A stretch of DNA of 64,000 nucleotides. It comes from Klebsiella pneumoniae (GTDB lineage: Bacteria > Verrucomicrobiota > Verrucomicrobiia > Limisphaerales > SXTU01). Both the position numbers and the translations under genes were made by a program. Below are positions 1 through 64,000 of the stretch, in pieces (within the stretch, counting starts at the first letter, position 1; every line of letters begins with the position of its first letter). Location: NCBI GenBank assembly GCA_943330855.2, contig CALQJI020000007.1:1-64000 (forward strand). Reading direction: 5' to 3'. Under the pieces are notes generated by a model. It saw only the letters and a program-made list of their open reading frames with translations, ran no database searches and was not told where the DNA came from.

Positions 1-52
1 CGTAGCGGCCGTGAATGCGGGCCAGGGCCTCGCGTTTGGCGGAGCGACTCAT
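1..52 (-). CDS. Possible start of a transposase/integrase-like gene, cut by window edge
   Basis: An ATG at 52-50 on the minus strand opens a frame that stays open to the window edge for 17 codons, reading MSRSAKREALARIHGRY. Short basic starts of this kind are seen in integrase-core transposases of environmental bacteria, but 17 residues cannot establish this. The DNA just upstream (about 80-145) has two copies of GAGTCAAC in the contexts ATGTGAGTCAACGTAT and ATATGAGTCAACTCGG, which could be the end of an insertion sequence. It is a partial, tentative call based mainly on context: neighbouring tRNA genes and a broken restriction gene. Confidence 0.25.
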   Translation of the reverse strand, partial: MSRSAKREALARIHGRY

Positions 53-219
53 GTTCGGGGCTTGGGTAACCACGAATGTGAGTCAACGTATCGTCGGACT
101 CCTCGTCCAACTCCCCGCCCCGGTAACATTTAATATGAGTCAACTCGGGCTGTGTGAACGCCTCACTAAAGGCTTGCCGCGCGAAAGGTCATTCGCATAA
201 TGCGCGCCGCAATTGGGAC

Positions 220-295
220 GGGGTCGTAGCTCAGTTGGTAGAGCGTCTCGTTCGCAATGAGAAGGTCGCAGGTTCGATTCCTGTCGGCTCCACCA
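220..295 (+). tRNA. tRNA-Ala (anticodon CGC)
   Basis: A 76-nt cloverleaf with encoded CCA. The acceptor stem GGGGTCG (220-226) pairs with CGGCTCC and contains the G3:U70 wobble pair that identifies alanine tRNAs. The anticodon loop TTCGCAA gives anticodon CGC, reading GCG. The T-loop TTCGATT is standard. Confidence 0.95.
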
Positions 296-360
296 GCCCA
301 ATGCCGCAAGGATGGGACGAGTTGCACGGGGCCATTCGCACCGCGCTTGGCTTTCAAATA

Positions 361-448
361 GGAGAGGTGGCTGAGTGGTTTAAGGCACACGCCTGGAAAG
401 CGTGCGTGGGTAACACCACCGTGGGTTCGAATCCCTCCCTCTCCGCCA
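361..448 (+). tRNA. tRNA-Ser (anticodon GGA)
   Basis: An 88-nt class II tRNA with encoded CCA. The acceptor GGAGAGG pairs with CCTCTCC, the anticodon loop CTGGAAA gives GGA (reads TCC/TCT), and there is a long variable arm (GTGGGTAACACCACC region) as expected for serine. It lies 65 bases downstream of tRNA-Ala in the same direction and is probably co-transcribed with it. Confidence 0.95.
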
Positions 449-571
449 ACCTCACAAAACCCCTTATTTAAGCCGTAGTTTGTCAACATTCTAGGAGGGT
501 GAAATTCAAAAGGCATAACCCGCTGGCATAACACATCCGCCCGTATCCTCCCCTTTTCTGGCGGCTCGCCC

Positions 572-1180
572 GTGTCAGAAATCCTCGAACGAGACCCGAC
601 GCCAGCCGGCCAAGCCCGCCTTCACGTGCTACGGTCCCTTGTGAACCTCTCTAAATTGAAGGCAGCAAGCCGTAATCGAGGCACTCCCCTGCCCCCGCAA
701 CAGCCCTCCTCCAGCGTTATAAATTTCTTGGTTCGAGACGGGGATGTTTTGATGGCTCTGACACGTCCCTACGTTTTGGACGGGCTTAAGGTCGCACGGT
801 GCCCAAAGGCATACGTCGGCGCTTTGCTCAATCAGCGGGTTGGAGCAATTCAGACGGCGAAGGCGAAAGACATCTCTGATTTTCTGTTTTTGTATCTGTG
901 TTCTGCTTTCGTTTTGGAATACGTGATCGAGAAATCCAGAATGCTCAATCAGCCGAACCTGAACATCCCCGTTGTGCGCAATTTGCCGTTCCCACTCCCA
1001 CCCCTCGCCGAACAACGCCGGAGCGTGGCCAAAGTGGAGCACCTGACGGCCTTGGTGGACGCGTTGGAAACGCAGCTCGCCGCCTCCCGCGCCACCACCG
1101 CGAACCTCCTCTCCGCCCTCGTCGCCGAACTCACCACTTGTTGCGATACCGGCGCATCAACCTCATCATTAAAAAACTGA
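572..1180 (+). pseudogene. Truncated type I restriction-modification specificity subunit (HsdS) remnant
   Basis: This 202-residue frame with a GTG start matches only the C-terminal part of an HsdS subunit. The stretch with LFLYLCSAFVLEYVI, LNQPNLNIPVVRNLPFPLPP and LAEQRRSVAKVEHL is the end of a target-recognition domain followed by the conserved coiled-coil spacer that ends HsdS proteins (ALVDALETQLAASRATTANL). Intact HsdS proteins are usually about 400 residues with two recognition domains. The first half is missing, and no hsdM or hsdR is present in the window. The first 40 residues do not resemble HsdS and may be fused non-homologous sequence. In HsdS the missing part would recognise DNA for methylation and cleavage, so the fragment is probably non-functional. 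A 90-bp piece of its 3' end recurs after the next gene. Confidence 0.7.
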
Positions 1181-1184
1181 ACTT

Positions 1185-2297
1185 ATGAACAACACTGCAT
1201 CAACAAACTCTTCGCCCCATCTGCTCTCCCCCTTTGACCTGCGCGATCTGCCGCTGCGCAACCGCGCGGTGATGGCCCCGCTGACCCGCGGCCGCGCCGG
1301 CCAGGAACGGGTGCCGAACGACCTGATGGTCGAATATTACACGCAGCGCGCCTCGGCGGGGCTGATCATCGCGGAGGCGACCACGATTTCCGAACAGGGC
1401 TTCGGCTGGGTGGATTCGCCGGGCATTTACAACGACGCGCAGGTGGCCGGCTGGAAGAAGATCACGGCGGTGCTGCGTGCGCGCGGCACGCCATTCTTCC
1501 TCCAGCTCTGGCACTGCGGCCGCGCATCCCACAGCAGCTTTCATGGCGGGAAGCCGGCGGTGTCAGCCTCGGCCATCAAGATCGATGGCGATTACATCCA
1601 CACGCCCGTCGGCAAGCAGCCCTACGAAACACCGCGTGCCCTAGAGACGGCCGAAGTTGCGGCGGTGGTGGAGGATTACCGGCGGGCGGCGGAGCGGGCC
1701 AGGGCCGCCGGATTCGACGGCGTGGAAATTCACGCGGCGAACGGCTACCTGATCAACCAGTTCCTCGATTCGAAAACCAATCACCGGACGGACCAATACG
1801 GAGGGACCCTGGAGAATCGCTATCGCTTCCTGAAAGAAATCGTGGAGGCGGTTCTCACTGTCTGGCCGGCGAATCGCGTGGCGGTGCGCCTGTCACCGAA
1901 TGGGAATTTCAACGACATGGGCGCGCCGGACTTCCGCGAGACGTTCACCTATGCCGCCGCCCAGTTGAACGCCTACGGGCTGGCCTTCCTGCATGTGGTG
2001 GACGGGCTGGCGTTTGGCTTCCACGAGCAGGGCCAGCCGATGATGCTGCCGGAATTTCGTGCGGTATTCTCGGGGCCGCTGATGGGCAACTGCGGCTACA
2101 CGCAGGAAACGGCGGAGGCGGCGATTGCCTCCGGCCAGGCGGACCTGATTGCGTTCGGGCGGCCCTACCTGAGCAATCCCGATCTCGTGGAGCGTTTCAC
2201 GCACGGCTGGGAGTTGAATCCGCCCGCAGACATGAAGGCATGGTCAGCCCCGACAGCGGAGGGTTACACCGACTTCCCGTTCCATCCGCAGACCTGA
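1185..2297 (+). CDS. Old yellow enzyme family NADH:flavin oxidoreductase / alkene reductase
   Basis: A 370-residue FMN-dependent TIM-barrel oxidoreductase of the NemA/OYE type, which reduces activated C=C bonds or nitro groups using NAD(P)H. Visible signatures are the N-terminal LPLRNRAVMAPLTRGRA (FMN contact), QLWHCGRASH, the EIHAANGYLINQFLD block with the catalytic His/Asn region, the NHRTDQYGG loop with ENRYRFL, and a C-terminal phosphate-binding stretch AFGRPYLSNPDL. Length is normal for the family. The gene sits alone, between two fragments of an hsdS gene, so it may have come in with or between copies of that locus. The physiological substrate cannot be deduced. Confidence 0.93.
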   Translation: MNNTASTNSSPHLLSPFDLRDLPLRNRAVMAPLTRGRAGQERVPNDLMVEYYTQRASAGLIIAEATTISEQGFGWVDSPGIYNDAQVAGWKKITAVLRARGTPFFLQLWHCGRASHSSFHGGKPAVSASAIKIDGDYIHTPVGKQPYETPRALETAEVAAVVEDYRRAAERARAAGFDGVEIHAANGYLINQFLDSKTNHRTDQYGGTLENRYRFLKEIVEAVLTVWPANRVAVRLSPNGNFNDMGAPDFRETFTYAAAQLNAYGLAFLHVVDGLAFGFHEQGQPMMLPEFRAVFSGPLMGNCGYTQETAEAAIASGQADLIAFGRPYLSNPDLVERFTHGWELNPPADMKAWSAPTAEGYTDFPFHPQT

Positions 2298-2316
2298 ACA
2301 ATGGGGCGTCAGCAAG

Positions 2317-2487
2317 ATGAGCTTCGCCGAACAACGCCGGATCGTGGCCAAAGTGGAGCACCTGATGGCCTTGGTGGACGCGTTGGAAACGCAGCTCGCC
2401 GCCTCCCGCGCCACCGCTCTCTTCGCCAAGCGTCAAAACCACTCCTCACATCGGATGCGTTCCGCCGTTGGGGGGCGCGATCCGTGA
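2317..2487 (+). pseudogene. Second HsdS C-terminal scrap (direct repeat of 1007-1096)
   Basis: A 56-residue frame beginning MSFAEQRRIVAKVEHLMALV. Bases 2326-2415 repeat 1007-1096 with only a few mismatches, and encode the conserved HsdS spacer helix. After ASRAT the reading frame runs into unrelated sequence and stops. It is too short to be a specificity subunit. The old-yellow-enzyme gene is therefore bracketed by two direct copies of an hsdS 3' end. Confidence 0.75.
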
Positions 2488-2544
2488 AACCAATTCCGAA
2501 TGGCATTCGGTGGAATGGTTTGGGACCACGACGCGCTTCGACTC

Positions 2545-2665
2545 CCTCTCCCTTCATCGGAGGAGGGTCGGGTCGGGGTGGGGGGGTGCGGGCGTCGGCG
2601 TGGGTGGCCGCATCCCTCATCCGGCCTGCGGCCACCTTCTCCGCTCCTCCGAGGAAGGGAGAAAC
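2545..2665. repeat. Palindromic C/T-rich dispersed repeat (family B), intergenic copy
   Basis: The element runs from CCCTCTCCCTTCATCGGAGG through a G-rich run to CCCTCATCCGGCC and CTCCTCCGAGGAAGGGAGAA. Related copies lie inside feoB (7461-7595) and at 47468-47607. Apart from the HsdS scrap, the 400-base gap 2298-2703 holds only this repeat; I see no other gene there. Confidence 0.6.
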
Positions 2666-2703
2666 CGCTCGCCGTGGCCGCGCGGCAGCGGGAGCGGCAC
2701 GGA

Positions 2704-4365
2704 CTACGGAGGCTCCGCCAGAAGTGCCTCGGCGTGTCTGCGGACGGCCTCTCCCTGACCGCCAAGCATCCGGGCCAACTCGTCCACGCGCTGTGGGCGC
2801 GTCAATATCTGGATGTCCGTGAGCGTGCGTCCGTCACGGACTTGCTTGGTCACGACGTAGTGCGCGTCCGCTGCGGCTGCGACGGGGGCAAGGTGCGTGA
2901 TGCAGAGCACCTGCCGGGCGCGCGCAATTTGCCGCATCTTCTCGCCGACGGCGTTTGCCGTCTCGCCGCCGACGTTCGCGTCCACCTCGTCGAAGACCAG
3001 CACGGGAATCTCGTCTTCCGCCGCGAGCACGGTCTTGAGCGCCAACATGACACGGGCCATTTCACCGCTCGACGCGATGGCGCGCAGCGGGCGGGCGGGC
3101 TCGCCGGGATTCGGAGCGAACTGAAATTCCACCCCGTCACAGCCGCTGTGGGTCGGGGCTGAGGGGGTGAGCGCGATGCCAAGTTCGCTTTGTTGAAACC
3201 CCAAATCTTGCAACTGCCGTGTGACGGCTTTGGTCAGTTTTGGAATCACTTTGCGCCGCGCGGCGGTCAAGTCGCGGCCCGCACGGGCCAGCTCGGCGTC
3301 CAGCTTGGCAAGCGCGTCGTTGAAGCGCGCAAGTTCCACGTCGCGCTGTTCGAGGTTCGCTAGCCGGGCTTTCGCTTCGTCGCCGAAAGCGATGACGTCG
3401 ACGAGTGACGGGCCGTATTTTCGTTTGAGTGAGTGAAGCAGGTTTAACCGCTCCTCCAACTGGGCGAGCCGCGCGGGGTCGAGGTCCACGCGTTCGGCGT
3501 AGCGGGATAGGTCTGACTGAAGTTCGTGGAGGGAGGCGACGATGAGTTCGTGAGCCTGGGCACAGCGCGTCTGCGAGGCGTCCACGCGCAGCAACTCCTG
3601 CAACGTGCGCCCCACTGCGCGGAGCTGGTTCAGCACGGAGGTGTCGTCGCCGTCGAGCGCGTTGAGCGCGGCCTGCGACAACTCCAGCAGCCGCGCGGCG
3701 TTGCTGGCGCGGTGGTGCTCGGCGTCGACTTCAGCTTCCTCTTCGGACCGGAGTTTGGCCGTGGAGATTTCGTGGACTTGATGGCGGAGCAGGTCGAGCT
3801 GCTGCGCGTAAGTTTTCTCATCCACGATGAGGGCGGCCTTCTCGCGTTCAACGATCGCGCGGCGGCGGACGAGTCCGGCGAAGGCGGCGACTTGCGCGGA
3901 CAGGCCGCCAAACGCGTCGAGAATCGCGAGCTGCTTGCCTGAGTGCAGGAGCGACTGGTGGTCGTGCGGCCCGTGCATATCCACGAGGCCTTCCCCGATG
4001 ACTGCGAGCGTGGCCAGCGTGGTGGGCGTGCCGTTGACGAACTGGCGGTTCGCACCGGCGGCGGTGAAGACGCGCTTGAGGACGAGCTGGCTTTCCTCGC
4101 AGGGCTCCAGCCCGTGTTCCTCCAGCAGCGCGGCCAGCGGTCCGGGCAGCTTCGCCGAATCGAACACTGCCTCAACCGCGCAACTGTCCGCACCGGCCCG
4201 GATGAGCGTGCGGTCGGCCCGCTCGCCGAGGACGAGGTTGAGCGCGCCGATGATGATGGATTTGCCCGCGCCGGTCTCGCCAGTGATGACGTTGCAACCG
4301 GGGCGTAGCTCCAGCGTGAGGTCCGCCACGAGGGCGAGGTTTTTGATGCGAAGTGTGGTGAGCAT
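2704..4365 (-). CDS. recN: DNA repair protein RecN
   Basis: A 553-residue SMC-like ATPase of double-strand break repair. It starts MLTTLRIKNLALVADLTLEL and has the Walker A motif GETGAGKS at residues 29-36 (RecN-specific GETGAGKSI). A long central coiled coil covers roughly residues 150-370. The C-terminal ATPase half carries SSGEMARVMLALK (ABC signature, about 430-445) and VLVFDEVDANVGG (Walker B). Length matches the RecN family. It acts in the cytoplasm on broken DNA ends, upstream of RecA. The gene is divergent from the hydrolase gene at 4558. No LexA box was recognised in the short gap between them. Confidence 0.96.
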   Translation of the reverse strand: MLTTLRIKNLALVADLTLELRPGCNVITGETGAGKSIIIGALNLVLGERADRTLIRAGADSCAVEAVFDSAKLPGPLAALLEEHGLEPCEESQLVLKRVFTAAGANRQFVNGTPTTLATLAVIGEGLVDMHGPHDHQSLLHSGKQLAILDAFGGLSAQVAAFAGLVRRRAIVEREKAALIVDEKTYAQQLDLLRHQVHEISTAKLRSEEEAEVDAEHHRASNAARLLELSQAALNALDGDDTSVLNQLRAVGRTLQELLRVDASQTRCAQAHELIVASLHELQSDLSRYAERVDLDPARLAQLEERLNLLHSLKRKYGPSLVDVIAFGDEAKARLANLEQRDVELARFNDALAKLDAELARAGRDLTAARRKVIPKLTKAVTRQLQDLGFQQSELGIALTPSAPTHSGCDGVEFQFAPNPGEPARPLRAIASSGEMARVMLALKTVLAAEDEIPVLVFDEVDANVGGETANAVGEKMRQIARARQVLCITHLAPVAAAADAHYVVTKQVRDGRTLTDIQILTRPQRVDELARMLGGQGEAVRRHAEALLAEPP

Positions 4366-4428
4366 CTTGCGACGCCGGAATCATTCCGACGGACGAGTCC
4401 AGCGGCAAGGGGGAAGAAGTCAGGAGCC

Positions 4429-4451
4429 AGCGGTCAGCGGTCAGCGGTCAG
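4429..4451. repeat. Short tandem repeat, AGCGGTC x3
   Basis: Three head-to-tail copies of the heptamer AGCGGTC in the gap between the divergent recN and metallo-hydrolase genes. It belongs to a type of simple CAGCGGT repeat; no function is evident. Confidence 0.7.
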
Positions 4452-4557
4452 TAAATGAACCTCGGACGAAACCGCGACTTTTGACCTCGGGCCTCGGGCC
4501 TTTTTCCCCGTCGGCCGCTTTGACTTGCCGCTGTCGCGCGGTCAATCTCCCACCGCG

Positions 4558-5346
4558 ATGTCCTTCAAACTCGTTTTCCTCGGCACTGGCACCTCCAACG
4601 GCGTGCCGGTCATCGGCAAGGAATACTCCGCTGCCTTCCTCGCCAACCCGAAGAACCACCGCACCCGGCCCTCCATCTGCGTCGAGACGCCTCACACGCG
4701 GCTGGTCGTGGACACCACGCCGGAGTTCCGCCTGCAATGCCTCCGCGAGCGCGTCACGCGCCTCGACGCCGTGCTCATCACCCACGCGCACGCGGACCAC
4801 ATCATGGGCATGGACGATTGCCGTCGCTTCTGCCAAGTCGCGGGCGAGAAGGCCCTGCCCATCCACGCCAGCGCGGCGACGATGGAGCATCTCCGACGCA
4901 TCTTTCTCTACGCATTCCACGACGGCCCGCACTCGGAAGGCTACTTCATCCCGGCTCCGCGCGTGTTCGACGGCCCGTTTGAAATCGGCGACCTGCGCAT
5001 CACGCCCTTGGCCTTGCCGCACGGGAAAACGCCCTGCCACGGCTTCCTCTTCGAGCAAGGTGGGCGTAAGCGGCTGGCCTATTGCAGCGATTGCAAGGAG
5101 GTGCCGGACGAAGTCATCGCCCAGATTCGGGGCGTGGAAATCGTCGTGCTCGACGCGCTGCGCAAGACCCCGCACTGGACGCACATGAGCCTCGACGAAG
5201 CGCTCACTGCCGCCCGCCGCATCAACGCGGGCCAGACCTACCTCACGCACCTGACCGACTGGTATGACCACGACCTCGACCAAGCGGAGCTGCCGCCCAG
5301 CGTGTCGCTGGCGTGGGATGGCTTGAGGGTGGAGCTCACGGCGTAA
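4558..5346 (+). CDS. MBL-fold metallo-hydrolase (PhnP-like phosphodiesterase family)
   Basis: A 262-residue metallo-beta-lactamase-fold protein. The start [20 protein letters not shown] is chosen because the family begins with this strand; an ATG 33 bases upstream would only add unrelated residues. It shows the metal-binding THAHADH motif, a downstream [12 protein letters not shown] histidine, YCSDCKEVP with the bridging Asp, and a late TYLTHLTDW histidine. Members of this group (PhnP-like) hydrolyse cyclic phosphate esters; others have unknown substrates. The gene ends one base before the next start, so it is probably co-transcribed with the TIGR03790 gene. Confidence 0.88.
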
Positions 5347-5347
5347 A

Positions 5348-6937
5348 ATGAAGACGCTGCTCGCCATCGCCTGTTTTGCGCCATTGATTGCCATCGCGGC
5401 CGGCTTGGGCGATTCCGCCGTCGTCCTCTACAACAGCTCCGTCGAAGACTCCAAGGCCGTCGCCTCGCACTACCTCACTGCGCGCGGGGTGCCGGCGAAC
5501 CAAGTCATCGGCCTGCCGCTGCCGGCGGGCGAGACGATGACGCGCCAGGAATTCCAAGAGCTGTTGCAGGAGCCGTTGCTGAAAGCGCTGACCGAGCGCG
5601 GCCTCTGGAAACTCCGCGCTGATGCTGCCCCGCGCGAGTTCAATCCGACCAACCCGCCCGCCGTCACCGAGTCGCAAATCCGTTACGCCGTCCTCTGCTT
5701 CGGCGTGCCGCTGAAAATCATCCGCGACCCCGCGCTCACCGAACCCAACTCCGACAAGCTCCCGCCCGAGTTGCGCCGCAACGAAGCCGCGGTGGACAGC
5801 GAACTCGCCCTGCTCCCGTTGGCCCTTGGTCGCCACCAACTCACCAGCGCGCTGCCGAACCGCAACTACGCCGCGACTAATCCCGCCGCGCTGCATCCCA
5901 TCAATGGCATCCTGCTCGTCGCGCGGCTCGACGGCCCGACCGCCGCCATCGCGCGCGGCCTCGTGGACAAAGCGCTCGTCGCCGAGCGCGACGGGCTTTG
6001 GGGCCGCGCTTACTTCGATGCGCGTGGCATTCGCGATGGCGGGTATCTCACGGGCGACGAGTGGATTCGCAAAGCCGCCGAGACGACGCGACGCTCCGGT
6101 TTCGAGACCGTGCTGGATGACTCCGCGCCGACGTTCTCGGCGGGCTTTCCCCTCAGCCAAGTTGGCCTTTATGCAGGTTGGTATGACGGCGGCGTGTCCG
6201 GCCCGTTCGCGCGCGATAAAGTCGAGTTCCTGCCCGGCGCGGTGGCGTATCATCTGCACTCGTTCAGCGCGCACACGCTGCGCTCGGCGGACAAGAACTG
6301 GTGCGGCCCGCTGCTCGCAAAGGGCGCGACTGCCACGATGGGCTGTGTGGAGGAACCGTTCCTCGCGGGCACGCCAGACCTCGGCGTTTTCTTCCACCGG
6401 CTCACCGCGGCGGGCTGGACGTTTGGTGAGGCGGCTTACGCGGCGCAAGGTTCCCTCTCGTGGCAGACCACCATCGTCGGCGACCCGCTTTACCGCCCGT
6501 TCGGACGGCACCCGGCGGAGTTGCACGCGGACCTGCTCAAGCGCCAAAGCCCACTCCTCGCGTGGTCGCATCTGCGCGTGGTGAACCTGAATCTCGCGCA
6601 AGGCACCTCCGCCGCCGAGATGGTTGGCTACTTGAACGAGCAGGTCGAAACGAAGACCAGCCCGGTGCTGCTGGAAAAGCTCGGCGACCTTCAGCTCAAG
6701 CTCGAGAAACCCGCGCTCGCCATCGAGGCGTGGGACAAGGCGCTGGCGAACCAGCCGACGCCGCAGCAACGCATCCGCCTGCTCCTCGCGCGTGCGGATC
6801 AGCTCACGAAGCTGGGCCGCGAGGTGCCCGCGCTCGTCGGTTGGAAGGAGTTGCTCGAACTTCTCCCGCCCTCGCCAGAGCAGACGCGGGTGAAAGACCG
6901 GTTGGAGGAAATGCAGGTGAAGCCGCGCAAGAAGTAG
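5348..6937 (+). CDS. TIGR03790-family secreted protein with TPR-like C-terminus
   Basis: A 529-residue protein with a signal peptide (MKTLLAIACFAPLIAIAAG). The start of the mature part, VVLYNSSVEDSKAVASHYL followed by RGVPANQVIGLPLP, is the hallmark of the TIGR03790 family, common in Verrucomicrobiota, Planctomycetota and Acidobacteriota and of unknown function. Residues about 420-529 look like TPR-type helical repeats (EKLGDLQLKLEKPALAIEAWDKAL), suggesting protein contacts. It follows the MBL-fold gene almost without a gap and converges on feoB. Confidence 0.85.
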   Translation: MKTLLAIACFAPLIAIAAGLGDSAVVLYNSSVEDSKAVASHYLTARGVPANQVIGLPLPAGETMTRQEFQELLQEPLLKALTERGLWKLRADAAPREFNPTNPPAVTESQIRYAVLCFGVPLKIIRDPALTEPNSDKLPPELRRNEAAVDSELALLPLALGRHQLTSALPNRNYAATNPAALHPINGILLVARLDGPTAAIARGLVDKALVAERDGLWGRAYFDARGIRDGGYLTGDEWIRKAAETTRRSGFETVLDDSAPTFSAGFPLSQVGLYAGWYDGGVSGPFARDKVEFLPGAVAYHLHSFSAHTLRSADKNWCGPLLAKGATATMGCVEEPFLAGTPDLGVFFHRLTAAGWTFGEAAYAAQGSLSWQTTIVGDPLYRPFGRHPAELHADLLKRQSPLLAWSHLRVVNLNLAQGTSAAEMVGYLNEQVETKTSPVLLEKLGDLQLKLEKPALAIEAWDKALANQPTPQQRIRLLLARADQLTKLGREVPALVGWKELLELLPPSPEQTRVKDRLEEMQVKPRKK

Positions 6938-6960
6938 TGGAGCGCGGACAGGCTCGAGTC

Positions 6961-9426
6961 TCAGCCCCAGCCCAGCAGCTTGCCGCCCTGATAGGTGATG
7001 AACGCCATCCCCCACGCCAGCGCGGTCATGTAGAGGAGCTGGAAGAGCGGCCACTTCCACGAGTTCGTCTCGCGGCGGACCACGGCGATGGTGCTGACGC
7101 ATTGCAGCGCGAAGACGTAGAAGACCATCAGGGTCACGCCCACGAGCGGAGTGTAGGCGGGCTTTCCGTCGTCGCGCTTCTCGTCCTGCATCACCTTGGC
7201 GAGGCTGGCCACGCCCGCGTCGGAATCGTCCGCCTCGCCGACGTTATAGACCACGGACATGGTGCTCACGAAGACCTCGCGCGCGGCGAAGCTGGCCACG
7301 ATGCCAATGCCCATTTTCCAATCCATGCCCAGCGGCGCGATGGCGGGTTCAATCAAGTGGCCGAGGCGTCCGGCGAAGGAGTGGCGGAGTTTCTCGCCCT
7401 GAGTTTCCTTCTCCAGCGCGTCGAGCTTTTCAAGCAACGCCGCGTGAGCCGAGGGCAAGCCTCCCTCGCCCCTCGGAGGGGAGAGGGAATGAGGGAGAGG
7501 GGTGCTGGCGTTGGTTGCGGCAAGAATAGGCTTCGGCGCAGGGACGCTCGAACCTCTCTCCCCGGCCCTCTCCCCTCCGAGGGGCGAGGGAGAAGAAGCC
7601 CCGGGGGTTTCGGAAGCCTTCGCCTTGGCCGCAGCTTCCTTGAGTTCAGCAATCTTCTTTGTTGTCGCCTCCGCCGTGGTCACGTCGGGGAACGTCTGCT
7701 TCACCAGCGCGAGTTGCGCGGTATCCAGTTTCGCATCAAGCGTGGCGTCTCTCGGATACGTCGCCAGAAACCACAGCACGATGTTGATGCCCAGAATCAC
7801 CGTGCCTGCGCGGCGGAGGAAGAGCTTCGAGCGATCCCACATGTGGCGCAGGATGGTCGTGGCGACCGGGCGTTTGTAGGGCGGCAGCTCCATGATGAGC
7901 ATCGGCGTCTCGCCCTTGAGCAGGGTTTTCTTGAACACCCACGCCATCGCCAGTGCCATCACGGTGCCGAGCAGATACATGGCGAGCATGGTCAACCCTT
8001 GCACGCCGACCACGCCGCCGAGCTTCGTGTCCGGGATGCACGCGGCGATGAGCACGGCATACACCGGCAGCCGCGCGGAGCAGCTCATCAGCGGCGCGAC
8101 GAGGATGGTCACGAGCCGGTCCTTCGGCGTCTCGATGGTGCGCGTGGCCATGATGCCGGGGATGGCGCAGGCGTAGGAACTCAGCATCGGGATGAAGCTC
8201 TTGCCATGCAGGCCGACCTTGCTCATCAAGCGGTCCATGAGGAACGCGGCGCGTGACATGTAGCCGGTGTCCTCCAGCAGGCTGATGAAGCAGAAGAGCA
8301 ATAGAATCTGCGGTAGGAAGATGACCACCGCCCCGACGCCGGCGATGACGCCCTTCACCAGCAGGTCGTTCAAGTCGCCCGGTGGCATCAGCCCGCCGAC
8401 CCAGTCGCCGAGGGCGTTGACCACGGTTTCAATCCAGCCCATCGGCACCTGCGCGAAGGTGAAGATGCCTTGAAACATCAGCGCCATCAGCCCGACGAAG
8501 ATGGCGAGGCCCCAGAACTTGTGCGTGAAGACGCGGTCGAGCTTGTCGCTGACGGTCTCGTGCGGGACGCCTTCCTCGGTGACGCTGGCGGCGATGATGT
8601 CCGCGATGCGGGCGTAGCGGGCTTCGATCACTACGGTGCGCCAGTCCACGCCCGCGGCTTCGAGTCGGGCGCGCGCGGCGGTGACGGCGGCGGCCAGCTC
8701 AGCGGGGTAATGGGCGGTGTTGCTGGCGAGGGCTTTGTCGTCGGAGAGGAGGAGGAGGGCTTCGGCCTGCGGGGCGGTCCAGCGGCGCGGGAAGGCTTTG
8801 ACCAACGCGGCGGAGAGGGTGGAAAGCTCGGCGGCGAAGGCGGCGGGCTGGGAGCCGAAAAGGAATTGGGAATTGGGAGTTTGTGATTCGTCATCGCGTC
8901 TCCTTCCCAAGAAAGCGGTGATTTCCTTCGTCAGCGCGCCCACGCCTTCGCCTTCGCTCGCGATGAGCGGGAGGACGGGCACGCCGAGTTGCTGCGCCAG
9001 CGCGGCGGCGTTCACGGTGTGGCCGTTCTGCTCGGCCACGTCGGTCATGTTCAGTCCGAGAATCGTCGGGTAGCCCAGCTCGATGACTTGCGTGGCGTAG
9101 TAGAGGTTGCGCTCGAGATTCGAGGCGTCGACGACCACGACCACCAGCGCCGGCGCGGGCACGTCGTCGAGCCGGTGGAAGAGGATGTCGCGCGAGACTT
9201 CCTCATCGAGCGACTTGGGGCTGAGGCTGTAAGTGCCCGGCAGGTCGAGGATGGTGATGCCCGCCGCGCCCTTGAGCGCGCCTTCCTTGCGCTCGACGGT
9301 GACGCCCGCGTAGTTGCCGACCTTCGCGCGGAGACCGGTCAGCGCGTTGAAGAGCGTGGTTTTCCCGCAGTTCGGGTTGCCGGTCAGCGCGACGTAAAGC
9401 TGTGTGGAGTCGGGCATCGGATTCAA
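6961..9426 (-). CDS. feoB: Ferrous iron transport protein B (FeoB) with in-frame repeat insertion
   Basis: An 821-residue inner-membrane Fe(II) transporter with an N-terminal GTPase. G1 is GNPNCGKTT (16-24), G3 is DLPGTYSLSP and G4 is NMTD. Two Gate-type membrane regions follow (for example GVVIFLPQILLLFCFISLLEDTGYMSRAAF, split here as VVIFLPQILLLF and SLLEDTGYMSRAAF), then SFIPMLSSYACAIPGI. FeoB proteins are commonly 650-780 residues. The excess is explained by residues about 590-665, a low-complexity loop of which about 610-655 are encoded by a 135-bp inverted repeat. Sequence resumes as normal FeoB at HSFAGRLGHLIEPAIAPLGMD. Transcription probably comes from the two feoA genes upstream. Confidence 0.96.
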   Translation of the reverse strand: MNPMPDSTQLYVALTGNPNCGKTTLFNALTGLRAKVGNYAGVTVERKEGALKGAAGITILDLPGTYSLSPKSLDEEVSRDILFHRLDDVPAPALVVVVVDASNLERNLYYATQVIELGYPTILGLNMTDVAEQNGHTVNAAALAQQLGVPVLPLIASEGEGVGALTKEITAFLGRRRDDESQTPNSQFLFGSQPAAFAAELSTLSAALVKAFPRRWTAPQAEALLLLSDDKALASNTAHYPAELAAAVTAARARLEAAGVDWRTVVIEARYARIADIIAASVTEEGVPHETVSDKLDRVFTHKFWGLAIFVGLMALMFQGIFTFAQVPMGWIETVVNALGDWVGGLMPPGDLNDLLVKGVIAGVGAVVIFLPQILLLFCFISLLEDTGYMSRAAFLMDRLMSKVGLHGKSFIPMLSSYACAIPGIMATRTIETPKDRLVTILVAPLMSCSARLPVYAVLIAACIPDTKLGGVVGVQGLTMLAMYLLGTVMALAMAWVFKKTLLKGETPMLIMELPPYKRPVATTILRHMWDRSKLFLRRAGTVILGINIVLWFLATYPRDATLDAKLDTAQLALVKQTFPDVTTAEATTKKIAELKEAAAKAKASETPGASSPSPLGGERAGERGSSVPAPKPILAATNASTPLPHSLSPPRGEGGLPSAHAALLEKLDALEKETQGEKLRHSFAGRLGHLIEPAIAPLGMDWKMGIGIVASFAAREVFVSTMSVVYNVGEADDSDAGVASLAKVMQDEKRDDGKPAYTPLVGVTLMVFYVFALQCVSTIAVVRRETNSWKWPLFQLLYMTALAWGMAFITYQGGKLLGWG
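7461..7595. repeat. Family B palindromic repeat inside the feoB coding frame
   Basis: The two ends form a long near-perfect inverted repeat: a 27-base arm starting CTCCCTCGCCCCTCGGAGGG at 7461 is repeated inverted at 7569-7595 (CCCTCTCCCCTCCGAGGGGC onward). The 135-bp length is a multiple of three. On the minus strand it is read through as a Ser/Pro/Gly/Glu-rich loop with SPSPLGGERAGERG and LSPPRGEGGL. It lies where FeoB has a soluble loop, so the protein is probably still functional. Confidence 0.9.
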
Positions 9427-9447
9427 CGCAAGGGCGCAGTGGAAGAG

Positions 9448-9536
9448 AGAGGATAGCGGAAAGAGGATAGAAGATAGAGCCGTGGCCGGGAGCCGTTCTG
9501 GCTATCCTCTATCTTCAATTCTCTATCCTCTCCGCT
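9448..9536. repeat. Inverted repeat of GAGGATAG-type units between feoA and feoB
   Basis: The left arm AGAGGATAGCGGAAAGAGGA (from 9448) and the right arm with CTATCCTCTATCTTC and CTCTATCCTCTCCGCT are complementary over most of their length. It could form a hairpin in the 130-base feoA-feoB gap and may affect the ratio of the two transcripts. No U-run follows. Confidence 0.7.
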
Positions 9537-9556
9537 CGCTTTGAAGTTCATGGCGC

Positions 9557-9799
9557 TCACTTGGGTTGCACCAAAATCAGCTCCGCCTCGTGCTTGCGCA
9601 GGGTGAGGTTGTAGCCGCGCACTTTGATTTCCACCGGGTCGCCCAGCGGGGCGAAGCGCACGAGCTCGACTTGCGTGCCGACGAGTAGGCCCATCTCCAT
9701 GAGCCGGGATTTGTCGGCGGCAGGGACGTTGATGGCCGCGACCTTGGCGGTGGTGCCGAGGGCGAGGGACGTGAGCGGTTGGAGGGAGGCGTCGGGCAT
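9557..9799 (-). CDS. feoA: FeoA-family ferrous iron transport protein
   Basis: An 80-residue SH3-like FeoA domain. The pattern LTSLALGTTAKVAAI, SRLMEMGLLVGTQVELVRFAPLGDPVEIKV and a final RGYNLTLRKHEAELILV is textbook FeoA. FeoA is a small cytoplasmic protein that helps FeoB-dependent Fe(II) uptake. The gene is between another feoA-like gene and feoB on the same strand. Confidence 0.94.
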   Translation of the reverse strand: MPDASLQPLTSLALGTTAKVAAINVPAADKSRLMEMGLLVGTQVELVRFAPLGDPVEIKVRGYNLTLRKHEAELILVQPK

Positions 9800-9901
9800 G
9801 GCGGTGGCGGTGAACCGTTTTTACATCCGCAGAGATTGGGCGGTGGCCGGATGATTCGCGTGCGGCGGCTTGCGAATTGTTTCCGGTGGCTTGCGCAAGC
9901 G

Positions 9902-10207
9902 TCAGGTCGGCTTGGGCTTGGCGGCGGGCGCGGGGATTTGCTCGACCATGATGGACTTGGCGAGCTGGGAGCTGATGCCCAGGCGGGCGTTGCAGACTTG
10001 GCAGATGATGTTGGTGTGGTTCATCAACAGCTTGATGCGTTGCTCCTCACAGAAGCCCATCTCGCGCAGCCGGCTGGTCAACTCCGCCGAGCCGTTGAGC
10101 TGCTTGATACGGACGGAGACGCCAGGCTTCACGGCGTCGAGCGAGCACAACTCCGGCTGTGGACAAGCGGCACCGGTGGGTCCTGGGTGTTCGTTGTCGG
10201 GGCTCAC
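9902..10207 (-). CDS. Second FeoA-domain protein
   Basis: A 101-residue FeoA-type protein. After about 25 variable residues with two cysteines (GAACPQPELCSL), the domain reads VKPGVSVRIKQL, LTSRLREMGFCEEQRIKLL and CNARLGISSQLAKSIMV. The C-terminus is Pro/Lys-rich. It is the first gene of the feoA-feoA-feoB operon, with 102 bases to the next gene. Extra cysteines at the N-terminus and in the fold (ICQVCN) are unusual for FeoA and might bind iron or a cluster; that is inference. No clear Fur box was seen upstream. Confidence 0.88.
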   Translation of the reverse strand: MSPDNEHPGPTGAACPQPELCSLDAVKPGVSVRIKQLNGSAELTSRLREMGFCEEQRIKLLMNHTNIICQVCNARLGISSQLAKSIMVEQIPAPAAKPKPT

Positions 10208-10338
10208 GGGGCGGCGAGTTAAGGCGAGTTTGGGCGGCCTTTCAAGCGCGCGATAGTCGGTGGCTATGAACAGCGGAGGGGAACTCGGGTTCAGGGGCGG
10301 GCGGCGGGTTGGGTTCGGTGGTTAAAAAAAGCCAGTCC

Positions 10339-10352
10339 GTGCGATTCCGCAC
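10339..10352. promoter_or_regulatory. Perfect dyad GTGCG-ATTC-CGCAC upstream of the PII-amtB promoter
   Basis: A perfect 5+5 base palindrome about 100 bases upstream of the -24 element at 10451, at a distance usual for an enhancer-binding protein. It does not match the enterobacterial NtrC site (GCAC-N7-GTGC); the half-sites point the other way. The rest of 10208-10450 holds no gene that I can support. Confidence 0.4.
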
Positions 10353-10450
10353 AGGAAATCATTCATGGAATTGAGCAGTCATTTTACTAACCGCGCTGAA
10401 AGCCTAGGAAACCAAGGTGATTTTGCCGGTGACAAATTTTCCAGTTCCGC

Positions 10451-10466
10451 TGGCACCGCCGTTGCT
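10451..10466 (+). promoter_or_regulatory. Sigma-54 (-24/-12) promoter of the PII-amtB operon
   Basis: TGGCACCGCCGTTGCT matches the sigma-54 consensus TGGCAC-N5-TTGCW in sequence and exact spacing. Transcription should start near 10477, about 100 bases before the PII start codon. Sigma-54 control by an enhancer-binding protein is the classical mode for glnK-amtB, and glnA downstream has a similar site. Confidence 0.85.
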
Positions 10467-10491
10467 AAAGAGCCGTGCGCTGGTCACCTAG

Positions 10492-10914
<423 letters not shown>

Positions 10915-10950
10915 CCCGCCAACCACAACCCACTTAAACACACACTGAAC

Positions 10951-12501
10951 ATGAAGAAACTGATTCTTTCCCTCGCTCTCCTCGGCCTGCTGGTGACGCC
11001 GTTGCTCGCCCAAGCTCCCCCCGCCGCGCCTGCGGCCGCCACCGCTGCTGCGAAGGCACCGGAACCGGCGAAGAAGCCCGACCCGACGCTCGAACAGCGC
11101 GTGGCCGGCCTCGAAGCCTACGTCGGCAACACCGATCCCACCGCGCCGCTCAAGGTCACGACCAAGGGTAAAGACGGCAAGGACGTCACGGCTGTGCCGG
11201 ATGGCCTGACCACGCTCTCCGTTGGCGTCGCCGGCCCCGGCCACAACGCCTTCCAGATGATCTGCACCGCGCTGGTGCTGTTCATGACCTTGCCTGGTTT
11301 GTTCCTCTTCTACGGCGGTCTCGTGCGTAAGAAGAACATCCTCTCCGTCATCGCCCAGTGCTTCGGCATCGCGGGCTTGGTGACCATCCTGTGGTATTTC
11401 TTCGGCTACAGCTTCATCTTCGCCGGTGGCGACGGGGCGAGCGCGTGGATGGGTGACTTTTCGGCGAAGGCACTGCTTAAGGGCGTCGGCGCCGCGCCCA
11501 ACACGGACTATTGCTACTGGGTGAGCGAAAACGTCTTCTCCATGTATCAACTCATGTTCGCCATCATCACTCCGGCGTTGATCGTCGGCGCGATTGCGGA
11601 ACGCATGAAGTTCTCCGCCGTCTTGCTCTTCGTGACGCTCTGGATGTGCGTGGTTTACTTCCCGCTCGCTCACTGGGTCTGGGGCATCAAGGGCGTGATG
11701 AACGGCGTGTGGAATGCGGATGCGAGTATCAAGGCGATTGATTTCGCCGGCGGCACCGTAGTGCATATGAGTTCCGGTTGGAGCGCGCTCATCCTCTGCA
11801 TCCTGCTGGGCAAGCGCATTGGCTTCGGCAAACAGCCCATGCAGCCGCACAGCATGACCATGTGCGCCATCGGCACCGGTATGCTCTGGGTCGGCTGGTA
11901 TGGTTTCAACGCCGGTTCGGCGGTCGCTGCTGACGGTGTCGCGGCCAACGCCTTCACCACCACGACCATCGCGGCGGCGGTCGGATCCTTCGTCTGGGCG
12001 ATGCTCGAATACGCCCTCAAGGGTAAACCCTCCGTGCTCGGCTTCTGCTCCGGCGCGGTTGCCGGCTTGGTCGTCGTCACGCCTGCTTGCGGTTTCATCA
12101 CCCCCAGCGGCGCGATGATTATCGGCGTCCTCGCGGGCATCATCCCGTTCTTCGCCTGCACGAAGCTGAAGCAAATTTTCGGCTATGACGACGCGCTCGA
12201 CACCTTCGGCGTCCATGCCGTCGGCGGCACGCTCGGTGCAATCCTCACCGGCATGCTGGCCCGCAACGAAGCCAACGCCAACCTAGCCACGAACCTCAAG
12301 GCCTACGTGACCGACTCGCTGTTCCAGCCGCTCTTGCTGGAGCAGGTCAAGGCCGTGGGCATCACGCTGGTCTGGTCGGTCGTCGCCACCGTCGTCATCG
12401 CCTACATCGTGAAGGCTGTCGTCGGCCTGCGCCCGACCGAAGAAGTCGAGACCATCGGCCTCGACCTCGCAGAACACGGCGAAGAAGGCTACCACGGTTA
12501 A
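10951..12501 (+). CDS. amtB: Ammonium transporter AmtB
   Basis: A 516-residue ammonium channel. It has a signal peptide (MKKLILSLALLGLLVTPLLA), then an Ala/Pro-rich and charged periplasmic extension to about residue 90, then the 11-helix Amt core starting NAFQMICTALVLFMTLPG. The twin pore histidines are present in GGTVVHMSSGWSAL and DTFGVHAVGGTLGA. Family motif DFAGGTVVH is seen. Classical E. coli AmtB is about 428 residues; the extra length is mainly the N-terminal extension. The partner PII is encoded immediately upstream. A strong terminator follows 20 bases after the stop. Confidence 0.96.
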   Translation: MKKLILSLALLGLLVTPLLAQAPPAAPAAATAAAKAPEPAKKPDPTLEQRVAGLEAYVGNTDPTAPLKVTTKGKDGKDVTAVPDGLTTLSVGVAGPGHNAFQMICTALVLFMTLPGLFLFYGGLVRKKNILSVIAQCFGIAGLVTILWYFFGYSFIFAGGDGASAWMGDFSAKALLKGVGAAPNTDYCYWVSENVFSMYQLMFAIITPALIVGAIAERMKFSAVLLFVTLWMCVVYFPLAHWVWGIKGVMNGVWNADASIKAIDFAGGTVVHMSSGWSALILCILLGKRIGFGKQPMQPHSMTMCAIGTGMLWVGWYGFNAGSAVAADGVAANAFTTTTIAAAVGSFVWAMLEYALKGKPSVLGFCSGAVAGLVVVTPACGFITPSGAMIIGVLAGIIPFFACTKLKQIFGYDDALDTFGVHAVGGTLGAILTGMLARNEANANLATNLKAYVTDSLFQPLLLEQVKAVGITLVWSVVATVVIAYIVKAVVGLRPTEEVETIGLDLAEHGEEGYHG

Positions 12502-12519
12502 GCCTCGGTTCGCTCAACA

Positions 12520-12560
12520 CCCGCCGCACCGGATGCCCCCGGTGCGGCGGGTTCTTTTTT
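12520..12560 (+). terminator. Rho-independent terminator after amtB
   Basis: A perfect 13-bp stem, CCCGCCGCACCGG (12520-12532) against CCGGTGCGGCGGG (12539-12551), with a 6-base loop and TTCTTTTTT after it. It ends the PII-amtB transcript. The following bases up to 12719 contain nothing I can support. Confidence 0.95.
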
Positions 12561-12719
12561 GGCCGGGCAGCAAGGAGCACGGATGCCGAAGAGGCGAACG
12601 CATTCTGCGATGGTTGTGAACGCGCCCGCCAAAGGGTGGTGAAGAACACAGAAGTGCAGCGGGAAGATTTTCACCCGCTGTTCCGGCTGCCATCCGTGGC
12701 TCAACTACATCGTTCCGCC

Positions 12720-13148
12720 TTAGTCGGTGGCATCCAGATCCATCCGAGGTTCAACTATCGAGTTGGGTTCAACCCACGGCAGCAGCGTGGCTAGCTCGAA
12801 ATCTATCACGCAGAACCGCCCGTCGGACTGCCGGTAAGTCACGTTCCTCATCTCCGGGTCGTCGTGGCGGACGCCGAATTGCTCCAACTCGGCGAACAGT
12901 TCCCGCATCCGCTCCGTGCTCAGGTGCTCCACGCGGCTGCCGCAGTTGGTAGTGATGATGCGGAGCTTGGCGTCGTCCGCCTCCAGCAAGCGGGGCACAA
13001 ACCCGCAGCCGCGCGCCTCCAGCAGGCGCAGTAAGCGCACCTCAGTGGCGAAGCGTTCCGGCGCACTGGGCCCGTGGAACACCTTGATGACCCGCCCATC
13101 GAAGGTCAGGTTCACCGTGGCCCGGAGTGTGTCTTTGACGGTCAGCAT
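12720..13148 (-). CDS. Small protein-kinase-fold protein
   Basis: A 142-residue protein with a minimal kinase-like pattern: VIKVFHG (a possible ATP-binding lysine), FATEVRLLRLL (a possible C-helix Glu), RHDDPEMRNVTY (a catalytic-loop-like HxD...N) and CVIDFELA (DFE in place of DFG). This resembles RIO- or lipopolysaccharide-kinase-like atypical kinases. It is about half the length of a normal kinase domain, lacking most of the C-lobe after DFE. It converges on the amtB terminator. Substrate unknown; a pseudokinase is possible. Confidence 0.6.
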   Translation of the reverse strand: MLTVKDTLRATVNLTFDGRVIKVFHGPSAPERFATEVRLLRLLEARGCGFVPRLLEADDAKLRIITTNCGSRVEHLSTERMRELFAELEQFGVRHDDPEMRNVTYRQSDGRFCVIDFELATLLPWVEPNSIVEPRMDLDATD

Positions 13149-13262
13149 TTCGGTTCACCCGCCGCGCCTTGGCGGATGCGGGGTGAAGCATGGCGAACCT
13201 GAGGCAAGTTGCAAAGCCACACGCAGACTGCATTTCAACCGCATCGCGTTCGGGGCAGTTTT

Positions 13263-13347
13263 TTGGCCACGGATGAAACACGGTTGGGGGAAGGCCCAAC
13301 CTGCTGGTCGGCTCCGTGTTCAATCTGTGTTCAATCCGTGGCTAAAG
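13263..13347. repeat. Inverted repeat with GCCACGGAT-type ends
   Basis: The left end TTGGCCACGGATGAAACACG and the right end with CCGTGTTCAATCTGTG and CAATCCGTGGCTAAAG are inverted versions of each other. Repeats with these GCCACGGATGAACACGG words are widely scattered in bacterial genomes. It lies in the 460-base gap 13149-13609, which otherwise holds only the glnA promoter region. Confidence 0.7.
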
Positions 13348-13515
13348 ATTCGGTTGTGCTCCACCGTGCTGCGGCTTTGCACAGCGTGGCCAATTTTCGC
13401 CAGCCGACGCCGAAGCAATCGGGGCGGCCCGTAAACTTCAGCCGTGAGCGAAACCCCTGAGAAACAAGGGCGGAACGCACTTCAGCCCCACTGGCATTGA
13501 AAAACCCTTGCCCCG

Positions 13516-13531
13516 TGGCACTCGCCCTGCT
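13516..13531 (+). promoter_or_regulatory. Sigma-54 (-24/-12) promoter of glnA
   Basis: TGGCACTCGCCCTGCT keeps the TGGCAC element and the exact spacing to a -12 element CTGCT, one base off TTGCW. The predicted start is near 13542, giving a leader of about 68 bases to the glnA ATG at 13610. The same promoter class precedes the PII-amtB operon, which supports it. Confidence 0.75.
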
Positions 13532-13609
13532 CAACTCTAACTCAAGCGATTTACGAGGAAGCGAGGCTTCTTTGCGTCGTGCAAAACAGAACAAACAACC
13601 CTCAGGCAC

Positions 13610-14656
13610 ATGGCGAAATACAAACTCGAATACATCTGGCTCGACGGCTACGAACCCGTCGCAAACCTCCGTGGCAAAACCCAAGTCAAAGAGTTCGCGA
13701 GCTTCCCGAAACTCGAACAGCTCCCGATGTGGGGCTTCGACGGCAGTTCGACGCGTCAGGCTGAAGGCCGCACCTCGGACTGCATGCTCAAACCCGTGGC
13801 CGTCTACCCCGACTCCACGAAGGAAAACGGCGTCCTTGTCATGTGCGAAGTCATGATGCCGGATTGCAAGACCCCGCATCCGAGCAACGCCCGCGCGACC
13901 ATCCTCGACGACCCCGGCGCGTGGTTCGGCTTCGAGCAAGAGTATTTCCTCTACCAGGACGGCAAACCCCTCGGCTTCCCGGACTCGGGTTTTCCCTTCC
14001 CGCAGGGCGAATACTACACGGGCGTCGGCTACAAGAACGTCGGCAGCATCGCCCGTGAGATTGTGGACGCGCACCTCGACCTCTGCCTCGATGCCGGCAT
14101 CAACCACGAAGGCATCAACGCCGAAGTGGCCAAGGGCCAGTGGGAATTCCAAGTCTTCGGCAAAGGCTCCAAGAACGCCGCCGACCAAGTCTGGATGGCC
14201 CGCTATCTCCTCGTCCGCCTTTGCGAGTCGTATGAAGTGGACGTCGTCTGGCACTGCAAGCCCCTCGGCAAAGACGTGGACTGGAACGGCTCCGGCATGC
14301 ACTCCAACTTCTCGACCAAGCATCTGCGCGAAGTTGGCGGCAAGGAATACTTCGAGACGCTCATGGCCGCGTTCGACAAATTCAAGAACGAGCACATCGC
14401 CGTCTACGGCCCGGACAACCACCTCCGACTCACCGGCCTGCACGAGACCCAGTCCATCGACAAGTTCAACTACGGCATCGCTAACCGCGGCGCCTCTATC
14501 CGCGTCCCGCACAGCTTCGTGAACAACGAGTATCGTGGCTACCTCGAAGACCGCCGTCCGAACTCCCAAGGCGACCCCTACAAGATCGCCAGCCGCATCC
14601 TGCAGACCATCGCCACCGTCCCGCTTCCCGCCGCCAAGAAGGCAGCCAAGAAGTAA
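13610..14656 (+). CDS. glnII: Glutamine synthetase, type II (GSII)
   Basis: A 348-residue glutamine synthetase of the short GSII type: ATP-dependent amidation of glutamate with ammonia. The N-terminus [20 protein letters not shown] with [14 protein letters not shown] is typical of GSII. The catalytic part shows [33 protein letters not shown] (split around [18 protein letters not shown]), GSGMHSNFS and [10 protein letters not shown]. It lacks the adenylylation-site region of the ~470-residue GSI enzymes, so control is probably transcriptional, through the sigma-54 promoter. The ATG at 13610 is the natural start. A strong terminator follows. Confidence 0.95.
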
Positions 14657-14682
14657 CGGCCGATAGCAGTCATCTATCCCGC

Positions 14683-14719
14683 AAGGGCGTGGCCACCAAG
14701 CCACGCCCTTTTTCTTTTT
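14683..14719 (+). terminator. Rho-independent terminator after glnA
   Basis: Perfect 11-bp stem AAGGGCGTGGC / GCCACGCCCTT with loop CACCAA, followed by a T-rich tract (TTTTTCTTTTTC). Confidence 0.95.
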
Positions 14720-14759
14720 CCATCCTTCAGCCCCCATTCTTCTGACTTCGGAGCATCTC

Positions 14760-14900
14760 GACACCGCCCCCGAACGCCTGTGCGCCAGAGCGCGGCTGTC
14801 CCGCCCGCAGCAGTCGCTCGAAGCCTGCGGGTTGCAAACTCTCACGCCCTTGTGCGAATGACCGGTTGCGGCCTGGAATGACGCGCTCCGGGGCGGTGTC
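14760..14900. repeat. Element bounded by an 11-bp inverted repeat (GACACCGCCCC)
   Basis: GACACCGCCCC at 14760-14770 is exactly inverted at 14890-14900 (GGGGCGGTGTC). The inside contains GAGCGCGGCTGTCCCGCCCG, similar in style to the GGAGCGCGG repeats elsewhere in the window. The 141-bp size and terminal inverted repeat are compatible with a small non-autonomous mobile element. No coding sequence was seen in 14720-14980. Confidence 0.55.
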
Positions 14901-14980
14901 AAGTTACGCCCGGCTGACTCCCCTCAACTGATTTGCGCTTCCCTTCACCGCGAGCTTGCTCCACTTTTTCCACCCGACAT

Positions 14981-16021
14981 ATGCCCAAACCGCACGCCTA
15001 CAAATTCTGCTTCGGCCCCTGGAACATCAGCGAAGGTCAAGATCCCTACGGCCCGCCCGTCCGGCCACCGCAGACCTTCGATTGGAAGCTCGCCAAGCTC
15101 AAAGAGCACGGCTTCGACGCGATGATGTTCCACGACGACGACGCGGTCCCTGACCTCGAGAACAAGTCCGCCAAGCAAATCCTCAAGGAAGCCCGCGAAC
15201 TCAAGAAGCGGCTCGACGGTCTCGGCATCGTCGCCGAGATGGTCGCTCCGCGCCTGTGGTTCCACCCGAACACCATTGACGGCGGCTACACCAGCAACGA
15301 CCCCAAGTGCCGCGCCTACGCCATCGAGCGCTCGAAGGTCTGCATCGACATCGCCCACGAACTCGACACCGACCTCATCGTCCTCTGGCTCGCCCGCGAA
15401 GGGAGCTACATCCGCGAAGCCAAGAACGCCCGCCGCGCCGTGGACCAACTCGTCGAAGCCTTCGACGCGATGCTCGCCCACGACAAACGCATTCGCCTCT
15501 CCATCGAGCCCAAGCCCAACGAGCCGATGGACCACGCCTACATCCCCACCATCGGCCACGCTCTGGCCATCGCCCAACTCACGCGCGATCCGAAGCGCGT
15601 CGGCTGCCTCATCGAGAGCGCGCACGCCACCCTCGCCGGCCTCGACCCGGCGGACGAAATTGATTTCGCCTGCGCCTTTGGCAAACTCTGGTCGCTCCAC
15701 CTCAACGACCAGAACGGTCTCAAGTATGACCAGGACCGCCCGTTCGGCTGCACGAACCTCCGCAGTGCCTTCGACCAAATCCGCTCGCTCGAACGCAACG
15801 GCTACGGCCGCAAGGGCGAATACGTCTGTTTCGACGTGCATCCCTTCCGCACGACGAAGGAAGAACACTGGCTCGACCATCTCACGAACAGCCGCCGCAC
15901 CTTCCTCCGATTGCTGGAGAAGGTGCGCAGCTTCGACGAGAAGGCCGCGCAAGCTTTGGTGGCCGACCGCAACTATCAGGCGCTCGACCAGATGGTCATC
16001 GAGCACTTGATGGGCAAATAA
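14981..16021 (+). CDS. xylA: Xylose isomerase family TIM-barrel enzyme
   Basis: A 346-residue sugar isomerase. AMMFHDDDAVP corresponds to the catalytic His/Asp (FHD.D) motif, LSIEPKPNEP to the metal-binding Glu and catalytic Lys of xylose isomerase, and SLHLNDQNG and CFDVHPFRT to later metal ligands. The start at 14981 excludes 16 non-conserved residues. It would interconvert D-xylose and D-xylulose (and glucose/fructose) using two divalent metals in the cytoplasm. No xylulokinase or transporter gene is next to it, so xylose use as such is inference and another aldose could be the substrate. Confidence 0.85.
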   Translation: MPKPHAYKFCFGPWNISEGQDPYGPPVRPPQTFDWKLAKLKEHGFDAMMFHDDDAVPDLENKSAKQILKEARELKKRLDGLGIVAEMVAPRLWFHPNTIDGGYTSNDPKCRAYAIERSKVCIDIAHELDTDLIVLWLAREGSYIREAKNARRAVDQLVEAFDAMLAHDKRIRLSIEPKPNEPMDHAYIPTIGHALAIAQLTRDPKRVGCLIESAHATLAGLDPADEIDFACAFGKLWSLHLNDQNGLKYDQDRPFGCTNLRSAFDQIRSLERNGYGRKGEYVCFDVHPFRTTKEEHWLDHLTNSRRTFLRLLEKVRSFDEKAAQALVADRNYQALDQMVIEHLMGK

Positions 16022-16023
16022 CA

Positions 16024-16050
16024 TGGAGCGCGGACGCCCACGTCCGCAGC
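16024..16050. repeat. Family A repeat (GGAGCGCGGACGCC), single arm
   Basis: TGGAGCGCGGACGCCCACG then TCCGCAGC, placed directly after the xylose isomerase stop codon. Only the left arm is present here; full copies at 29746, 30601, 44900 and 52125 have both arms. Confidence 0.85.
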
Positions 16051-16078
16051 AGCGCTCGCCCGTTCTTGAACGTTCCTA

Positions 16079-16651
16079 ATGGCACGCTCCCGACAAGGTG
16101 GTTTCCTCGCTGCACTGCAAACCAGCTTCGTGCTGGTGGGGCTGATGTTTTTTATCAAAGCCGTCGAACTCAGCGCCGGTCTTTCCTTCGCACGGTTGGG
16201 CATCATGCCGCGCGATCAACACGGATTGATTGGCCTGCTCTTCAGCCCGCTCCTGCATGGCGATGCCACGCACCTGCTCGCGAATGCCCTGCCGCTCCTC
16301 ATCTTGCTCACGTTGCTTTTCTGGGACCGCAAGTATCACCCGTGGCGCACGCTGACGTTCATCTGGCTGGCGAGCGGGCTGGGCACCTGGCTCATCGGGC
16401 GCGGCATGACCAACGGCCAGCTCACGGTCCACATCGGGGCCAGCTCGGTGATTTACGGGCTGGTCGTGTATCTCCTGGTTGCGGGCTTCCTGATGGACAG
16501 TTGGCGCGCGGTGTTCGTGGCCATCGGCGTGGGCGTGGCTTACGGCGGGATTTTCTACGGAGTGCTGCCGCAGTCCGGCCCCATCTCATGGGAAGGTCAC
16601 TTGTGCGGGGCCATCGCCGGCTTCTTCACCGCGCGGCATAACCACGGGTGA
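16079..16651 (+). CDS. Rhomboid family intramembrane serine protease
   Basis: A 190-residue polytopic membrane protein with about six hydrophobic segments. Rhomboid landmarks are HLLANALPLLIL (HxxxN in helix 2), VHIGASSVIYGL with the catalytic serine in GASS (G-x-S-x), and WEGHLCGAIAGFF with the catalytic histidine (GHxxG). It cleaves membrane proteins within or near their transmembrane segments. Substrates are not apparent. It lies behind xylA with a family A repeat in between. Confidence 0.92.
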   Translation: MARSRQGGFLAALQTSFVLVGLMFFIKAVELSAGLSFARLGIMPRDQHGLIGLLFSPLLHGDATHLLANALPLLILLTLLFWDRKYHPWRTLTFIWLASGLGTWLIGRGMTNGQLTVHIGASSVIYGLVVYLLVAGFLMDSWRAVFVAIGVGVAYGGIFYGVLPQSGPISWEGHLCGAIAGFFTARHNHG

Positions 16652-16738
16652 ATGGGGAACGGTCGAAGAGTTGAAAGGTGGCGGAGGTTCCTTCCCACGC
16701 TTTAACCCTTCACTCTGCAACCCCTCCCCGTGCCTCCC

Positions 16739-18784
16739 TTACTGCTGTAGCACCCGCATCCGGTAATAGCGCACGGGGCCGGTGGCGGCGTTGTCAGTGG
16801 CCTGGAAGTTCGCGCCGTTTTGGGAGTTGGTGCTCACGGGCGCCCAGACGATGGGGGCGCGCAAGTTGGTGGTGAATTCGAGCACGTAGTTCCGCCCCGT
16901 GTCGCCGGTGGCTTGGAGGCTGAACTGATTGCCGATCCGGGACAGGCTGCCCAGCGTGATGAGGTTGCTGTAGCCCGTGAGGGAGAAGTTCGCGATGCCG
17001 GACGCGCTGTTGATGAGCACGGTTTGGTTATTCGCCGAGAAGAAGCCGCGCTGGTTGAGGTCGTGGTTGTTCAAGCTCACGTTCCAGCTCCCGTTCACCA
17101 CCTTGAGCACGTAGTTACCGTTGCTGTCCGTGTAGGCTTCACCGGGGAAGTAATTGGTGCCGTTGATTGAGGTGCCGCCATAGACCTGCACGTTGGTCAC
17201 GCCCGTGCTGCCCTCGCGCACGAAGCCAGTGATCTGCTGCGTCGCGCGCAGCGCCACGAACACGAGGCCGGATTGGTTCACGTTATCCTGCACGGCGAGG
17301 TCCACCCGGAAGCTCACGAGATTCGACTCGGCGGTGCGCCGGCTTTCCAGCGCAAACTGCCACGTCCCACCGCTGACGCCGACGTCGAAGTTGCCCTGCG
17401 CATCGGTGGACGGATAGTAGGAGCCAGCCCCGCTGCTTTGAATCGGCACCGGCTGAACGACGAGCATGAAGTTGGTGAGCGGCACGCCGAAGTTGTCCCG
17501 CACCTGCCCGAGCAAGCGCGCGGTGACCGTCCGGCTCGCGAAGTCAATCCGCAGGGCTTGGTCGTTGGCGATCGTGGCGTTGGTGCCAGTCGCCAGAATC
17601 CCGAGCTGGGTCAGCGCATCACTCTCTGGACCGATGGACCAGGTGCCCGCGATTACGCCCAGGGTGTAATAGCCGCTGGCGTCGGTCACGCCACCGGCGG
17701 AGAAGGAATTGTTCTGGATGCTGGCGAAGAAGGGCATCGCGGAAATGCCCGTCGCGGTGCCGCCCACCACGAAGTTGCCGTAGAACAGCGCCGTGGCCGG
17801 TAGAAAGGGCTGCACCAATCCCGTGACGCTGCCGCCGGTGGTGTTGATGTCTGATAACTGCTCGGGAGCTACGTAGCCCAGGGCGTTCAGGGCCGCTTCC
17901 TCCACTTCGGGCGACCAAGTGCCCGCCGTGACCGGGATGCTGAATTGACCGTTGGTGTCGCTGTAGCCCAGTGCGAAAAGTCCGGTGGCGGACTGGACCC
18001 GCAGTTGCACGCCGGGCAGCACGGTGCCGGTAACCGCATTCGTCAGCGTGCCGGAGATAGTCTGGTTGGCTGCGGAAAGGGCGATGGTGGTGTTCGCGCT
18101 GGAACCGGCCCCGACCGTGACGACGGGCGCGGCTCCGAAGTCCGTGACCATGCCGCTCTTCGTCGCGATCACCTGGTAATTTCCCGGCGGGCAACTGATC
18201 GAGAACGCGCCGGAGCCGTTGGCGATGCCGCCGGCGATGAGGTTGCCGTCACCATTGGCAGCGGCGTTAAGCAGGATGATGTAGGCATAGGGCACCCCGG
18301 TGACCGTGCCAGTGACGCCTTGGCCAAGGGTTGAGTTTGTAACGGCAAAGGTCCGCACGATTTCGGGGAAACGCCCGCTCGGACTGGTCACGCGGAAGAG
18401 ATAAGGCGCGACATGGTGCGCGAAGTCCTGCGAGTTGCTGAAGTTGAACGTCTCGTTGATCGTGCCGTCCGCCGTCACGTCCGCGTCGCCGGGCACATTC
18501 TTGTTCCGCACGCCGCCGATGCTCGTGACCTGGCCCTCGACGAGCTTGAACTGGCCCACGAGCGGCTCGCCGGCGTCCACCGCGCCGTTGCCGTTTGCAT
18601 CAATGAACTTTTGCAGCACCACAGGCTCGCCGTTTGTCAGCCCGGTGATCTGGACCCCCAGCGTGCCGGTGAAGAGGTTGCTGATGGCGGGCTGGCTCAG
18701 GGTGAAGCTCACGTCTGCCACGGCAGACTCGTGGTGAAGGAGCAGACCGGCAGCGATCAGGGAAAAGAGAAGTAGTTTACGCAT
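16739..18784 (-). CDS. Large secreted protein with repeated carboxypeptidase-regulatory-like (beta-sandwich) domains
   Basis: A 681-residue exported protein; the start at 18784 gives a clear signal peptide (MRKLLLFSLIAAGLLLHHESAVA). The body is a series of about five Cna-B/carboxypeptidase-regulatory-like modules, recognisable by the repeated pattern ISGTLTNAVTGTVLPGVQLRV, VTDASGYYTLGVIAGTWSIG, STDAQGNFDVGVSGGTWQFAL and TDSNGNYVLKVVNGSWNVSL. The last 75 residues (GRNYVLEFTTNL..W, ending VRYYRMRVLQQ) form a C-terminal module often seen on secreted Verrucomicrobial proteins. It is likely a cell-surface or extracellular structural or adhesive protein. No enzyme motif was seen. It is divergent from the CehA/McbA-like gene. 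Confidence 0.8.
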   Translation of the reverse strand: MRKLLLFSLIAAGLLLHHESAVADVSFTLSQPAISNLFTGTLGVQITGLTNGEPVVLQKFIDANGNGAVDAGEPLVGQFKLVEGQVTSIGGVRNKNVPGDADVTADGTINETFNFSNSQDFAHHVAPYLFRVTSPSGRFPEIVRTFAVTNSTLGQGVTGTVTGVPYAYIILLNAAANGDGNLIAGGIANGSGAFSISCPPGNYQVIATKSGMVTDFGAAPVVTVGAGSSANTTIALSAANQTISGTLTNAVTGTVLPGVQLRVQSATGLFALGYSDTNGQFSIPVTAGTWSPEVEEAALNALGYVAPEQLSDINTTGGSVTGLVQPFLPATALFYGNFVVGGTATGISAMPFFASIQNNSFSAGGVTDASGYYTLGVIAGTWSIGPESDALTQLGILATGTNATIANDQALRIDFASRTVTARLLGQVRDNFGVPLTNFMLVVQPVPIQSSGAGSYYPSTDAQGNFDVGVSGGTWQFALESRRTAESNLVSFRVDLAVQDNVNQSGLVFVALRATQQITGFVREGSTGVTNVQVYGGTSINGTNYFPGEAYTDSNGNYVLKVVNGSWNVSLNNHDLNQRGFFSANNQTVLINSASGIANFSLTGYSNLITLGSLSRIGNQFSLQATGDTGRNYVLEFTTNLRAPIVWAPVSTNSQNGANFQATDNAATGPVRYYRMRVLQQ

Positions 18785-18943
18785 AGATGACGGAGGCCGG
18801 GTGATCGTGTTGGTCAAGATAACCACAGTGCACTCTCATTCGTGCATAATCAGCTCAAAGTAACAAGCCGGGAAACGGCCCTAAGCCACCCGTTCCGGGA
18901 ACTCTCGGCTTCACGCGCACGGGGAAGCGGTTAGATTCCGCGC

Positions 18944-20566
18944 ATGACCAAATCACTTCTCCGCGCCGCGCTTTGCCTGCTGGTCGCGTGCGCCGCCAGC
19001 CAAGCCGCCGCGCAGACCGTCCCCGTTTACGGTGACATCACGGATGCCGCCACCGGGAAGCCCGTTGCCGCGCGGCTCTACTTGCGCAGCGACACGGACG
19101 GCAAATGGCATTTTCCCAAGTCCGTGCCGCCGTTCGGTGTCGCCGTGCGCTACGAGAAGCGCAGCGGGTTCAACACGAACGCCACCGAGTATCACACCAC
19201 GCTCTCGGCGCACCAATGGGTCGCGGAGCTGCCGCCGGGGCGCTACACCGCCGTCGTCGAGCGCGGGAAGGAGTATCTGCCGCTGACGAACCAGTTCACC
19301 GTCGCGGCCAAGCCGGTCGAGGTGAAGCTGCCGCTCAAGCGCTGGGTGAACATGGCCGAGCGCGGCTGGTTCAGCGGCGACGCCCACAACCACCGCGCGC
19401 CCGCCGAGCTGGCGTCCGCGATGCTCGCCGAGGACGTGAACGTGGCGCTGCCGATGCTTGACTGGACCACGGTGGACACCGTGCCGCCCGCGCTCAGTGA
19501 CAAGAACATGAAGGGCGACTTCGGCGCGCAGCCCGTGGTCGTGGACCCGACGCACGTCTGGTTCCCGCGCAACACGGAATACGAAATCTTCCGCTCCGGC
19601 GGGAAGGCGCACACGCTCGGCGCGTTCCTCATCCTCGGGCACAAGGAGCGGTTCGACGTGCCGGTGTTCCCGCTGCGGCGCGTGTCCGAGCGCGCACACG
19701 CGGAGGGCGGGCTGATTGACTTGGAGAAGCACAACTGGCCGTGGTCCGTCGCCATCGTGCCGGTGCTCAAGCCGGACCTCTTTGAACTGGCGAACAACCA
19801 CCACTGGCGCGTCGAGTTCGGCGTGCGCAACTGGGCCGTGCCCGCGCCCAAGTGGATGAAGTTGCCCGGCAACGGCAGCGGCACGGACACTGAGGAGGCG
19901 TGGACGCACTACGGTTTCGAGACCTACTACGCGCTGCTCAACTGCGGCTTCCGCCTCAAGCCCACTGCGGGCACGGCGAACGGCGTGCATCCCGTGCCGC
20001 TGGGTTTCAGCCGCGTGTATGTGCATTGCGAAGGCGGCTTCAGCTACGAGAAGTGGATGAAGGGGCTGGGCGAGGGGAGGAGCTTCGTGACGACAGGGCC
20101 GATGGCCTTGGTGAAAATCAACGGAAAGTTGCCCGGCGCGACTTTGAAATTCTCCAGGCCGACGAAGGTGGAGGTTGAGTTCGAGCACATCGGGAGAAGC
20201 GGCAAAGTGGAGTTCGACGCGCTGGTGAACGGCGAATTGCCAGTTGGCGGCAAGCGTTCAATCAACAAGGCGGTTGATTCTGGCGGACGGATTACTGACA
20301 AGCTGGAGCTGACGGAATCAGGTTGGGTTGCGGTTCGTTGCTTTCAAAAGCAGCCCGATGGCCGCCTCCGCTTTGCCCACACCGCGCCGTGGTGGGTGGA
20401 AATCGAGGGCCAGCCGCTGCGGCCCCGGCGCGAGCAGGCGGATTGGTTCGTCCAGCGCACCGAGGAGGAAATCGCCCGCAACACCGGCGTCCTCCCGGCG
20501 GCGGCCCTGGCCGAGTTCCACGAAGCTCTCGCCGCGTGGAAGAAGATTCAGGCGACGGCGAAGTGA
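18944..20566 (+). CDS. Secreted CehA/McbA family metallohydrolase (PHP-like)
   Basis: A 540-residue protein with a signal peptide (MTKSLLRAALCLLVACAASQAAAQ). A beta-sandwich domain (YGDITDAATGKPVAARLYL) is followed by the metallohydrolase domain with WFSGDAHNHRAPAEL (HxH metal site), DLEKHNWPWS and a late ETYYALLNCGFRL. CehA and McbA hydrolyse carbaryl, but most family members have unknown natural substrates, so the specific activity cannot be named. Length is normal for secreted members. Transcription is monocistronic by context. Confidence 0.85.
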   Translation: MTKSLLRAALCLLVACAASQAAAQTVPVYGDITDAATGKPVAARLYLRSDTDGKWHFPKSVPPFGVAVRYEKRSGFNTNATEYHTTLSAHQWVAELPPGRYTAVVERGKEYLPLTNQFTVAAKPVEVKLPLKRWVNMAERGWFSGDAHNHRAPAELASAMLAEDVNVALPMLDWTTVDTVPPALSDKNMKGDFGAQPVVVDPTHVWFPRNTEYEIFRSGGKAHTLGAFLILGHKERFDVPVFPLRRVSERAHAEGGLIDLEKHNWPWSVAIVPVLKPDLFELANNHHWRVEFGVRNWAVPAPKWMKLPGNGSGTDTEEAWTHYGFETYYALLNCGFRLKPTAGTANGVHPVPLGFSRVYVHCEGGFSYEKWMKGLGEGRSFVTTGPMALVKINGKLPGATLKFSRPTKVEVEFEHIGRSGKVEFDALVNGELPVGGKRSINKAVDSGGRITDKLELTESGWVAVRCFQKQPDGRLRFAHTAPWWVEIEGQPLRPRREQADWFVQRTEEEIARNTGVLPAAALAEFHEALAAWKKIQATAK

Positions 20567-20573
20567 GGTTGAA

Positions 20574-20711
20574 TCACAGAGGCACAGAGAACACAGAGAA
20601 CACAGAGGGGAAGTCGGAATCCTGCACGCAAAGTCTTCCGTTCCCCCATTTCGACCTGTCGGTCCTTGAATCCTTTGCTTTTTCTCTGTGTCCTCTGTGC
20701 CTCTGTGGTTC
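20574..20711. repeat. Inverted repeat with CACAGAGGCACAGAG ends (family C)
   Basis: The left arm TCACAGAGGCACAGAGAACA and the right arm TCTGTGTCCTCTGTGCCTCT are inverted copies, enclosing about 80 bases. It begins eight bases after the CehA-like stop codon, so it could fold as the end of that transcript. The 270-base gap 20567-20837 has no gene. Confidence 0.85.
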
Positions 20712-20837
20712 CTCTTCCTCTTCGCCCAGTGAAAATTTCTTTGAACACTTTCCCCAAACTCTGTCTAAATCGCCGGACAACTTGACAGGCAGGGCACACT
20801 ACGCGCCGTCACAGAACCGGGCAGCCGGAGCAGCTAC

Positions 20838-21785
20838 ATGATTAAAGTCGAAAATTTGACCAAGACGTTCGGGCCGAAGGTGGCCGTGAACGACGTTTCT
20901 TTCACCGTCGCGCGCGGCGAGGTGCTGGGCTTTCTCGGGCCGAACGGCGCGGGCAAGTCCACCACCATGCGCATGGTCACGGGCTTCCTCCCGCCCACCG
21001 CCGGCCGCGTCACCATCGGCACGCACGACATGCTGGAAGACCCCGTGCCGGCCAAGCGCCTCATCGGCTACCTGCCCGAGTCCGCGCCGTGTTACAGCGA
21101 CATGACCGTGATTGGCTTCCTGAAGTTCGCGGCGGAGATTCGCGGCTTGCGTGGTGACGCCATCAAGACCGCCGTGCATCGCGCGGTGGAGATGTGCTTC
21201 CTCGAAAACGTCCTGCACCAGAGCGTGGACACGCTGTCCAAGGGCTATCGCCACCGCACTTGTTTCGCGCAGTCCATCATCCACGACCCGGAGATCCTCG
21301 TTATGGACGAGCCGACGGACGGCCTAGACCCGAACCAGAAGCACGAAATTCGGCAACTCATCAAGCGGATGGGCGAGAAGAAGGCCATCATCTTCAGCAC
21401 GCACATCCTCGAAGAGGTCGAGGCCGTGTGCTCGCGGGCCATCATCATTGACCGGGGCACGGTCGTGGCCAACGGCACGCCGCTCGAACTCAAACGCAAG
21501 GCCCCGAACGCCGGCGCGATTCTGCTGCGCGTCAACGGCGTTGCCGCCGAGGCCGTGACCGGCAAGCTGCGCGCGGTGGACGGCACCGAGCGCGTGCAAC
21601 TCGTGAAGGAAGAGAGCGGCATCGTGACCGTGCGCGTGTTTCCGAAGTCCTCGACCAACGGCGAGTTCCGCAAGGGCGTCAGCGCCGCCGCGCAGGGCTG
21701 GCGCGTCGAGGAGTTGCACGTCGAGGAAGGCAAGTTGGACGAGTATTTCCGCAGCATCACCGCCTCGGACACAGCGAAGAAATAA
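20838..21785 (+). CDS. ABC transporter ATP-binding protein (GldA-like)
   Basis: A 315-residue ABC ATPase. Walker A is GPNGAGKST (about residues 36-44), the signature is LSKGYRHR, and Walker B is EILVMDEPTDGLDP followed by the H-loop in IFSTHILEE. A C-terminal extension of about 90 residues is typical of this ABC-2 class. It has GGAG seven bases before the ATG, one of the few good ribosome-binding sites here. It heads a four-gene operon (ATPase, ABC-2 permease, GldG-like, DUF4340) known from Bacteroidota gliding genes and many other phyla, where the transported substrate is unknown. Confidence 0.93.
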   Translation: MIKVENLTKTFGPKVAVNDVSFTVARGEVLGFLGPNGAGKSTTMRMVTGFLPPTAGRVTIGTHDMLEDPVPAKRLIGYLPESAPCYSDMTVIGFLKFAAEIRGLRGDAIKTAVHRAVEMCFLENVLHQSVDTLSKGYRHRTCFAQSIIHDPEILVMDEPTDGLDPNQKHEIRQLIKRMGEKKAIIFSTHILEEVEAVCSRAIIIDRGTVVANGTPLELKRKAPNAGAILLRVNGVAAEAVTGKLRAVDGTERVQLVKEESGIVTVRVFPKSSTNGEFRKGVSAAAQGWRVEELHVEEGKLDEYFRSITASDTAKK

Positions 21786-21854
21786 GCTCTGCGATTAACA
21801 GACGCGCCCGACGGCCGCCTCTCAACTCTCAACTCCCCAACTCTCAACTTCCCC

Positions 21855-22592
21855 ATGGGCAACATCACCACCATCGCCAAGCGCGAACTCAGCGCCTACT
21901 TCGCGTCGCCGGTCGCTTACGTCTTCATCGTCATCTTCCTGCTGCTGACCGGGTTCTTCACCTTCATGGTCGGCGGGTTCTTCGAGCGGAACGAAGCATC
22001 GCTCATCTCCTTCTTCCTGTGGCACCCGTGGCTTTACCTGTTCCTCGTCCCGGCGGTCGGGATGCGCGTGTGGTCGGAAGAGCGGCGGCAGGGGACCATC
22101 GAGCTGCTGATGACCATGCCCATCACGCCGTGGCAGGCCATCATGGGGAAATTCCTAGCAAGCTGGGCCTTTCTCGGGTTGGCCCTCGTGCTGACCTTCC
22201 CCGTCGTGATGACCGTGAAGTATCTCGGTAACCCAGACCTCGGCGTCGTCGCGGGCGGCTATATCGGCAGCTTCCTGCTGGCGGGCGCGTATCTCGCCAT
22301 CACCTGCCTCACCTCCGCGATGACACGCAACCAAGTCGTCGCCTTCATCATCTCCGTGGTCATCTGCCTCTTCCTCATCCTCGCGGGCTGGCCGCCGGTG
22401 ACGAGCATCCTCACCAAGGCGTTGCCGGACAACCGCTGGATTGTCGAACTGGTCTCCGCGTTCAGCGTGATGACGCATTTCGAGGACTTCCAACGCGGCG
22501 TGGTAGATTCGCGACACCTGATGTTCTTCCTTTCGGTGATTGGCTTCTCGCTCTTCGGCACGAGCGTCGTGCTGCGCGGGTTGCGTTCCTGA
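21855..22592 (+). CDS. ABC-2 type permease (GldF-like)
   Basis: A 245-residue membrane protein with six hydrophobic segments. It begins MGNITTIAKRELSAYFASPVAYVF and has WSEERRQGTIELLMTMPIT, the signature of ABC-2 permeases in this operon type. It is the membrane partner of the upstream ATPase. The DNA just before the start is a CTCAACT tandem repeat (21820-21850) rather than a ribosome-binding site. Confidence 0.92.
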   Translation: MGNITTIAKRELSAYFASPVAYVFIVIFLLLTGFFTFMVGGFFERNEASLISFFLWHPWLYLFLVPAVGMRVWSEERRQGTIELLMTMPITPWQAIMGKFLASWAFLGLALVLTFPVVMTVKYLGNPDLGVVAGGYIGSFLLAGAYLAITCLTSAMTRNQVVAFIISVVICLFLILAGWPPVTSILTKALPDNRWIVELVSAFSVMTHFEDFQRGVVDSRHLMFFLSVIGFSLFGTSVVLRGLRS

Positions 22593-22709
22593 CACCAAGC
22601 ACCACTGACCTGCACTCATGGACACTCATCCGAACCGACCTTCGCGCTGCTGGGCTTCTCCCATTGGTGCCAGTCAGTGCAGGGTAGTGGTTAAAAACTC
22701 TTTCCGGGC

Positions 22710-24614
22710 ATGAAACAAAAGAAACTCGAAACCCTGCTCTACTCCGCCGTTGGCATTGCCGCCATGGCGCTCATCCTTGTCGCCGCGAACTACATCGCCG
22801 CTACCTTCTACGCACGGAAGGACCTCACCGCCGACAAGCTCTACACGCTCTCCGAGGGCACGAAGAAGATTGTCGGCAAGCTCGATACCAAGGTCAAAAT
22901 CCGCCTCTACTATTCGCAGCGCGACAACGCCATGCCGGTCTTCCTCAAGACTTACGCTCAGCGCGTCGAGGACTTGCTCACCGAGTTGCGCCAGCAGTCC
23001 AAGTTCATCGAAATCGAGAAGCTCGACCCGCAGCCGGACTCCGATGCCGAGGACTCCGCGAACCTCGATGGCGTCGAAGGCCAGCCCACGCAGACCGGCG
23101 AGAAGATTTACCTCGGCATCTCCATCAACTGCCTCGACCAAAAAGTCGCGCTGCCGTTCCTCTCGCCCGAGCGCGAGAAGCTCCTAGAGTATGACCTCGC
23201 CCGCGCCATCTCGCGCATCGCGAACCCGACCAAGCCCGTCATCGGCGTCATGACCGCGCTGCCCGTCTTCGGCACGCCGATGAACCCGATGATGATGCGC
23301 ATGGGCCAGCAGGGTGGCCAGCAGCCGCCGTGGTATCTCATCAGCGAGCTCAAGAACGACTTCGACGTGCAGCAAATCGAGCTGACGGCCACGGAGATTC
23401 CCGCCGCCGTGAAGGTGCTGCTCGTCATCCATCCGCGCGACATCTCGGACGCGGCGCAGTTCGCGATTGACCAGTTCATCCTGCGCGGCGGCAAGCTCAT
23501 CGCCTACCTCGACACGGTGTCGGTCATTGACCAGCAGAAGCAGGGCGGCAACCCGATGATGGGCGGCGGCCCGCCGACGAGTTCTTCGCTCGACAAGCTG
23601 CTCGCCGCGTGGGGTGTCGGCTTTGACAAGTCCAAATGCGTCGCCGACATGAAATACGTCTCGCGCATGGGCGGCCAGCGCGGCCCGCAGCAGCAGCCCG
23701 CCGTGCTCTCGCTCACGACCGACGCGATTGACCGCGAGGACATTTCCACGAGCCAGGTGGACAGCCTGCTCTACGTGTTCGGCGGCGCGTTCACCGGTTC
23801 ACCGAAGGAGGGTTTGAAGAAGACCGTGCTGCTCAAGTCCACCACGCAATCGCAGCTCGTCGAGGGTTTCCTCGCGCAAATGTCCGGCGAGGCCATTGTG
23901 AAAGACTTCAAGCCCAGCAGCACGGAATACGCGTTGGCCATCCGGCTGAGCGGCAAGTTCAAGACCGCCTTCCCCGACGGCAAGCCCGAGTCCGCCCCGC
24001 CCGCGCCGGGCGAGGAGAAGAAGCCCGACGCGCCGTCCACCGCGCTCAAGGAATCCGCCGCCGAGAACCACGTCATCCTCGTGGGCGACGCCGACATGCT
24101 CTTCGACCAGTTCTGCGTGCAGGTGCAGGACTTCTTCGGCCAGCGCGTCGTCATCCCGCGCAACGGCAACGTGAACCTCGCGCAGAACTTCGTGGAGCAG
24201 CTCTCCGGCGACACCGCGCTGATGAACACCCGCAGCCGGGCCATCGTGCAGCGGCAGTTCACCCGCGTGCGTGACATGCAGGTGAAGGCGGAGGAATCCT
24301 ACCGCGCGAAAATCAAGGGCCTCGAAGACAGCTTGCAGGAGACGCAGAAGAAGCTGAACGAACTCCAGAGCAACAAGGAGAAGGGCCAGCGCTTCGTGAT
24401 GTCGCCCGAGCAGCAGAAGGAGCTGGAGAACTTCCGCAAGCAGGAAGCGAAAGTGAAGGTCGAGCTGAAGCTGCTCCGCCGCGACCTTCGCCAAGAGGTC
24501 GAGTCCATGGAAAATCGGCTCAAGTGGGCGAACATCGCCGGGATGCCACTGCTCGTGACCATCGGCGGCATTGGCCTAGCCGTCTTCAAACGCAAACGCA
24601 CGGCGGCGCGGTAG
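22710..24614 (+). CDS. GldG-family ABC transporter auxiliary protein
   Basis: A 634-residue protein with an N-terminal membrane helix (about residues 10-32), a large extracytoplasmic domain of the ABC_transp_aux type (KDLTADKLYTLSEGTKKIV, IRLYYSQRD), a coiled coil around residues 530-600 (EESYRAKIKGLEDSLQ, KLNELQSNKEKGQ) and a C-terminal membrane helix (LLVTIGGIGLAVF). Such proteins act with the GldA/GldF pair. The stretch MNPMMMRMGQQGGQQPP is unusually Met/Gln-rich. Downstream DUF4340 follows after 19 bases. Confidence 0.9.
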   Translation: MKQKKLETLLYSAVGIAAMALILVAANYIAATFYARKDLTADKLYTLSEGTKKIVGKLDTKVKIRLYYSQRDNAMPVFLKTYAQRVEDLLTELRQQSKFIEIEKLDPQPDSDAEDSANLDGVEGQPTQTGEKIYLGISINCLDQKVALPFLSPEREKLLEYDLARAISRIANPTKPVIGVMTALPVFGTPMNPMMMRMGQQGGQQPPWYLISELKNDFDVQQIELTATEIPAAVKVLLVIHPRDISDAAQFAIDQFILRGGKLIAYLDTVSVIDQQKQGGNPMMGGGPPTSSSLDKLLAAWGVGFDKSKCVADMKYVSRMGGQRGPQQQPAVLSLTTDAIDREDISTSQVDSLLYVFGGAFTGSPKEGLKKTVLLKSTTQSQLVEGFLAQMSGEAIVKDFKPSSTEYALAIRLSGKFKTAFPDGKPESAPPAPGEEKKPDAPSTALKESAAENHVILVGDADMLFDQFCVQVQDFFGQRVVIPRNGNVNLAQNFVEQLSGDTALMNTRSRAIVQRQFTRVRDMQVKAEESYRAKIKGLEDSLQETQKKLNELQSNKEKGQRFVMSPEQQKELENFRKQEAKVKVELKLLRRDLRQEVESMENRLKWANIAGMPLLVTIGGIGLAVFKRKRTAAR

Positions 24615-24633
24615 GCCGCAACCTTTCCCAAGC

Positions 24634-25803
24634 ATGAACCGCAAGCAGCTCCTCACTCTCCTCGTCCTCGTGGCCGTCATTGGCGGCGCGGGCTTGCTCG
24701 TCAACAAACAGCGTCAGGGCGACTGGCAGCAGTCCTCCTCCGGCGGTGGCCAAAAGCTCGGCGGCTCGCTCGACGTCAACGCCGTCACCACCGTCAGCAT
24801 CAAGTCCAGCGTGGGCGAACTGAACCTCACCAAGCAGGGCGACGCGTGGGTGGTGAAGGAGCGCGGCGACTACGCGGCGAACTTCAGCACCATCGCCGAC
24901 CTCATCCGCAAGTTTGCCGACGTGAAGGCCGTGCAGACCGAGCAGGTCGGCGCGTCGCAGTATGCGCGGCTGGAGTTGCAGTCCCCCGGTGACGGCGAAG
25001 GCAAGGGCACGTTCGTCGAACTCAAGGGCAAGGACGGCAAGGCGATGAAGTCCATTGTTCTCGGCAAGAAGCAGACGAAGAAGTCCGAGGGTGGGCCGTT
25101 CGGCGGCGGCGAGTTCCCCGTGGGCCGCTGGGTGCGCGACACCGCAAGCAAGGACACCGTCCTCGTGACGACCGAGCAGTTCGCCGACGCCGAGCCGAAG
25201 CCGGAGAACTGGCTGGAGAAAGACTTCCTCAAGGTCGAGCGCGTGAAATCCATTGCCGTCACCTACGCGACCAACGCCGCGAGCGGCTGGACCGTCACGC
25301 GCGAGACGGAAGGCGCGGAGTGGAAGCTCGCCGGCCTCAAGCCCACCGAGCAGGCCGACACCAACAAGCTCTCCGCCCTCGGTAGCCCGCTGAGTTCGCC
25401 GACCTTCAGCGACGTGGTCGCCGACCCGAAAGCCGACAAACTCGGATTGGACAAGCCCGCGACCCTCGTGCTGCAGACCTTCGACGGCTTCACCTACACG
25501 GCCAAAGCCGGCACCGCGAGCGGCGACAACTACCCGTTCCAAATCAGCGTGGCCGGCAACTTCCCGAAAGCGCGCACCGCTGCGGCGGACGAGAAGCCCG
25601 AGGACAAGGCGAAGTTGGACAAAGACTTCGCCGACGCTCAGAAGAAGCTATCGGACAAGCTCGCCGCCGACGCGAAGTTCGCCAAGTGGACCTACCTCGT
25701 CTCGAAATACACCCTCGACAGCGTGCTCAAGCCCCGAACCGACCTCCTCGTCGTAAAGCCAGAAGAGCCCAAGCCCGCCGAGCCGAAACCGCCCGGTAAG
25801 TAG
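24634..25803 (+). CDS. DUF4340 domain protein of the Gld-type ABC operon
   Basis: A 389-residue protein with an N-terminal anchor (QLLTLLVLVAVIGGAGLLV). The mature part starts with NAVTTVSIKSSVGELNLTKQGDAWVV (in short, VSIKSSVGELNL and WVVKERGDYAANF), the DUF4340 pattern. The C-terminus is Lys/Pro-rich. It is regularly the last gene in GldA-GldF-GldG operons. Its biochemical role is unknown. Confidence 0.88.
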   Translation: MNRKQLLTLLVLVAVIGGAGLLVNKQRQGDWQQSSSGGGQKLGGSLDVNAVTTVSIKSSVGELNLTKQGDAWVVKERGDYAANFSTIADLIRKFADVKAVQTEQVGASQYARLELQSPGDGEGKGTFVELKGKDGKAMKSIVLGKKQTKKSEGGPFGGGEFPVGRWVRDTASKDTVLVTTEQFADAEPKPENWLEKDFLKVERVKSIAVTYATNAASGWTVTRETEGAEWKLAGLKPTEQADTNKLSALGSPLSSPTFSDVVADPKADKLGLDKPATLVLQTFDGFTYTAKAGTASGDNYPFQISVAGNFPKARTAAADEKPEDKAKLDKDFADAQKKLSDKLAADAKFAKWTYLVSKYTLDSVLKPRTDLLVVKPEEPKPAEPKPPGK

Positions 25804-25957
25804 CATGGATGACAGCGGACCGCTGCCCACTTCTGCTGTGGCGTGACGGAGGCTCCCACTCCGCCCGCAGTTCGAACCGCTCGCAGGAGTCACATCGCTT
25901 CCGTGTTTCTGCTTTCCCCGCTTGAAGTAACTGCCTCCAAAACCAGTCCGCTTCTCC

Positions 25958-27328
25958 GTGGCCAATCACGACGTCTCCACCGCCCAGCTCGCGGCGAACC
26001 GCTTTTCCCGCCGCACCCTCCTGCGCGGCGTCGGGGCCTCCCTGTTTCCTCTCTGCGCCGGTTTCTCCCACGCCGCCGGGATGGGCCCGCTCCGCACTGG
26101 TAAGGCCAAGTCCGTCATCCTCATCTTCAACGGCGGTGCGCCTAGCCATCTGGATTTGTGGGACCCCAAGCCTGACGCTGCTGACGACATTCGCGGTCCC
26201 TTCAAGCCCATCCGCACCAACGTCCCCGGCATCCACATCTCCGAGCTCCTCCCGCGCATGGCCCAACGCATGGACAAGGTCGCTCTCATCCGGTCCGTCC
26301 ATCATGGCCACAGCAGCCACAACGGCGGCATGCACTGGGCCACTGTCGGTCGCCCCTACGCGGTGGACAGCACGCTCATCACGCCCAGTCGCACCGACAT
26401 CCCGTGCTTTGGCACCCTCATCGGCTGGCTCGCGCAGCGCGACGGTTTCAGCAGCGGCGTCCCGCCCTACGTCATCACGCCCTTCCCGCACTGCGACAGC
26501 AAAGTCTATATCACCCCCGGCCAATACGGCGGCTGCCTCGGCGCACGCTACGACCCCTACGTCCTCGACGACGACCCCAACGCCGCCGCCTTCAAGGTCC
26601 GCAACCTCGCCCTCGACGATAACCTCACCCCCGTGCGCTTTCAGGAACGCCTCGGCCTCCTTCAGGAACTCACCGCCACCGCGCCCAAGATAACTTCACC
26701 GAACGTCGTGGAGATGGATGTCTTCAACCAGCAAGCCGCCACCCTCCTGCGCTCCGGCAAGGCCGCCGACGCCTTCGACCTCAGCAAGGAACCCACCGCC
26801 GTGCGCGAGCGCTACGGGCGGCACAGTTGGGGCCAATCCCATCTCTTGGCCCGCCGCCTCGTCGAGGCCGGCACGCGCTTCGTCTCCACCGTCAACGGCC
26901 CTAGCATCACCTGGGACACGCACAAGGATAACTTCAACACGTTGAAGAACCGCCTCGTCCCGCCCATGGAGCAGGCCTACTGCGCGTTGCTCGACGACCT
27001 CGAAGAACGCGGCCTCCTCGACTCCACGCTCGTCGTCTGGATGGGTGAGTTCGGTCGCACTCCGAAAATCAACACCGACATCGGACGCGACCACTGGCCC
27101 GGCTGCTACAGCGTGCTCCTCGCGGGCGGCGGCATTCGCGGTGGCCAACTCGTCGGGGCCTCCGACGCCATCGGGGCCTACCCGAAGGAACGCCCCGTCA
27201 GCCCGGCGGACATCCACGCCACCGTCTATGCCGCCCTCGGCTACGACGCGGCCAACCTCCACTTCACCGCCTCCGATGGACGCCCCATGCCCCTCTGCGA
27301 AGGCGCACCGATCAGCGAGTTGCTCTGA
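25958..27328 (+). CDS. DUF1501 family protein with Tat signal
   Basis: A 456-residue DUF1501 protein (alkaline-phosphatase-like fold). It uses a GTG start; the twin-arginine region SRRTLLRGVGASLFPLC lies at residues 17-33. Family motifs are SVILIFNGGAPSHLDLWDPKPDA, RSVHHGHSSHNGGMHW, WDTHKDNF, WMGEFGRTP and RDHWPGCYSVLLAGGGIRGG. Such proteins are numerous in Planctomycetota and Verrucomicrobiota, exported folded, and usually paired with heme-binding DUF1549/DUF1553 proteins. No such partner adjoins this copy. Confidence 0.9.
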   Translation: MANHDVSTAQLAANRFSRRTLLRGVGASLFPLCAGFSHAAGMGPLRTGKAKSVILIFNGGAPSHLDLWDPKPDAADDIRGPFKPIRTNVPGIHISELLPRMAQRMDKVALIRSVHHGHSSHNGGMHWATVGRPYAVDSTLITPSRTDIPCFGTLIGWLAQRDGFSSGVPPYVITPFPHCDSKVYITPGQYGGCLGARYDPYVLDDDPNAAAFKVRNLALDDNLTPVRFQERLGLLQELTATAPKITSPNVVEMDVFNQQAATLLRSGKAADAFDLSKEPTAVRERYGRHSWGQSHLLARRLVEAGTRFVSTVNGPSITWDTHKDNFNTLKNRLVPPMEQAYCALLDDLEERGLLDSTLVVWMGEFGRTPKINTDIGRDHWPGCYSVLLAGGGIRGGQLVGASDAIGAYPKERPVSPADIHATVYAALGYDAANLHFTASDGRPMPLCEGAPISELL

Positions 27329-27515
27329 AGCCCGGAGGCCGCAGCGAGCTGCGACCTCCATGTCTGTCAATCGGCCTCAAACAGAAGAACAAGGAATCGC
27401 CGAGTTCCGCCCGAACGCCGCAGCGCCGTCAGCCCGGCCCGTGTTGTGGTTTTTCCCCCAACTGAATTAGAATCCCCCGTTGTCGCGTGCGTCAGTTCGC
27501 TGCTACTTTCACACC

Positions 27516-28970
27516 ATGAATCCGCACCTGCTCAAACTCGAACACCAGACCCGCCGCACGTTCCTCCGCAGCGCAGGGCAGTTCAGCCTCGGCGCGATTG
27601 CGATGGAGTCCTTGCTCGGCGCGAAGGCTGGGGCCGCCCCCACGGACTCCGCGCGTCCGCTCGCACCCCGCGCGCCGCACCACGAGCCGAAGGCCAAGCG
27701 CGTCATTTACCTGCACATGAGCGGCGCGCCGCCGCACTTGGACATTTTCGATTACAAGCCCGAGCTGGTGAAGCGCACCGGGCAGGATTGCCCCGACGCG
27801 TTTTTGAAAGGCCGCCGCTTCGCCTTCACCACCGGCGTGCCCAAGCTCATGGGGACCCCGCGCACCTATGCGCAGCACGGGCCGGGCGGCGTCTGGATGT
27901 CCGACGCGCTCACGAACCTGCCCCGCGTCGCGAACGAGGTGACGGTCATCAAGTCCATGACCACGGACGAGTTCAACCACGCGCCCGCCGAGCTGTTGCT
28001 CTACACCGGTTCCGCGCGTCAAGGACGTCCCAGCATGGGCACCTGGGCGACCTACGGCCTCGGCACGGAGAACGAAAACCTCCCCGGCTTCGTGGTGCTC
28101 ATCAGCAGCGGTGTGCAACCCAGCGGCGGCCAGAGTTGTTGGGGCAGCGGCTTCCTCCCCTCGGTCTATCAAGGCGTGCAGTGCCGCTCCAAGGGCGACC
28201 CGGTCCTCTACGTTTCCAACCCGCCCGGCATGGACCGCGAGATGCGCCGCCGCACGCTGGACACCTTGCGCGAGCTGAACGAGGTGCAGTCGCAGGAGTT
28301 GGGCAATCCCGAGACCGCCACGCGCATCGCCCAATACGAACTCGCCTTCCGCATGCAAGCCAGCGTGCCCGAGGTCATGGACATTTCCAAAGAGCCGCAA
28401 GCCCAGCTCGACGCCTACGGGGCCAAGCCGGGTGACGCCAGCTTCGCCAACAACTGTCTCCTCGCGCGTCGGCTCATCGAGCAAGGCGTGCGCTACGTGC
28501 AGCTCTTCGACTGGGGCTGGGACTTCCACGGCACCGGCCCGAACGAAGACATCCGCGGCGGCCTGACCGCCAAGATGGCGCGCACGGATAAACCCGTCAC
28601 CGCGCTCATTGAAGACTTGCGCCAGCGCGGTTTGCTCGACGACACGCTCATCGTGTGGGGCGGCGAATTTGGCCGCACGCCGTTCCGCGAGGGCCGCACC
28701 GCTGGCGGACAAGTCCTGGGGCGCGACCACTACCCCGATTGCTACTCCCTCATGCTGGCGGGCGGGGGCATCAAGAAGGGATTCAGCTACGGCGAGACGG
28801 ACGAACTCGGCTTCGGCATCGCGGAGAACAAGGTCCATGTCCACGACTTGCAGGCGACCATCATGCACCTGCTGGGCTTCAACCACGAACGCCTCACCTT
28901 CCGCTTCCAAGGCCGCGACTACCGCCTCACCGACGTGCATGGGCACGTGGTGAAAGACATCCTGGCCTGA
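27516..28970 (+). CDS. DUF1501 family protein, second copy
   Basis: A 484-residue DUF1501 protein with a Tat-like start (QTRRTFLRSAGQFSLGAIAM). Motifs: RVIYLHMSGAPPHLDIFDYKP, IKSMTTDEFNHAPAELLLYTG, WDFHGTGPNEDI, WGGEFGRTPF and GRDHYPDCYSLMLAGGGIK. Start at 27516 because the family begins with the Tat region within about 20 residues. It is diverged from the upstream DUF1501 protein, so this is not a recent tandem duplication. Confidence 0.9.
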   Translation: MNPHLLKLEHQTRRTFLRSAGQFSLGAIAMESLLGAKAGAAPTDSARPLAPRAPHHEPKAKRVIYLHMSGAPPHLDIFDYKPELVKRTGQDCPDAFLKGRRFAFTTGVPKLMGTPRTYAQHGPGGVWMSDALTNLPRVANEVTVIKSMTTDEFNHAPAELLLYTGSARQGRPSMGTWATYGLGTENENLPGFVVLISSGVQPSGGQSCWGSGFLPSVYQGVQCRSKGDPVLYVSNPPGMDREMRRRTLDTLRELNEVQSQELGNPETATRIAQYELAFRMQASVPEVMDISKEPQAQLDAYGAKPGDASFANNCLLARRLIEQGVRYVQLFDWGWDFHGTGPNEDIRGGLTAKMARTDKPVTALIEDLRQRGLLDDTLIVWGGEFGRTPFREGRTAGGQVLGRDHYPDCYSLMLAGGGIKKGFSYGETDELGFGIAENKVHVHDLQATIMHLLGFNHERLTFRFQGRDYRLTDVHGHVVKDILA

Positions 28971-29108
28971 ACCCAGCAGGAGACGACGTGGGGAGTCTCG
29001 AATTCCCCGCCCCAACGACAGTGCTTTGATTGGCCAAGGCCGGGAAGGCTTGTGCCCAGCCGCGCGCTTCCTTATTTTCCGACCTCGAAACAAAACAACA
29101 TCACGACT

Positions 29109-29744
29109 ATGGCACTCCGACTTGGCGACATCGCTCCGAACTTTCAGGCCGACACGACCGAAGGCCACATCGACTTTCACCAATGGCTCGGCACCGGCTG
29201 GGGCATTCTCTTCTCCCACCCTGCCGACTACACCCCCGTCTGCACCACCGAGCTGGGCGCGGTCGCGAAGCTCAAGGACGAGTTCGCCAAGCGCAACGTC
29301 AAGTGCGTCGCCATCTCCGTGGACCCCGTCGAGTCCCACCAAGGCTGGGTGCGCGACATCAACGAGACGCAAGGCACCACGATGAACTTCCCCATCATCG
29401 CCGACCCCGCCAAGACCGTCGCCACGCTCTACGACATGATTCACCCGAACGTGGACGACAAGGCCACCGTGCGCTCCGTCTTCGTCATCGGTCCGGACAA
29501 GAAGGTGAAGCTCACGCTGACTTACCCGATGTCCTGCGGGCGCAACTTCCTCGAAATCCTCCGGGTGGTGGACTCGCTCCAACTCACCTCGAAGTTCAAG
29601 GTCGCCACGCCCGCCGACTGGCAGGACGGCCAAGACTGCATCGTGACGCTCGCGGTGAAGGACGAGGAAATCCCGGCCATGTTCCCGAAGGGTTCCCGCA
29701 AGTTGAAGCCCTACCTCCGCTACACGCCACAGCCGAACAAGTGA
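29109..29744 (+). CDS. Peroxiredoxin (Prx6 / 1-Cys type)
   Basis: A 211-residue thiol peroxidase. The peroxidatic cysteine is C45 in PADYTPVCTTELG. The C-terminal half has the extended arm typical of Prx6 proteins (AVKDEEIPAMFPKGSRKLKPYLRYT). A second Cys occurs in TYPMSCGRN. It reduces hydrogen and organic peroxides in the cytoplasm. It converges with the proteasome beta gene; the two stop codons are separated only by a family A hairpin. Confidence 0.94.
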   Translation: MALRLGDIAPNFQADTTEGHIDFHQWLGTGWGILFSHPADYTPVCTTELGAVAKLKDEFAKRNVKCVAISVDPVESHQGWVRDINETQGTTMNFPIIADPAKTVATLYDMIHPNVDDKATVRSVFVIGPDKKVKLTLTYPMSCGRNFLEILRVVDSLQLTSKFKVATPADWQDGQDCIVTLAVKDEEIPAMFPKGSRKLKPYLRYTPQPNK

Positions 29745-29745
29745 G

Positions 29746-29815
29746 TGGAGCGCGGACGCCCACGTCCGCAGCCCCAAAGGCGTAGCATGCTGCGGACTTA
29801 GGCGTCCGCGCTCCT
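29746..29815. repeat. Family A palindrome between peroxiredoxin and proteasome beta stop codons
   Basis: Left arm GGAGCGCGGACGCCCACGTC then CGCAG; right arm CTGCGGACTTAGGCGTCCGC then GCTCC. The element starts two bases after the peroxiredoxin TGA and its other end forms part of the beta-subunit stop codon, so the hairpin fills the whole space between two convergent genes. It could act as a transcript end in both directions, though it lacks U-runs. Confidence 0.9.
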
Positions 29816-30590
29816 ACGACTTCAACCACTCCGCCTGCTGCGCGTCCGAAATCGTCTCCACCCCAGACGCCCGCAGCACCTTCAACGTCGCGAACGCCTG
29901 CGTGTCCGGGCGCACACCGCCCGTGGCCGAATCGAACTCCGACGCCGTCATCAGCAAGCGCAGCGCGAACTGCACCGCTTGCGACAAGGTCATCTGCGAC
30001 GGACGCGGCTGGCCGTAGCGCTCTTGATAACTGAGCACGCTGCGAATGGTCTGCGAGCCGGAGCCGCTCGTCGCGTAGCCGACCGCTTGGAACTGCGCGC
30101 CGAGCGGGTCGTAGAAGTAAATCTGCGGCTGGTGCGGTTGCACCGTGGTGTCCACGCCGGCAAAGAGCGGCACCACCACGCCGATGCCTTGCATGGTCAT
30201 CGGCAGGTTGTCGCGCAGCAGCCGGGCGAGAGCGCGGACCTTGGCCGGGAGGCTCAACGACTGGAGCTGGCTCCGGCGGTAATACTCGAACGACGTTTGC
30301 AGCACGCGCGCCATCTCGAACGCCGTCGCCGGCACGCCCGCGATGGCCAGCAACGAGTGCGCGTCCAGCTCGATGACCTTGTCCACGCGGTCGGTGACGA
30401 TGACGTTGCCCGCCGTCGCACGCCGGTCGCCGGCCATCAGCACGCCGTCCGCGAAGTGGAAGGCGAAGACGGTAGTGGCTTGCGTCTGCACCGGCGCGGA
30501 CTGCGAGACCTCTCCACGCAAGGGCGACAGGTTGTGCGTGGCGAGCAGCGAGACGAAGTCGCTGGAGATGGGCTGAACTGTGGAGGTCAT
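29814..30590 (-). CDS. prcB: 20S proteasome beta subunit
   Basis: A 258-residue proteasome beta-type subunit. A 38-residue propeptide ends at QA before TTVFAFHF, making T39 the likely catalytic N-terminal threonine. Other active-site elements are LMAGDRRAT (Asp17 equivalent), VDKVIEL (Lys33 equivalent) and ATSGSGSQT (Ser129 region), with ATGGVRPD near the end as in actinobacterial PrcB. It should degrade tagged proteins inside a sealed barrel. It is last in the ARC-exonuclease-Dop-UBact-prcB operon. No alpha subunit gene follows, unlike Mycobacterium prcB-prcA. Confidence 0.94.
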   Translation of the reverse strand: MTSTVQPISSDFVSLLATHNLSPLRGEVSQSAPVQTQATTVFAFHFADGVLMAGDRRATAGNVIVTDRVDKVIELDAHSLLAIAGVPATAFEMARVLQTSFEYYRRSQLQSLSLPAKVRALARLLRDNLPMTMQGIGVVVPLFAGVDTTVQPHQPQIYFYDPLGAQFQAVGYATSGSGSQTIRSVLSYQERYGQPRPSQMTLSQAVQFALRLLMTASEFDSATGGVRPDTQAFATLKVLRASGVETISDAQQAEWLKS

Positions 30591-30600
30591 TTCGATTGAT

Positions 30601-30665
30601 TGGAGCGCGGACGCCTACGTCCGCAGCGGGTGAGGTTTGGGGCTGCGGACGTGGGCGTCCGCTTT
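30601..30665. repeat. Family A palindrome between UBact and prcB
   Basis: Left arm TGGAGCGCGGACGCCTACGT then CCGCAGC; right arm GCTGCGGACGTGGGCGTCCG. It occupies nearly all of the 78-base gap between the UBact stop codon and the beta-subunit start, so it lies inside the operon transcript. It could attenuate or stabilise the mRNA and so set the UBact to protease ratio. Confidence 0.9.
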
Positions 30666-30668
30666 CCT

Positions 30669-30842
30669 TCATTGGCCGGTGCGCTGGCGATACCGTTTGG
30701 CCTGGTCGGGGTCTACCTTCTTCATGCGCTTGAGGAGTTCCTCGACGTTGGGCTTGTCCACCTTCGGCGCGCTGGGGCCGTCGCCTCCGCCGCCGCTGGG
30801 AGTGGGTGTCACCGGGCGGGTCTTTTGGGCTTGGTCGGGCAT
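30669..30842 (-). CDS. ubact: UBact, Pup-like protein tag
   Basis: A 57-residue tag protein. The C-terminus KVDPDQAKRYRQRTGQ and the preceding VEELLKRM match the UBact family of Gram-negative bacteria, and the N-terminal half is disordered (KTRPVTPTPSGGGGDGPS). The start at 30842, four bases past the Dop stop, gives MPDQAQKTRP; an earlier ATG at 30866 would overlap Dop and adds eight residues. It ends in Gln, like mycobacterial Pup, so deamidation to Glu by Dop is expected before it can be joined to lysines of target proteins. It is flanked by Dop and the proteasome beta gene. Confidence 0.93.
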   Translation of the reverse strand: MPDQAQKTRPVTPTPSGGGGDGPSAPKVDKPNVEELLKRMKKVDPDQAKRYRQRTGQ

Positions 30843-30846
30843 AGTG

Positions 30847-32379
30847 TTACTGGCGGACTGTGGCACGGAGCAGTTGGTCGCGCAATTCCGCTGGCGAGTT
30901 GGATGCGGCGATGGCTTGAGCGACGAACGCGATGCGCTCCGGCGCGAACATCTCCAGCAGCGAGACCTTCAACTCACCTTCGCCGCACGCCAGCGTGACG
31001 TGGTCCCACTGCGCAGAAAGCACAGCGGCAGAGAACTTTTGGATGAGCTTGCCGCGAACGAGCGCGCGCGTGGTCTCCGGCGGCTCGAACATCGCGCGCT
31101 GAACCTCGGCCTCCAACGGCACGCCGCGCATCGCGCCGGACTGCTCCAGGCCGAAGTAAAGTCCCTCGTCGAAGTCGAGTCGGTGATATTCGAGGTCGAG
31201 GCTTTGCAGCCACGGGTCGTCGTCCGCGAGGCTTTGTGCCGCTTGGAACTCGCGGAGGAGCGCGAGCTTGGCGACCCAGTCCAGCCGGTCACGGCAGAGC
31301 AGGGGATCGGCTGCGAGGTCGTTCAGCACGACTTCCCAATCGGCTACGAGCGCGGCGCGCTCCGGCGTGGCGACGTCACAGAGTTCCTTCACGGCGGCGA
31401 GATAGTCGCGCTGCACGGCGAGGGCGGTGGAAGGACGGCGGTTCGCCAGCTTCACTTCCCAGCGATAGCGCGGGTCGCGCGAGATGGCGGGGAGCGCGGC
31501 GAGCGGGTCGGCGAGCTGGGGGAAGGCGAGGTGCGGGTCGCGGAGGATGGCTTCGAGCACGAGCGCGGTGGTGCCCACCTTCAGCCGCGTGGCGAAGGGC
31601 GAGAGGTTCGCGTCGCCGATGATGACGTGGAAGCGCCGCCACTGGCGCGGGTCGGCGTGCGGCTCGTCGCGGGTGTTGATGAGCGGGCGCTTCTGCATCG
31701 TGTCCACGCTCTGCAACTCGCTGAAGAAGTCGCTGCGCTGGGCCATTTGAAAGTGCGGTGAGATGAACTTGTCCTCCGCCTCGATGGCGAACTTGCCCGC
31801 GCCGGCGAAGATTTGCCGCGTGACGAGGAACGCCTGCGCCCCCGCCGCCAGCCGCTCCCACGGCAGCGCGCGGGGCAGGAGGTAGTTCTCGTGGCAGCCG
31901 TAGCTGTGGCCGCGGAAGTCGGTGTTGTTCTTGTAGAGCCGCACGGTCGCGCCGCGCGCTTGGGAGAGACGCTGCGCGCAGGCCATCACCACGCGCTCGC
32001 CCGCGCGGTCGTGCGCGACCAACTCGGCGAGCGTGGAGCACTCGGGCGTGCAGTATTCGGGGTGGGCATGGTCGTTGTAGAAGCGCGCGCCGTTGCCGAG
32101 CGCGAGGTCGCTCTTGATTTCGGCGAAGGTCAGCTCGCGGTGCGTGTCCTGCTCGAAGTAATCCGCCTCGTCGAAGTCCTGCCGCAGCTCGGGCACATCG
32201 AACCCCCGGTCGTCGTGGTGCGGGTTCTCGGCCTCGTAATCCCAGCGCATCCGCACACCCGGCTCCATCGCGCTGCGCACCAGCGCGATGGACTCCGCCA
32301 CCACGTCCAAGTCCTCCACGCCATCCCGCGCGATGCCGTATTCGGTCTCAATGCCGAAGAGGATGGGAGGCGGTTCCAT
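30847..32379 (-). CDS. dop: Dop: Pup/UBact deamidase and depupylase
   Basis: A 510-residue member of the glutamine-synthetase-like Pup ligase/deamidase family. The nucleotide-binding GIETEYGI is at residues 9-16, the catalytic Asp region NGARFYNDHAHPEYCTPEC places Asp at 103, and there are LYKNNTDFRGHSYGCHENY (in part) and INTRDEPHAD. The segment RWDYEAENPHHDDRGFDV (45-62) is the Dop loop, absent from PafA ligases, so Dop is preferred. It should deamidate the UBact C-terminal Gln and also remove the tag from substrates. It is 4 bases upstream of UBact. Confidence 0.92.
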   Translation of the reverse strand: MEPPPILFGIETEYGIARDGVEDLDVVAESIALVRSAMEPGVRMRWDYEAENPHHDDRGFDVPELRQDFDEADYFEQDTHRELTFAEIKSDLALGNGARFYNDHAHPEYCTPECSTLAELVAHDRAGERVVMACAQRLSQARGATVRLYKNNTDFRGHSYGCHENYLLPRALPWERLAAGAQAFLVTRQIFAGAGKFAIEAEDKFISPHFQMAQRSDFFSELQSVDTMQKRPLINTRDEPHADPRQWRRFHVIIGDANLSPFATRLKVGTTALVLEAILRDPHLAFPQLADPLAALPAISRDPRYRWEVKLANRRPSTALAVQRDYLAAVKELCDVATPERAALVADWEVVLNDLAADPLLCRDRLDWVAKLALLREFQAAQSLADDDPWLQSLDLEYHRLDFDEGLYFGLEQSGAMRGVPLEAEVQRAMFEPPETTRALVRGKLIQKFSAAVLSAQWDHVTLACGEGELKVSLLEMFAPERIAFVAQAIAASNSPAELRDQLLRATVRQ

Positions 32380-32404
32380 TTAGATAGATTGGGCGAGAGG
32401 GAAA

Positions 32405-34150
32405 CTAGAACCTGTGAGAGTTTCTTGAGTTTACAGAAGGCCAAGCCGGGTAGCCGAACTCTGTGGTCGTTGTCTTTAGGTCGGGTTGAAATTCGCCTTG
32501 GTAAAAATAGCGGTGGCGTCCCAGCCGGACACAGCTTTGGCAAATCGGAGTGCCGAAAAACGGGTGAACCACAGGGATGTCGTGAACGGTCATTCTTGCG
32601 CCACAAACCTGGCAGCAGAAATCGTCGCTAAAACCGGAGCCGGCTACCCAAGTCTTGTGCTTGCGCCAGTAGCGTTCCAGCACGGCATCCAATCCTTGGT
32701 AGAGGCAGTTCCACTCAAAGCAGGTTGCAGAGTTTCCACTCTCGAACAGAGCGTAAATGGTTCGTCTTTTGTTAAAGTTAAGCCGCTTTTTGTAGCCCTC
32801 GCTTGCTGCATTTATTAGTAGGATTTCCTCCTCGGAAGTCGGGTTCCTGAGAATACTCCAACCACTCCCTGATGCACGGCCCAGCTTGAACTTTGCGAAC
32901 AATTTTTCGCGGCTTGGTCTAAAAGGAGCCAATAGATGTGCGGGTTCCAGAGTAGAACTTGGCAACCAATCAAACATCGAGCGCCCGGTTTTCAATTTGG
33001 TGCGGGGCAGCGCGACGCGAACGCTTCCAAGTAGGACAGGGCGACATGAACTCTTGCCTGGAATCGTCTCCCCACAGTTGTCACATCCCAGTCTAAACTT
33101 CCTAAGCTTTCGCGTGTCGCAATCGTAGCTCGGAGAATCTTCCCCTTCTTCGAGAATCCTGCGGAACGACGTCTTCACCATGAACGCGGTGACTGTCTCG
33201 CACTTTTTGCAGACGATTACGGTGTAGCTTGGCCATGTCACCCGCTTCGTGTCGTGCTGGCCGAGTCGTGAAATAATCGCTGCGCGGTGCAGTGGTGACG
33301 GTTCATCAGAGCCCCAGTTTCTTCGCTTCGTTGACCAGGTCTTGAAATCGAGCAGGGGCAGTTGCCCTCGCAAGTAGCCCAAGTCAGCTGCGGCTGGTTT
33401 CCAAGGCCCGATTCCGAAGTTGATGGTCTTAAGTTCAAGGGCGTGAATCCACAAACGGAAGGTCAAATCCAAATCGCGCTCATTGTAGCCGAATAAAGGG
33501 GTTTTGTCCGGTTGCGTTAGGATTTCCTTGAATGGTTTTCCAGACCTGAGTTTTCCAATGTTGAGGTTCACGCGGCCAAGATTCTCTAGCCCAAGACCGC
33601 GATAGTAGCCGATGCAAGCGCAAAGCCAGAGGAACGTGTCCACTGTCCTCGGAATCAACGGCTGTAGGTTGATGACGCTTTCAAGGAAGTAGTAATCGAA
33701 CCCGAAGAGGTTGTGCCCCAAGACTACGTCGAAAGGCTGTTCAAGCCGTGACTGAAGGCGCTTCCAACCCGCTTCAGGCTCGTAATGCTCGTAAGGTGAT
33801 GGTCGATAACCCTCCGCGACTCTGTTGAATTCTTTAACACCGACGAGGACTATTCGGTTGGGGTGGGGGGATTCGTCGAGTTTGCCGGACGTTTCGATGT
33901 CCAGAACCAGAACCCTGTTGGGACGCGACTCAACCGTAGTCGGGACAATCGCGAGCGAGTCAATAGCGCGCACATCCTTTTCGTAGCGACTCAGGCGTGC
34001 CTTTTCTTTCCGCTCCCTCGCCTCCTTCTTCATCTTCAACTGTCGCTCTCGGTAGGCGAGGAACGTATCAAGGTCCAGCGCGAGCGACTCCTTCCTCAAC
34101 TTTGACTGGAGCCTTCGGAAGGCATTGAGCGTCGATGCGTCGAGTTTCAT
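32405..34150 (-). CDS. DEDDy (YprB/DnaQ-like) 3'-5' exonuclease domain fused to two zinc ribbons, inside the UBact operon
   Basis: A 581-residue protein. Residues 1-60 are a basic helical segment. Residues about 78-240 hold an RNase H-fold exonuclease: ExoI VLVLDIETSG (D84, E86), ExoII LGHNLFGFD (N147, D152), ExoIII YNERD (Y222-D226, the DEDDy pattern). Then follow CxxC pairs at C314/C317 and C356/C359, and a second set in FCCQVCGARM and PICQSC near residues 515-540, consistent with two zinc ribbons. The gene is 7 bases after ARC and 25 before Dop, so it is probably co-transcribed. Its base composition is clearly AT-richer (near 50 percent GC) than the flanking genes, suggesting acquisition. 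Substrate (DNA or RNA) and relation to tagging are unknown. Confidence 0.8.
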   Translation of the reverse strand: MKLDASTLNAFRRLQSKLRKESLALDLDTFLAYRERQLKMKKEARERKEKARLSRYEKDVRAIDSLAIVPTTVESRPNRVLVLDIETSGKLDESPHPNRIVLVGVKEFNRVAEGYRPSPYEHYEPEAGWKRLQSRLEQPFDVVLGHNLFGFDYYFLESVINLQPLIPRTVDTFLWLCACIGYYRGLGLENLGRVNLNIGKLRSGKPFKEILTQPDKTPLFGYNERDLDLTFRLWIHALELKTINFGIGPWKPAAADLGYLRGQLPLLDFKTWSTKRRNWGSDEPSPLHRAAIISRLGQHDTKRVTWPSYTVIVCKKCETVTAFMVKTSFRRILEEGEDSPSYDCDTRKLRKFRLGCDNCGETIPGKSSCRPVLLGSVRVALPRTKLKTGRSMFDWLPSSTLEPAHLLAPFRPSREKLFAKFKLGRASGSGWSILRNPTSEEEILLINAASEGYKKRLNFNKRRTIYALFESGNSATCFEWNCLYQGLDAVLERYWRKHKTWVAGSGFSDDFCCQVCGARMTVHDIPVVHPFFGTPICQSCVRLGRHRYFYQGEFQPDLKTTTTEFGYPAWPSVNSRNSHRF

Positions 34151-34157
34151 TCGCCTT

Positions 34158-35858
34158 TTACACTACGCCAGCCGCACCGGAACTTCGCCGCCGCACCGGC
34201 CCGAGCTTCACCACGTTTTCCGGGTCGAAGTCGGTGAGCTTGAGCCAGTCTTCGGTGAGGTCGTTGGCGGGGAAGAGGTCGTTCTCGTCGTGTTCGAGGC
34301 GGAGAGCGGTGAGCAGGTCGGCGCGGGTGAGTTGGGTGTCGCTGGCCTTGGTCTCGATGGCGCGGCGGATGGCCAAGCTCTTCGCGCGCTCGACCACGGC
34401 GGCGATGATGGCTCCGCTGGCGAGGTCACCACGACAAAGAAGTTCGCGGCGGCCGCTGCGGAAGTTCACTTCGGCGAACTCGTTGTCCGGCGTGCGGGCG
34501 AAATGCACCTCGGTCACGGCGCGGGCGAGGTCGGCCTTCGGCTCGGCGAGCGGGAGACTTTCGCGCAGGTAGATTTCGTAGATGGCCTGCGCGCCGGCCT
34601 TGTCGGGACGGCGGACGCGGATTTTGCGGTCAATGCGGCCGGGCCGCAGGATGGCCGGGTCAATCAGGTCCGCGCGGTTCGAGGCGAGGATGACGACGAC
34701 GTTGGTGAGCGGCTCGATGCCGTCCATCTCGGTGCAGAACATCGGCACGAGCGTGCTGAGAATGCTGTTGGACCGCCCGCCCCGGCGCGTGCCGAGGATG
34801 CTCTCGGCCTCGTCAATGAACAGGAACGCCAGCGCGCCGTCACGCGCCCGCTCGCGGCACTGGGCGAAGAGGTCGCGCACCTGCCGCTCGCTCTCGCCGA
34901 CCCACATGTTGAGAATCTCCGGGCCTTTGATGTGCAGGAAAAACTCCGGGTGATCCACGCCGGTCTGCGCCTTGATTTGCTGGCGCAAGTTGTAGGCGGT
35001 GGCCTTGCCGAGGAGCGTCTTGCCGCAGCCGGGCGGGCCGTGGAGGAGAAAGCCTTTCGGCACCGAGTGCTCGAACTTCTTGAACAGGTCGCGATGGAGG
35101 AAGGGCAACTCAATGGCGTCGCGGATGGCGCGCACGGCCTCGTCCTGACCGCCGATGGCCGACCACGGGAGTTCGCTGACGGTCTCCAACGAGCGCTCGA
35201 CGCGCTTGCCGACGCCGATGATTTCGAGCGCGACGCGCTGGTTCACATCGAGCCGCACCTCCATGCCGGACTTCATCTTCTCCTTCGCGAGCAGGGCGGA
35301 GCGTTGGATGACGAAGTTCGTGACGCCGGCTTCCTGGCCGATGCGCAGTCGGCCATCCGAGAGCAGTTCGTCCACGCGGACGATGGGGCCGTTGCGGTCG
35401 AAGCCGAGGCCCTGCACGACGGCGAAGGCTTCGTTGCACAGCACGCGCTGGCCGGCTTGCAGGCTGGCGAGCGGGATGGCCGGGTCCACGCGGCAGACGT
35501 AATCCGTGCCGCCGAGGCAGACGTGGGCTTTGTCGCGGTCCACGGGCGCGAGGAAGGTGCCGACGCGGAAGGCAGGCGAGCGGAGCTTCTCGATGATGGC
35601 GTCCATCTTTTCGAGCGCGGCACGCGCCTGGTCGGACATTTCTTCCAACGACTCGATGCGTTCGCGGAGATAGATGAGGTCGAAGACGGCGACGTCGCGC
35701 GGCGGGAGCTTGCTCGTGATGAGATCCACGAGCTGGAGGGTGGAGAGCTGTTCGAGCTGCTCGCGCGGGAGGAGGTCGGCGAGCGGGGTGGAGGCCAGCG
35801 AAGGCTCGGCGGACGCTTTGTCCTCGCGGGGCAACGGCTTTTTCTTCGGTTCGGCCAT
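34158..35858 (-). CDS. arc: Proteasome-associated AAA+ ATPase (ARC/Mpa)
   Basis: A 566-residue hexameric unfoldase. An N-terminal coiled coil around residues 60-95 (IYLRERIESLEEMSDQARAA in part) would bind the tag. OB domains follow (FRVGTFLAPVDRDKAHVCLG in part). The AAA module carries Walker A GPPGCGKTLLGKA, Walker B LAFLFIDEAES, and LRPGRIDRKI. It should recognise UBact-tagged proteins and feed them to the protease. The C-terminus is RRRSSGAAGVV; the Hb-Tyr-X (QYL) tail that docks mycobacterial Mpa to the core is absent. It is the first gene of the operon. Confidence 0.94.
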   Translation of the reverse strand: MAEPKKKPLPREDKASAEPSLASTPLADLLPREQLEQLSTLQLVDLITSKLPPRDVAVFDLIYLRERIESLEEMSDQARAALEKMDAIIEKLRSPAFRVGTFLAPVDRDKAHVCLGGTDYVCRVDPAIPLASLQAGQRVLCNEAFAVVQGLGFDRNGPIVRVDELLSDGRLRIGQEAGVTNFVIQRSALLAKEKMKSGMEVRLDVNQRVALEIIGVGKRVERSLETVSELPWSAIGGQDEAVRAIRDAIELPFLHRDLFKKFEHSVPKGFLLHGPPGCGKTLLGKATAYNLRQQIKAQTGVDHPEFFLHIKGPEILNMWVGESERQVRDLFAQCRERARDGALAFLFIDEAESILGTRRGGRSNSILSTLVPMFCTEMDGIEPLTNVVVILASNRADLIDPAILRPGRIDRKIRVRRPDKAGAQAIYEIYLRESLPLAEPKADLARAVTEVHFARTPDNEFAEVNFRSGRRELLCRGDLASGAIIAAVVERAKSLAIRRAIETKASDTQLTRADLLTALRLEHDENDLFPANDLTEDWLKLTDFDPENVVKLGPVRRRSSGAAGVV

Positions 35859-35906
35859 GCGGGGACATTACTTGCCACGAAGGGCTTTGCAAACTTTGCG
35901 GAAAAA

Positions 35907-36030
35907 CGGATTTGCCGCGAAAGGGCGCAGAGGACACCGAGAAGACATTTCCCAGTGAAAGGAATTGCTTTGCGCTCTCTGCGCTCTTTCGCGGCAAGAA
36001 ATCCGCCTCCTGACCTCGGCGGCTACGCGG
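35907..36030. repeat. Inverted repeat with TTTGCCGCGAAAG ends (family D), joined to a CGGCGGCTACG repeat
   Basis: Left arm CGGATTTGCCGCGAAAGGGC then GCAGAGGAC; right arm GCGCTCTTTCGCGGCAAGAA then ATCCG (ends 36005). A partial copy is at 39033-39066. The bases 36003-36030 (ATCCGCCTCCTGACCTCGGC, then GGCTACG) also resemble 47764-47790, so two repeat types abut here. The fabI stop codon lies within this last piece. It fills the gap between the divergent-from-operon ARC start and the fabI stop. Confidence 0.85.
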
Positions 36031-36814
36031 GCTTCGGGGCTTCAGTCATGCCCATCACTTGATAGCCGCAGTCCACGTAGAGGACCTGGCCGGTGATGGC
36101 GGCCGCGCCGTCGCTGGCGAGGAAGGTGCCGGTCGCGCCGAGTTCGTCGGGCAGGACGTTGCGCTTGAGCGGGGCGTGCTGCTCGTAGTGCTTGAGCATG
36201 GCGCTGAAGCCGGCGATGCCGCGCGCGGCGAGGGTGTTGACCGGGCCGGCGGAGATGCAGTTCACGCGAATCTTCTGCTCGCCGAGGTCGTAGGCGAGGT
36301 AGCGGGTGCTGGCTTCGAGCGCGGCCTTGGCGACGCCCATGACGTTGTAGTGCGGGATGACTTTCTCCGCGCCGTAATAGCTCATCGCCACGATGCTGCC
36401 GCCCTCGGTCATGAGCGGCGCGGCTCCGCGCGCGAGAGCGACGAGGGAGTAGGCGCTGATGTCGTGTGAGATGCGGAAGGCCTCGCGGCTGGTGTTCACG
36501 AAACGGCCTTCGAGGGCTTCCTTCGGGGCGAAGGCCACGGCGTGCAGGAGCAGGTGGAGCTTGCCGAACTTCGCGCCGACATCCGCGAACACGCGCGCGA
36601 TGTCTTCATCCTTTGACACGTCGCACGGCATGAGCAGCGTATCGGGGCCGAACGCGCTGACGAGTTCCTCGACGTTCTCTTTGAGGCGCTCGCCTTGGTA
36701 GGTGAAGGCGAGTGTGGCTCCGGCCTTCTGCCACGCTTGGGCGATGGCCCACGCGATGGAGCGCTTGTTGGCGACGCCGAAGACGATTCCGATTTTGCCT
36801 GCGAGTTGTGACAT
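36023..36814 (-). CDS. fabI: Enoyl-[acyl-carrier-protein] reductase FabI
   Basis: A 263-residue NADH-dependent short-chain dehydrogenase completing each fatty-acid elongation cycle. The start MSQLAGKIGIVFGVANKRSI is chosen at 36814; upstream residues are not conserved. Signatures are GVANKRSIAWAIAQ (nucleotide binding), LLHAVAFAPK, and the catalytic Tyr/Lys pair in MSYYGAEKVIPHYNVMGVAK (in FabI the spacing is Y-x6-K). SAGPVNTLAARGI is typical of FabI. The stop codon lies in a dispersed repeat, so the last few residues may differ from relatives. Confidence 0.96.
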   Translation of the reverse strand: MSQLAGKIGIVFGVANKRSIAWAIAQAWQKAGATLAFTYQGERLKENVEELVSAFGPDTLLMPCDVSKDEDIARVFADVGAKFGKLHLLLHAVAFAPKEALEGRFVNTSREAFRISHDISAYSLVALARGAAPLMTEGGSIVAMSYYGAEKVIPHYNVMGVAKAALEASTRYLAYDLGEQKIRVNCISAGPVNTLAARGIAGFSAMLKHYEQHAPLKRNVLPDELGATGTFLASDGAAAITGQVLYVDCGYQVMGMTEAPKPA

Positions 36815-36922
36815 AGCGCGGGCAGGATGAAGGGAGACGGGGCGAACGTTCAACGCCCAAAATGTGTGCAACTGCCTCTTGTGCCACGCCGCTCCGTTCG
36901 CCTACGCTCCGCGCCCAACACC

Positions 36923-38380
36923 ATGAGCCACGAGCCTGACCCCGAGATGCAGAGCACCGTATTTTTGCGTAAGTCCGGACCCGACGGGGAGGCGAAAAAA
37001 TATGTCCCCACCGAGACGAAGGCCGAAGCCACCACGCTGGCCGAACTGACGCCGCAACAGCGCAAGTCCGGTCTCGCGGCGTGGCTGGGCTGGCTCTTCG
37101 ACGGGCTGGACATGCACCTTTACGGGTTGGTCGCGTCCACGTTTGTTGCGTCGCTGCTCATCAACGAAGCGCTGATTCCCGCCGATGCCTCGCCCGCGCA
37201 CGAGTTGGTGAAGCAAAAATCCGGCTACATTCAGGCCGCGTTCCTCGTCGGCTGGGCGCTGGGCGGCGCGTTCTTCGGACGGCTCGGTGACATCCTCGGC
37301 CGCAGCCGATCGCTCTCGCTCACCATCCTGACTTACGCGATCTTCACCGGGCTTTCTTTCTTCGCGCAGACGTGGTGGCAGTTGCTCATCTTCCGCTTTC
37401 TCGCCGCGCTGGGCATCGGCGGCGAGTGGGCGGTCGGCTCCTCGCTGCTCTCCGAGACGTGGCCGAAGAAGTGGCGTCCGTGGATTGCCGCCGTGCTGCA
37501 AACCGGCGTGAACCTCGGCGTGCTGCTCGCGTGCCTCACCACCTTCCTCATGGCGGACCTCGATCCGAAATACGTCTTCCTCGTCGGCATTCTCCCGGCC
37601 TTTCTGGTTTTCTGGATTCGCCGCAATGTGCCGGAGCCGGAGGAATGGCGTGCGGCCAAGCAGCACTCACTCGCGAGTCAACCCGGCATCGCTGACCTCT
37701 TCCGCGGGGCCGTTCGGCGCACGACGCTGCTGACCATCATCGTCTGCGCGTGCGGGCTGACCGCGTGGTGGGCCTTCATGTTCTGGCATGCGCAACACTT
37801 GCGGAACCTCCCCGACCTCGCCGCCACGGCAAAAATCGAGTTCGCCAAGGTCGCGGCTGGCGGAGACGAGGCGAAGTGGATTGCCGCCTACAAACAGAAG
37901 ACCGTGAGCATCGCCTTCTTCGTCATCATCGTAGCGAGCATCGCCGGGAACTTCGCCGCCGCCGCACTGGCGCGCTTCTTTGGCTACCGGCGCTCCATCG
38001 CCATCTGCTACCTGGGCTTCTTCATCACGATGGGTGCGACCTTCATTCAAGACCGGGGCTGGGAGTCGCTCGTGTGGGTTTGGTTCCCGGCGGTGGGCTT
38101 CTTCTCCGGCGTCTTCGGCCTCTTCACGATGTATCTGCCGCCGCTTTTCCCGGTGTTACTCCGGACCACCGGCGCGGGCTTTTGCTACAACATCGGGCGC
38201 ATCGCCTCGGCGGCGGGCGTCATCTTCGCCGGCTCGCTCGCCAGCGGGGGTGACTTCAAGAAAACCCTGCTCTTCGCTGCGTGCCTCTTTGTCCCCGGCA
38301 TGTGCGTCGCGTTCATCCTCCCTGAACCGAAGGATATTGGTGGTGAGGCCATTCAGCCGGAACTCTCAGGCTTGAAATGA
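36923..38380 (+). CDS. Major facilitator superfamily transporter (sialate/aromatic acid:H+ symporter-like)
   Basis: A 485-residue membrane protein with about 12 hydrophobic segments after a soluble N-terminal 50 residues. It has WLFDGLDMHLYGLVAS in helix 1, the GRLGDILGRSRS loop 2-3 signature, and RFLAALGIGGEWAVGSSLLSE (in part GIGGEWAVG), characteristic of the sugar/acid symporter branch. A central insertion (DLAATAKIEFAKVAAGGDEA) interrupts helices 7 and 8. Substrate is not determinable. The stop overlaps the start of the next gene (ATGA). Confidence 0.88.
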   Translation: MSHEPDPEMQSTVFLRKSGPDGEAKKYVPTETKAEATTLAELTPQQRKSGLAAWLGWLFDGLDMHLYGLVASTFVASLLINEALIPADASPAHELVKQKSGYIQAAFLVGWALGGAFFGRLGDILGRSRSLSLTILTYAIFTGLSFFAQTWWQLLIFRFLAALGIGGEWAVGSSLLSETWPKKWRPWIAAVLQTGVNLGVLLACLTTFLMADLDPKYVFLVGILPAFLVFWIRRNVPEPEEWRAAKQHSLASQPGIADLFRGAVRRTTLLTIIVCACGLTAWWAFMFWHAQHLRNLPDLAATAKIEFAKVAAGGDEAKWIAAYKQKTVSIAFFVIIVASIAGNFAAAALARFFGYRRSIAICYLGFFITMGATFIQDRGWESLVWVWFPAVGFFSGVFGLFTMYLPPLFPVLLRTTGAGFCYNIGRIASAAGVIFAGSLASGGDFKKTLLFAACLFVPGMCVAFILPEPKDIGGEAIQPELSGLK

Positions 38381-39024
38381 GCACGCACGCGAGCCGCTTG
38401 GTGGTCTTCCTGAAAGCCCCGCGGCCCGGCTCGGTCAAGACCCGGCTCGCAGAAACGCTCGGCGCAGATGCCGCCTGCGCCGTCTATCGCCAACTCGTCG
38501 AGCGGCTCCTCGCGAATCTCGCCCCGTTGGTCGCAGTGGAACTCTGCTTCACCCCGCCGGACGCCAGTTCGGAAATCAACCCGTGGCTCCGCACCGAGTG
38601 GGCTGCCTGCCCGCAATCGGAGGGTGACCTGGGCGAACGACTTCACGCGGCCTTCACGGAGCACTTCCTCACCGAGGCAGAACGCGTCGTCATCATCGGC
38701 TCGGACTGCCCCGCGGTGACGGCGGCGGACATCGAGGACGCGTGGCTCGCGCTGGACGGTCACGACGTCGTTCTCGGCCCCGCGCTGGACGGCGGCTACT
38801 GGCTCATCGGCTTGCGCGCTCCGCAGTCGGGCCTCTTCACCGCGATGCCGTGGAGCACCGACGCCGTGTTCGGGGAAACGATGCGCCGCGCCCGCGAGAG
38901 CGGCCTGCGCGTCGCCACGCTCCGTGAGTTGTCCGACGTGGACACGGCGGCGGACTGGGAGCGGTGGTTGAAACACACGAGTCTTAACTCGAATCTGTCG
39001 CAAGCGGGCGTGGAGAAGACCTAG
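38377..39024 (+). CDS. TIGR04282/DUF2064 glycosyltransferase-like protein
   Basis: A 215-residue nucleotide-diphospho-sugar transferase-fold protein. The N-terminal VVFLKAPRPGSVKTRLAETLG resembles the nucleotide-binding loop of this family; VVIIGSDCPAVTAADIEDAW and VLGPALDGGYWLIGL are its diagnostic motifs. Relatives are annotated as arsenosugar biosynthesis glycosyltransferases when beside arsS, which is not present here, so the role is open. Translation is probably coupled to the MFS gene through a 4-base overlap. Confidence 0.88.
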   Translation: MSTHASRLVVFLKAPRPGSVKTRLAETLGADAACAVYRQLVERLLANLAPLVAVELCFTPPDASSEINPWLRTEWAACPQSEGDLGERLHAAFTEHFLTEAERVVIIGSDCPAVTAADIEDAWLALDGHDVVLGPALDGGYWLIGLRAPQSGLFTAMPWSTDAVFGETMRRARESGLRVATLRELSDVDTAADWERWLKHTSLNSNLSQAGVEKT

Positions 39025-39032
39025 CTAAGCAG

Positions 39033-39066
39033 TTTTCCTTTGCGTCCGCGGTGCCCTTTCGCGGCT
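39033..39066. repeat. Partial family D repeat
   Basis: TTTCCTTTGCGTCCGCGGTG then CCCTTTCGCGGCTAA, a half copy of the element at 35907, in the short gap before the next gene. Confidence 0.65.
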
Positions 39067-39075
39067 AATCCTCCC

Positions 39076-40101
39076 ATGCTCAACCTCGGCATCGTCGGCC
39101 TCGGCTTCATGGCCGCCACACACATCAAGGCACTGCGCGAGGTGCCCGGCGTGCGCGTCGCCGCGCTCTGCAATCCCAGCGGCCGCCACCTCGACGGTGA
39201 CTTCACCGGCATCGCCGGGAACGTGGGCGACAACGCTCCGGTGAAACTGGAGCCGGGCAGCTTCAAAGCGTTCCGTGACTATGCCGCCATGCTCGCCGAC
39301 CCGGACATCCATGCCGTGGACATCTGCGCGCCCACGCTCGCGCATCGCGACCTCGCCATCGCCGCCTTGCGCGCGGGCAAACACGTCCTGTGCGAAAAAC
39401 CCTTTGCCCGCACCGCCGCGCAGGCGCGTGAGATGGCAGCCGTCGCAGCCGAGTCGAACCTCATCCTGATGCCCGCGATGTGCCTGCGCTTTTTTCCCGA
39501 GTGGGTGTGGGTGAAGGCCGCCATCGCGGACGGGCGTTTCGGCAAGGTGCACTCCGCGCGCTTCCGCCGCGTGGCCGAGCCGCCCAGCTGGGGTCAAGCC
39601 AACTTCCTCGACGGCGCAAAGTCCGGTGGCGCGCTGCTGGACCTGCACATCCACGACACGGACTTCGTGCAATTCTGCTTCGGTCGCCCGCGCGCGGTGC
39701 GCTCGACGGGTTACACGAAAATCAGCGGCGCGATTGACCACGTCGTGACGGAGTATGAGGTCGCCAGCGGCGCGATGGTCCACGCCGAGGGCGCGTGGTG
39801 CATGACGCCCGGTTTCGGCTTCAACATGACCTACACCGTGAACTTCGAGCGCGCGACCGTGGACTACGACCTCGCGCGCGGCGCCGATGCACTCAAGGTT
39901 TGCGAGCAGGGCAGGGGAGTGCAGGTGCTCAAGCTCGGCCAGCCAGATGGCTACGTCGGCGAGTTGCGCCACTTCGTCGAGTGCATCGCGGCGGGCACGC
40001 AGCCGAGCGTGGTCACAGCGGTGGACGGAGTCAGCTCGATGGAAATTTGCGAGGCGGAGGAGCTGTCTGTGCGAAGCGGACAACGAGTCGAGCTGGCTTG
40101 A
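39076..40101 (+). CDS. Gfo/Idh/MocA family oxidoreductase
   Basis: A 341-residue NAD(P)-dependent dehydrogenase. The Rossmann motif GIVGLGFMAATHIKAL starts at residue 4. The conserved catalytic-site sequence VLCEKPFARTAAQAREM gives the Lys of the EKP motif. The C-terminal domain includes GALLDLHIHDTDFVQFCFG (in part LLDLHIHDTDF), with the conserved DxxxH pattern. Substrates are typically sugars or inositols. It lies just before a TIM-barrel isomerase, a common pairing in sugar catabolism. Confidence 0.9.
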   Translation: MLNLGIVGLGFMAATHIKALREVPGVRVAALCNPSGRHLDGDFTGIAGNVGDNAPVKLEPGSFKAFRDYAAMLADPDIHAVDICAPTLAHRDLAIAALRAGKHVLCEKPFARTAAQAREMAAVAAESNLILMPAMCLRFFPEWVWVKAAIADGRFGKVHSARFRRVAEPPSWGQANFLDGAKSGGALLDLHIHDTDFVQFCFGRPRAVRSTGYTKISGAIDHVVTEYEVASGAMVHAEGAWCMTPGFGFNMTYTVNFERATVDYDLARGADALKVCEQGRGVQVLKLGQPDGYVGELRHFVECIAAGTQPSVVTAVDGVSSMEICEAEELSVRSGQRVELA

Positions 40102-40256
40102 GTCGCCCGGAGCGCCGGCTTCCAAGCCGGTTTTAAGCTGCCGAGATGCGGATGCGTTTCTCTAGTTCGAAACGCTCCGTTGCCCCTCACGCGGTAAGTC
40201 GGCGCTCCATCTGTGCGGGCTTGCCAGTGCGCGGCGGTTCTTGTCAGCTCACTCCC

Positions 40257-41321
40257 ATGCAAGCCCAGCCTTCTCCCGATTCGTTTACACCTGCCTTCAA
40301 CCCCATTGAGCCGCCCGTTCGCGACGGCCTTACGCGGCGCGACGCGTTCCGTTCCGCCTTCGCCGCCGCCGGGGCCGCCGCCGTCGTCGGTGGCAGCGCA
40401 TCCGCCGCGCAACCCGCGGCGAAACCCGACGCCCGGCGCGCCTCGCCGAAGCGCTACGCGATGAAGAAGTCCATCAACCTCTGGGCCTTTCCCTACCCCG
40501 ACCGCATGAACCTCCGCGAGTGCCTCCAACTCGCCAAGGACGCGGGCTTCGACGCCATCGAGCTGAACTACGACCTCGACAACGACCTGTCCCCCAAAGC
40601 CACCGCGAAGGATTTCAAAGCCATCCGCCAGCTGGCCGACCAGATTGGCATCCAAATCAGCGGCCTGTGCTCGTTCCTCTTCTGGCCTTACCCGCTCACG
40701 AGCAACGACCCGGCGAAGCGCGCGCGCGGCCTCGAGCTCGCCGGCAAGATTGCCCAAGCCGCCAGCGACCTCGGCGTCGAGAACGTCCTCGTCGTCCCCG
40801 GCGCGGTCCACATCCCGTGGCGCACCGACCACGAGCCGGTGCGCAACGACATTTGCGAACAGCGCGCGAAGGAAGCCATCGCCGTCCTCGCCAAGACCGC
40901 CGCGAAACAGAAGGTCTACCTCAACATGGAGAACATCTTTTTCAACGGCTTCCTCATGACGCCGATGGAGATGAACTCGTTCGTGGACCACTTCGGCAAC
41001 GAGCGCGTGCGCATCCACTACGACACCGGCAACATCGCGATGTTCCAGCACGCGGAACATTGGGTGCCGATCATGGGCAAGCGCATCCAGAACATTCACC
41101 TCAAGGAGTTCACGAAGAAAGGCACGGACTTCTCGCTCGAAACCTTCCGCCCGCTGCTCGATGGCACGACCAACTGGCCCGCACTGTTGGAGGAACTGGA
41201 CCAGATCAACTACCGAGGCTTCCTGACCTTCGAGTATTTCCACCCCTACCCGCACTACCCCGAGGCGCTCGTCTGGCAGACCAGTGATTCGCTGGACCGG
41301 ATTTTGGGTAGGAAAAGTTGA
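40257..41321 (+). CDS. Secreted sugar phosphate isomerase/epimerase-like TIM-barrel protein
   Basis: A 354-residue AP-endonuclease-2 / xylose-isomerase-like barrel. A Tat-type region (LTRRDAFRSAFAAAGAAAVV) at about residues 25-45 suggests export. Motifs AGFDAIELNYDLDND, VYLNMENIFFNGFL, IHYDTGNIAMF, IQNIHLKEF and GFLTFEYFHPYP supply the usual Glu/Asp/His metal ligands. It resembles hydroxypyruvate isomerase and sugar epimerases; exact activity unknown. It follows the Gfo/Idh/MocA gene and may work on the same sugar. Confidence 0.85.
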   Translation: MQAQPSPDSFTPAFNPIEPPVRDGLTRRDAFRSAFAAAGAAAVVGGSASAAQPAAKPDARRASPKRYAMKKSINLWAFPYPDRMNLRECLQLAKDAGFDAIELNYDLDNDLSPKATAKDFKAIRQLADQIGIQISGLCSFLFWPYPLTSNDPAKRARGLELAGKIAQAASDLGVENVLVVPGAVHIPWRTDHEPVRNDICEQRAKEAIAVLAKTAAKQKVYLNMENIFFNGFLMTPMEMNSFVDHFGNERVRIHYDTGNIAMFQHAEHWVPIMGKRIQNIHLKEFTKKGTDFSLETFRPLLDGTTNWPALLEELDQINYRGFLTFEYFHPYPHYPEALVWQTSDSLDRILGRKS

Positions 41322-41359
41322 GAGCGCGAAACAACTTTGCCAGCATCATCCGATCACAC

Positions 41360-43324
41360 ATGAAAACCACCCGCCGCACCGCACTCAAAGTCACCGCCGC
41401 CGGCCTCGGCGCTCTCGCGCTCAAGGCCCACTCGCTCTCTGCGCAAGAGGCCGCGCAGCCGTTCGGTCAGGAATTTCCGAACCTCGAATCTCTCACCACC
41501 GGCGAGTGGTGGCAGAAGGGGGGCACACCGAAGCCCGCCGCCCCGAAGAACAACAAACCCAAAGCCGCCCCGCCATCGCCTCCGCCGCCGATGGATGTGC
41601 CGCGCGACCAAGTCATCGCCTTCGCGCTCTACACGCACCAAAACGGAGCGCTCAAACTCACCGCGCAGCTCTTTCCGCTCAAGCCCGGCGAGGCGCGGAC
41701 CGCACGGCTCGAATTCCAGCGTGCGGGCAAGTGGACGGAGGCCGCACGGGCCGAGGTGATTTACCCCGGTTGGGACACGCACTTCCGCGTCGAGAAGTGG
41801 GACAACACGAAGGACGTGCCTTACCGCGTTCGCCACGGAGAGCAGGCGATGTTCGACGGCCTCATCCGCCGCGACCCGGCGGACAAGGAGGAAATCGTCG
41901 TCGCCAACATGTCGTGCAACTCCAGCCGCACCACGGGCGAGCGACCGGAAATCATCGCGAACCTCAAGCGCCAGAATCCCGACCTGCTCTTCTTCGGCGG
42001 CGACCAGACTTATCGCCACACGGAGCACACGGCGGGCTGGATTGAGTTCGGTCTTCAGTTCCGCGATGTCATCCGCGACCGCCCGACCGTCTCCATTCCC
42101 GACGACCACGATGTCGGCCACGGCAATGTCTGGGGCGAGAGTGGCAAGCGCTCGACGACCTCCGGCGATGCCGACGGCGGCTACCGTTACCCCGTCGCCT
42201 ACGTGAACCAGGTGCATCGCCAGCAGTCCTGGAGCCTGCCCGACCCCGTGGACCCCGCGCCCGTGGATCGCGGCGTGACCGTGTGCTTCACGCGGCTGAC
42301 CGTGGGCGGCGTGAACTTCGCGGTCATCGAGGACCGCAAGTTCAAGACCGGTCCCGCCGGGAAGATTCCGCAGATGGGCCCGCGCCCCGACCACATCAAC
42401 GACCCGAAGTATGACCCGAAGACGATCGACCTCCCGGGCCTTCAACTGCTCGGCGCGCGGCAGGAGAAATTCCTCGGCGATTGGTCACAGGACTGGACTG
42501 GCGCGGAGATGAAATGCGTCCTCTCGCAAACCGCCTTCTGCGGTGCGGTCCACATGCACGGCGGGCGCAACACCCGCCTGCTCGCCGACCTCGATTGCAA
42601 CGGCTGGCCGCAAACTCCGCGCAATCGCGCGCTGGAACTCATCCGCCGCGCGTGGGCTGTCCATCTCTGCGGCGACCAGCACCTCGCCGTCGTCGTGAAG
42701 CACGGCATCCGCGAGTTTGGCGATGGCCCCTTCGGCTTCACCGGCCCCGCGCTCGTGAACACGATTTACGGCCGCTGGTGGCATCCGCTCGATGAGCAGC
42801 CCGGCCCGAATCCCGTGCCCAAGAGCCCGCTACCGTGGACCGGCGATTTCAAGGACGGCCTGGGCAACAAACTTTCCATGCTCGCCTACGCCAACCCCGA
42901 GGATGTGAGCGATGAGAAGAAACGCGCCGACGGTTACGGCATCGCGCGCTTCAACAAACGCAAGCGCACCATCACCTTCGAGTGCTGGCCGCGCTTCTGC
43001 GATGTGCGCGAAGGCGACAAAGCCCAGTTCCCCGGCTGGCCCCTCACCGTGGCGATGGATGCCAACGACGGGCGCAAAGTCGCCGGCTACCTCCCCGAAC
43101 TTGTCTTCGCCGACGGTGCAAACCCGGTGGTGCAAGTCATCGAGGACAAGACCGACGAAGTGCTCTACACCGTCCGCGCCCAGGGAGGCCGCTTCCAGCC
43201 CCGCGTCTATTCCCCCGGCAAACACACGGTGAAGCTCGGACGGAACAAACCTGGTGAGCAGACGCTGGCTGGCCTCGAACCCAAGCCAAAGGCGAGTGCC
43301 GGTCAACGCCCGGTGCGGCTCTGA
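41360..43324 (+). CDS. PhoD-like metallophosphatase with Tat signal
   Basis: A 654-residue exported phosphoesterase. Tat signal MKTTRRTALKVTAAGLGALAL. A Pro/Lys linker is at residues 60-90. The catalytic domain has VVANMSCNSS, LLFFGGDQTYRHT (metal-binding GDQ), TVSIPDDHDVGHGN (the DDHD motif), VIEDRKFKTG and VHLCGDQHLAVVV (late His site). This matches the PhoD/calcineurin-type alkaline phosphatases and phosphodiesterases. It probably works in the periplasm on phosphate esters. It follows the isomerase gene at 38 bases and may share its transcript. Confidence 0.88.
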   Translation: MKTTRRTALKVTAAGLGALALKAHSLSAQEAAQPFGQEFPNLESLTTGEWWQKGGTPKPAAPKNNKPKAAPPSPPPPMDVPRDQVIAFALYTHQNGALKLTAQLFPLKPGEARTARLEFQRAGKWTEAARAEVIYPGWDTHFRVEKWDNTKDVPYRVRHGEQAMFDGLIRRDPADKEEIVVANMSCNSSRTTGERPEIIANLKRQNPDLLFFGGDQTYRHTEHTAGWIEFGLQFRDVIRDRPTVSIPDDHDVGHGNVWGESGKRSTTSGDADGGYRYPVAYVNQVHRQQSWSLPDPVDPAPVDRGVTVCFTRLTVGGVNFAVIEDRKFKTGPAGKIPQMGPRPDHINDPKYDPKTIDLPGLQLLGARQEKFLGDWSQDWTGAEMKCVLSQTAFCGAVHMHGGRNTRLLADLDCNGWPQTPRNRALELIRRAWAVHLCGDQHLAVVVKHGIREFGDGPFGFTGPALVNTIYGRWWHPLDEQPGPNPVPKSPLPWTGDFKDGLGNKLSMLAYANPEDVSDEKKRADGYGIARFNKRKRTITFECWPRFCDVREGDKAQFPGWPLTVAMDANDGRKVAGYLPELVFADGANPVVQVIEDKTDEVLYTVRAQGGRFQPRVYSPGKHTVKLGRNKPGEQTLAGLEPKPKASAGQRPVRL

Positions 43325-43334
43325 CCGGGCGCAT

Positions 43335-43500
43335 CTTGGCACCCGGAGCGCGGCCCGCCGGGCCGCTTTGCGCGGGGAGGTAATCTACGGTTGAGTAACC
43401 CGGCTGCGAGCGCCGTGCGTGCAAAGCGGGCGGGACGCCCGCGCCGTGCCGGTGTCGTTCGAAGGTAGCTTCAAGATACGCCCGCTTTGCCCCGTGCAGG
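43335..43500. repeat. GC-rich inverted-repeat region after the PhoD-like gene
   Basis: CCCGGAGCGCGGCCCGCCGG and, about 80 bases on, GCAAAGCGGGCGGGACGCCC then GCGCC form imperfect inverted repeats; GCCGCTTTGC is inverted as GCAAAGCGGG and again as CCCGCTTTGC near 43480. The style resembles the family A ends. It separates the convergent PhoD-like and DUF1501 genes. Confidence 0.55.
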
Positions 43501-43547
43501 GCCAGTCGTCGCCGCATTCGTCTTTCTTCGCGAGCCGGTTGCCGGGT

Positions 43548-44831
43548 TCACCCCCACAACCCCTTCAGCTTCTCCTTCTCCGTCAGCCCGAGCGGGAACT
43601 TCTTCGCGTGCGCGTGCGTGGCGATGCCCGCGTATTCGCGCAACGCCTCGTGGATGTGCTCGGGGCGGACCTTGATGCCCTTGTCCTTGTCGAGCGCGAG
43701 CGTGGCCGGGTTCAGGTTCACGCCGAACTGCTTGTCGTCCGTCGCGCCGATGACGCGGTTGCCCTTGATGCCGGGGCCGAGGAACATGATGGAGCCGATG
43801 GACCAGTGGTCCTTGCCGTTGCCCTTGTTGTAGTTCGGCGTGCGGCCCATCTCGCTCTGGATGACGATGACCAGTTTGTCGCGAATCTTCAGCGCCTCGG
43901 CCCGGCGGATGACGTAGGCAATGCCCGCGAGAAACTCCGGGATGAGCTTCATCTGGTCCACGTCGTTGTTCTGATGGCTGTCGAATTGGCCGATGCTCAA
44001 GTTCGCCGAGACGCACACGCCAGCCTTGAACGACGCCAGCGCAATCTCCGCCTGTTGCGCGAGTCGCTCCTTCGGCACGCTGCTCGGGATGTGCGGCGTG
44101 ACGCGCGCCATTGCCTTCGAGTTCACCTGCGCGGCGTAGAGCATGGACTCGGCGCGTTCCTGGCGGGGGAGAAGCGTCGTGGCCGCGCGGGCTTCGCGTT
44201 GTTCCGCCAGCGCCCGCTCGATGCGCGCGAGGGCGAAGTCTTCGTGATACGGCGACTTCACGTTGCCTTCGATGTGGTCGGCGTTCGCGATTTTCTGGAG
44301 CGACGGCAGGTAAGGCACGCGCGACATCGCCACGACATTGCCGGTGGCCGAGTAGTTGCCGAACGTGAGGAACGACAGCGGGCACGTCGGCCCCTTCGCA
44401 GCAGCGACGAGCGCGGCGAAGGTCGGGTAAGCCATGCTGTCGAGCTTGCCCGTGGCCATGTAGCGCGCGCCGGGGGAGTGGTTGTTCACCGAGTAGTCGA
44501 GGCCGTTGAACGTGAGCAGCTCGCTGCCGAACTCGCCGTAGAACTCCTCGTTGCTCATGCCGCCGGTCTTGTGCTTGTCCGTCGGCGCGAACTTGTGCGC
44601 GCCCTTCGTGAGGATGTCGCCTTCCTTGTAGAGGCGGTTCATTTCGTTGATGCCCTTGGGGTCCATCAAGTAGGTCGTGTCCCAGCCGCCCGAGGCATTG
44701 AAGACGAGGTAGAACGGCCCCTCGTAAGGCGGCTCTTCCTTCACCGCCGCGCGCACGAGCGAGGTCATGCCGCCGGGGCAGGTGAAGCCGAGTCCGGCGA
44801 GGGCGCAGAGTTTTAGGAAGTCACGTCTCAT
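43548..44831 (-). CDS. DUF1501 family protein, third copy
   Basis: A 427-residue DUF1501 protein. A short export signal MRRDFLKLCALAGLGFTCPG starts it. Motifs include YLVFNASGGWDTTYLMDPKG, IGQFDSHQNND, VIVIQSEMGRTPNYNKGNGKDHWSIG (in part SEMGRTPNYN and KDHWSIGSIMFLG) and a late AHAKKFPLGL. It is transcribed after the heme-binding gene at 45018-47363, from which a family A repeat separates it; paired DUF1501 and cytochrome-like genes are the normal arrangement. Confidence 0.9.
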   Translation of the reverse strand: MRRDFLKLCALAGLGFTCPGGMTSLVRAAVKEEPPYEGPFYLVFNASGGWDTTYLMDPKGINEMNRLYKEGDILTKGAHKFAPTDKHKTGGMSNEEFYGEFGSELLTFNGLDYSVNNHSPGARYMATGKLDSMAYPTFAALVAAAKGPTCPLSFLTFGNYSATGNVVAMSRVPYLPSLQKIANADHIEGNVKSPYHEDFALARIERALAEQREARAATTLLPRQERAESMLYAAQVNSKAMARVTPHIPSSVPKERLAQQAEIALASFKAGVCVSANLSIGQFDSHQNNDVDQMKLIPEFLAGIAYVIRRAEALKIRDKLVIVIQSEMGRTPNYNKGNGKDHWSIGSIMFLGPGIKGNRVIGATDDKQFGVNLNPATLALDKDKGIKVRPEHIHEALREYAGIATHAHAKKFPLGLTEKEKLKGLWG

Positions 44832-44899
44832 GGTTGGGGTGGGGAAAGGGTTGCCCGCGACTCACGCGAATCCGCGCGAATGGGGAGAGACACTGCGTT

Positions 44900-44974
44900 T
44901 GGAGCGCGGACGCCCACGTCCGCAGCCTGCAGCTCGTTGACCGAGAGTGCTACGGACGTAGGCGTCCGCGCTCC
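44900..44974. repeat. Family A palindrome between the heme protein gene and the DUF1501 gene
   Basis: Left arm TGGAGCGCGGACGCCCACGT then CCGCAGC; right arm TACGGACGTAGGCGTCCGCG then CTCC. It sits within a presumed two-gene transcript. Confidence 0.9.
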
Positions 44975-45017
44975 CCGTCCTTCGGCATTCGCGGTGATTC
45001 GCGTGATTCGCGGGCCG

Positions 45018-47363
45018 TCACTCATACAAGAACTCCTGCTGCCGCAGCAGATACGTCACCACCGCCCGCCACGCGCGCACCGTGTAGTTCGGGTCTGGCA
45101 CCGGCGCGACCAGCCCTTGGCGGCAGGAGTAATTCTCCTGCTTGTCGAAGTTCTTCTTCTCCGCTGCATCGCTCACGATACCGGCGAAGAGCTGGTAAGT
45201 GCGCTCCACTTCCGCTGAGTCCGGCTTGTCCAGGCGACCCAGCACACGTTGATGCAAATGGATGATAGCGCCACGAATCTTCGCGTCGGCTTCAGGCGAA
45301 ACGCCCGGCACCACATCCGGCTCGATGTTCGGGAAAAGCTTCCGGTCGCTCGGCGCACGACTGAAGTCCAACGCCGTCTGCTTGCACGCGACATCGTTCG
45401 CGAGGATGCGTTGAATCGCACCCATCGCGCCGCTCGGGTCGGTGGCGCGCTCGGTGACCTCCTTCGAGTCAATGCCGCCGTAGAGCATGTCCAGCCCACC
45501 GTCCCCGCGCCTCAAGCGCCCCCAGCCCTTGCCGAACACCGCCGCCACCTTCCGCTCCACCTGCTCCGGCGCGAGCATCCGCACGACCCCGAGGTCGTCC
45601 AACTCCGCCCGCCGCGCGGGATTCGCCGCAGCCGTCGCCAGCCCATCAGCACGGTAGAAGTCCGAGGCCACCCAGTCCTTGAGCACTTGCTTGAAGTTAA
45701 AACCCGTCGCCGCAAACCGCGTCGCGATGCCCTCCACCAGCCTCCGTTGCTCCGCATACGCGCGACGCTTCGCAGCAAACAACGAGTCTTCCAAGTCCTT
45801 CGGCGGCAGCAACACCTTGCGCCCCGTCAGCACATAGTAAGCGTGTTCGACCATTGCCACCGCGAAGCGCGGGTCCTTCGCGGTGCGCTCGCCCAACCAT
45901 TGAAGCGAGCGCCAGCGTTCCGCACCCGGCAGGTCTTCACCCTCATAGCCGGGCGTGAACATATCCGTGAACCACCCGCCCTTGCGCTTCCCGTAAACCC
46001 CCGCGTCTGCGAAGCGCCAGTAGTCCTGAAACAGCCCCGCCACCGGGTCAATCGTCTTGTGACACACCACACACTCGCTCGCCTGCATCGTGGGATTCTC
46101 GAACTTCGCCGAAACCGCCGCCGCATCCCCCACCCGCGCCGCGAGCTCCAGCACATCAATGCCGAGGAAATGCAGGAAGTAAACGCGCGCCCGCTGCCGG
46201 TTGCGGTTCGTCTCCGTCGTCGGATAGCGCGTGAGATACTGGAACGTGCCCAGCAGCCCTGCATGCGGATACGCACCCGTCGCGGAGTCCTGGTTCTCCC
46301 CTTTGCTGCGACCCGTGAGCGCCTTGAGCTTCACCGGGATGAACTCGAACGGGTCCGTGGGGTCCTTGAACTTATCCTTCACCTCCTCGTAAATCCCGTA
46401 ACCCCGCGCCCCGTAGGGCGACACCATGAAGTAGTCCGCCGTGACCAGCTCCGTGAACGCCCGCTCGTTGCGCACGATGTGCTCCACCAGCTTCATCGGC
46501 TCGGCGAGCAGCGCCTTGCGATAATCATCCGCGAGTTTATAGCCCGCCTTCTGCCGCTCCTTCGCGTCCTGGATGGGCGCGAGGAACTCCTGGTTCAAGT
46601 TCGTGTTCTGATACCACCCGCGCGACTTCTCGAAGTGCTCGTAAGACAGCACCGACTGGTCCGGATTCCCATCCACCCCCAGCGTGAGGAAAATGTCATT
46701 GAACCCCTCGCGCAGCCGGTCATAGAACGCGTCCTCCTTCAGCAGCGCATCCAACAACGTCGGCAAACCCACCTTCCCCACCGTCGCCAACTCCGCCTCC
46801 GTCGGCAGCCGCCCCGCGAGCTGAAGCGTGACGCGCCGCAGCAGCCGCTGCTGATCCAGCATCACCACTCCGGCGAAGAACGGCGGCGCATTCTTCTCCT
46901 CCGCCACTGCGCCCGCGACCTTCGCCGCCGCTGGCGCGTTCACGCGCCGCACAAACTCCGCGAGCACCTTGTGCCCCGCCGAGTCCGGCTTGAGCGCTTC
47001 CTTGCCGCCGTGCTTGACCTTGCCCGTGGACTTGAGGAGCAGGCGCGTGGAGTTGCCCTCCTTCACCTGTGCCATCGCCGCAAACGCCGCGCGATTGAAC
47101 CGCAGCGCCTCGACGCGGCTGGCCCCCGTCAAGCGGGCCGGGTCGCGCAACACGAGCTTGGAATCCTCCGCATCGCCGCCGCTCTTGTGGCACTTGAGAC
47201 AGCTCTCCGCCGCGACCTTGGCCCAGACCTCCTCCACGAAGTAGTCATCCAACGCCGAGCACCCCGCCCCGCTGTAAGGTTTTAGTTCTGCCGCCTGCGT
47301 CCTCCCCGCCAGCGAGACAAGCAGCAGCAATAAACAGTAAAAACAACGCACAATCAGGTTCAT
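45018..47363 (-). CDS. Large secreted heme-binding protein (DUF1592/DUF1588-type, cytochrome-like)
   Basis: A 781-residue exported protein. The start at 47363 yields a signal peptide (MNLIVRCFYCLLLLLVSLAG); an earlier ATG at 47399 would add 12 residues. A cytochrome c motif CLKCH lies near residue 55, and a second, VVCHKTIDPVAGLFQDYW, marks the DUF1588-like module; the segment RRVTLQLAGRLPTEAEL resembles the planctomycete DUF1549/1592 families. It ends RAWRAVVTYLLRQQEFLYE. Function is unknown; genes of this class accompany DUF1501 proteins, as here. Confidence 0.83.
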   Translation of the reverse strand: MNLIVRCFYCLLLLLVSLAGRTQAAELKPYSGAGCSALDDYFVEEVWAKVAAESCLKCHKSGGDAEDSKLVLRDPARLTGASRVEALRFNRAAFAAMAQVKEGNSTRLLLKSTGKVKHGGKEALKPDSAGHKVLAEFVRRVNAPAAAKVAGAVAEEKNAPPFFAGVVMLDQQRLLRRVTLQLAGRLPTEAELATVGKVGLPTLLDALLKEDAFYDRLREGFNDIFLTLGVDGNPDQSVLSYEHFEKSRGWYQNTNLNQEFLAPIQDAKERQKAGYKLADDYRKALLAEPMKLVEHIVRNERAFTELVTADYFMVSPYGARGYGIYEEVKDKFKDPTDPFEFIPVKLKALTGRSKGENQDSATGAYPHAGLLGTFQYLTRYPTTETNRNRQRARVYFLHFLGIDVLELAARVGDAAAVSAKFENPTMQASECVVCHKTIDPVAGLFQDYWRFADAGVYGKRKGGWFTDMFTPGYEGEDLPGAERWRSLQWLGERTAKDPRFAVAMVEHAYYVLTGRKVLLPPKDLEDSLFAAKRRAYAEQRRLVEGIATRFAATGFNFKQVLKDWVASDFYRADGLATAAANPARRAELDDLGVVRMLAPEQVERKVAAVFGKGWGRLRRGDGGLDMLYGGIDSKEVTERATDPSGAMGAIQRILANDVACKQTALDFSRAPSDRKLFPNIEPDVVPGVSPEADAKIRGAIIHLHQRVLGRLDKPDSAEVERTYQLFAGIVSDAAEKKNFDKQENYSCRQGLVAPVPDPNYTVRAWRAVVTYLLRQQEFLYE

Positions 47364-47467
47364 CAGCGGTGTTTTGGACGCAGGCGAAGGCTGGTCCATC
47401 GCAAGTTTCTGCGGACGGCAGCCCCTGCGTTCTTCGGCGCAAGCACGCGCCCAGACCTCCCGTGCTT

Positions 47468-47607
47468 TCACCCTCACCCCGGCCCTCTCCCTCCGAGGGA
47501 GAGGGAGGCGCTTCGTCGCCTGCTCGTGTCTCCGTGCGCACTCGATTGCAGACGCGCGGACGGCGTGGCCCCCTCTCCCAGCTGGAGAGGGCTGGGGGTG
47601 AGGGAGA
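47468..47607. repeat. Family B palindromic repeat, upstream of the heme-binding gene
   Basis: Left end CCCTCACCCCGGCCCTCTCC and right end GGAGAGGGCTGGGGGTGAGG are inverted; the left also contains a hairpin CCCTCCGAGGGAGAGGG. This copy is about 140 bp, similar to the 135 bp in feoB. Confidence 0.85.
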
Positions 47608-47643
47608 ACAGCACGAACTGGCGGAGAACAGCACGAACTGGCC
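47604..47643. repeat. 20-bp tandem duplication
   Basis: GAGAACAGCACGAACTGGCG is followed at once by the same 20 bases with one change at the last position. It looks like a recent slippage duplication. Confidence 0.9.
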
Positions 47644-47707
47644 GCACGGCTGCAAGAAACTGAGCTGCGCTGCAACATGGCTGGGCTCATCCCGGTATTG
47701 TCCATCC

Positions 47708-47792
47708 CGGCCCAGGGCCGTAGCCGCCGAGGGGAGGTGGCGGATTCGGTTGGGCTCGGCCAGCTCCGCCTCCTGACTTCGGCGGCTACGGG
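47708..47792. repeat. Inverted repeat with CGTAGCCGCCGA ends (family H)
   Basis: GCCGTAGCCGCCGAGGGGAG at the left is inverted as CTCCTGACTTCGGCGGCTAC at the right. A half copy is at 36003-36030. Together with the two repeats before it, it makes up the 430-base gap 47364-47793, which holds no gene. Confidence 0.8.
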
Positions 47793-47793
47793 C

Positions 47794-49746
47794 TTACGGC
47801 GTCGCTGGCGAGGTGACCTTGTCGCCGAGGCGGAAGAACTGCCAGAAGGCGTCGAGCTGCTTGGCGGTGTCGCCGCCGAGCACGTCGGGCAGGGGGCTGG
47901 CGCCGTCGTCCTGGAAGTAGACGGGCATCTTCGTCTGGGGCTCGATGCGCAGCGGGTTGCGCATCCAGCGCTCATAGTAGGGGCGTTGCAGCCGCGCCAC
48001 GGGATACGCGAAGTTGATGCCCTCGCTCTCGAAGACTTGGGCCGCCTTCACCGCGCCGACGCTGTGACAGGAGATGCACGAGAAGCCGCCATCCACGCCG
48101 ATGAGCTTCTGCCCCACCTTCGCAAGCTCGGCGTCGAGCGGCGGCTCGGCGGGCGTCTGCGGCGGGTAGCCGTGGGTCATCGCCAGACCGGTGGCGAAGT
48201 GGGCCGCGTATTTCGGAAACGCCGGCATGCGGTGCGCGAGCCAGTGACGGGGCTTGTAGGGCACGTCGCCCGCGATGAACTGCGCCATCCACTCGGGCTT
48301 GAGCTTGCCCCCGAGCTTCTCGTAGCTGGTGAAGCCGTCGAGTTGCCCGTGGCAACTGGTGCAGTTCAGGTTCCGCGCCTGCCGGTCGGCAAACTCGACG
48401 GGGACGTGCCGCTTCAATGAGGTGCGGTCCGTGGCCGCGAAGGCTTGCAGGGCCGCGCGCTCGGCTTTAGCGAACGCGAAGTGCGGGGCTTTGCCGGCGG
48501 GGGCTTCGGCGAGACAGCCGGTGGCCCACTGCGCAGCGGCGAGCGCGGCGAGGGGTTTGGTTTTGAATTGGTTGTCGAGCTTGAGGGTGTGGCAGTTGAG
48601 GCAGCCGCTGGTTTGCACGAGCTGCTTGCCGCGCGCGAGGAGGGCGTCGTCGGTGGGGGGCCCCGGCTGCTTCACCATCGGCGCGAGGGAGGAGAGGAAG
48701 CCCGCGATTTGCTCGGCCTCGCCGTCCTTGAAACTGAACTTCGGCATCCGGGTCCAAGCGTAGTGCGCGCCGGGGTTTTTTACGAAGTCGAGGAGCGCGG
48801 CCGGGGGGAACTTGGCGTTGACGTGGGTGAGGTTGAGCTTCTTGGCGTCGTTGTCGCCGAGGTCGGGGAGGTTGTGACAGCCGGTGCAGTGGAGCGCTTC
48901 GACGAGCTTCTTCGCGGCCTCGATGCTCTCGTCATCGCGCTTCAACTCACCCGTCGGGGCCGGGCCGGTCTGGGACGCGAGGAAGGCGGCGATGGCCTGG
49001 GCGTCGGCTGGCGCCGTCGGGCCGTGGAGGAGCTTGGGCATGGTGGCGTTGGGGCGCTGCGCCTTCGGGTCGAGAATCCAATTTGCCATCCAGCCGAAGT
49101 GCCGACGCGTGCCGATGCCCTCGAAGCTCGGCGCGTCCATCGTCAGTTCGGGCGCGCCCACCTCCGTGGTGTGGCACTTCGCGCAGCGGGCTTCGAAGAA
49201 CGTCTCGCGCCCGAGCCGCAGCGTGTTCTGTTGCGCGAGGGGCTCGTTGCCGACGGCGCGGTTCAACATCCCGAGATGGATGGGCTCCCACAGCGGACCC
49301 TTCTCCGACCACAGCAGCTTGAGCATCGCATCGCCGGTGGTGGGGCTGGTGAAGGTGACCTTGAGTGCGTTGTTGCCCTTGGTGAGGCGGACGGGCTTGG
49401 TGGGTTCGCTGGCTTTCTTCCCGTCGCCAGCGAACTCGAGGATGGTGTTCGTGCCGAGCTCGACCTTCACCGCGCCGTTGGCCTCGACCTTGAAGAGATA
49501 GTCGCCGCGCAGGTCCACGGAGATGAAGCCGGTGAAGGTGGCGGTGAACTTGCCCGCGCTGAGGAAGGGCGTGGGGGGCTGACCGGCGGGGACGTAAAGC
49601 CAGACGTTCGGCGCAGCAGTGGTGTCGCTCGCGGCCCCGACGGTGTAAGTGAGCGCGAGTCCCGGCTCGGTCTTCACGGGTTGGGCGAGGGCGGCGGCGG
49701 CGAGGGCGGCGGCGGCGAACAAGCTGCGGAGAATGTGATGGGTCAT
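47794..49746 (-). CDS. Secreted multiheme cytochrome c with PA14-like domain
   Basis: A 650-residue exported protein (signal MTHHILRSLFAAAALAAAALA, start 49746). Residues about 25-150 form a beta-rich domain with GFISVDLRGDYLFKVEANG and NNALKVTFTSP, similar to PA14 domains. Five CxxCH heme motifs follow: CAKCH, CTGCH, CLNCH, CTSCH, CISCH. Methionines in RMPKFSF, TKMPVYF and NATMPKLL could be axial ligands. It is probably a periplasmic electron carrier or part of a larger secreted redox complex. A long repeat-filled gap separates it from the downstream heme protein gene. Confidence 0.87.
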   Translation of the reverse strand: MTHHILRSLFAAAALAAAALAQPVKTEPGLALTYTVGAASDTTAAPNVWLYVPAGQPPTPFLSAGKFTATFTGFISVDLRGDYLFKVEANGAVKVELGTNTILEFAGDGKKASEPTKPVRLTKGNNALKVTFTSPTTGDAMLKLLWSEKGPLWEPIHLGMLNRAVGNEPLAQQNTLRLGRETFFEARCAKCHTTEVGAPELTMDAPSFEGIGTRRHFGWMANWILDPKAQRPNATMPKLLHGPTAPADAQAIAAFLASQTGPAPTGELKRDDESIEAAKKLVEALHCTGCHNLPDLGDNDAKKLNLTHVNAKFPPAALLDFVKNPGAHYAWTRMPKFSFKDGEAEQIAGFLSSLAPMVKQPGPPTDDALLARGKQLVQTSGCLNCHTLKLDNQFKTKPLAALAAAQWATGCLAEAPAGKAPHFAFAKAERAALQAFAATDRTSLKRHVPVEFADRQARNLNCTSCHGQLDGFTSYEKLGGKLKPEWMAQFIAGDVPYKPRHWLAHRMPAFPKYAAHFATGLAMTHGYPPQTPAEPPLDAELAKVGQKLIGVDGGFSCISCHSVGAVKAAQVFESEGINFAYPVARLQRPYYERWMRNPLRIEPQTKMPVYFQDDGASPLPDVLGGDTAKQLDAFWQFFRLGDKVTSPATP

Positions 49747-49810
49747 CGTGTTGGGCGTGCGGTTAGGCGAAACGCTCGGAGGGTTGTAGCGATTTCCGAG
49801 GCGGTGACAA

Positions 49811-49920
49811 GCGCGGGAGAGCGGCCTGCCAGTCCGCAGCGGGTGATTCGCGCGAGGGCGTGGGAGTTCACAGCCCGCAGACTTCGAGCGGCTGCTGCGG
49901 GCTGGACGCCCGCGCTCCGG
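49811..49920. repeat. Imperfect inverted repeat with GCGGG/CCGCGCTCC ends
   Basis: GCGCGGGAGAGCGGCCTGCC then AGTCCGCAGC is roughly inverted as GCTGCTGCGGGCTGGACGCC then CGCGCTCC. The ends recall family A. It lies in the divergent region between the cytochrome and the carbonic anhydrase. Confidence 0.55.
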
Positions 49921-50011
49921 GTCGCAAGGGGTTCGTGGGCGAGATGCTCCACCGCACCCGGCACTGTTTTCCTTGGCGCGTATCGCGGCAGCGGCCAGAC
50001 TCCACGCCATT

Positions 50012-50659
50012 ATGCATCGGCTTATCGAAGGCGTTCATCGCTTCCAGTCCGAAGAGTTCGGCGCGTATCGCGGACTCTTCCAGCGGCTTTCCCGCGAAGG
50101 GCAGAAGCCGCACACGCTCTTCATCACCTGCTCGGACTCGCGCGTGTTGGCGGAGCTCATCACGCAGAGCCAGCCGGGGGATTTGTTCGTCGTAAAGAAC
50201 GTCGGGAACATCGTCCCGCCCGCGGGCGTGACCGGCACGACGAACTCCACCGCCGCCGCGATCGAGTTCGCCGTGGCCACGCTCGAAGTCAGCGACATCG
50301 TGGTGTGTGGCCATTCGCAGTGCGGCGCGATGCAGGCGCTGCTGGAAGGGTTGCCGCAGCCGGCTGAAATGCCGCATCTGGCGGAGTGGCTCCAGGTCGC
50401 GCGGCCGGTGCAGGAGCTGATCGCGCGGGGCTATCAGCATCTCCAAGCGGAGGCGCGGGTGAACTTGGCCGCCGAGGAGAATGTGCTCTTCGCCATCGAG
50501 AATCTGAAGACTTACCCCGTGGTGCAAACGCGCCTGGCGAATGGCTCGTTGCACCTGCACGGCTGGTTCTTCGAGATCGCCACGGCGGAGTTGTTTGCCT
50601 TCAACCCGGAGACGAAGCAGTTCGAGCCGTTCGTCCGGCCGGGACAGACGCCGCCTTGA
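50012..50659 (+). CDS. Beta-class carbonic anhydrase
   Basis: A 215-residue zinc enzyme interconverting CO2 and bicarbonate. Zinc ligands and catalytic dyad are visible: C40-x-D42-x-R44 in ITCSDSR, and H101, C104 in CGHSQCGAM. The start MHRLIEGVHRFQ at 50012 fits the family; an upstream GTG-type extension is not conserved. It stands 34 bases before the ROK-like gene. Confidence 0.95.
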   Translation: MHRLIEGVHRFQSEEFGAYRGLFQRLSREGQKPHTLFITCSDSRVLAELITQSQPGDLFVVKNVGNIVPPAGVTGTTNSTAAAIEFAVATLEVSDIVVCGHSQCGAMQALLEGLPQPAEMPHLAEWLQVARPVQELIARGYQHLQAEARVNLAAEENVLFAIENLKTYPVVQTRLANGSLHLHGWFFEIATAELFAFNPETKQFEPFVRPGQTPP

Positions 50660-50692
50660 ACCGCGCGCCGCGCACCGCTACAACCGGCGCGC

Positions 50693-52123
50693 ATGAACAT
50701 CAATCGCGGCCTCCCGCTCCCCGCCCCGCGCGTCACGCCGGTGCTCGACCCGGCCTTCCGCCCCGCTGCCCTCGCTCGCCACGCCTTCCAAGCCGCCGTG
50801 CGCGCTACCGGCCAGGCCGTGCCCTTCACCATCGCGTTGGAGCAGGCGGATGGGTCGGTCTTTCATCACCGCACGGAACTCGCGCCCACCGGCCACGCGT
50901 TGGCGGCGGCGAACTTCAGCCACATCGAACGGCTCGCGAAGTTTCTGCTGTGGCAACGCGGCGGCTGGCGTTTTTGGCTGGCAGCGGTCAGCGGGGAGCA
51001 GACAGCGGTCGGCTCATTGGCGGCGCAGCTTCAGGCGCACTTCCGCGATACTGCCACGGGCAGGTTCGACTCCCACCTCATCGGCGAACGCGTCTATGAC
51101 CGGCCCATCGAAGTCGTCGCGTGCGAGGCCGCGAGCCTGCCGCCCGAGCGCGCGAACGTGCAGCCGCTCGGGCGCAATCTCGACGGCTGCCGCATCGGCT
51201 TCGACCTCGGCGGCAGCGACCGGAAAGTCGCCGCCGTGCAGGACGGCAAGGTCGTCTTCAGCGAGGAGACGGTGTGGGACCCCTACTTCCACCCCGACCC
51301 GCAGTATCACTTCGACGGCATCATGGACTCCATCCGCAAGGCCGCCGCGCACCTCCCGCGCGTGGACGCCATCGGGGCCAGCGCAGCGGGCGTGTATGTG
51401 AACAACCACGTGAAGGTCGCCTCGCTCTTCCGGGGCGTCGCGCCGGACGTGTTCAACGCACGAGTGAAGGACCTCTTCCTCGAAGTGCAGCGGGCGTGCC
51501 ACGGCGTGCCGCTGGAAGTTGCGAACGACGGCGAAGTCACCGCGCTCGCGGGCTCAATGTCGCTCGGCGTGAACGGCGTGCTGGGCATCGCGATGGGCAC
51601 CAGCCAAGCCGTCGGCTACGTCACTCCGAGCGGGAACATCACGACTTGGTTGAGCGAACTCGCCTTCGCGCCCGTGGATTACAATCCCGCTGCCGCGTGC
51701 GACGAGTGGAGCGGTGATTACGGCGTGGGCGCACAATACTTCTCCCAGCAAGCGGTCGGCCGGCTGCTGCCCGTCTCGGGCATCGAGACCGACGCGAAGC
51801 TGCCGCTGCCCGAGCAGCTCAAGCTCGTGCAGTCGCTGATGCAGGTCGGGGATGTGCGCGCGCGGAAGATTTACGAGACGCTCGGCACTTACCTCGGCTA
51901 CGCACTCGCGCACTACGCGGACTTCTACGACTTCAACCACCTGCTCATCCTCGGGCGCGTTACCAGTGGCACCGGCGGCGATGTCATTATCGCGGGCGCG
52001 AAGGAGGTGTTGCAGGCGGAGTTCCCTGCGCTGGCCGCGCGGCTCCAGTTCCATGTGCCGGACGAACAGGACAAGCGCCACGGGCAGGCGGTCGCGGCAG
52101 CGAGCTTGCCGAAGCTGCGATGA
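50693..52123 (+). CDS. ROK/BadF-like ASKHA-fold protein, possible sugar kinase
   Basis: A 476-residue protein. The phosphate-binding loop of ROK kinases appears at IGFDLGGSDRKVAAVQDGKV around residue 165, with a second lobe having VANDGEVTALAGS, GVLGIAMGTSQAVGYV and LGRVTSGTGGDVI as adenosine/phosphate motifs. The first 150 residues are extra compared with the usual 300-residue ROK protein and have no recognised domain. Sugar phosphorylation is a guess; an activator ATPase is possible. Confidence 0.7.
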   Translation: MNINRGLPLPAPRVTPVLDPAFRPAALARHAFQAAVRATGQAVPFTIALEQADGSVFHHRTELAPTGHALAAANFSHIERLAKFLLWQRGGWRFWLAAVSGEQTAVGSLAAQLQAHFRDTATGRFDSHLIGERVYDRPIEVVACEAASLPPERANVQPLGRNLDGCRIGFDLGGSDRKVAAVQDGKVVFSEETVWDPYFHPDPQYHFDGIMDSIRKAAAHLPRVDAIGASAAGVYVNNHVKVASLFRGVAPDVFNARVKDLFLEVQRACHGVPLEVANDGEVTALAGSMSLGVNGVLGIAMGTSQAVGYVTPSGNITTWLSELAFAPVDYNPAAACDEWSGDYGVGAQYFSQQAVGRLLPVSGIETDAKLPLPEQLKLVQSLMQVGDVRARKIYETLGTYLGYALAHYADFYDFNHLLILGRVTSGTGGDVIIAGAKEVLQAEFPALAARLQFHVPDEQDKRHGQAVAAASLPKLR

Positions 52124-52124
52124 G

Positions 52125-52196
52125 TGGAGCGCGAACGCCCAGGTCCGCAGTCCAACGGTAGGTCGCAGCTCTTGCGGACGTGGGCGTCCGCGCCCC
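52125..52196. repeat. Family A palindrome after the ROK-like gene
   Basis: Left arm TGGAGCGCGAACGCCCAGGT then CCGCAG; right arm TTGCGGACGTGGGCGTCCGC then GCCCC. It begins one base after the stop codon of the preceding gene. This copy is the most diverged of the five. Confidence 0.85.
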
Positions 52197-52369
52197 GTTG
52201 GACGGGCGCATCCCGGCTTCTTGAAAACGTGCGGAGTCTCGCTGGCTGCGAAATCCCCCGCTCCCCTTGCGCCCTGCAAGAAACTGAGATGTGCCCCAGA
52301 AGCCCAGCGGCTAGATTTCCACCCACTTCTCCGGGTTCCCTCCAAGCTGCAAACCGAAATCCAAGGAAA

Positions 52370-53491
52370 CTATTCCTCCTCTTCCTCCAACCAATCGCGT
52401 CGGAATTGGTTGTAGGTGCGTTGCGCCGCTTGGTCGCGGCGTTTGCGGGCGAGATTGGTCCGGCGCGTGGCCTCCTCCAGCTTCTGCAAGTCGCCGCGCA
52501 GCTTGAGGAAATTCCGGTAGCGGTCAGCGGTCAATTCGCCCGCCTGCACGGCTCCCAACACCGCGCATTGCTTCTCCACCGTGTGGCCGCAGCCGCTGAA
52601 GTGGCAGCGCAGCGCAATCTCCTCGATCTCCGGAAACGTGTCCTGCAAGCCCGTGTCCGCGAGCCAGAGGTGAAACTCCCGCGTCCCCGGCGTGTCCATC
52701 ACCACGCCGCCGCGCGGGAGCACGAGCAGCTCGCGGCGCGTCGTGCTGTGCCGGCCCTTCGCGTCCGATTCGCGCACGGGCAGCGTGTCCTGAATCTCTT
52801 CGCCGAAAAGACGGTTGATGAGCGTGGACTTGCCGACGCCCGAGGAGCCGATGAAGGCGACGGTCTCGCCCGGACGAATCCACTTCCAGAGGGACTTCAC
52901 CCCGGTCCCCGTGAGCGCGCAGACGGCGAGCACCGGCGTCTCGCCCAAGTTGGCTTTCACGTCCGCGAGCCGTTGCGCCGTCTGCGGGCAAAGGTCGGTC
53001 TTGTTGAGCAGAATCACCGGCTGCGCGCCGCCTTCGTGGACCATGACGAGGAAGCGTTCGAGGCGGCGGAGGTTGAAGTTGTCGTCGAGCCCTTGCACGA
53101 CGAAGACCACGTCAATGTTCGCGGCCAGCACCTGCACGAGGTCCTTTCGCCCCGCTTCCTTGCGGCAAATCTGCGTCGCGCGCGGGAGGACGGCGTGAAT
53201 CGTCGCCTTCACCTCCTGCTCGGCGTGCAACGTCAGCGCCACCCAGTCGCCGACCTTGGGCATCGCCGCCAGCGTGGTCTCGTGCAGGAGTTTACCGGCG
53301 ACCTGCGCGGGCACCTCGGAGTCCACGGTGAAGACGGTGTAGAAGTGTTTGTGCTCTGCTGCCACACGCGCGGGCACGAGGCCGGCGGGGCGATGCGGGG
53401 CGAAGGCGGCTTCGAGGCGGGCGTTCCAACCGAGCTGCGTGAGCGGCGAGTCGAGGTAGCTGGCTGGGGACGGCGCGGCCACGGCGCTCAA
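52370..53491 (-). CDS. rsgA: Ribosome small subunit biogenesis GTPase RsgA
   Basis: A 373-residue circularly permuted GTPase that checks 30S subunit maturation. The order is an OB domain (RATQICRKEAGRKDLVQVLA in part), G4 ILLNKTDL, G5 AVCALTGTGV, G1 GSSGVGKSTLIN, then switch HSTTRRELLVL and G3 MDTPGTREF. The zinc motif RCHFSGCGHTVEKQCAV follows. The start is a TTG that overlaps the yajQ stop (TTGA), so translation is probably coupled. The C-terminus ends in an EEEE run. Confidence 0.95.
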   Translation of the reverse strand: MSAVAAPSPASYLDSPLTQLGWNARLEAAFAPHRPAGLVPARVAAEHKHFYTVFTVDSEVPAQVAGKLLHETTLAAMPKVGDWVALTLHAEQEVKATIHAVLPRATQICRKEAGRKDLVQVLAANIDVVFVVQGLDDNFNLRRLERFLVMVHEGGAQPVILLNKTDLCPQTAQRLADVKANLGETPVLAVCALTGTGVKSLWKWIRPGETVAFIGSSGVGKSTLINRLFGEEIQDTLPVRESDAKGRHSTTRRELLVLPRGGVVMDTPGTREFHLWLADTGLQDTFPEIEEIALRCHFSGCGHTVEKQCAVLGAVQAGELTADRYRNFLKLRGDLQKLEEATRRTNLARKRRDQAAQRTYNQFRRDWLEEEEE

Positions 53492-53973
53492 TCCCGGAAG
53501 TTCACGAAGCCCAGCGCCACCGGGAAATCCTTCGCCTGCACGGCGGCGATGACGGCCTGCAAGTCATCGCGGTTCTTGCCGGTGACGCGCACCTCGTCGC
53601 CGTTGATGGAGGAAGTCACCTTGAACTTCCCATCGCGGATGAAGGCGCTGATCTGTTTCGCCACGGCGGCCTCGATGCCTTCCTTGATCTTCACGCTCTG
53701 GCGCGCGTGGCCCAGCGGCGAGAGGTCCGGCTCGCCCGCGTCCACGTTCTTGAGGCTGATGCCGCGCTTGGCGAGCTTACCCAAGACGATCTCGACGAGC
53801 GTCTTCATCTTGTAAGCGTCGGGCGCGACGAGTTTGACCTCGAGCTTTTCCAACGTGATTTCGGCCTTGGAACCCTTGAAGTCGAACCGCGTGGTCAGTT
53901 CCTTCTTGGCCTGGCTCACGGCGTTTTCCACTTCCATCGAGTTAACTTTGGAGACGATGTCGAATGACGGCAT
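53488..53973 (-). CDS. yajQ: YajQ family nucleotide-binding protein
   Basis: A 161-residue protein of the UPF0234/YajQ family, whose members bind nucleotides including cyclic di-GMP in some species. It begins MPSFDIVSKVNSMEVENAVS and has RFDFKGSKAEI, MKTLVEIVLGKLAKRGISLKN in the middle and RVTGKNRDDLQAVIA near the end. Length is that of the family; the start is set by conservation. It is upstream of and overlaps rsgA by four bases. Confidence 0.95.
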   Translation of the reverse strand: MPSFDIVSKVNSMEVENAVSQAKKELTTRFDFKGSKAEITLEKLEVKLVAPDAYKMKTLVEIVLGKLAKRGISLKNVDAGEPDLSPLGHARQSVKIKEGIEAAVAKQISAFIRDGKFKVTSSINGDEVRVTGKNRDDLQAVIAAVQAKDFPVALGFVNFRD

Positions 53974-54092
53974 GGCGGCAGTGTAGAGGAAACCCGGCGC
54001 GGGAGAAGGCGGAAGAAGAGCGAGGGGCGGCACTCCGCAGTGCGGCAGGCGTTCCGCGTGGCGGAGCTGCTGCAACCGCGACGGCTGCCCCA

Positions 54093-55562
54093 CTAGCGCG
54101 GCGCGACTAGCAACTGAGCCTTCGTCGGCCTCGGACGCTGGCGGTTCGGGAGCGGCTCGCCGGTTTCGCGGTCGAACTCGTCCTTCGCGCGGAGGCCATC
54201 CCTGTTGTCGCGGGTCAGGTCCTGCCAGTTCATCAGCGCGTCGCGAAGTTGCGCGAGCGTCTTGGTGTGCTTCGGGTCACCCGCAAGGTTGCGCAACTCA
54301 TGCGGGTCGGCATCCACATCGTAAAGTTCCTCGGCAGGCTTGGGCTTTTGAAACGGCATGAGCTGCGCGGGCGTGAGTTGGCCCGCGTCCCTCAGACGGC
54401 GCATCTCCACGAAGGTCAGACTGCGCACCGCGTCGGCGGGCGGCGTGTTCGGCAGGTCGGCGTCGAAGTTGCGGATGTATTTGAAGCGCTCGCTCCGCGC
54501 GGCGCGCTTGTGAGCATCGTAGTCGTGCCAGTTGTGCTCGGCGAAGATGTGCTCGCGCACGCGCGCAGCGGGGTTGGTCAGTAGTGGGGCAAAGCTTTTG
54601 CCCTGCATCATCGGCGGGACGGGAACGCCCGCGAGTTCGAGAAACGTCGGCCCGAAATCCACGGTGCTCACGAGGCTGCCGGATACGCTGGCGGGCTTCA
54701 CCTTCGCCGGCCAGCGCACGAACAGCGGCGTGCGGATGCCGCTGTCATACAGCGTCGTCTTGCAACGCGGAAAGGCGCGCCCGTTGTCGCTGATGAAGAG
54801 GATGACCGTGTTCTCCGCCGCGCCCTGCTTCTCCAACTCGGCGAGCACCTGCCCGACGAAGCCGTCGAGCCGCGTGATTTCGTCGTAGTAAAGCGCGAGG
54901 TCGCGGCGCGTGTCTGGCGCGTCGGGCAGGTAGGGCGGCACGATGACATCGGCGGGCTTGTGCGGAGTGGGAATGGCGTTCGTCACGTAGTCGCGGTGCG
55001 GGTCCAGCGCGGCGAGCCAGAGGAAGAACGGCTTGTCCTTGGGGCGCGCTTGCAACGTGGACACCCACTGGCCGCAGCCACTCTCGTCCTTCTCGGCGAC
55101 CATCTTCTTCGCCTTGCCGTCCGCACCCACCTGCAACTGGAAGCCGCCCGCGCCCGCCTCATGCACGACATCGAAGCGGTCCTTCACCTCGTTGCCGAGA
55201 TGCCACTTGCCGGCGGCGGCGGTCCAGTAACCGTCGGCCTTGAGTTTTTCCGCGAACGTCACCTGCCCCTTGGGCAGCGGCCAATGAAGCTGCTCGGCGT
55301 CCGTGCTGTGCGGGTAACGGCCCGTGAGCAGGCTGGACCGGCTGGGGCTGCACGAGCTGGCCGTGACGAACGCGCGGTCGAAGCGCATCCCCTCGCGCGC
55401 GAGCCGGTCGAGATTCGGCGTGCGGACGGCCTTGTTCCCGTAAGCCCCGCAATCCTCCCACGCCATGTCATCGGCGATGAAGAGGATGAAGTTCGGGCGC
55501 GCGGGCGCGGCGGAGACGGAGACAGCCAGCAGGCAGAGGAGGAAGGCCGCGAGTGGGCGCAT
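54093..55562 (-). CDS. Secreted sulfatase (Cys-type)
   Basis: A 489-residue sulfatase with a signal peptide (MRPLAAFLLCLLAVSVSA). The active-site motif CSPSRSSLLTGRYPH carries the cysteine that is converted to formylglycine (C-x-P-S-R). Metal ligands appear in FILFIADDMAWED and in FISDNGRAF; AAGKWHLG supplies the conserved Lys/His. Numerous such enzymes in Verrucomicrobiota desulfate algal or host polysaccharides. The substrate class cannot be told from sequence by eye. Confidence 0.93.
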   Translation of the reverse strand: MRPLAAFLLCLLAVSVSAAPARPNFILFIADDMAWEDCGAYGNKAVRTPNLDRLAREGMRFDRAFVTASSCSPSRSSLLTGRYPHSTDAEQLHWPLPKGQVTFAEKLKADGYWTAAAGKWHLGNEVKDRFDVVHEAGAGGFQLQVGADGKAKKMVAEKDESGCGQWVSTLQARPKDKPFFLWLAALDPHRDYVTNAIPTPHKPADVIVPPYLPDAPDTRRDLALYYDEITRLDGFVGQVLAELEKQGAAENTVILFISDNGRAFPRCKTTLYDSGIRTPLFVRWPAKVKPASVSGSLVSTVDFGPTFLELAGVPVPPMMQGKSFAPLLTNPAARVREHIFAEHNWHDYDAHKRAARSERFKYIRNFDADLPNTPPADAVRSLTFVEMRRLRDAGQLTPAQLMPFQKPKPAEELYDVDADPHELRNLAGDPKHTKTLAQLRDALMNWQDLTRDNRDGLRAKDEFDRETGEPLPNRQRPRPTKAQLLVAPR

Positions 55563-55589
55563 AGTCGCGAGCGTGGAAAGTCGGAAGGC

Positions 55590-55690
55590 TCAGTTAGCAA
55601 CAGCCGCCGTGTAGGCCTCGGGTTCAACCCACTTGTCGTGCTCGCGGATGAGGTCCACGAGACGCTCCACGGCGTCGGCGTCCTGCCGCT
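55590..55690 (-). pseudogene. Duplicated fragment of the ispG 3' end
   Basis: The minus-strand frame here contains DAVERLVDLIREHDKWVEPE, nearly the same as the IspG C-terminus DAVDRLVDLIREHGKWVEPE 390 bases away, followed by a different tail (AYTAAVAN) and a stop. The DNA of this part is about 90 percent identical. It has no start of its own in a suitable place and is best read as a leftover tandem copy of the end of ispG. Confidence 0.85.
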
Positions 55691-55711
55691 CTGGAACCAT
55701 GAGCGTGTGTT

Positions 55712-55948
55712 TCAAACTGCTTTGACCCTCGTCTTCGACACTTCTATCCGAGAGATCTGAGCCAAGGGACACACGACGAACTCGACACCCAAATCGTGAC
55801 CAGGTCCGGAGGCAAGGATCAGTGATCCCTCGGTCACGAAGGCGAAGTCAGGATGCGAGAGTTTGTAGGTGGCTCCGTCGGCGACGTGGATGCGCAGGGG
55901 TTGCTGGGCAGACCGTTCGATGAACTGCTTCATGGACAACTGTGTCAT
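55712..55948 (-). CDS. Small hypothetical protein between two copies of the ispG end
   Basis: A 78-residue protein: MTQLSMKQFIERSAQQPLRI, then HVADGATYKLSHPDFAFVTE, then a beta-rich remainder ending SRIEVSKTRVKAV. The pattern (short helix, then HVADG.....HPDF) is seen in small uncharacterised proteins of Planctomycetota and Verrucomicrobiota. It starts 32 bases after the true ispG stop, and its end merges into the duplicated ispG fragment, so it looks like an inserted gene. Function unknown. Confidence 0.65.
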   Translation of the reverse strand: MTQLSMKQFIERSAQQPLRIHVADGATYKLSHPDFAFVTEGSLILASGPGHDLGVEFVVCPLAQISRIEVSKTRVKAV

Positions 55949-55980
55949 GCACCGAGGCTAGTCCCGTAGTTGGCAGGCTG

Positions 55981-57849
<1,869 letters not shown>

Positions 57850-57952
57850 GGGAGGGGGAATCAGGGAGCAGGGTTTGGGGCGTGAGCAGGAGGAAGAGGT
57901 GGCGCTGCGGCGCTCTTGCTCGCAATTCGAATCTCAATCCTGCTCCGCATCG

Positions 57953-59341
57953 TTACTTGGTAGGGACTGGCGCCGGGGCCGACTCCACCTGGCTCTTTTG
58001 ATCGAACATGGACTTGAAGAGGCCCGAGCGTTTCCACACGTCGTTGAACGAGACGTAGGCCATGAAGGTGAGCAGCACGACGGCGAAGGCGGTGGTGGCG
58101 TATTCTTGCAGTTTCACGTTGACGGGCTTGCCGCGCAGCTTTTCGTAAATGGACATCATGATGTGGCCACCATCCAGCACGGGGATGGGCATGAGGTTGA
58201 GCACGGCCAGGTTGATGTTCAGCAACACCATGAAGCTCAAGGCGAGGCGGTAGTCCGTCTTCACGTTCGCGGCGAGCATGGCGAGAATGCCCGGCGGCCC
58301 GCTGAGGTCTTCGATGCCGACGCCGGTTTCCTTCGAGTGAAAGAGCGCGTTGAGTGTGCGCCAGGTGCGGTCCCAGACTTCTTCGAGCTGAACCCACGGC
58401 AGCGGGCCGGGCTTCTGCACTTCGTAGCGCGTCGGGGTGTTGGCGAACATGATGCCAATGCGGGCTTTCTTCGCGCCGGCGTCGAGGACGCGCGGGGTGA
58501 TGGTGAGCGTTTCTTTCTTACCGGCGCGCTCGACGAGGAGCTCGGTCGGCTTGCCGCCCTGCTTGCCAACGAGGTCAATCAACTGCGACTTGCCCACGAC
58601 CGGCACGCCCGCGAAACCGATGATGACATCGCCCGCCATGACCTTGGCCTCGGCGGCAGGGCTTTCCTTCGAGATGTCGCCGACGACCACTTTCTCCTCG
58701 GAGTCGAGGTTGAGCATCTTGAGCTTGAGCGCGTTGTCGGCGTTGGCGGTGAGATGGTAGGTCTTGCGCTCGCCCGCGCGCTCGATAACGACGGGCAAGA
58801 CGTTGGTGGGGGCAAGGATGGTGGCCTCGAAGACTTCCGACCATGACTTCACCGCTTGTCCATAAACGGAGACGACGCGATCCCCGTTGCGGATGCCGAG
58901 CTTGTGCTCTTCGGAGTCGGGCGCTACGTGTCCGATGACCGAGGGGTTCACCGGCACCGGCAGGCCGACGAAGTAGAGGAACGTGGCGATGGCACAGGCG
59001 AAGACGAGGTTCATGAACGGCCCGGCGACGGCGACGAGAATCTTCGACCACGGCGACACGGGCGGGAGTTGCTCGCCCTTTTGCTCACCCTCCAGCGCCT
59101 CGGAGGTCAGCATCTGCGGGAGCTTCACGAAACCACCGGCGGGAATCCAACGGAGCGAGTATTCGATGCCGTCCTTGGTCCAGCTCCAAATCTTCGGCCC
59201 GAATCCGATGGCGAATTCTTCGACCTTTAACCCCCGCTTGAGGGCGACGAAGTAATGGCCCCACTCATGGATGGCGATGGCTGCTCCGAAGAGCAGCAGG
59301 ACAGCGAATACGACGTAAATCCACTCGAAGAGTTGTGCCAT
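57953..59341 (-). CDS. rseP: RIP metalloprotease RseP (site-2 protease)
   Basis: A 462-residue inner-membrane zinc protease. HEWGH at residues 25-29 is the zinc site in helix 1; the third ligand lies in PIPVLDGGHIMM near residue 395. Two PDZ-like regions occur between (VAPDSEEHKLGIRNGDRVVS and SPAEAKVMAGDVIIGFAG in part). It cleaves membrane-embedded anti-sigma factors or signal peptides. It lies upstream of ispG, a gene order (dxr-rseP-ispG) often seen; dxr is not present here. The last residues are Pro/Ala-rich. Confidence 0.95.
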   Translation of the reverse strand: MAQLFEWIYVVFAVLLLFGAAIAIHEWGHYFVALKRGLKVEEFAIGFGPKIWSWTKDGIEYSLRWIPAGGFVKLPQMLTSEALEGEQKGEQLPPVSPWSKILVAVAGPFMNLVFACAIATFLYFVGLPVPVNPSVIGHVAPDSEEHKLGIRNGDRVVSVYGQAVKSWSEVFEATILAPTNVLPVVIERAGERKTYHLTANADNALKLKMLNLDSEEKVVVGDISKESPAAEAKVMAGDVIIGFAGVPVVGKSQLIDLVGKQGGKPTELLVERAGKKETLTITPRVLDAGAKKARIGIMFANTPTRYEVQKPGPLPWVQLEEVWDRTWRTLNALFHSKETGVGIEDLSGPPGILAMLAANVKTDYRLALSFMVLLNINLAVLNLMPIPVLDGGHIMMSIYEKLRGKPVNVKLQEYATTAFAVVLLTFMAYVSFNDVWKRSGLFKSMFDQKSQVESAPAPVPTK

Positions 59342-59431
59342 GTGTTTAAGCCGGAAGTCCGGCGGAGGCGCAAGCTATCGGAAGCCTTCCGGGCTGGCAA
59401 ATGGACAAACGGATGGAGGCCACGTCGGCTG

Positions 59432-60592
59432 CTACAAGCATTGCGTGTAGAGCTCGCGCAAGTCGGCAGTGGTGACGGCGACTGCATTCGTCTTGTGGCA
59501 CGGGTCGTCCCAAGCTTGCGCGACGAGGGAGTCGAGGTCCTCGGATTTCACGCCGTGGTCGCGGAGCTTGGTGTTCAGGCCGATGTTCGTGAGGAACTCC
59601 GCGATGAAGGTGGTCGTGCGTGCGTCCGCTTCCGCGTCGCTGCATTTCATCACGTCCAGCCCACACGCGATCCCGACGCGGCGGTAAAGGCCGGGGTGGC
59701 GCGCGGCGCAGAATTTCATGCTGGCCGCGAGGCAGAGCGCGTTCGCCAAGCCGTGGTGTATCCCGCAAATCGTCGAGAGCGGGTGCGCAAGCGAGTGGAC
59801 GACGCCGAGGTCTTTCTGAAACGCGACCGCGCCCATCGCTGCGGCGATGAGCATTTTGCCGCGCGCATCGAGGTCCTTGCCGTCCCGCACGGCGCGGGGC
59901 AGGGCGTCCACGATGAGGTGGATGCCTTCGAGCGCGATGCCGTCGCACATCGGGTGGAACGCGGGGCAGGTGAAGCTCTCGATGCAATGCGTGAGCGCGT
60001 CCGCGCCCGTGGCAGCGGTGAGCTTGGGGGGCAAGCCGACGGTGAGTTCGGGGTCGAGGATGACGAGCTTGGCGAGCAACTCGGGGTGGAAGAGCACGGC
60101 CTTGCGCCGGGTGCCGTCGAGCGTGATGACTGAGCTGCGGCCGACTTCGCTGCCCGTGCCGGCGGTGGTGGGAATCGCGATGAACGGCGCGAGACCCGAC
60201 CAGTCCGGCTCGTCGTAGAATTTGGCGAAGTCGAAACCGGGCCGCTTCACGAGCAGCCGTGCGGCCTTGCCCGCGTCCAGCGCGCTGCCGCCGCCGATGG
60301 CGATGACGCAATCGCAGTGTTTCTCCTGAAACAACGCCGCCGACTCGCGCACGTCGGCCTCGATGGGGTTGGGATGCACGCCGCTGTAGAGGAACCAGCG
60401 GCGGTTGCGGTTGTCCTCACCGAGCGTGCGGCTCAAGGCGTGGAACGCATCGGTGTCCAGCAGGCCTTCGTCTGTGACCACGAGCGGACGTTTTATGCCG
60501 AGCCGAGCCATGCGGGCAGGTAGCTCGGCGAGGGTGCCGGGGCCGAAGCGGGTGAGCGTCGGGAAGGAGAACGTCGCCACGGGTGAACTCAT
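59432..60592 (-). CDS. Iron-containing alcohol dehydrogenase
   Basis: A 386-residue group III alcohol dehydrogenase. The start at 60592 (MSSPVATFSFPTLTRFGPGT) is preferred; 27 further upstream residues are not conserved. NAD-binding IAIGGGSALDAGKAARLL, FIAIPTTAGTGSEVG, and the metal-binding histidines in ATGADALTHCIESF, HSLAHPLSTICGIHHGLANA (in part) are visible. It oxidises a primary alcohol or reduces an aldehyde with NAD(H). Specific substrate unknown. Confidence 0.92.
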   Translation of the reverse strand: MSSPVATFSFPTLTRFGPGTLAELPARMARLGIKRPLVVTDEGLLDTDAFHALSRTLGEDNRNRRWFLYSGVHPNPIEADVRESAALFQEKHCDCVIAIGGGSALDAGKAARLLVKRPGFDFAKFYDEPDWSGLAPFIAIPTTAGTGSEVGRSSVITLDGTRRKAVLFHPELLAKLVILDPELTVGLPPKLTAATGADALTHCIESFTCPAFHPMCDGIALEGIHLIVDALPRAVRDGKDLDARGKMLIAAAMGAVAFQKDLGVVHSLAHPLSTICGIHHGLANALCLAASMKFCAARHPGLYRRVGIACGLDVMKCSDAEADARTTTFIAEFLTNIGLNTKLRDHGVKSEDLDSLVAQAWDDPCHKTNAVAVTTADLRELYTQCL

Positions 60593-60698
60593 GCGAGCGG
60601 ATGGTGCTGACGGCAGCGGCGACCGTCGAGTTTCGTTTGGGAAACAACCGACTGACGCCGCGTGCGTGAGCACGCCTGTTCCATCCCACGCTGCTGCA

Positions 60699-61856
60699 TC
60701 AGTCCAGCGTCTTCTTCGGCGCGGCGATGTTGATCGTGGTAGGGCCCGCGGGCTTCGGCGGGGGCGGGGGCGGGGGTTTGGTGCCGGGCGGGGGCGGGGG
60801 TGGGGGCGGCGGCGGCGGGGGCGGCTCCTTGAATCGGTTCACGGTGAATTGCGGAAGGTTTTCGGCATGGCTGGTCGCGTTATAGAATTCCCATCCGGCG
60901 GGAATGCCATAGCGGCTGCATTGCTCGCGACCGGCGTGGTAGGCGGCGACGCCGGTGGGATGCACCCAAAACCAGCAGACGTTCTTCGGGTTCGCGCGCA
61001 GCTTGACCAGAGTTTTTCGGAAGTTGGATTCCACGTCGTCCACTTGATCCGGCGTCTCGCCGGCGTCGGCGCGCGGGAAAATCTGCATGGTGACGCGGTC
61101 AGTCATGCTGTTGGTGTTGAGCGGGAACTTCAGCTCCACGAACTCGTCCGAGAACTTGCGCTCGTTGAGCCATGTCACGGTCTTGAGGTGGTCGAAGACC
61201 GGCGGCGCCTTTGCATCCGCCGGCTGTTTGGCGAAGAGGAGATCATACTTCGCCTTTTCCAAGTCCTTCCAGACGTTCAACCGCCATAGCTCGGGGCTGA
61301 GGATGTAAACCTTGTTGCTCATGCAGAGCACCCGATACTCGAACGCGCCCGGCGGGACGGCCTTGGCGACTGGCACGCGCACGTCCAAGGGGGGCGGGCC
61401 TTTGGGCATGGGCGTCTTGTCGAGCGCGGCCCGCAGATTATCTCGTTCGCCCAGCAAGGCTGACATCGCCGTTTTCTGTGTCGCCTCCATTGTGCGCTTG
61501 TTGATCAGGTCCTTCTGCAACTCCTCGAAGTCGCGGATCTTGATTCCCTTTTGCTCCAGCGTCGTCTCGAAGGCTCGCAGGTCGTCCTGCGTGGATTTGG
61601 CCTTTTGCGCGGCTGCCTCCTGGTTTGCGCCGGATTTCTCCGCAGTGGCCTTGGTCTGCGCCAACTGCTGTTTGGCCTGTTCCACCTGCTGAGGGGTCAC
61701 GTTGGCAAGTTCCTCCTCGACCTGGTCGGCGGTGCTCTTGACGCCCATCTGGACGATGATGAGCACGAGCAGCAACGTCCCGACCACGTTGGTCATGTTG
61801 TCCATCATGGAATCCATGTTGATTCCCTCGTCGAGGTTTTGGGAGCGCTTGGCCAT
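60699..61856 (-). CDS. Single-pass membrane protein, ExbD/MotB-like start, coiled coil and polyproline tail
   Basis: A 385-residue protein. The N-terminus NMDSMMDNMTNVVGTLLLVL resembles the membrane helix of ExbD/TolR-type proteins, though the usual helix aspartate is replaced by nearby acidic residues. A coiled coil runs from about 45 to 140 (EQAKQQLAQTKATAEKSGAN and similar). A globular domain follows (WLNERKFSDEFVELKF, VCWFWVHPTGVAAYHAGREQ in part). Near the C-terminus are two runs of 13 and 7 prolines separated by GTK. It lies 14 bases after the next gene's stop, so they are co-transcribed. Function unknown. Confidence 0.7.
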   Translation of the reverse strand: MAKRSQNLDEGINMDSMMDNMTNVVGTLLLVLIIVQMGVKSTADQVEEELANVTPQQVEQAKQQLAQTKATAEKSGANQEAAAQKAKSTQDDLRAFETTLEQKGIKIRDFEELQKDLINKRTMEATQKTAMSALLGERDNLRAALDKTPMPKGPPPLDVRVPVAKAVPPGAFEYRVLCMSNKVYILSPELWRLNVWKDLEKAKYDLLFAKQPADAKAPPVFDHLKTVTWLNERKFSDEFVELKFPLNTNSMTDRVTMQIFPRADAGETPDQVDDVESNFRKTLVKLRANPKNVCWFWVHPTGVAAYHAGREQCSRYGIPAGWEFYNATSHAENLPQFTVNRFKEPPPPPPPPPPPPPGTKPPPPPPPKPAGPTTINIAAPKKTLD

Positions 61857-61870
61857 GGTTGTGAATGGTT

Positions 61871-62656
61871 TTACTTCATGAACTTCTCGAATTCGGTCAA
61901 GTCCACCTTCCCCTGGCCGGGGATGGGCATCTTGCTGGTGGCGAGCTTGTATTGCTGCTCGGCCCAGCCCGCGCCGCGCACGTAGCTGTTCCAGCCGTCC
62001 ACGCGGACGAGGAAGAGGACGAGGTGGTTCTTGCTCTGCGCGACTTCGCCAAGGAAGGCGTTGTAATCCTTGTCCGCGCCGACGGTGGCGGCGGAGACGC
62101 GGAAGCGGTCCTCCTTGCTGCGATGGACCACGACTGAATCGCTGTTGGCCTCCACCACGAAGAGCTTTCTGCCCACCGCGAAGCCGCTGCCACCGCCCTG
62201 CACGCGCAGCGGGGCTTTCATCTCCGCCGGATTGATGCGCCGTTCGGCGAGGTCCTCCTTAAGTCGGGCGATTTCCTTTTGCAGGCGTGGTTGGTCGTTC
62301 TGCAAGTTGGCGATGACGGTCTGCAGGTTCTCGACCTCCTTCTGGATACGGGCACGTAACAGGTCGGTGGATTCGGCTCCCTCCGACAGGTCCCGCAGCA
62401 TGATCAGCCGTTTCTCGATTGCTTCAGCAGTCGTGAGGTTGTCTGTGAACGACCGGAATTGGTTGAGTTGGTTTTGGATTTCCTTCATCTCGAGGGCGAG
62501 CGGGTTCGTCTTCGCTGCCGTCGTGCCCGAAGTCGTCACCTGCATGATGGTCAGCACGCAGATCATCACCACCAGCGCGCCCGACAGGCATGCGAGGATG
62601 CTCAGGAACGGGAAGAGCGAGACATTCGGAACGGCACTGACTCTGGCGCGGGCCAT
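61871..62656 (-). CDS. Single-pass membrane protein with coiled coil (ExbD/MotB-like)
   Basis: A 261-residue protein with one helix near the N-terminus (VSLFPFLSILACLSGALVVM), similar to ExbD/TolR starts. A coiled coil follows at about 60-140 (LRARIQKEVENLQTVIANLQ; RLQKEIARLKEDLAERR). The remainder is a small domain with GFAVGRKLFVVEANSDSVVV and HLVLFLVRVDGWNSYVRG. A homologous domain seems to be present in the downstream protein, suggesting a paralogous pair. It is the middle gene of the operon. Confidence 0.7.
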   Translation of the reverse strand: MARARVSAVPNVSLFPFLSILACLSGALVVMICVLTIMQVTTSGTTAAKTNPLALEMKEIQNQLNQFRSFTDNLTTAEAIEKRLIMLRDLSEGAESTDLLRARIQKEVENLQTVIANLQNDQPRLQKEIARLKEDLAERRINPAEMKAPLRVQGGGSGFAVGRKLFVVEANSDSVVVHRSKEDRFRVSAATVGADKDYNAFLGEVAQSKNHLVLFLVRVDGWNSYVRGAGWAEQQYKLATSKMPIPGQGKVDLTEFEKFMK

Positions 62657-62666
62657 GGGTTAGTAG

Positions 62667-62698
62667 GATGAAGGTTGAAGGATGAAGGATGAAAGGTA
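62667..62698. repeat. GGATGAA-type simple repeat
   Basis: AGGATGAAGGTTGAAGGATG then AAGGATGAAAGG, four imperfect copies of a heptamer, just upstream of the gene at 61871-62656. Confidence 0.8.
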
Positions 62699-62797
62699 GG
62701 CGCGCGCCAGCCATTCACTCACAACACACACAGGACGGCTACGAGGCGAGTGGCCGCGCACGATGGACATTGGGCATGCTTGGGTCATCGGAGTCTC

Positions 62798-64000
62798 TCA
62801 TTTGCCCATGATACGGCCGAGAAAGCCGCCCTTCGCGGGGGCAGCCTGCTGGATGATGATTTGCTTGCCGCCCAATGCGGTGAGCGTTTCGTTCAGGGCG
62901 GCGATGCCTTGCTGGAGCGTGGCCAACTGCGTGTTGGCCGTCTGCATGGCCTCCGAGGACGCGCGGGCCACGTCCTGCTGGACGCGGCTCATGCTGGATT
63001 CCACCGAGCGGGCGACGGTGGCTTGCGCGTCGGCTGCGGCGCGGTCGAGGCCCCCGAGTTGGCCGGTGACGGCGCGGATGCTTTCGCTGAGGGCGCTCAA
63101 CTGCTGGGCCACGGGACGCAGGTTGTCTTCGAGCGACTTGGTGGCGTCGCGCTGCATCTGGCGGGTCACCTCCAGCGAGTCCTTCTGCGCGGCGCTCTGC
63201 TGCTCACGGTTGGTGCGGTCGAGCTGGGACATCTGGCTGATGGCGTTCTTCATGGCTTCGCCCAAGGCAGCGAGCTGCTGGCCGGCGGGCCGCAGGGCTT
63301 CTTCCAAACCCCGCGCCGCGTCGCGCTGCAACTGGCTCGTGGCCTCGTGCATCGCGCGCTCGGCGGCGACCTGCTGGTCGCGGGCCTGCTTCTCCAGTCC
63401 GGCCATGTGACCAGCGGTGCCTTTGACGGCGTCGCCGAGCGAAGTCAGTTGCTGCACCGCCGGGCGGACGGTGTCTTCCAAAGACTTGGACAAGTCGCGC
63501 TGGAGCTTGGCGGTGGTGTCCATGAAGGAGGCTTGACCGGCGGCGAGTTGCTCGCGGGACTGCTTCTGCATCGCTGCGGCTTCGATGACGGCGTTCTTGG
63601 CGGTCTCGCCGATGCCGGCGAGCTGGGCGACGGCGGGCCGCATGACTTCTTCCATCGCCTTGGAGGATTGGGTTGCGGTGGTGCGGATGGATTCAGCGAG
63701 GCTGCGCGACGCATCCTCCTGCACGCGGGCGATGGATTCCTGCATTGCCCGCTGCATGGCGGCCTGCTGCTCGGCGGCGTTGCGTTCGAGCGCGGCGACG
63801 TGGCCGGCGGCGGTCTTCACGGAGTCGCCGAGCGAACCGAGCTGTTGGGCCGCGGGGCGAATGGCGTCTTCCAAGGCCTTGGCCAGGCTTTGCTGCAACT
63901 TCGCCGTGGTCTCGATGAAGGACTGCTGCCCGGCGGCGTGTTGCTCGCGCGACTGCTTTTGCAGTGAGGTCGCCTCGGCCACCGCGCTCTTGGCCGTCTC
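62798..64000 (-). CDS. Long repetitive coiled-coil protein, start beyond window edge
   Basis: At least 400 residues, open to the edge (the frame continues through ETAKSAVAEATSLQKQ at 64000). It consists almost entirely of Ala/Gln/Glu-rich helices. Sequence repeats with a period near 130 residues: ETAKSAVAEATSLQKQSREQ recurs as ETAKNAVIEAAAMQKQSREQ, and LEDAIRPAAQQLGSLGDSVK recurs as LEDTVRPAVQQLTSLGDAVK and again in part three more times. The C-terminus GFLGRIMGK is basic. It could be the tail of a MotA/ExbB-like channel, since two ExbD-like genes follow it; the N-terminus is not visible. Apolipoprotein- or chemoreceptor-like helices are alternatives. Confidence 0.7.
   Translation of the reverse strand, partial: ETAKSAVAEATSLQKQSREQHAAGQQSFIETTAKLQQSLAKALEDAIRPAAQQLGSLGDSVKTAAGHVAALERNAAEQQAAMQRAMQESIARVQEDASRSLAESIRTTATQSSKAMEEVMRPAVAQLAGIGETAKNAVIEAAAMQKQSREQLAAGQASFMDTTAKLQRDLSKSLEDTVRPAVQQLTSLGDAVKGTAGHMAGLEKQARDQQVAAERAMHEATSQLQRDAARGLEEALRPAGQQLAALGEAMKNAISQMSQLDRTNREQQSAAQKDSLEVTRQMQRDATKSLEDNLRPVAQQLSALSESIRAVTGQLGGLDRAAADAQATVARSVESSMSRVQQDVARASSEAMQTANTQLATLQQGIAALNETLTALGGKQIIIQQAAPAKGGFLGRIMGK

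Follow-up and report, generated by a model that had tools for sequence, protein, structure and literature searches.

A UBact-proteasome system probably split over a verrucomicrobial genome and the aromatic-free C-terminus of its ARC ATPase

The window (the whole stretch of 64,000 nucleotides analysed here) very probably carries part of a verrucomicrobial UBact-proteasome system that is split over the genome and that would operate through deamidation of the tag, its conjugation to substrates and docking of the ATPase by a tail ending in valine or isoleucine, while an exonuclease-like gene lying in the same row would have no role in the pathway. The system belongs to an already known, though little-studied, kind: in 2008 Iyer, Burroughs and Aravind (PMC2588565) described Pup-like proteins of Verrucomicrobia that have G[EQ] ends and are associated with proteasome genes, and both Pfam and NCBIfam have a model for the tag. 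The one surprising feature is the phylum-wide, aromatic-free tail of the ATPase ARC, which is accompanied by retention of the PrcA pocket lysine.

The window locus and the exonuclease-like gene

The features of the locus, and the two partners encoded on another contig (C1) of the same genome (G000), are as follows.

29814..30590, minus strand: PrcB, proteasome beta subunit, 258 aa (PF00227, 9e-27; TIGR03690, 1.6e-45)
30602..30667: palindromic interspersed repeat in the UBact-PrcB gap; second copy at 29747-29814, beyond PrcB
30669..30842, minus strand: UBact tag, 57 aa from the ATG, ending RYRQRTGQ (PF20513, NF033388)
30847..32379, minus strand: Dop, by family the UBact deamidase/de-tagging enzyme, 510 aa (PDB Dop 4b0r, tree)
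32405..34150, minus strand: DEDD-type exonuclease-like gene, apparently inserted, 581 aa, with C-terminal zinc-ribbon cysteines
34158..35858, minus strand: ARC/Mpa-type proteasomal AAA ATPase, 566 aa, ending SSGAAGVV (TIGR03689, E=7e-124)
G000:C1:107245-107964: PrcA, found with a profile of the divergent PrcA
G000:C1:153382-154668: PafA ligase, the second Pup_ligase family protein

The original prediction had described five open reading frames on one strand, and their coordinates, strand and spacing were all reproduced, with gaps of 7, 25, 4 and 78 nt in the order ARC-exonuclease-Dop-UBact-PrcB. It had also named UBact, Dop, ARC and the proteasome beta subunit correctly, as judged by Pfam, NCBIfam, structure matches and a tree; the fifth, exonuclease-like protein matched no Pfam family. 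UBact scored far above the cut-offs of both of its family models (PF20513, E=1e-23, 83.3 bits against 27.8; NF033388, 8.5e-24, 83.5 bits against 35), so that the failure to align with UBact that had been named as grounds for abandoning the assignment did not occur. An alternative GTG start at 30866 would give a UBact of 65 aa, and homologues align from the ATG. Between the window and the sister genome G008 the UBact genes differ at 1, 1 and 12 sites at codon positions 1, 2 and 3, a distribution typical of purifying selection, and the differences in Dop, PrcB and ARC among sister genomes likewise fall mostly at third positions. Judged by these substitution patterns, all four genes are under purifying selection. 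The palindromic repeat, a pair of inverted arms of 26 nt each with 14-16 nt between them, lies on both sides of PrcB, and its core motif recurs at 16030, 44906 and 52174 of the window.

The exonuclease-like protein resembles PHROG DNA polymerase exonuclease families (8.7e-13 and 1.6e-7) and on reading contains the motifs LDIET (DxE), HNLFGFD (Nx3FD) and YNERD (Yx3D). It shares the strand of its neighbours and stands just 7 and 25 nt from them, as would be expected if the five-gene row were one functional operon with the exonuclease linked to UBact, the membership that had been proposed. We nevertheless regard this arrangement as extremely unlikely. The gene has a GC3 of 0.62, whereas the values of the other four lie at 0.81-0.90 (0.89 in Dop and ARC); no homologue was found in 57 relatives, though 24 of them have UBact; a search of 387 genomes of the phylum returned a single marginal match (103 aa, 31% identity, E=2e-4); and the ARC-Dop junction of the sister genome G006 holds different inserts, namely a DnaJ-like gene and another ORF. 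Absence from phage and plasmid records and from viral contigs counts against membership too, and it also led us to drop an origin as phage- or plasmid-borne cargo; a known defence gene was likewise rejected, the protein having no match in PADLOC. Given its foreign composition and the lack of a credible homologue in relatives or phylum, we conclude that the exonuclease does not belong to the system, and on the same sequence evidence the gene is best read as a recent foreign insertion between ARC and Dop in the window's lineage. Recruitment after such an insertion could have followed; with gaps of 7 and 25 nt the gene could be transcribed together with its neighbours.

The core particle and the probable splitting of the cluster

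PrcB has a predicted propeptide of 38 aa followed by the catalytic threonine at residue 39 (QTQA/TTVFAF), and the mature beta chains in the PDB align with it from that residue. Searches with PF00227 detected a single subunit in the window's own genome (PrcB); of the 26 genomes with a proteasome, 24 gave a single subunit. A proteasome composed of beta subunits only was considered and dropped once a divergent PrcA had been found, the window's genome included. In other genomes of the order, the reading frame between PrcB and PafA is this divergent alpha subunit, which matches TIGR03691 at 1e-15 to 2e-23, below the family cut-off, and PDB PrcA at 3e-12. A profile made from it matched 29 of the 58 genomes searched. 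The window's genome encodes both alpha and beta subunits, the latter with a threonine after the predicted propeptide. Each of the 77 PrcA sequences examined has the lysine aligned with M. tuberculosis K52, recognised by pattern in 60 of them and by inspection in the other 17.

A set of 80 public UBact loci, almost all of them in genomes titled Verrucomicrobia, gave ARC-Dop-UBact-PrcB-PrcA-PafA as the consensus order, and 25 of these loci are complete in one run. The six genes are linked in most relatives; in the window's genome PafA and PrcA are present but unlinked. The five genes can consequently not be taken for the whole operon, as had been suggested, with PafA and PrcA on another contig. 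Within the window's genus a peroxiredoxin gene follows PrcB, and PrcA and PafA lie elsewhere wherever the contigs permit judgement, which argues that the cluster has been split in this genus. The genome is a draft (85.75% complete, 153 contigs) with system genes at three places, and some of the apparent splitting could be assembly error; yet PrcB is likewise apart from PrcA and PafA in those sister genomes whose contigs are long enough to show it.

Adjacent to PrcA is a PafA N-terminal remnant of 44 aa (L051:10619-10747, on G000:C1), 59% identical and reading GLKTEYG instead of GLETEYG; the intact PafA is about 46 kb away. This remnant, the missing last residues of UBact in the sister G006 and the absence of UBact, PrcB, Dop or PafA matches in the genomes G009 and G010 would all be accommodated if the system were decaying or non-functional in the window's genus, its cluster broken and its tag shortened in one sister. 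We consider such decay very unlikely: UBact, Dop, PrcB and ARC of the window are intact, with catalytic residues kept and changes mostly at third positions, full-length PafA and PrcA occur in the same genome, and the assemblies of G009 and G010 are just 71% and 80% complete. The G006 tag (L028/L050/L143; C74, about 96987-97150) ends KKVDPAAARIT, without RYRQRTGQ, and the palindromic repeat follows directly after it; either the conjugation tail was lost in nature or the assembly is in error here. Elsewhere, two small ORFs of toxin-antitoxin-like DUF433/DUF5615 type, labelled by reading, lie between PrcA and PafA in another genome (G003:C61, L054:2637-3367), and G057 (C29, C3, C22) has Pup_ligase and PrcA matches in short pieces with no UBact or PrcB match, possibly because the system is decaying or the assembly is fragmented.

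The tag, Dop and PafA

The window's UBact has the C-terminus KVDPDQAKRYRQRTGQ, with the RTGQ end. Among the 80 public loci, 59 tags end in RTGQ, 20 in RTGE and one is truncated, and mapping the Gln/Glu label on the Dop tree requires at least five changes across well-supported branches. The original prediction had called such systems rare outside Actinobacteria. That wording is too strong for the order, in which 25 of 58 genomes (the window's own included) have UBact; in 388 genomes drawn across the phylum the family cut-off was exceeded in just 10.

Dop is well supported by profiles (Pup_ligase, 2.8e-146; TIGR03688, Dop 435 bits versus PafA 329 bits) and by structures (PDB Dop 4b0r, E=1e-102 and 348 bits, versus 206 bits for PafA 4b0t), and its catalytic aspartate, residue 103, aligns with D94 of 4b0r. 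A tree placed it in the Dop clade and not with unrelated glutamate-cysteine ligases, the grouping that had been singled out as fatal to the identification. The PafA clade is separate from the Dop clade (support 96/95) and holds the PafA of the window's genome. For this protein the Dop and PafA profiles give equal scores; it matches PafA structures slightly better than Dop structures and has no Dop loop.

In Dop itself the loop lies at about residues 45-95 (WDYEAENPHHDDRGFDV...NGAR). The Gln end of the tag and this loop had together been taken to predict deamidation. The first element stands: by analogy with PupQ, the Gln end suggests that the window's UBact would be deamidated before conjugation. 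The loop carries no such information. Of the Glu-type loci, 17 have a long Dop ORF; the catalytic Asp motif occurs in all 17 and the loop in 14 by a simple pattern, which left the other three unresolved; since the loop is equally present where UBact ends in Glu, it is no sign of deamidation. According to published work, catalysis does not need the Dop loop, which inhibits depupylation (PMC7947786), and many Pup proteins already have a C-terminal Glu, Dop being kept for depupylation (PMC12288473). Repeated switching between Gln and Glu ends while Dop is kept offers a natural test of whether Dop serves mainly in deamidation or in de-tagging. An ORF that reads as a tricorn/S41-like peptidase (L002:2850-4229, on G000:C1) immediately precedes PafA and shares its strand.

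The ARC tail, the proposed pathway and related clusters

Knowledge of bacterial proteasomes is almost wholly actinobacterial. ARC of the window aligns with PDB Mpa 5kwa (E=1.7e-88) over the OB, AAA and beta-grasp regions, and it lacks an aromatic docking tail of the GQYL/HbYX type. All 48 distinct verrucomicrobial ARC tails end in Val or Ile; 40 of them have Val or Ile in the penultimate position as well, and the last four positions are free of aromatic residues in every tail. The preceding 10-15 residues are variable; the window's RRRSSGAAGVV differs from ARKGERSGVV of its sisters just before the end, with GVV kept. Actinobacterial controls run by the same procedure gave NTGQYL in ARC of Nonomuraea and Tsukamurella, the only tails sampled outside Verrucomicrobiota.

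Mpa and its relatives require a C-terminal GQYL, the carboxylate of which is received by a PrcA lysine (PMC8142254, PMC12288473, PMC8223512). The conserved Val/Ile end suggests, as its simplest reading from sequence, a variant docking tail in verrucomicrobial ARC. We see roughly even chances that docking in these bacteria is distinct, an aromatic-free [S/G]-x-[V/I]-[V/I] tail and the PrcA lysine replacing the GQYL/HbYX tyrosine in step with the diverged PrcA. No description of an aromatic-free Val/Ile ARC tail was found in the literature covered, mostly without subscription journals. The verrucomicrobial systems provide an independent test of the features by which an ATPase opens the core particle; should such a tail work, a penultimate tyrosine would not be a general requirement.

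The UBact system probably tags unwanted proteins for the proteasome. In the proposed pathway, UBact would be made with a C-terminal Gln, which Dop would deamidate to Glu; PafA, encoded elsewhere, would by analogy with its family phosphorylate the Glu side chain and join UBact to substrate lysines. ARC would then bind the tag, unfold the substrate and dock on the PrcA/PrcB core particle, in which Thr39 of PrcB would act as the mature N-terminal nucleophile, and Dop would also strip UBact from conjugates. Docking would probably proceed through the Ser/Gly-x-[Val/Ile]-[Val/Ile] tail of ARC, whose carboxylate, as conservation suggests, would meet the PrcA pocket lysine.

With the Gram-negative UBact system the window's system shares the tag family (PF20513, NF033388), the RTG[QE] end and genes for Dop, PafA, ARC and the proteasome, and its relatives have the six genes in canonical order; the window's system departs from the Gram-negative one in that PrcA and PafA are separate in the window's genus and an exonuclease-like orphan stands between ARC and Dop. 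The actinobacterial Pup-proteasome (M. tuberculosis Mpa, Dop, PafA and PrcAB) has homologous Dop, PafA, ARC/Mpa, PrcA and PrcB, the same logic of a tag with C-terminal Gln or Glu, and the PrcA pocket lysine. The differences are that the window's tag has no match to the actinobacterial Pup profile PF05639, which found nothing in the whole genome while a Corynebacterium control was positive, that PrcA is strongly diverged, and that actinobacterial ARC ends in GQYL with a penultimate Tyr whereas verrucomicrobial ARC has a Val/Ile end without that Tyr. The Pup-like tag of Methylacidiphilum, as described in the accessible portion of PMC2588565, has the G[EQ] end and the association with proteasome genes in common with the window; the same portion makes no mention of ARC tails, cluster splitting or an inserted gene.

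A further type of cluster, combining ubiquitin-type and pupylation-type genes, came to light in G049 in the search for Pup_ligase proteins of relatives; its JAB gene then led to other genomes of the order. It occurs in eight genomes of the window's order (L065, on G049:C193, and L168-L174) and reads E1 (ThiF/E1-like)-E2-(X)-UBL-JAB-ARC-like-Dop-like-PafA-like; E2 and UBL were labelled by reading alone, neither protein having a Pfam match. The seven clusters compared with that of G049 have the same run, one of them stopping at a contig edge and one having a broken Dop-like frame, and a short Pup-like ORF with a GG[QE] end, placed between the Dop-like and PafA-like genes, is present in six of the eight. 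Lastly, an unannotated gut phage sequence (record MT835496.1, 35724-52797; L175) encodes three genes in a row.

L175:4711-7776: Dop-like
L175:7805-7996: 63-aa ORF ending KGGQ
L175:8001-9404: PafA-like
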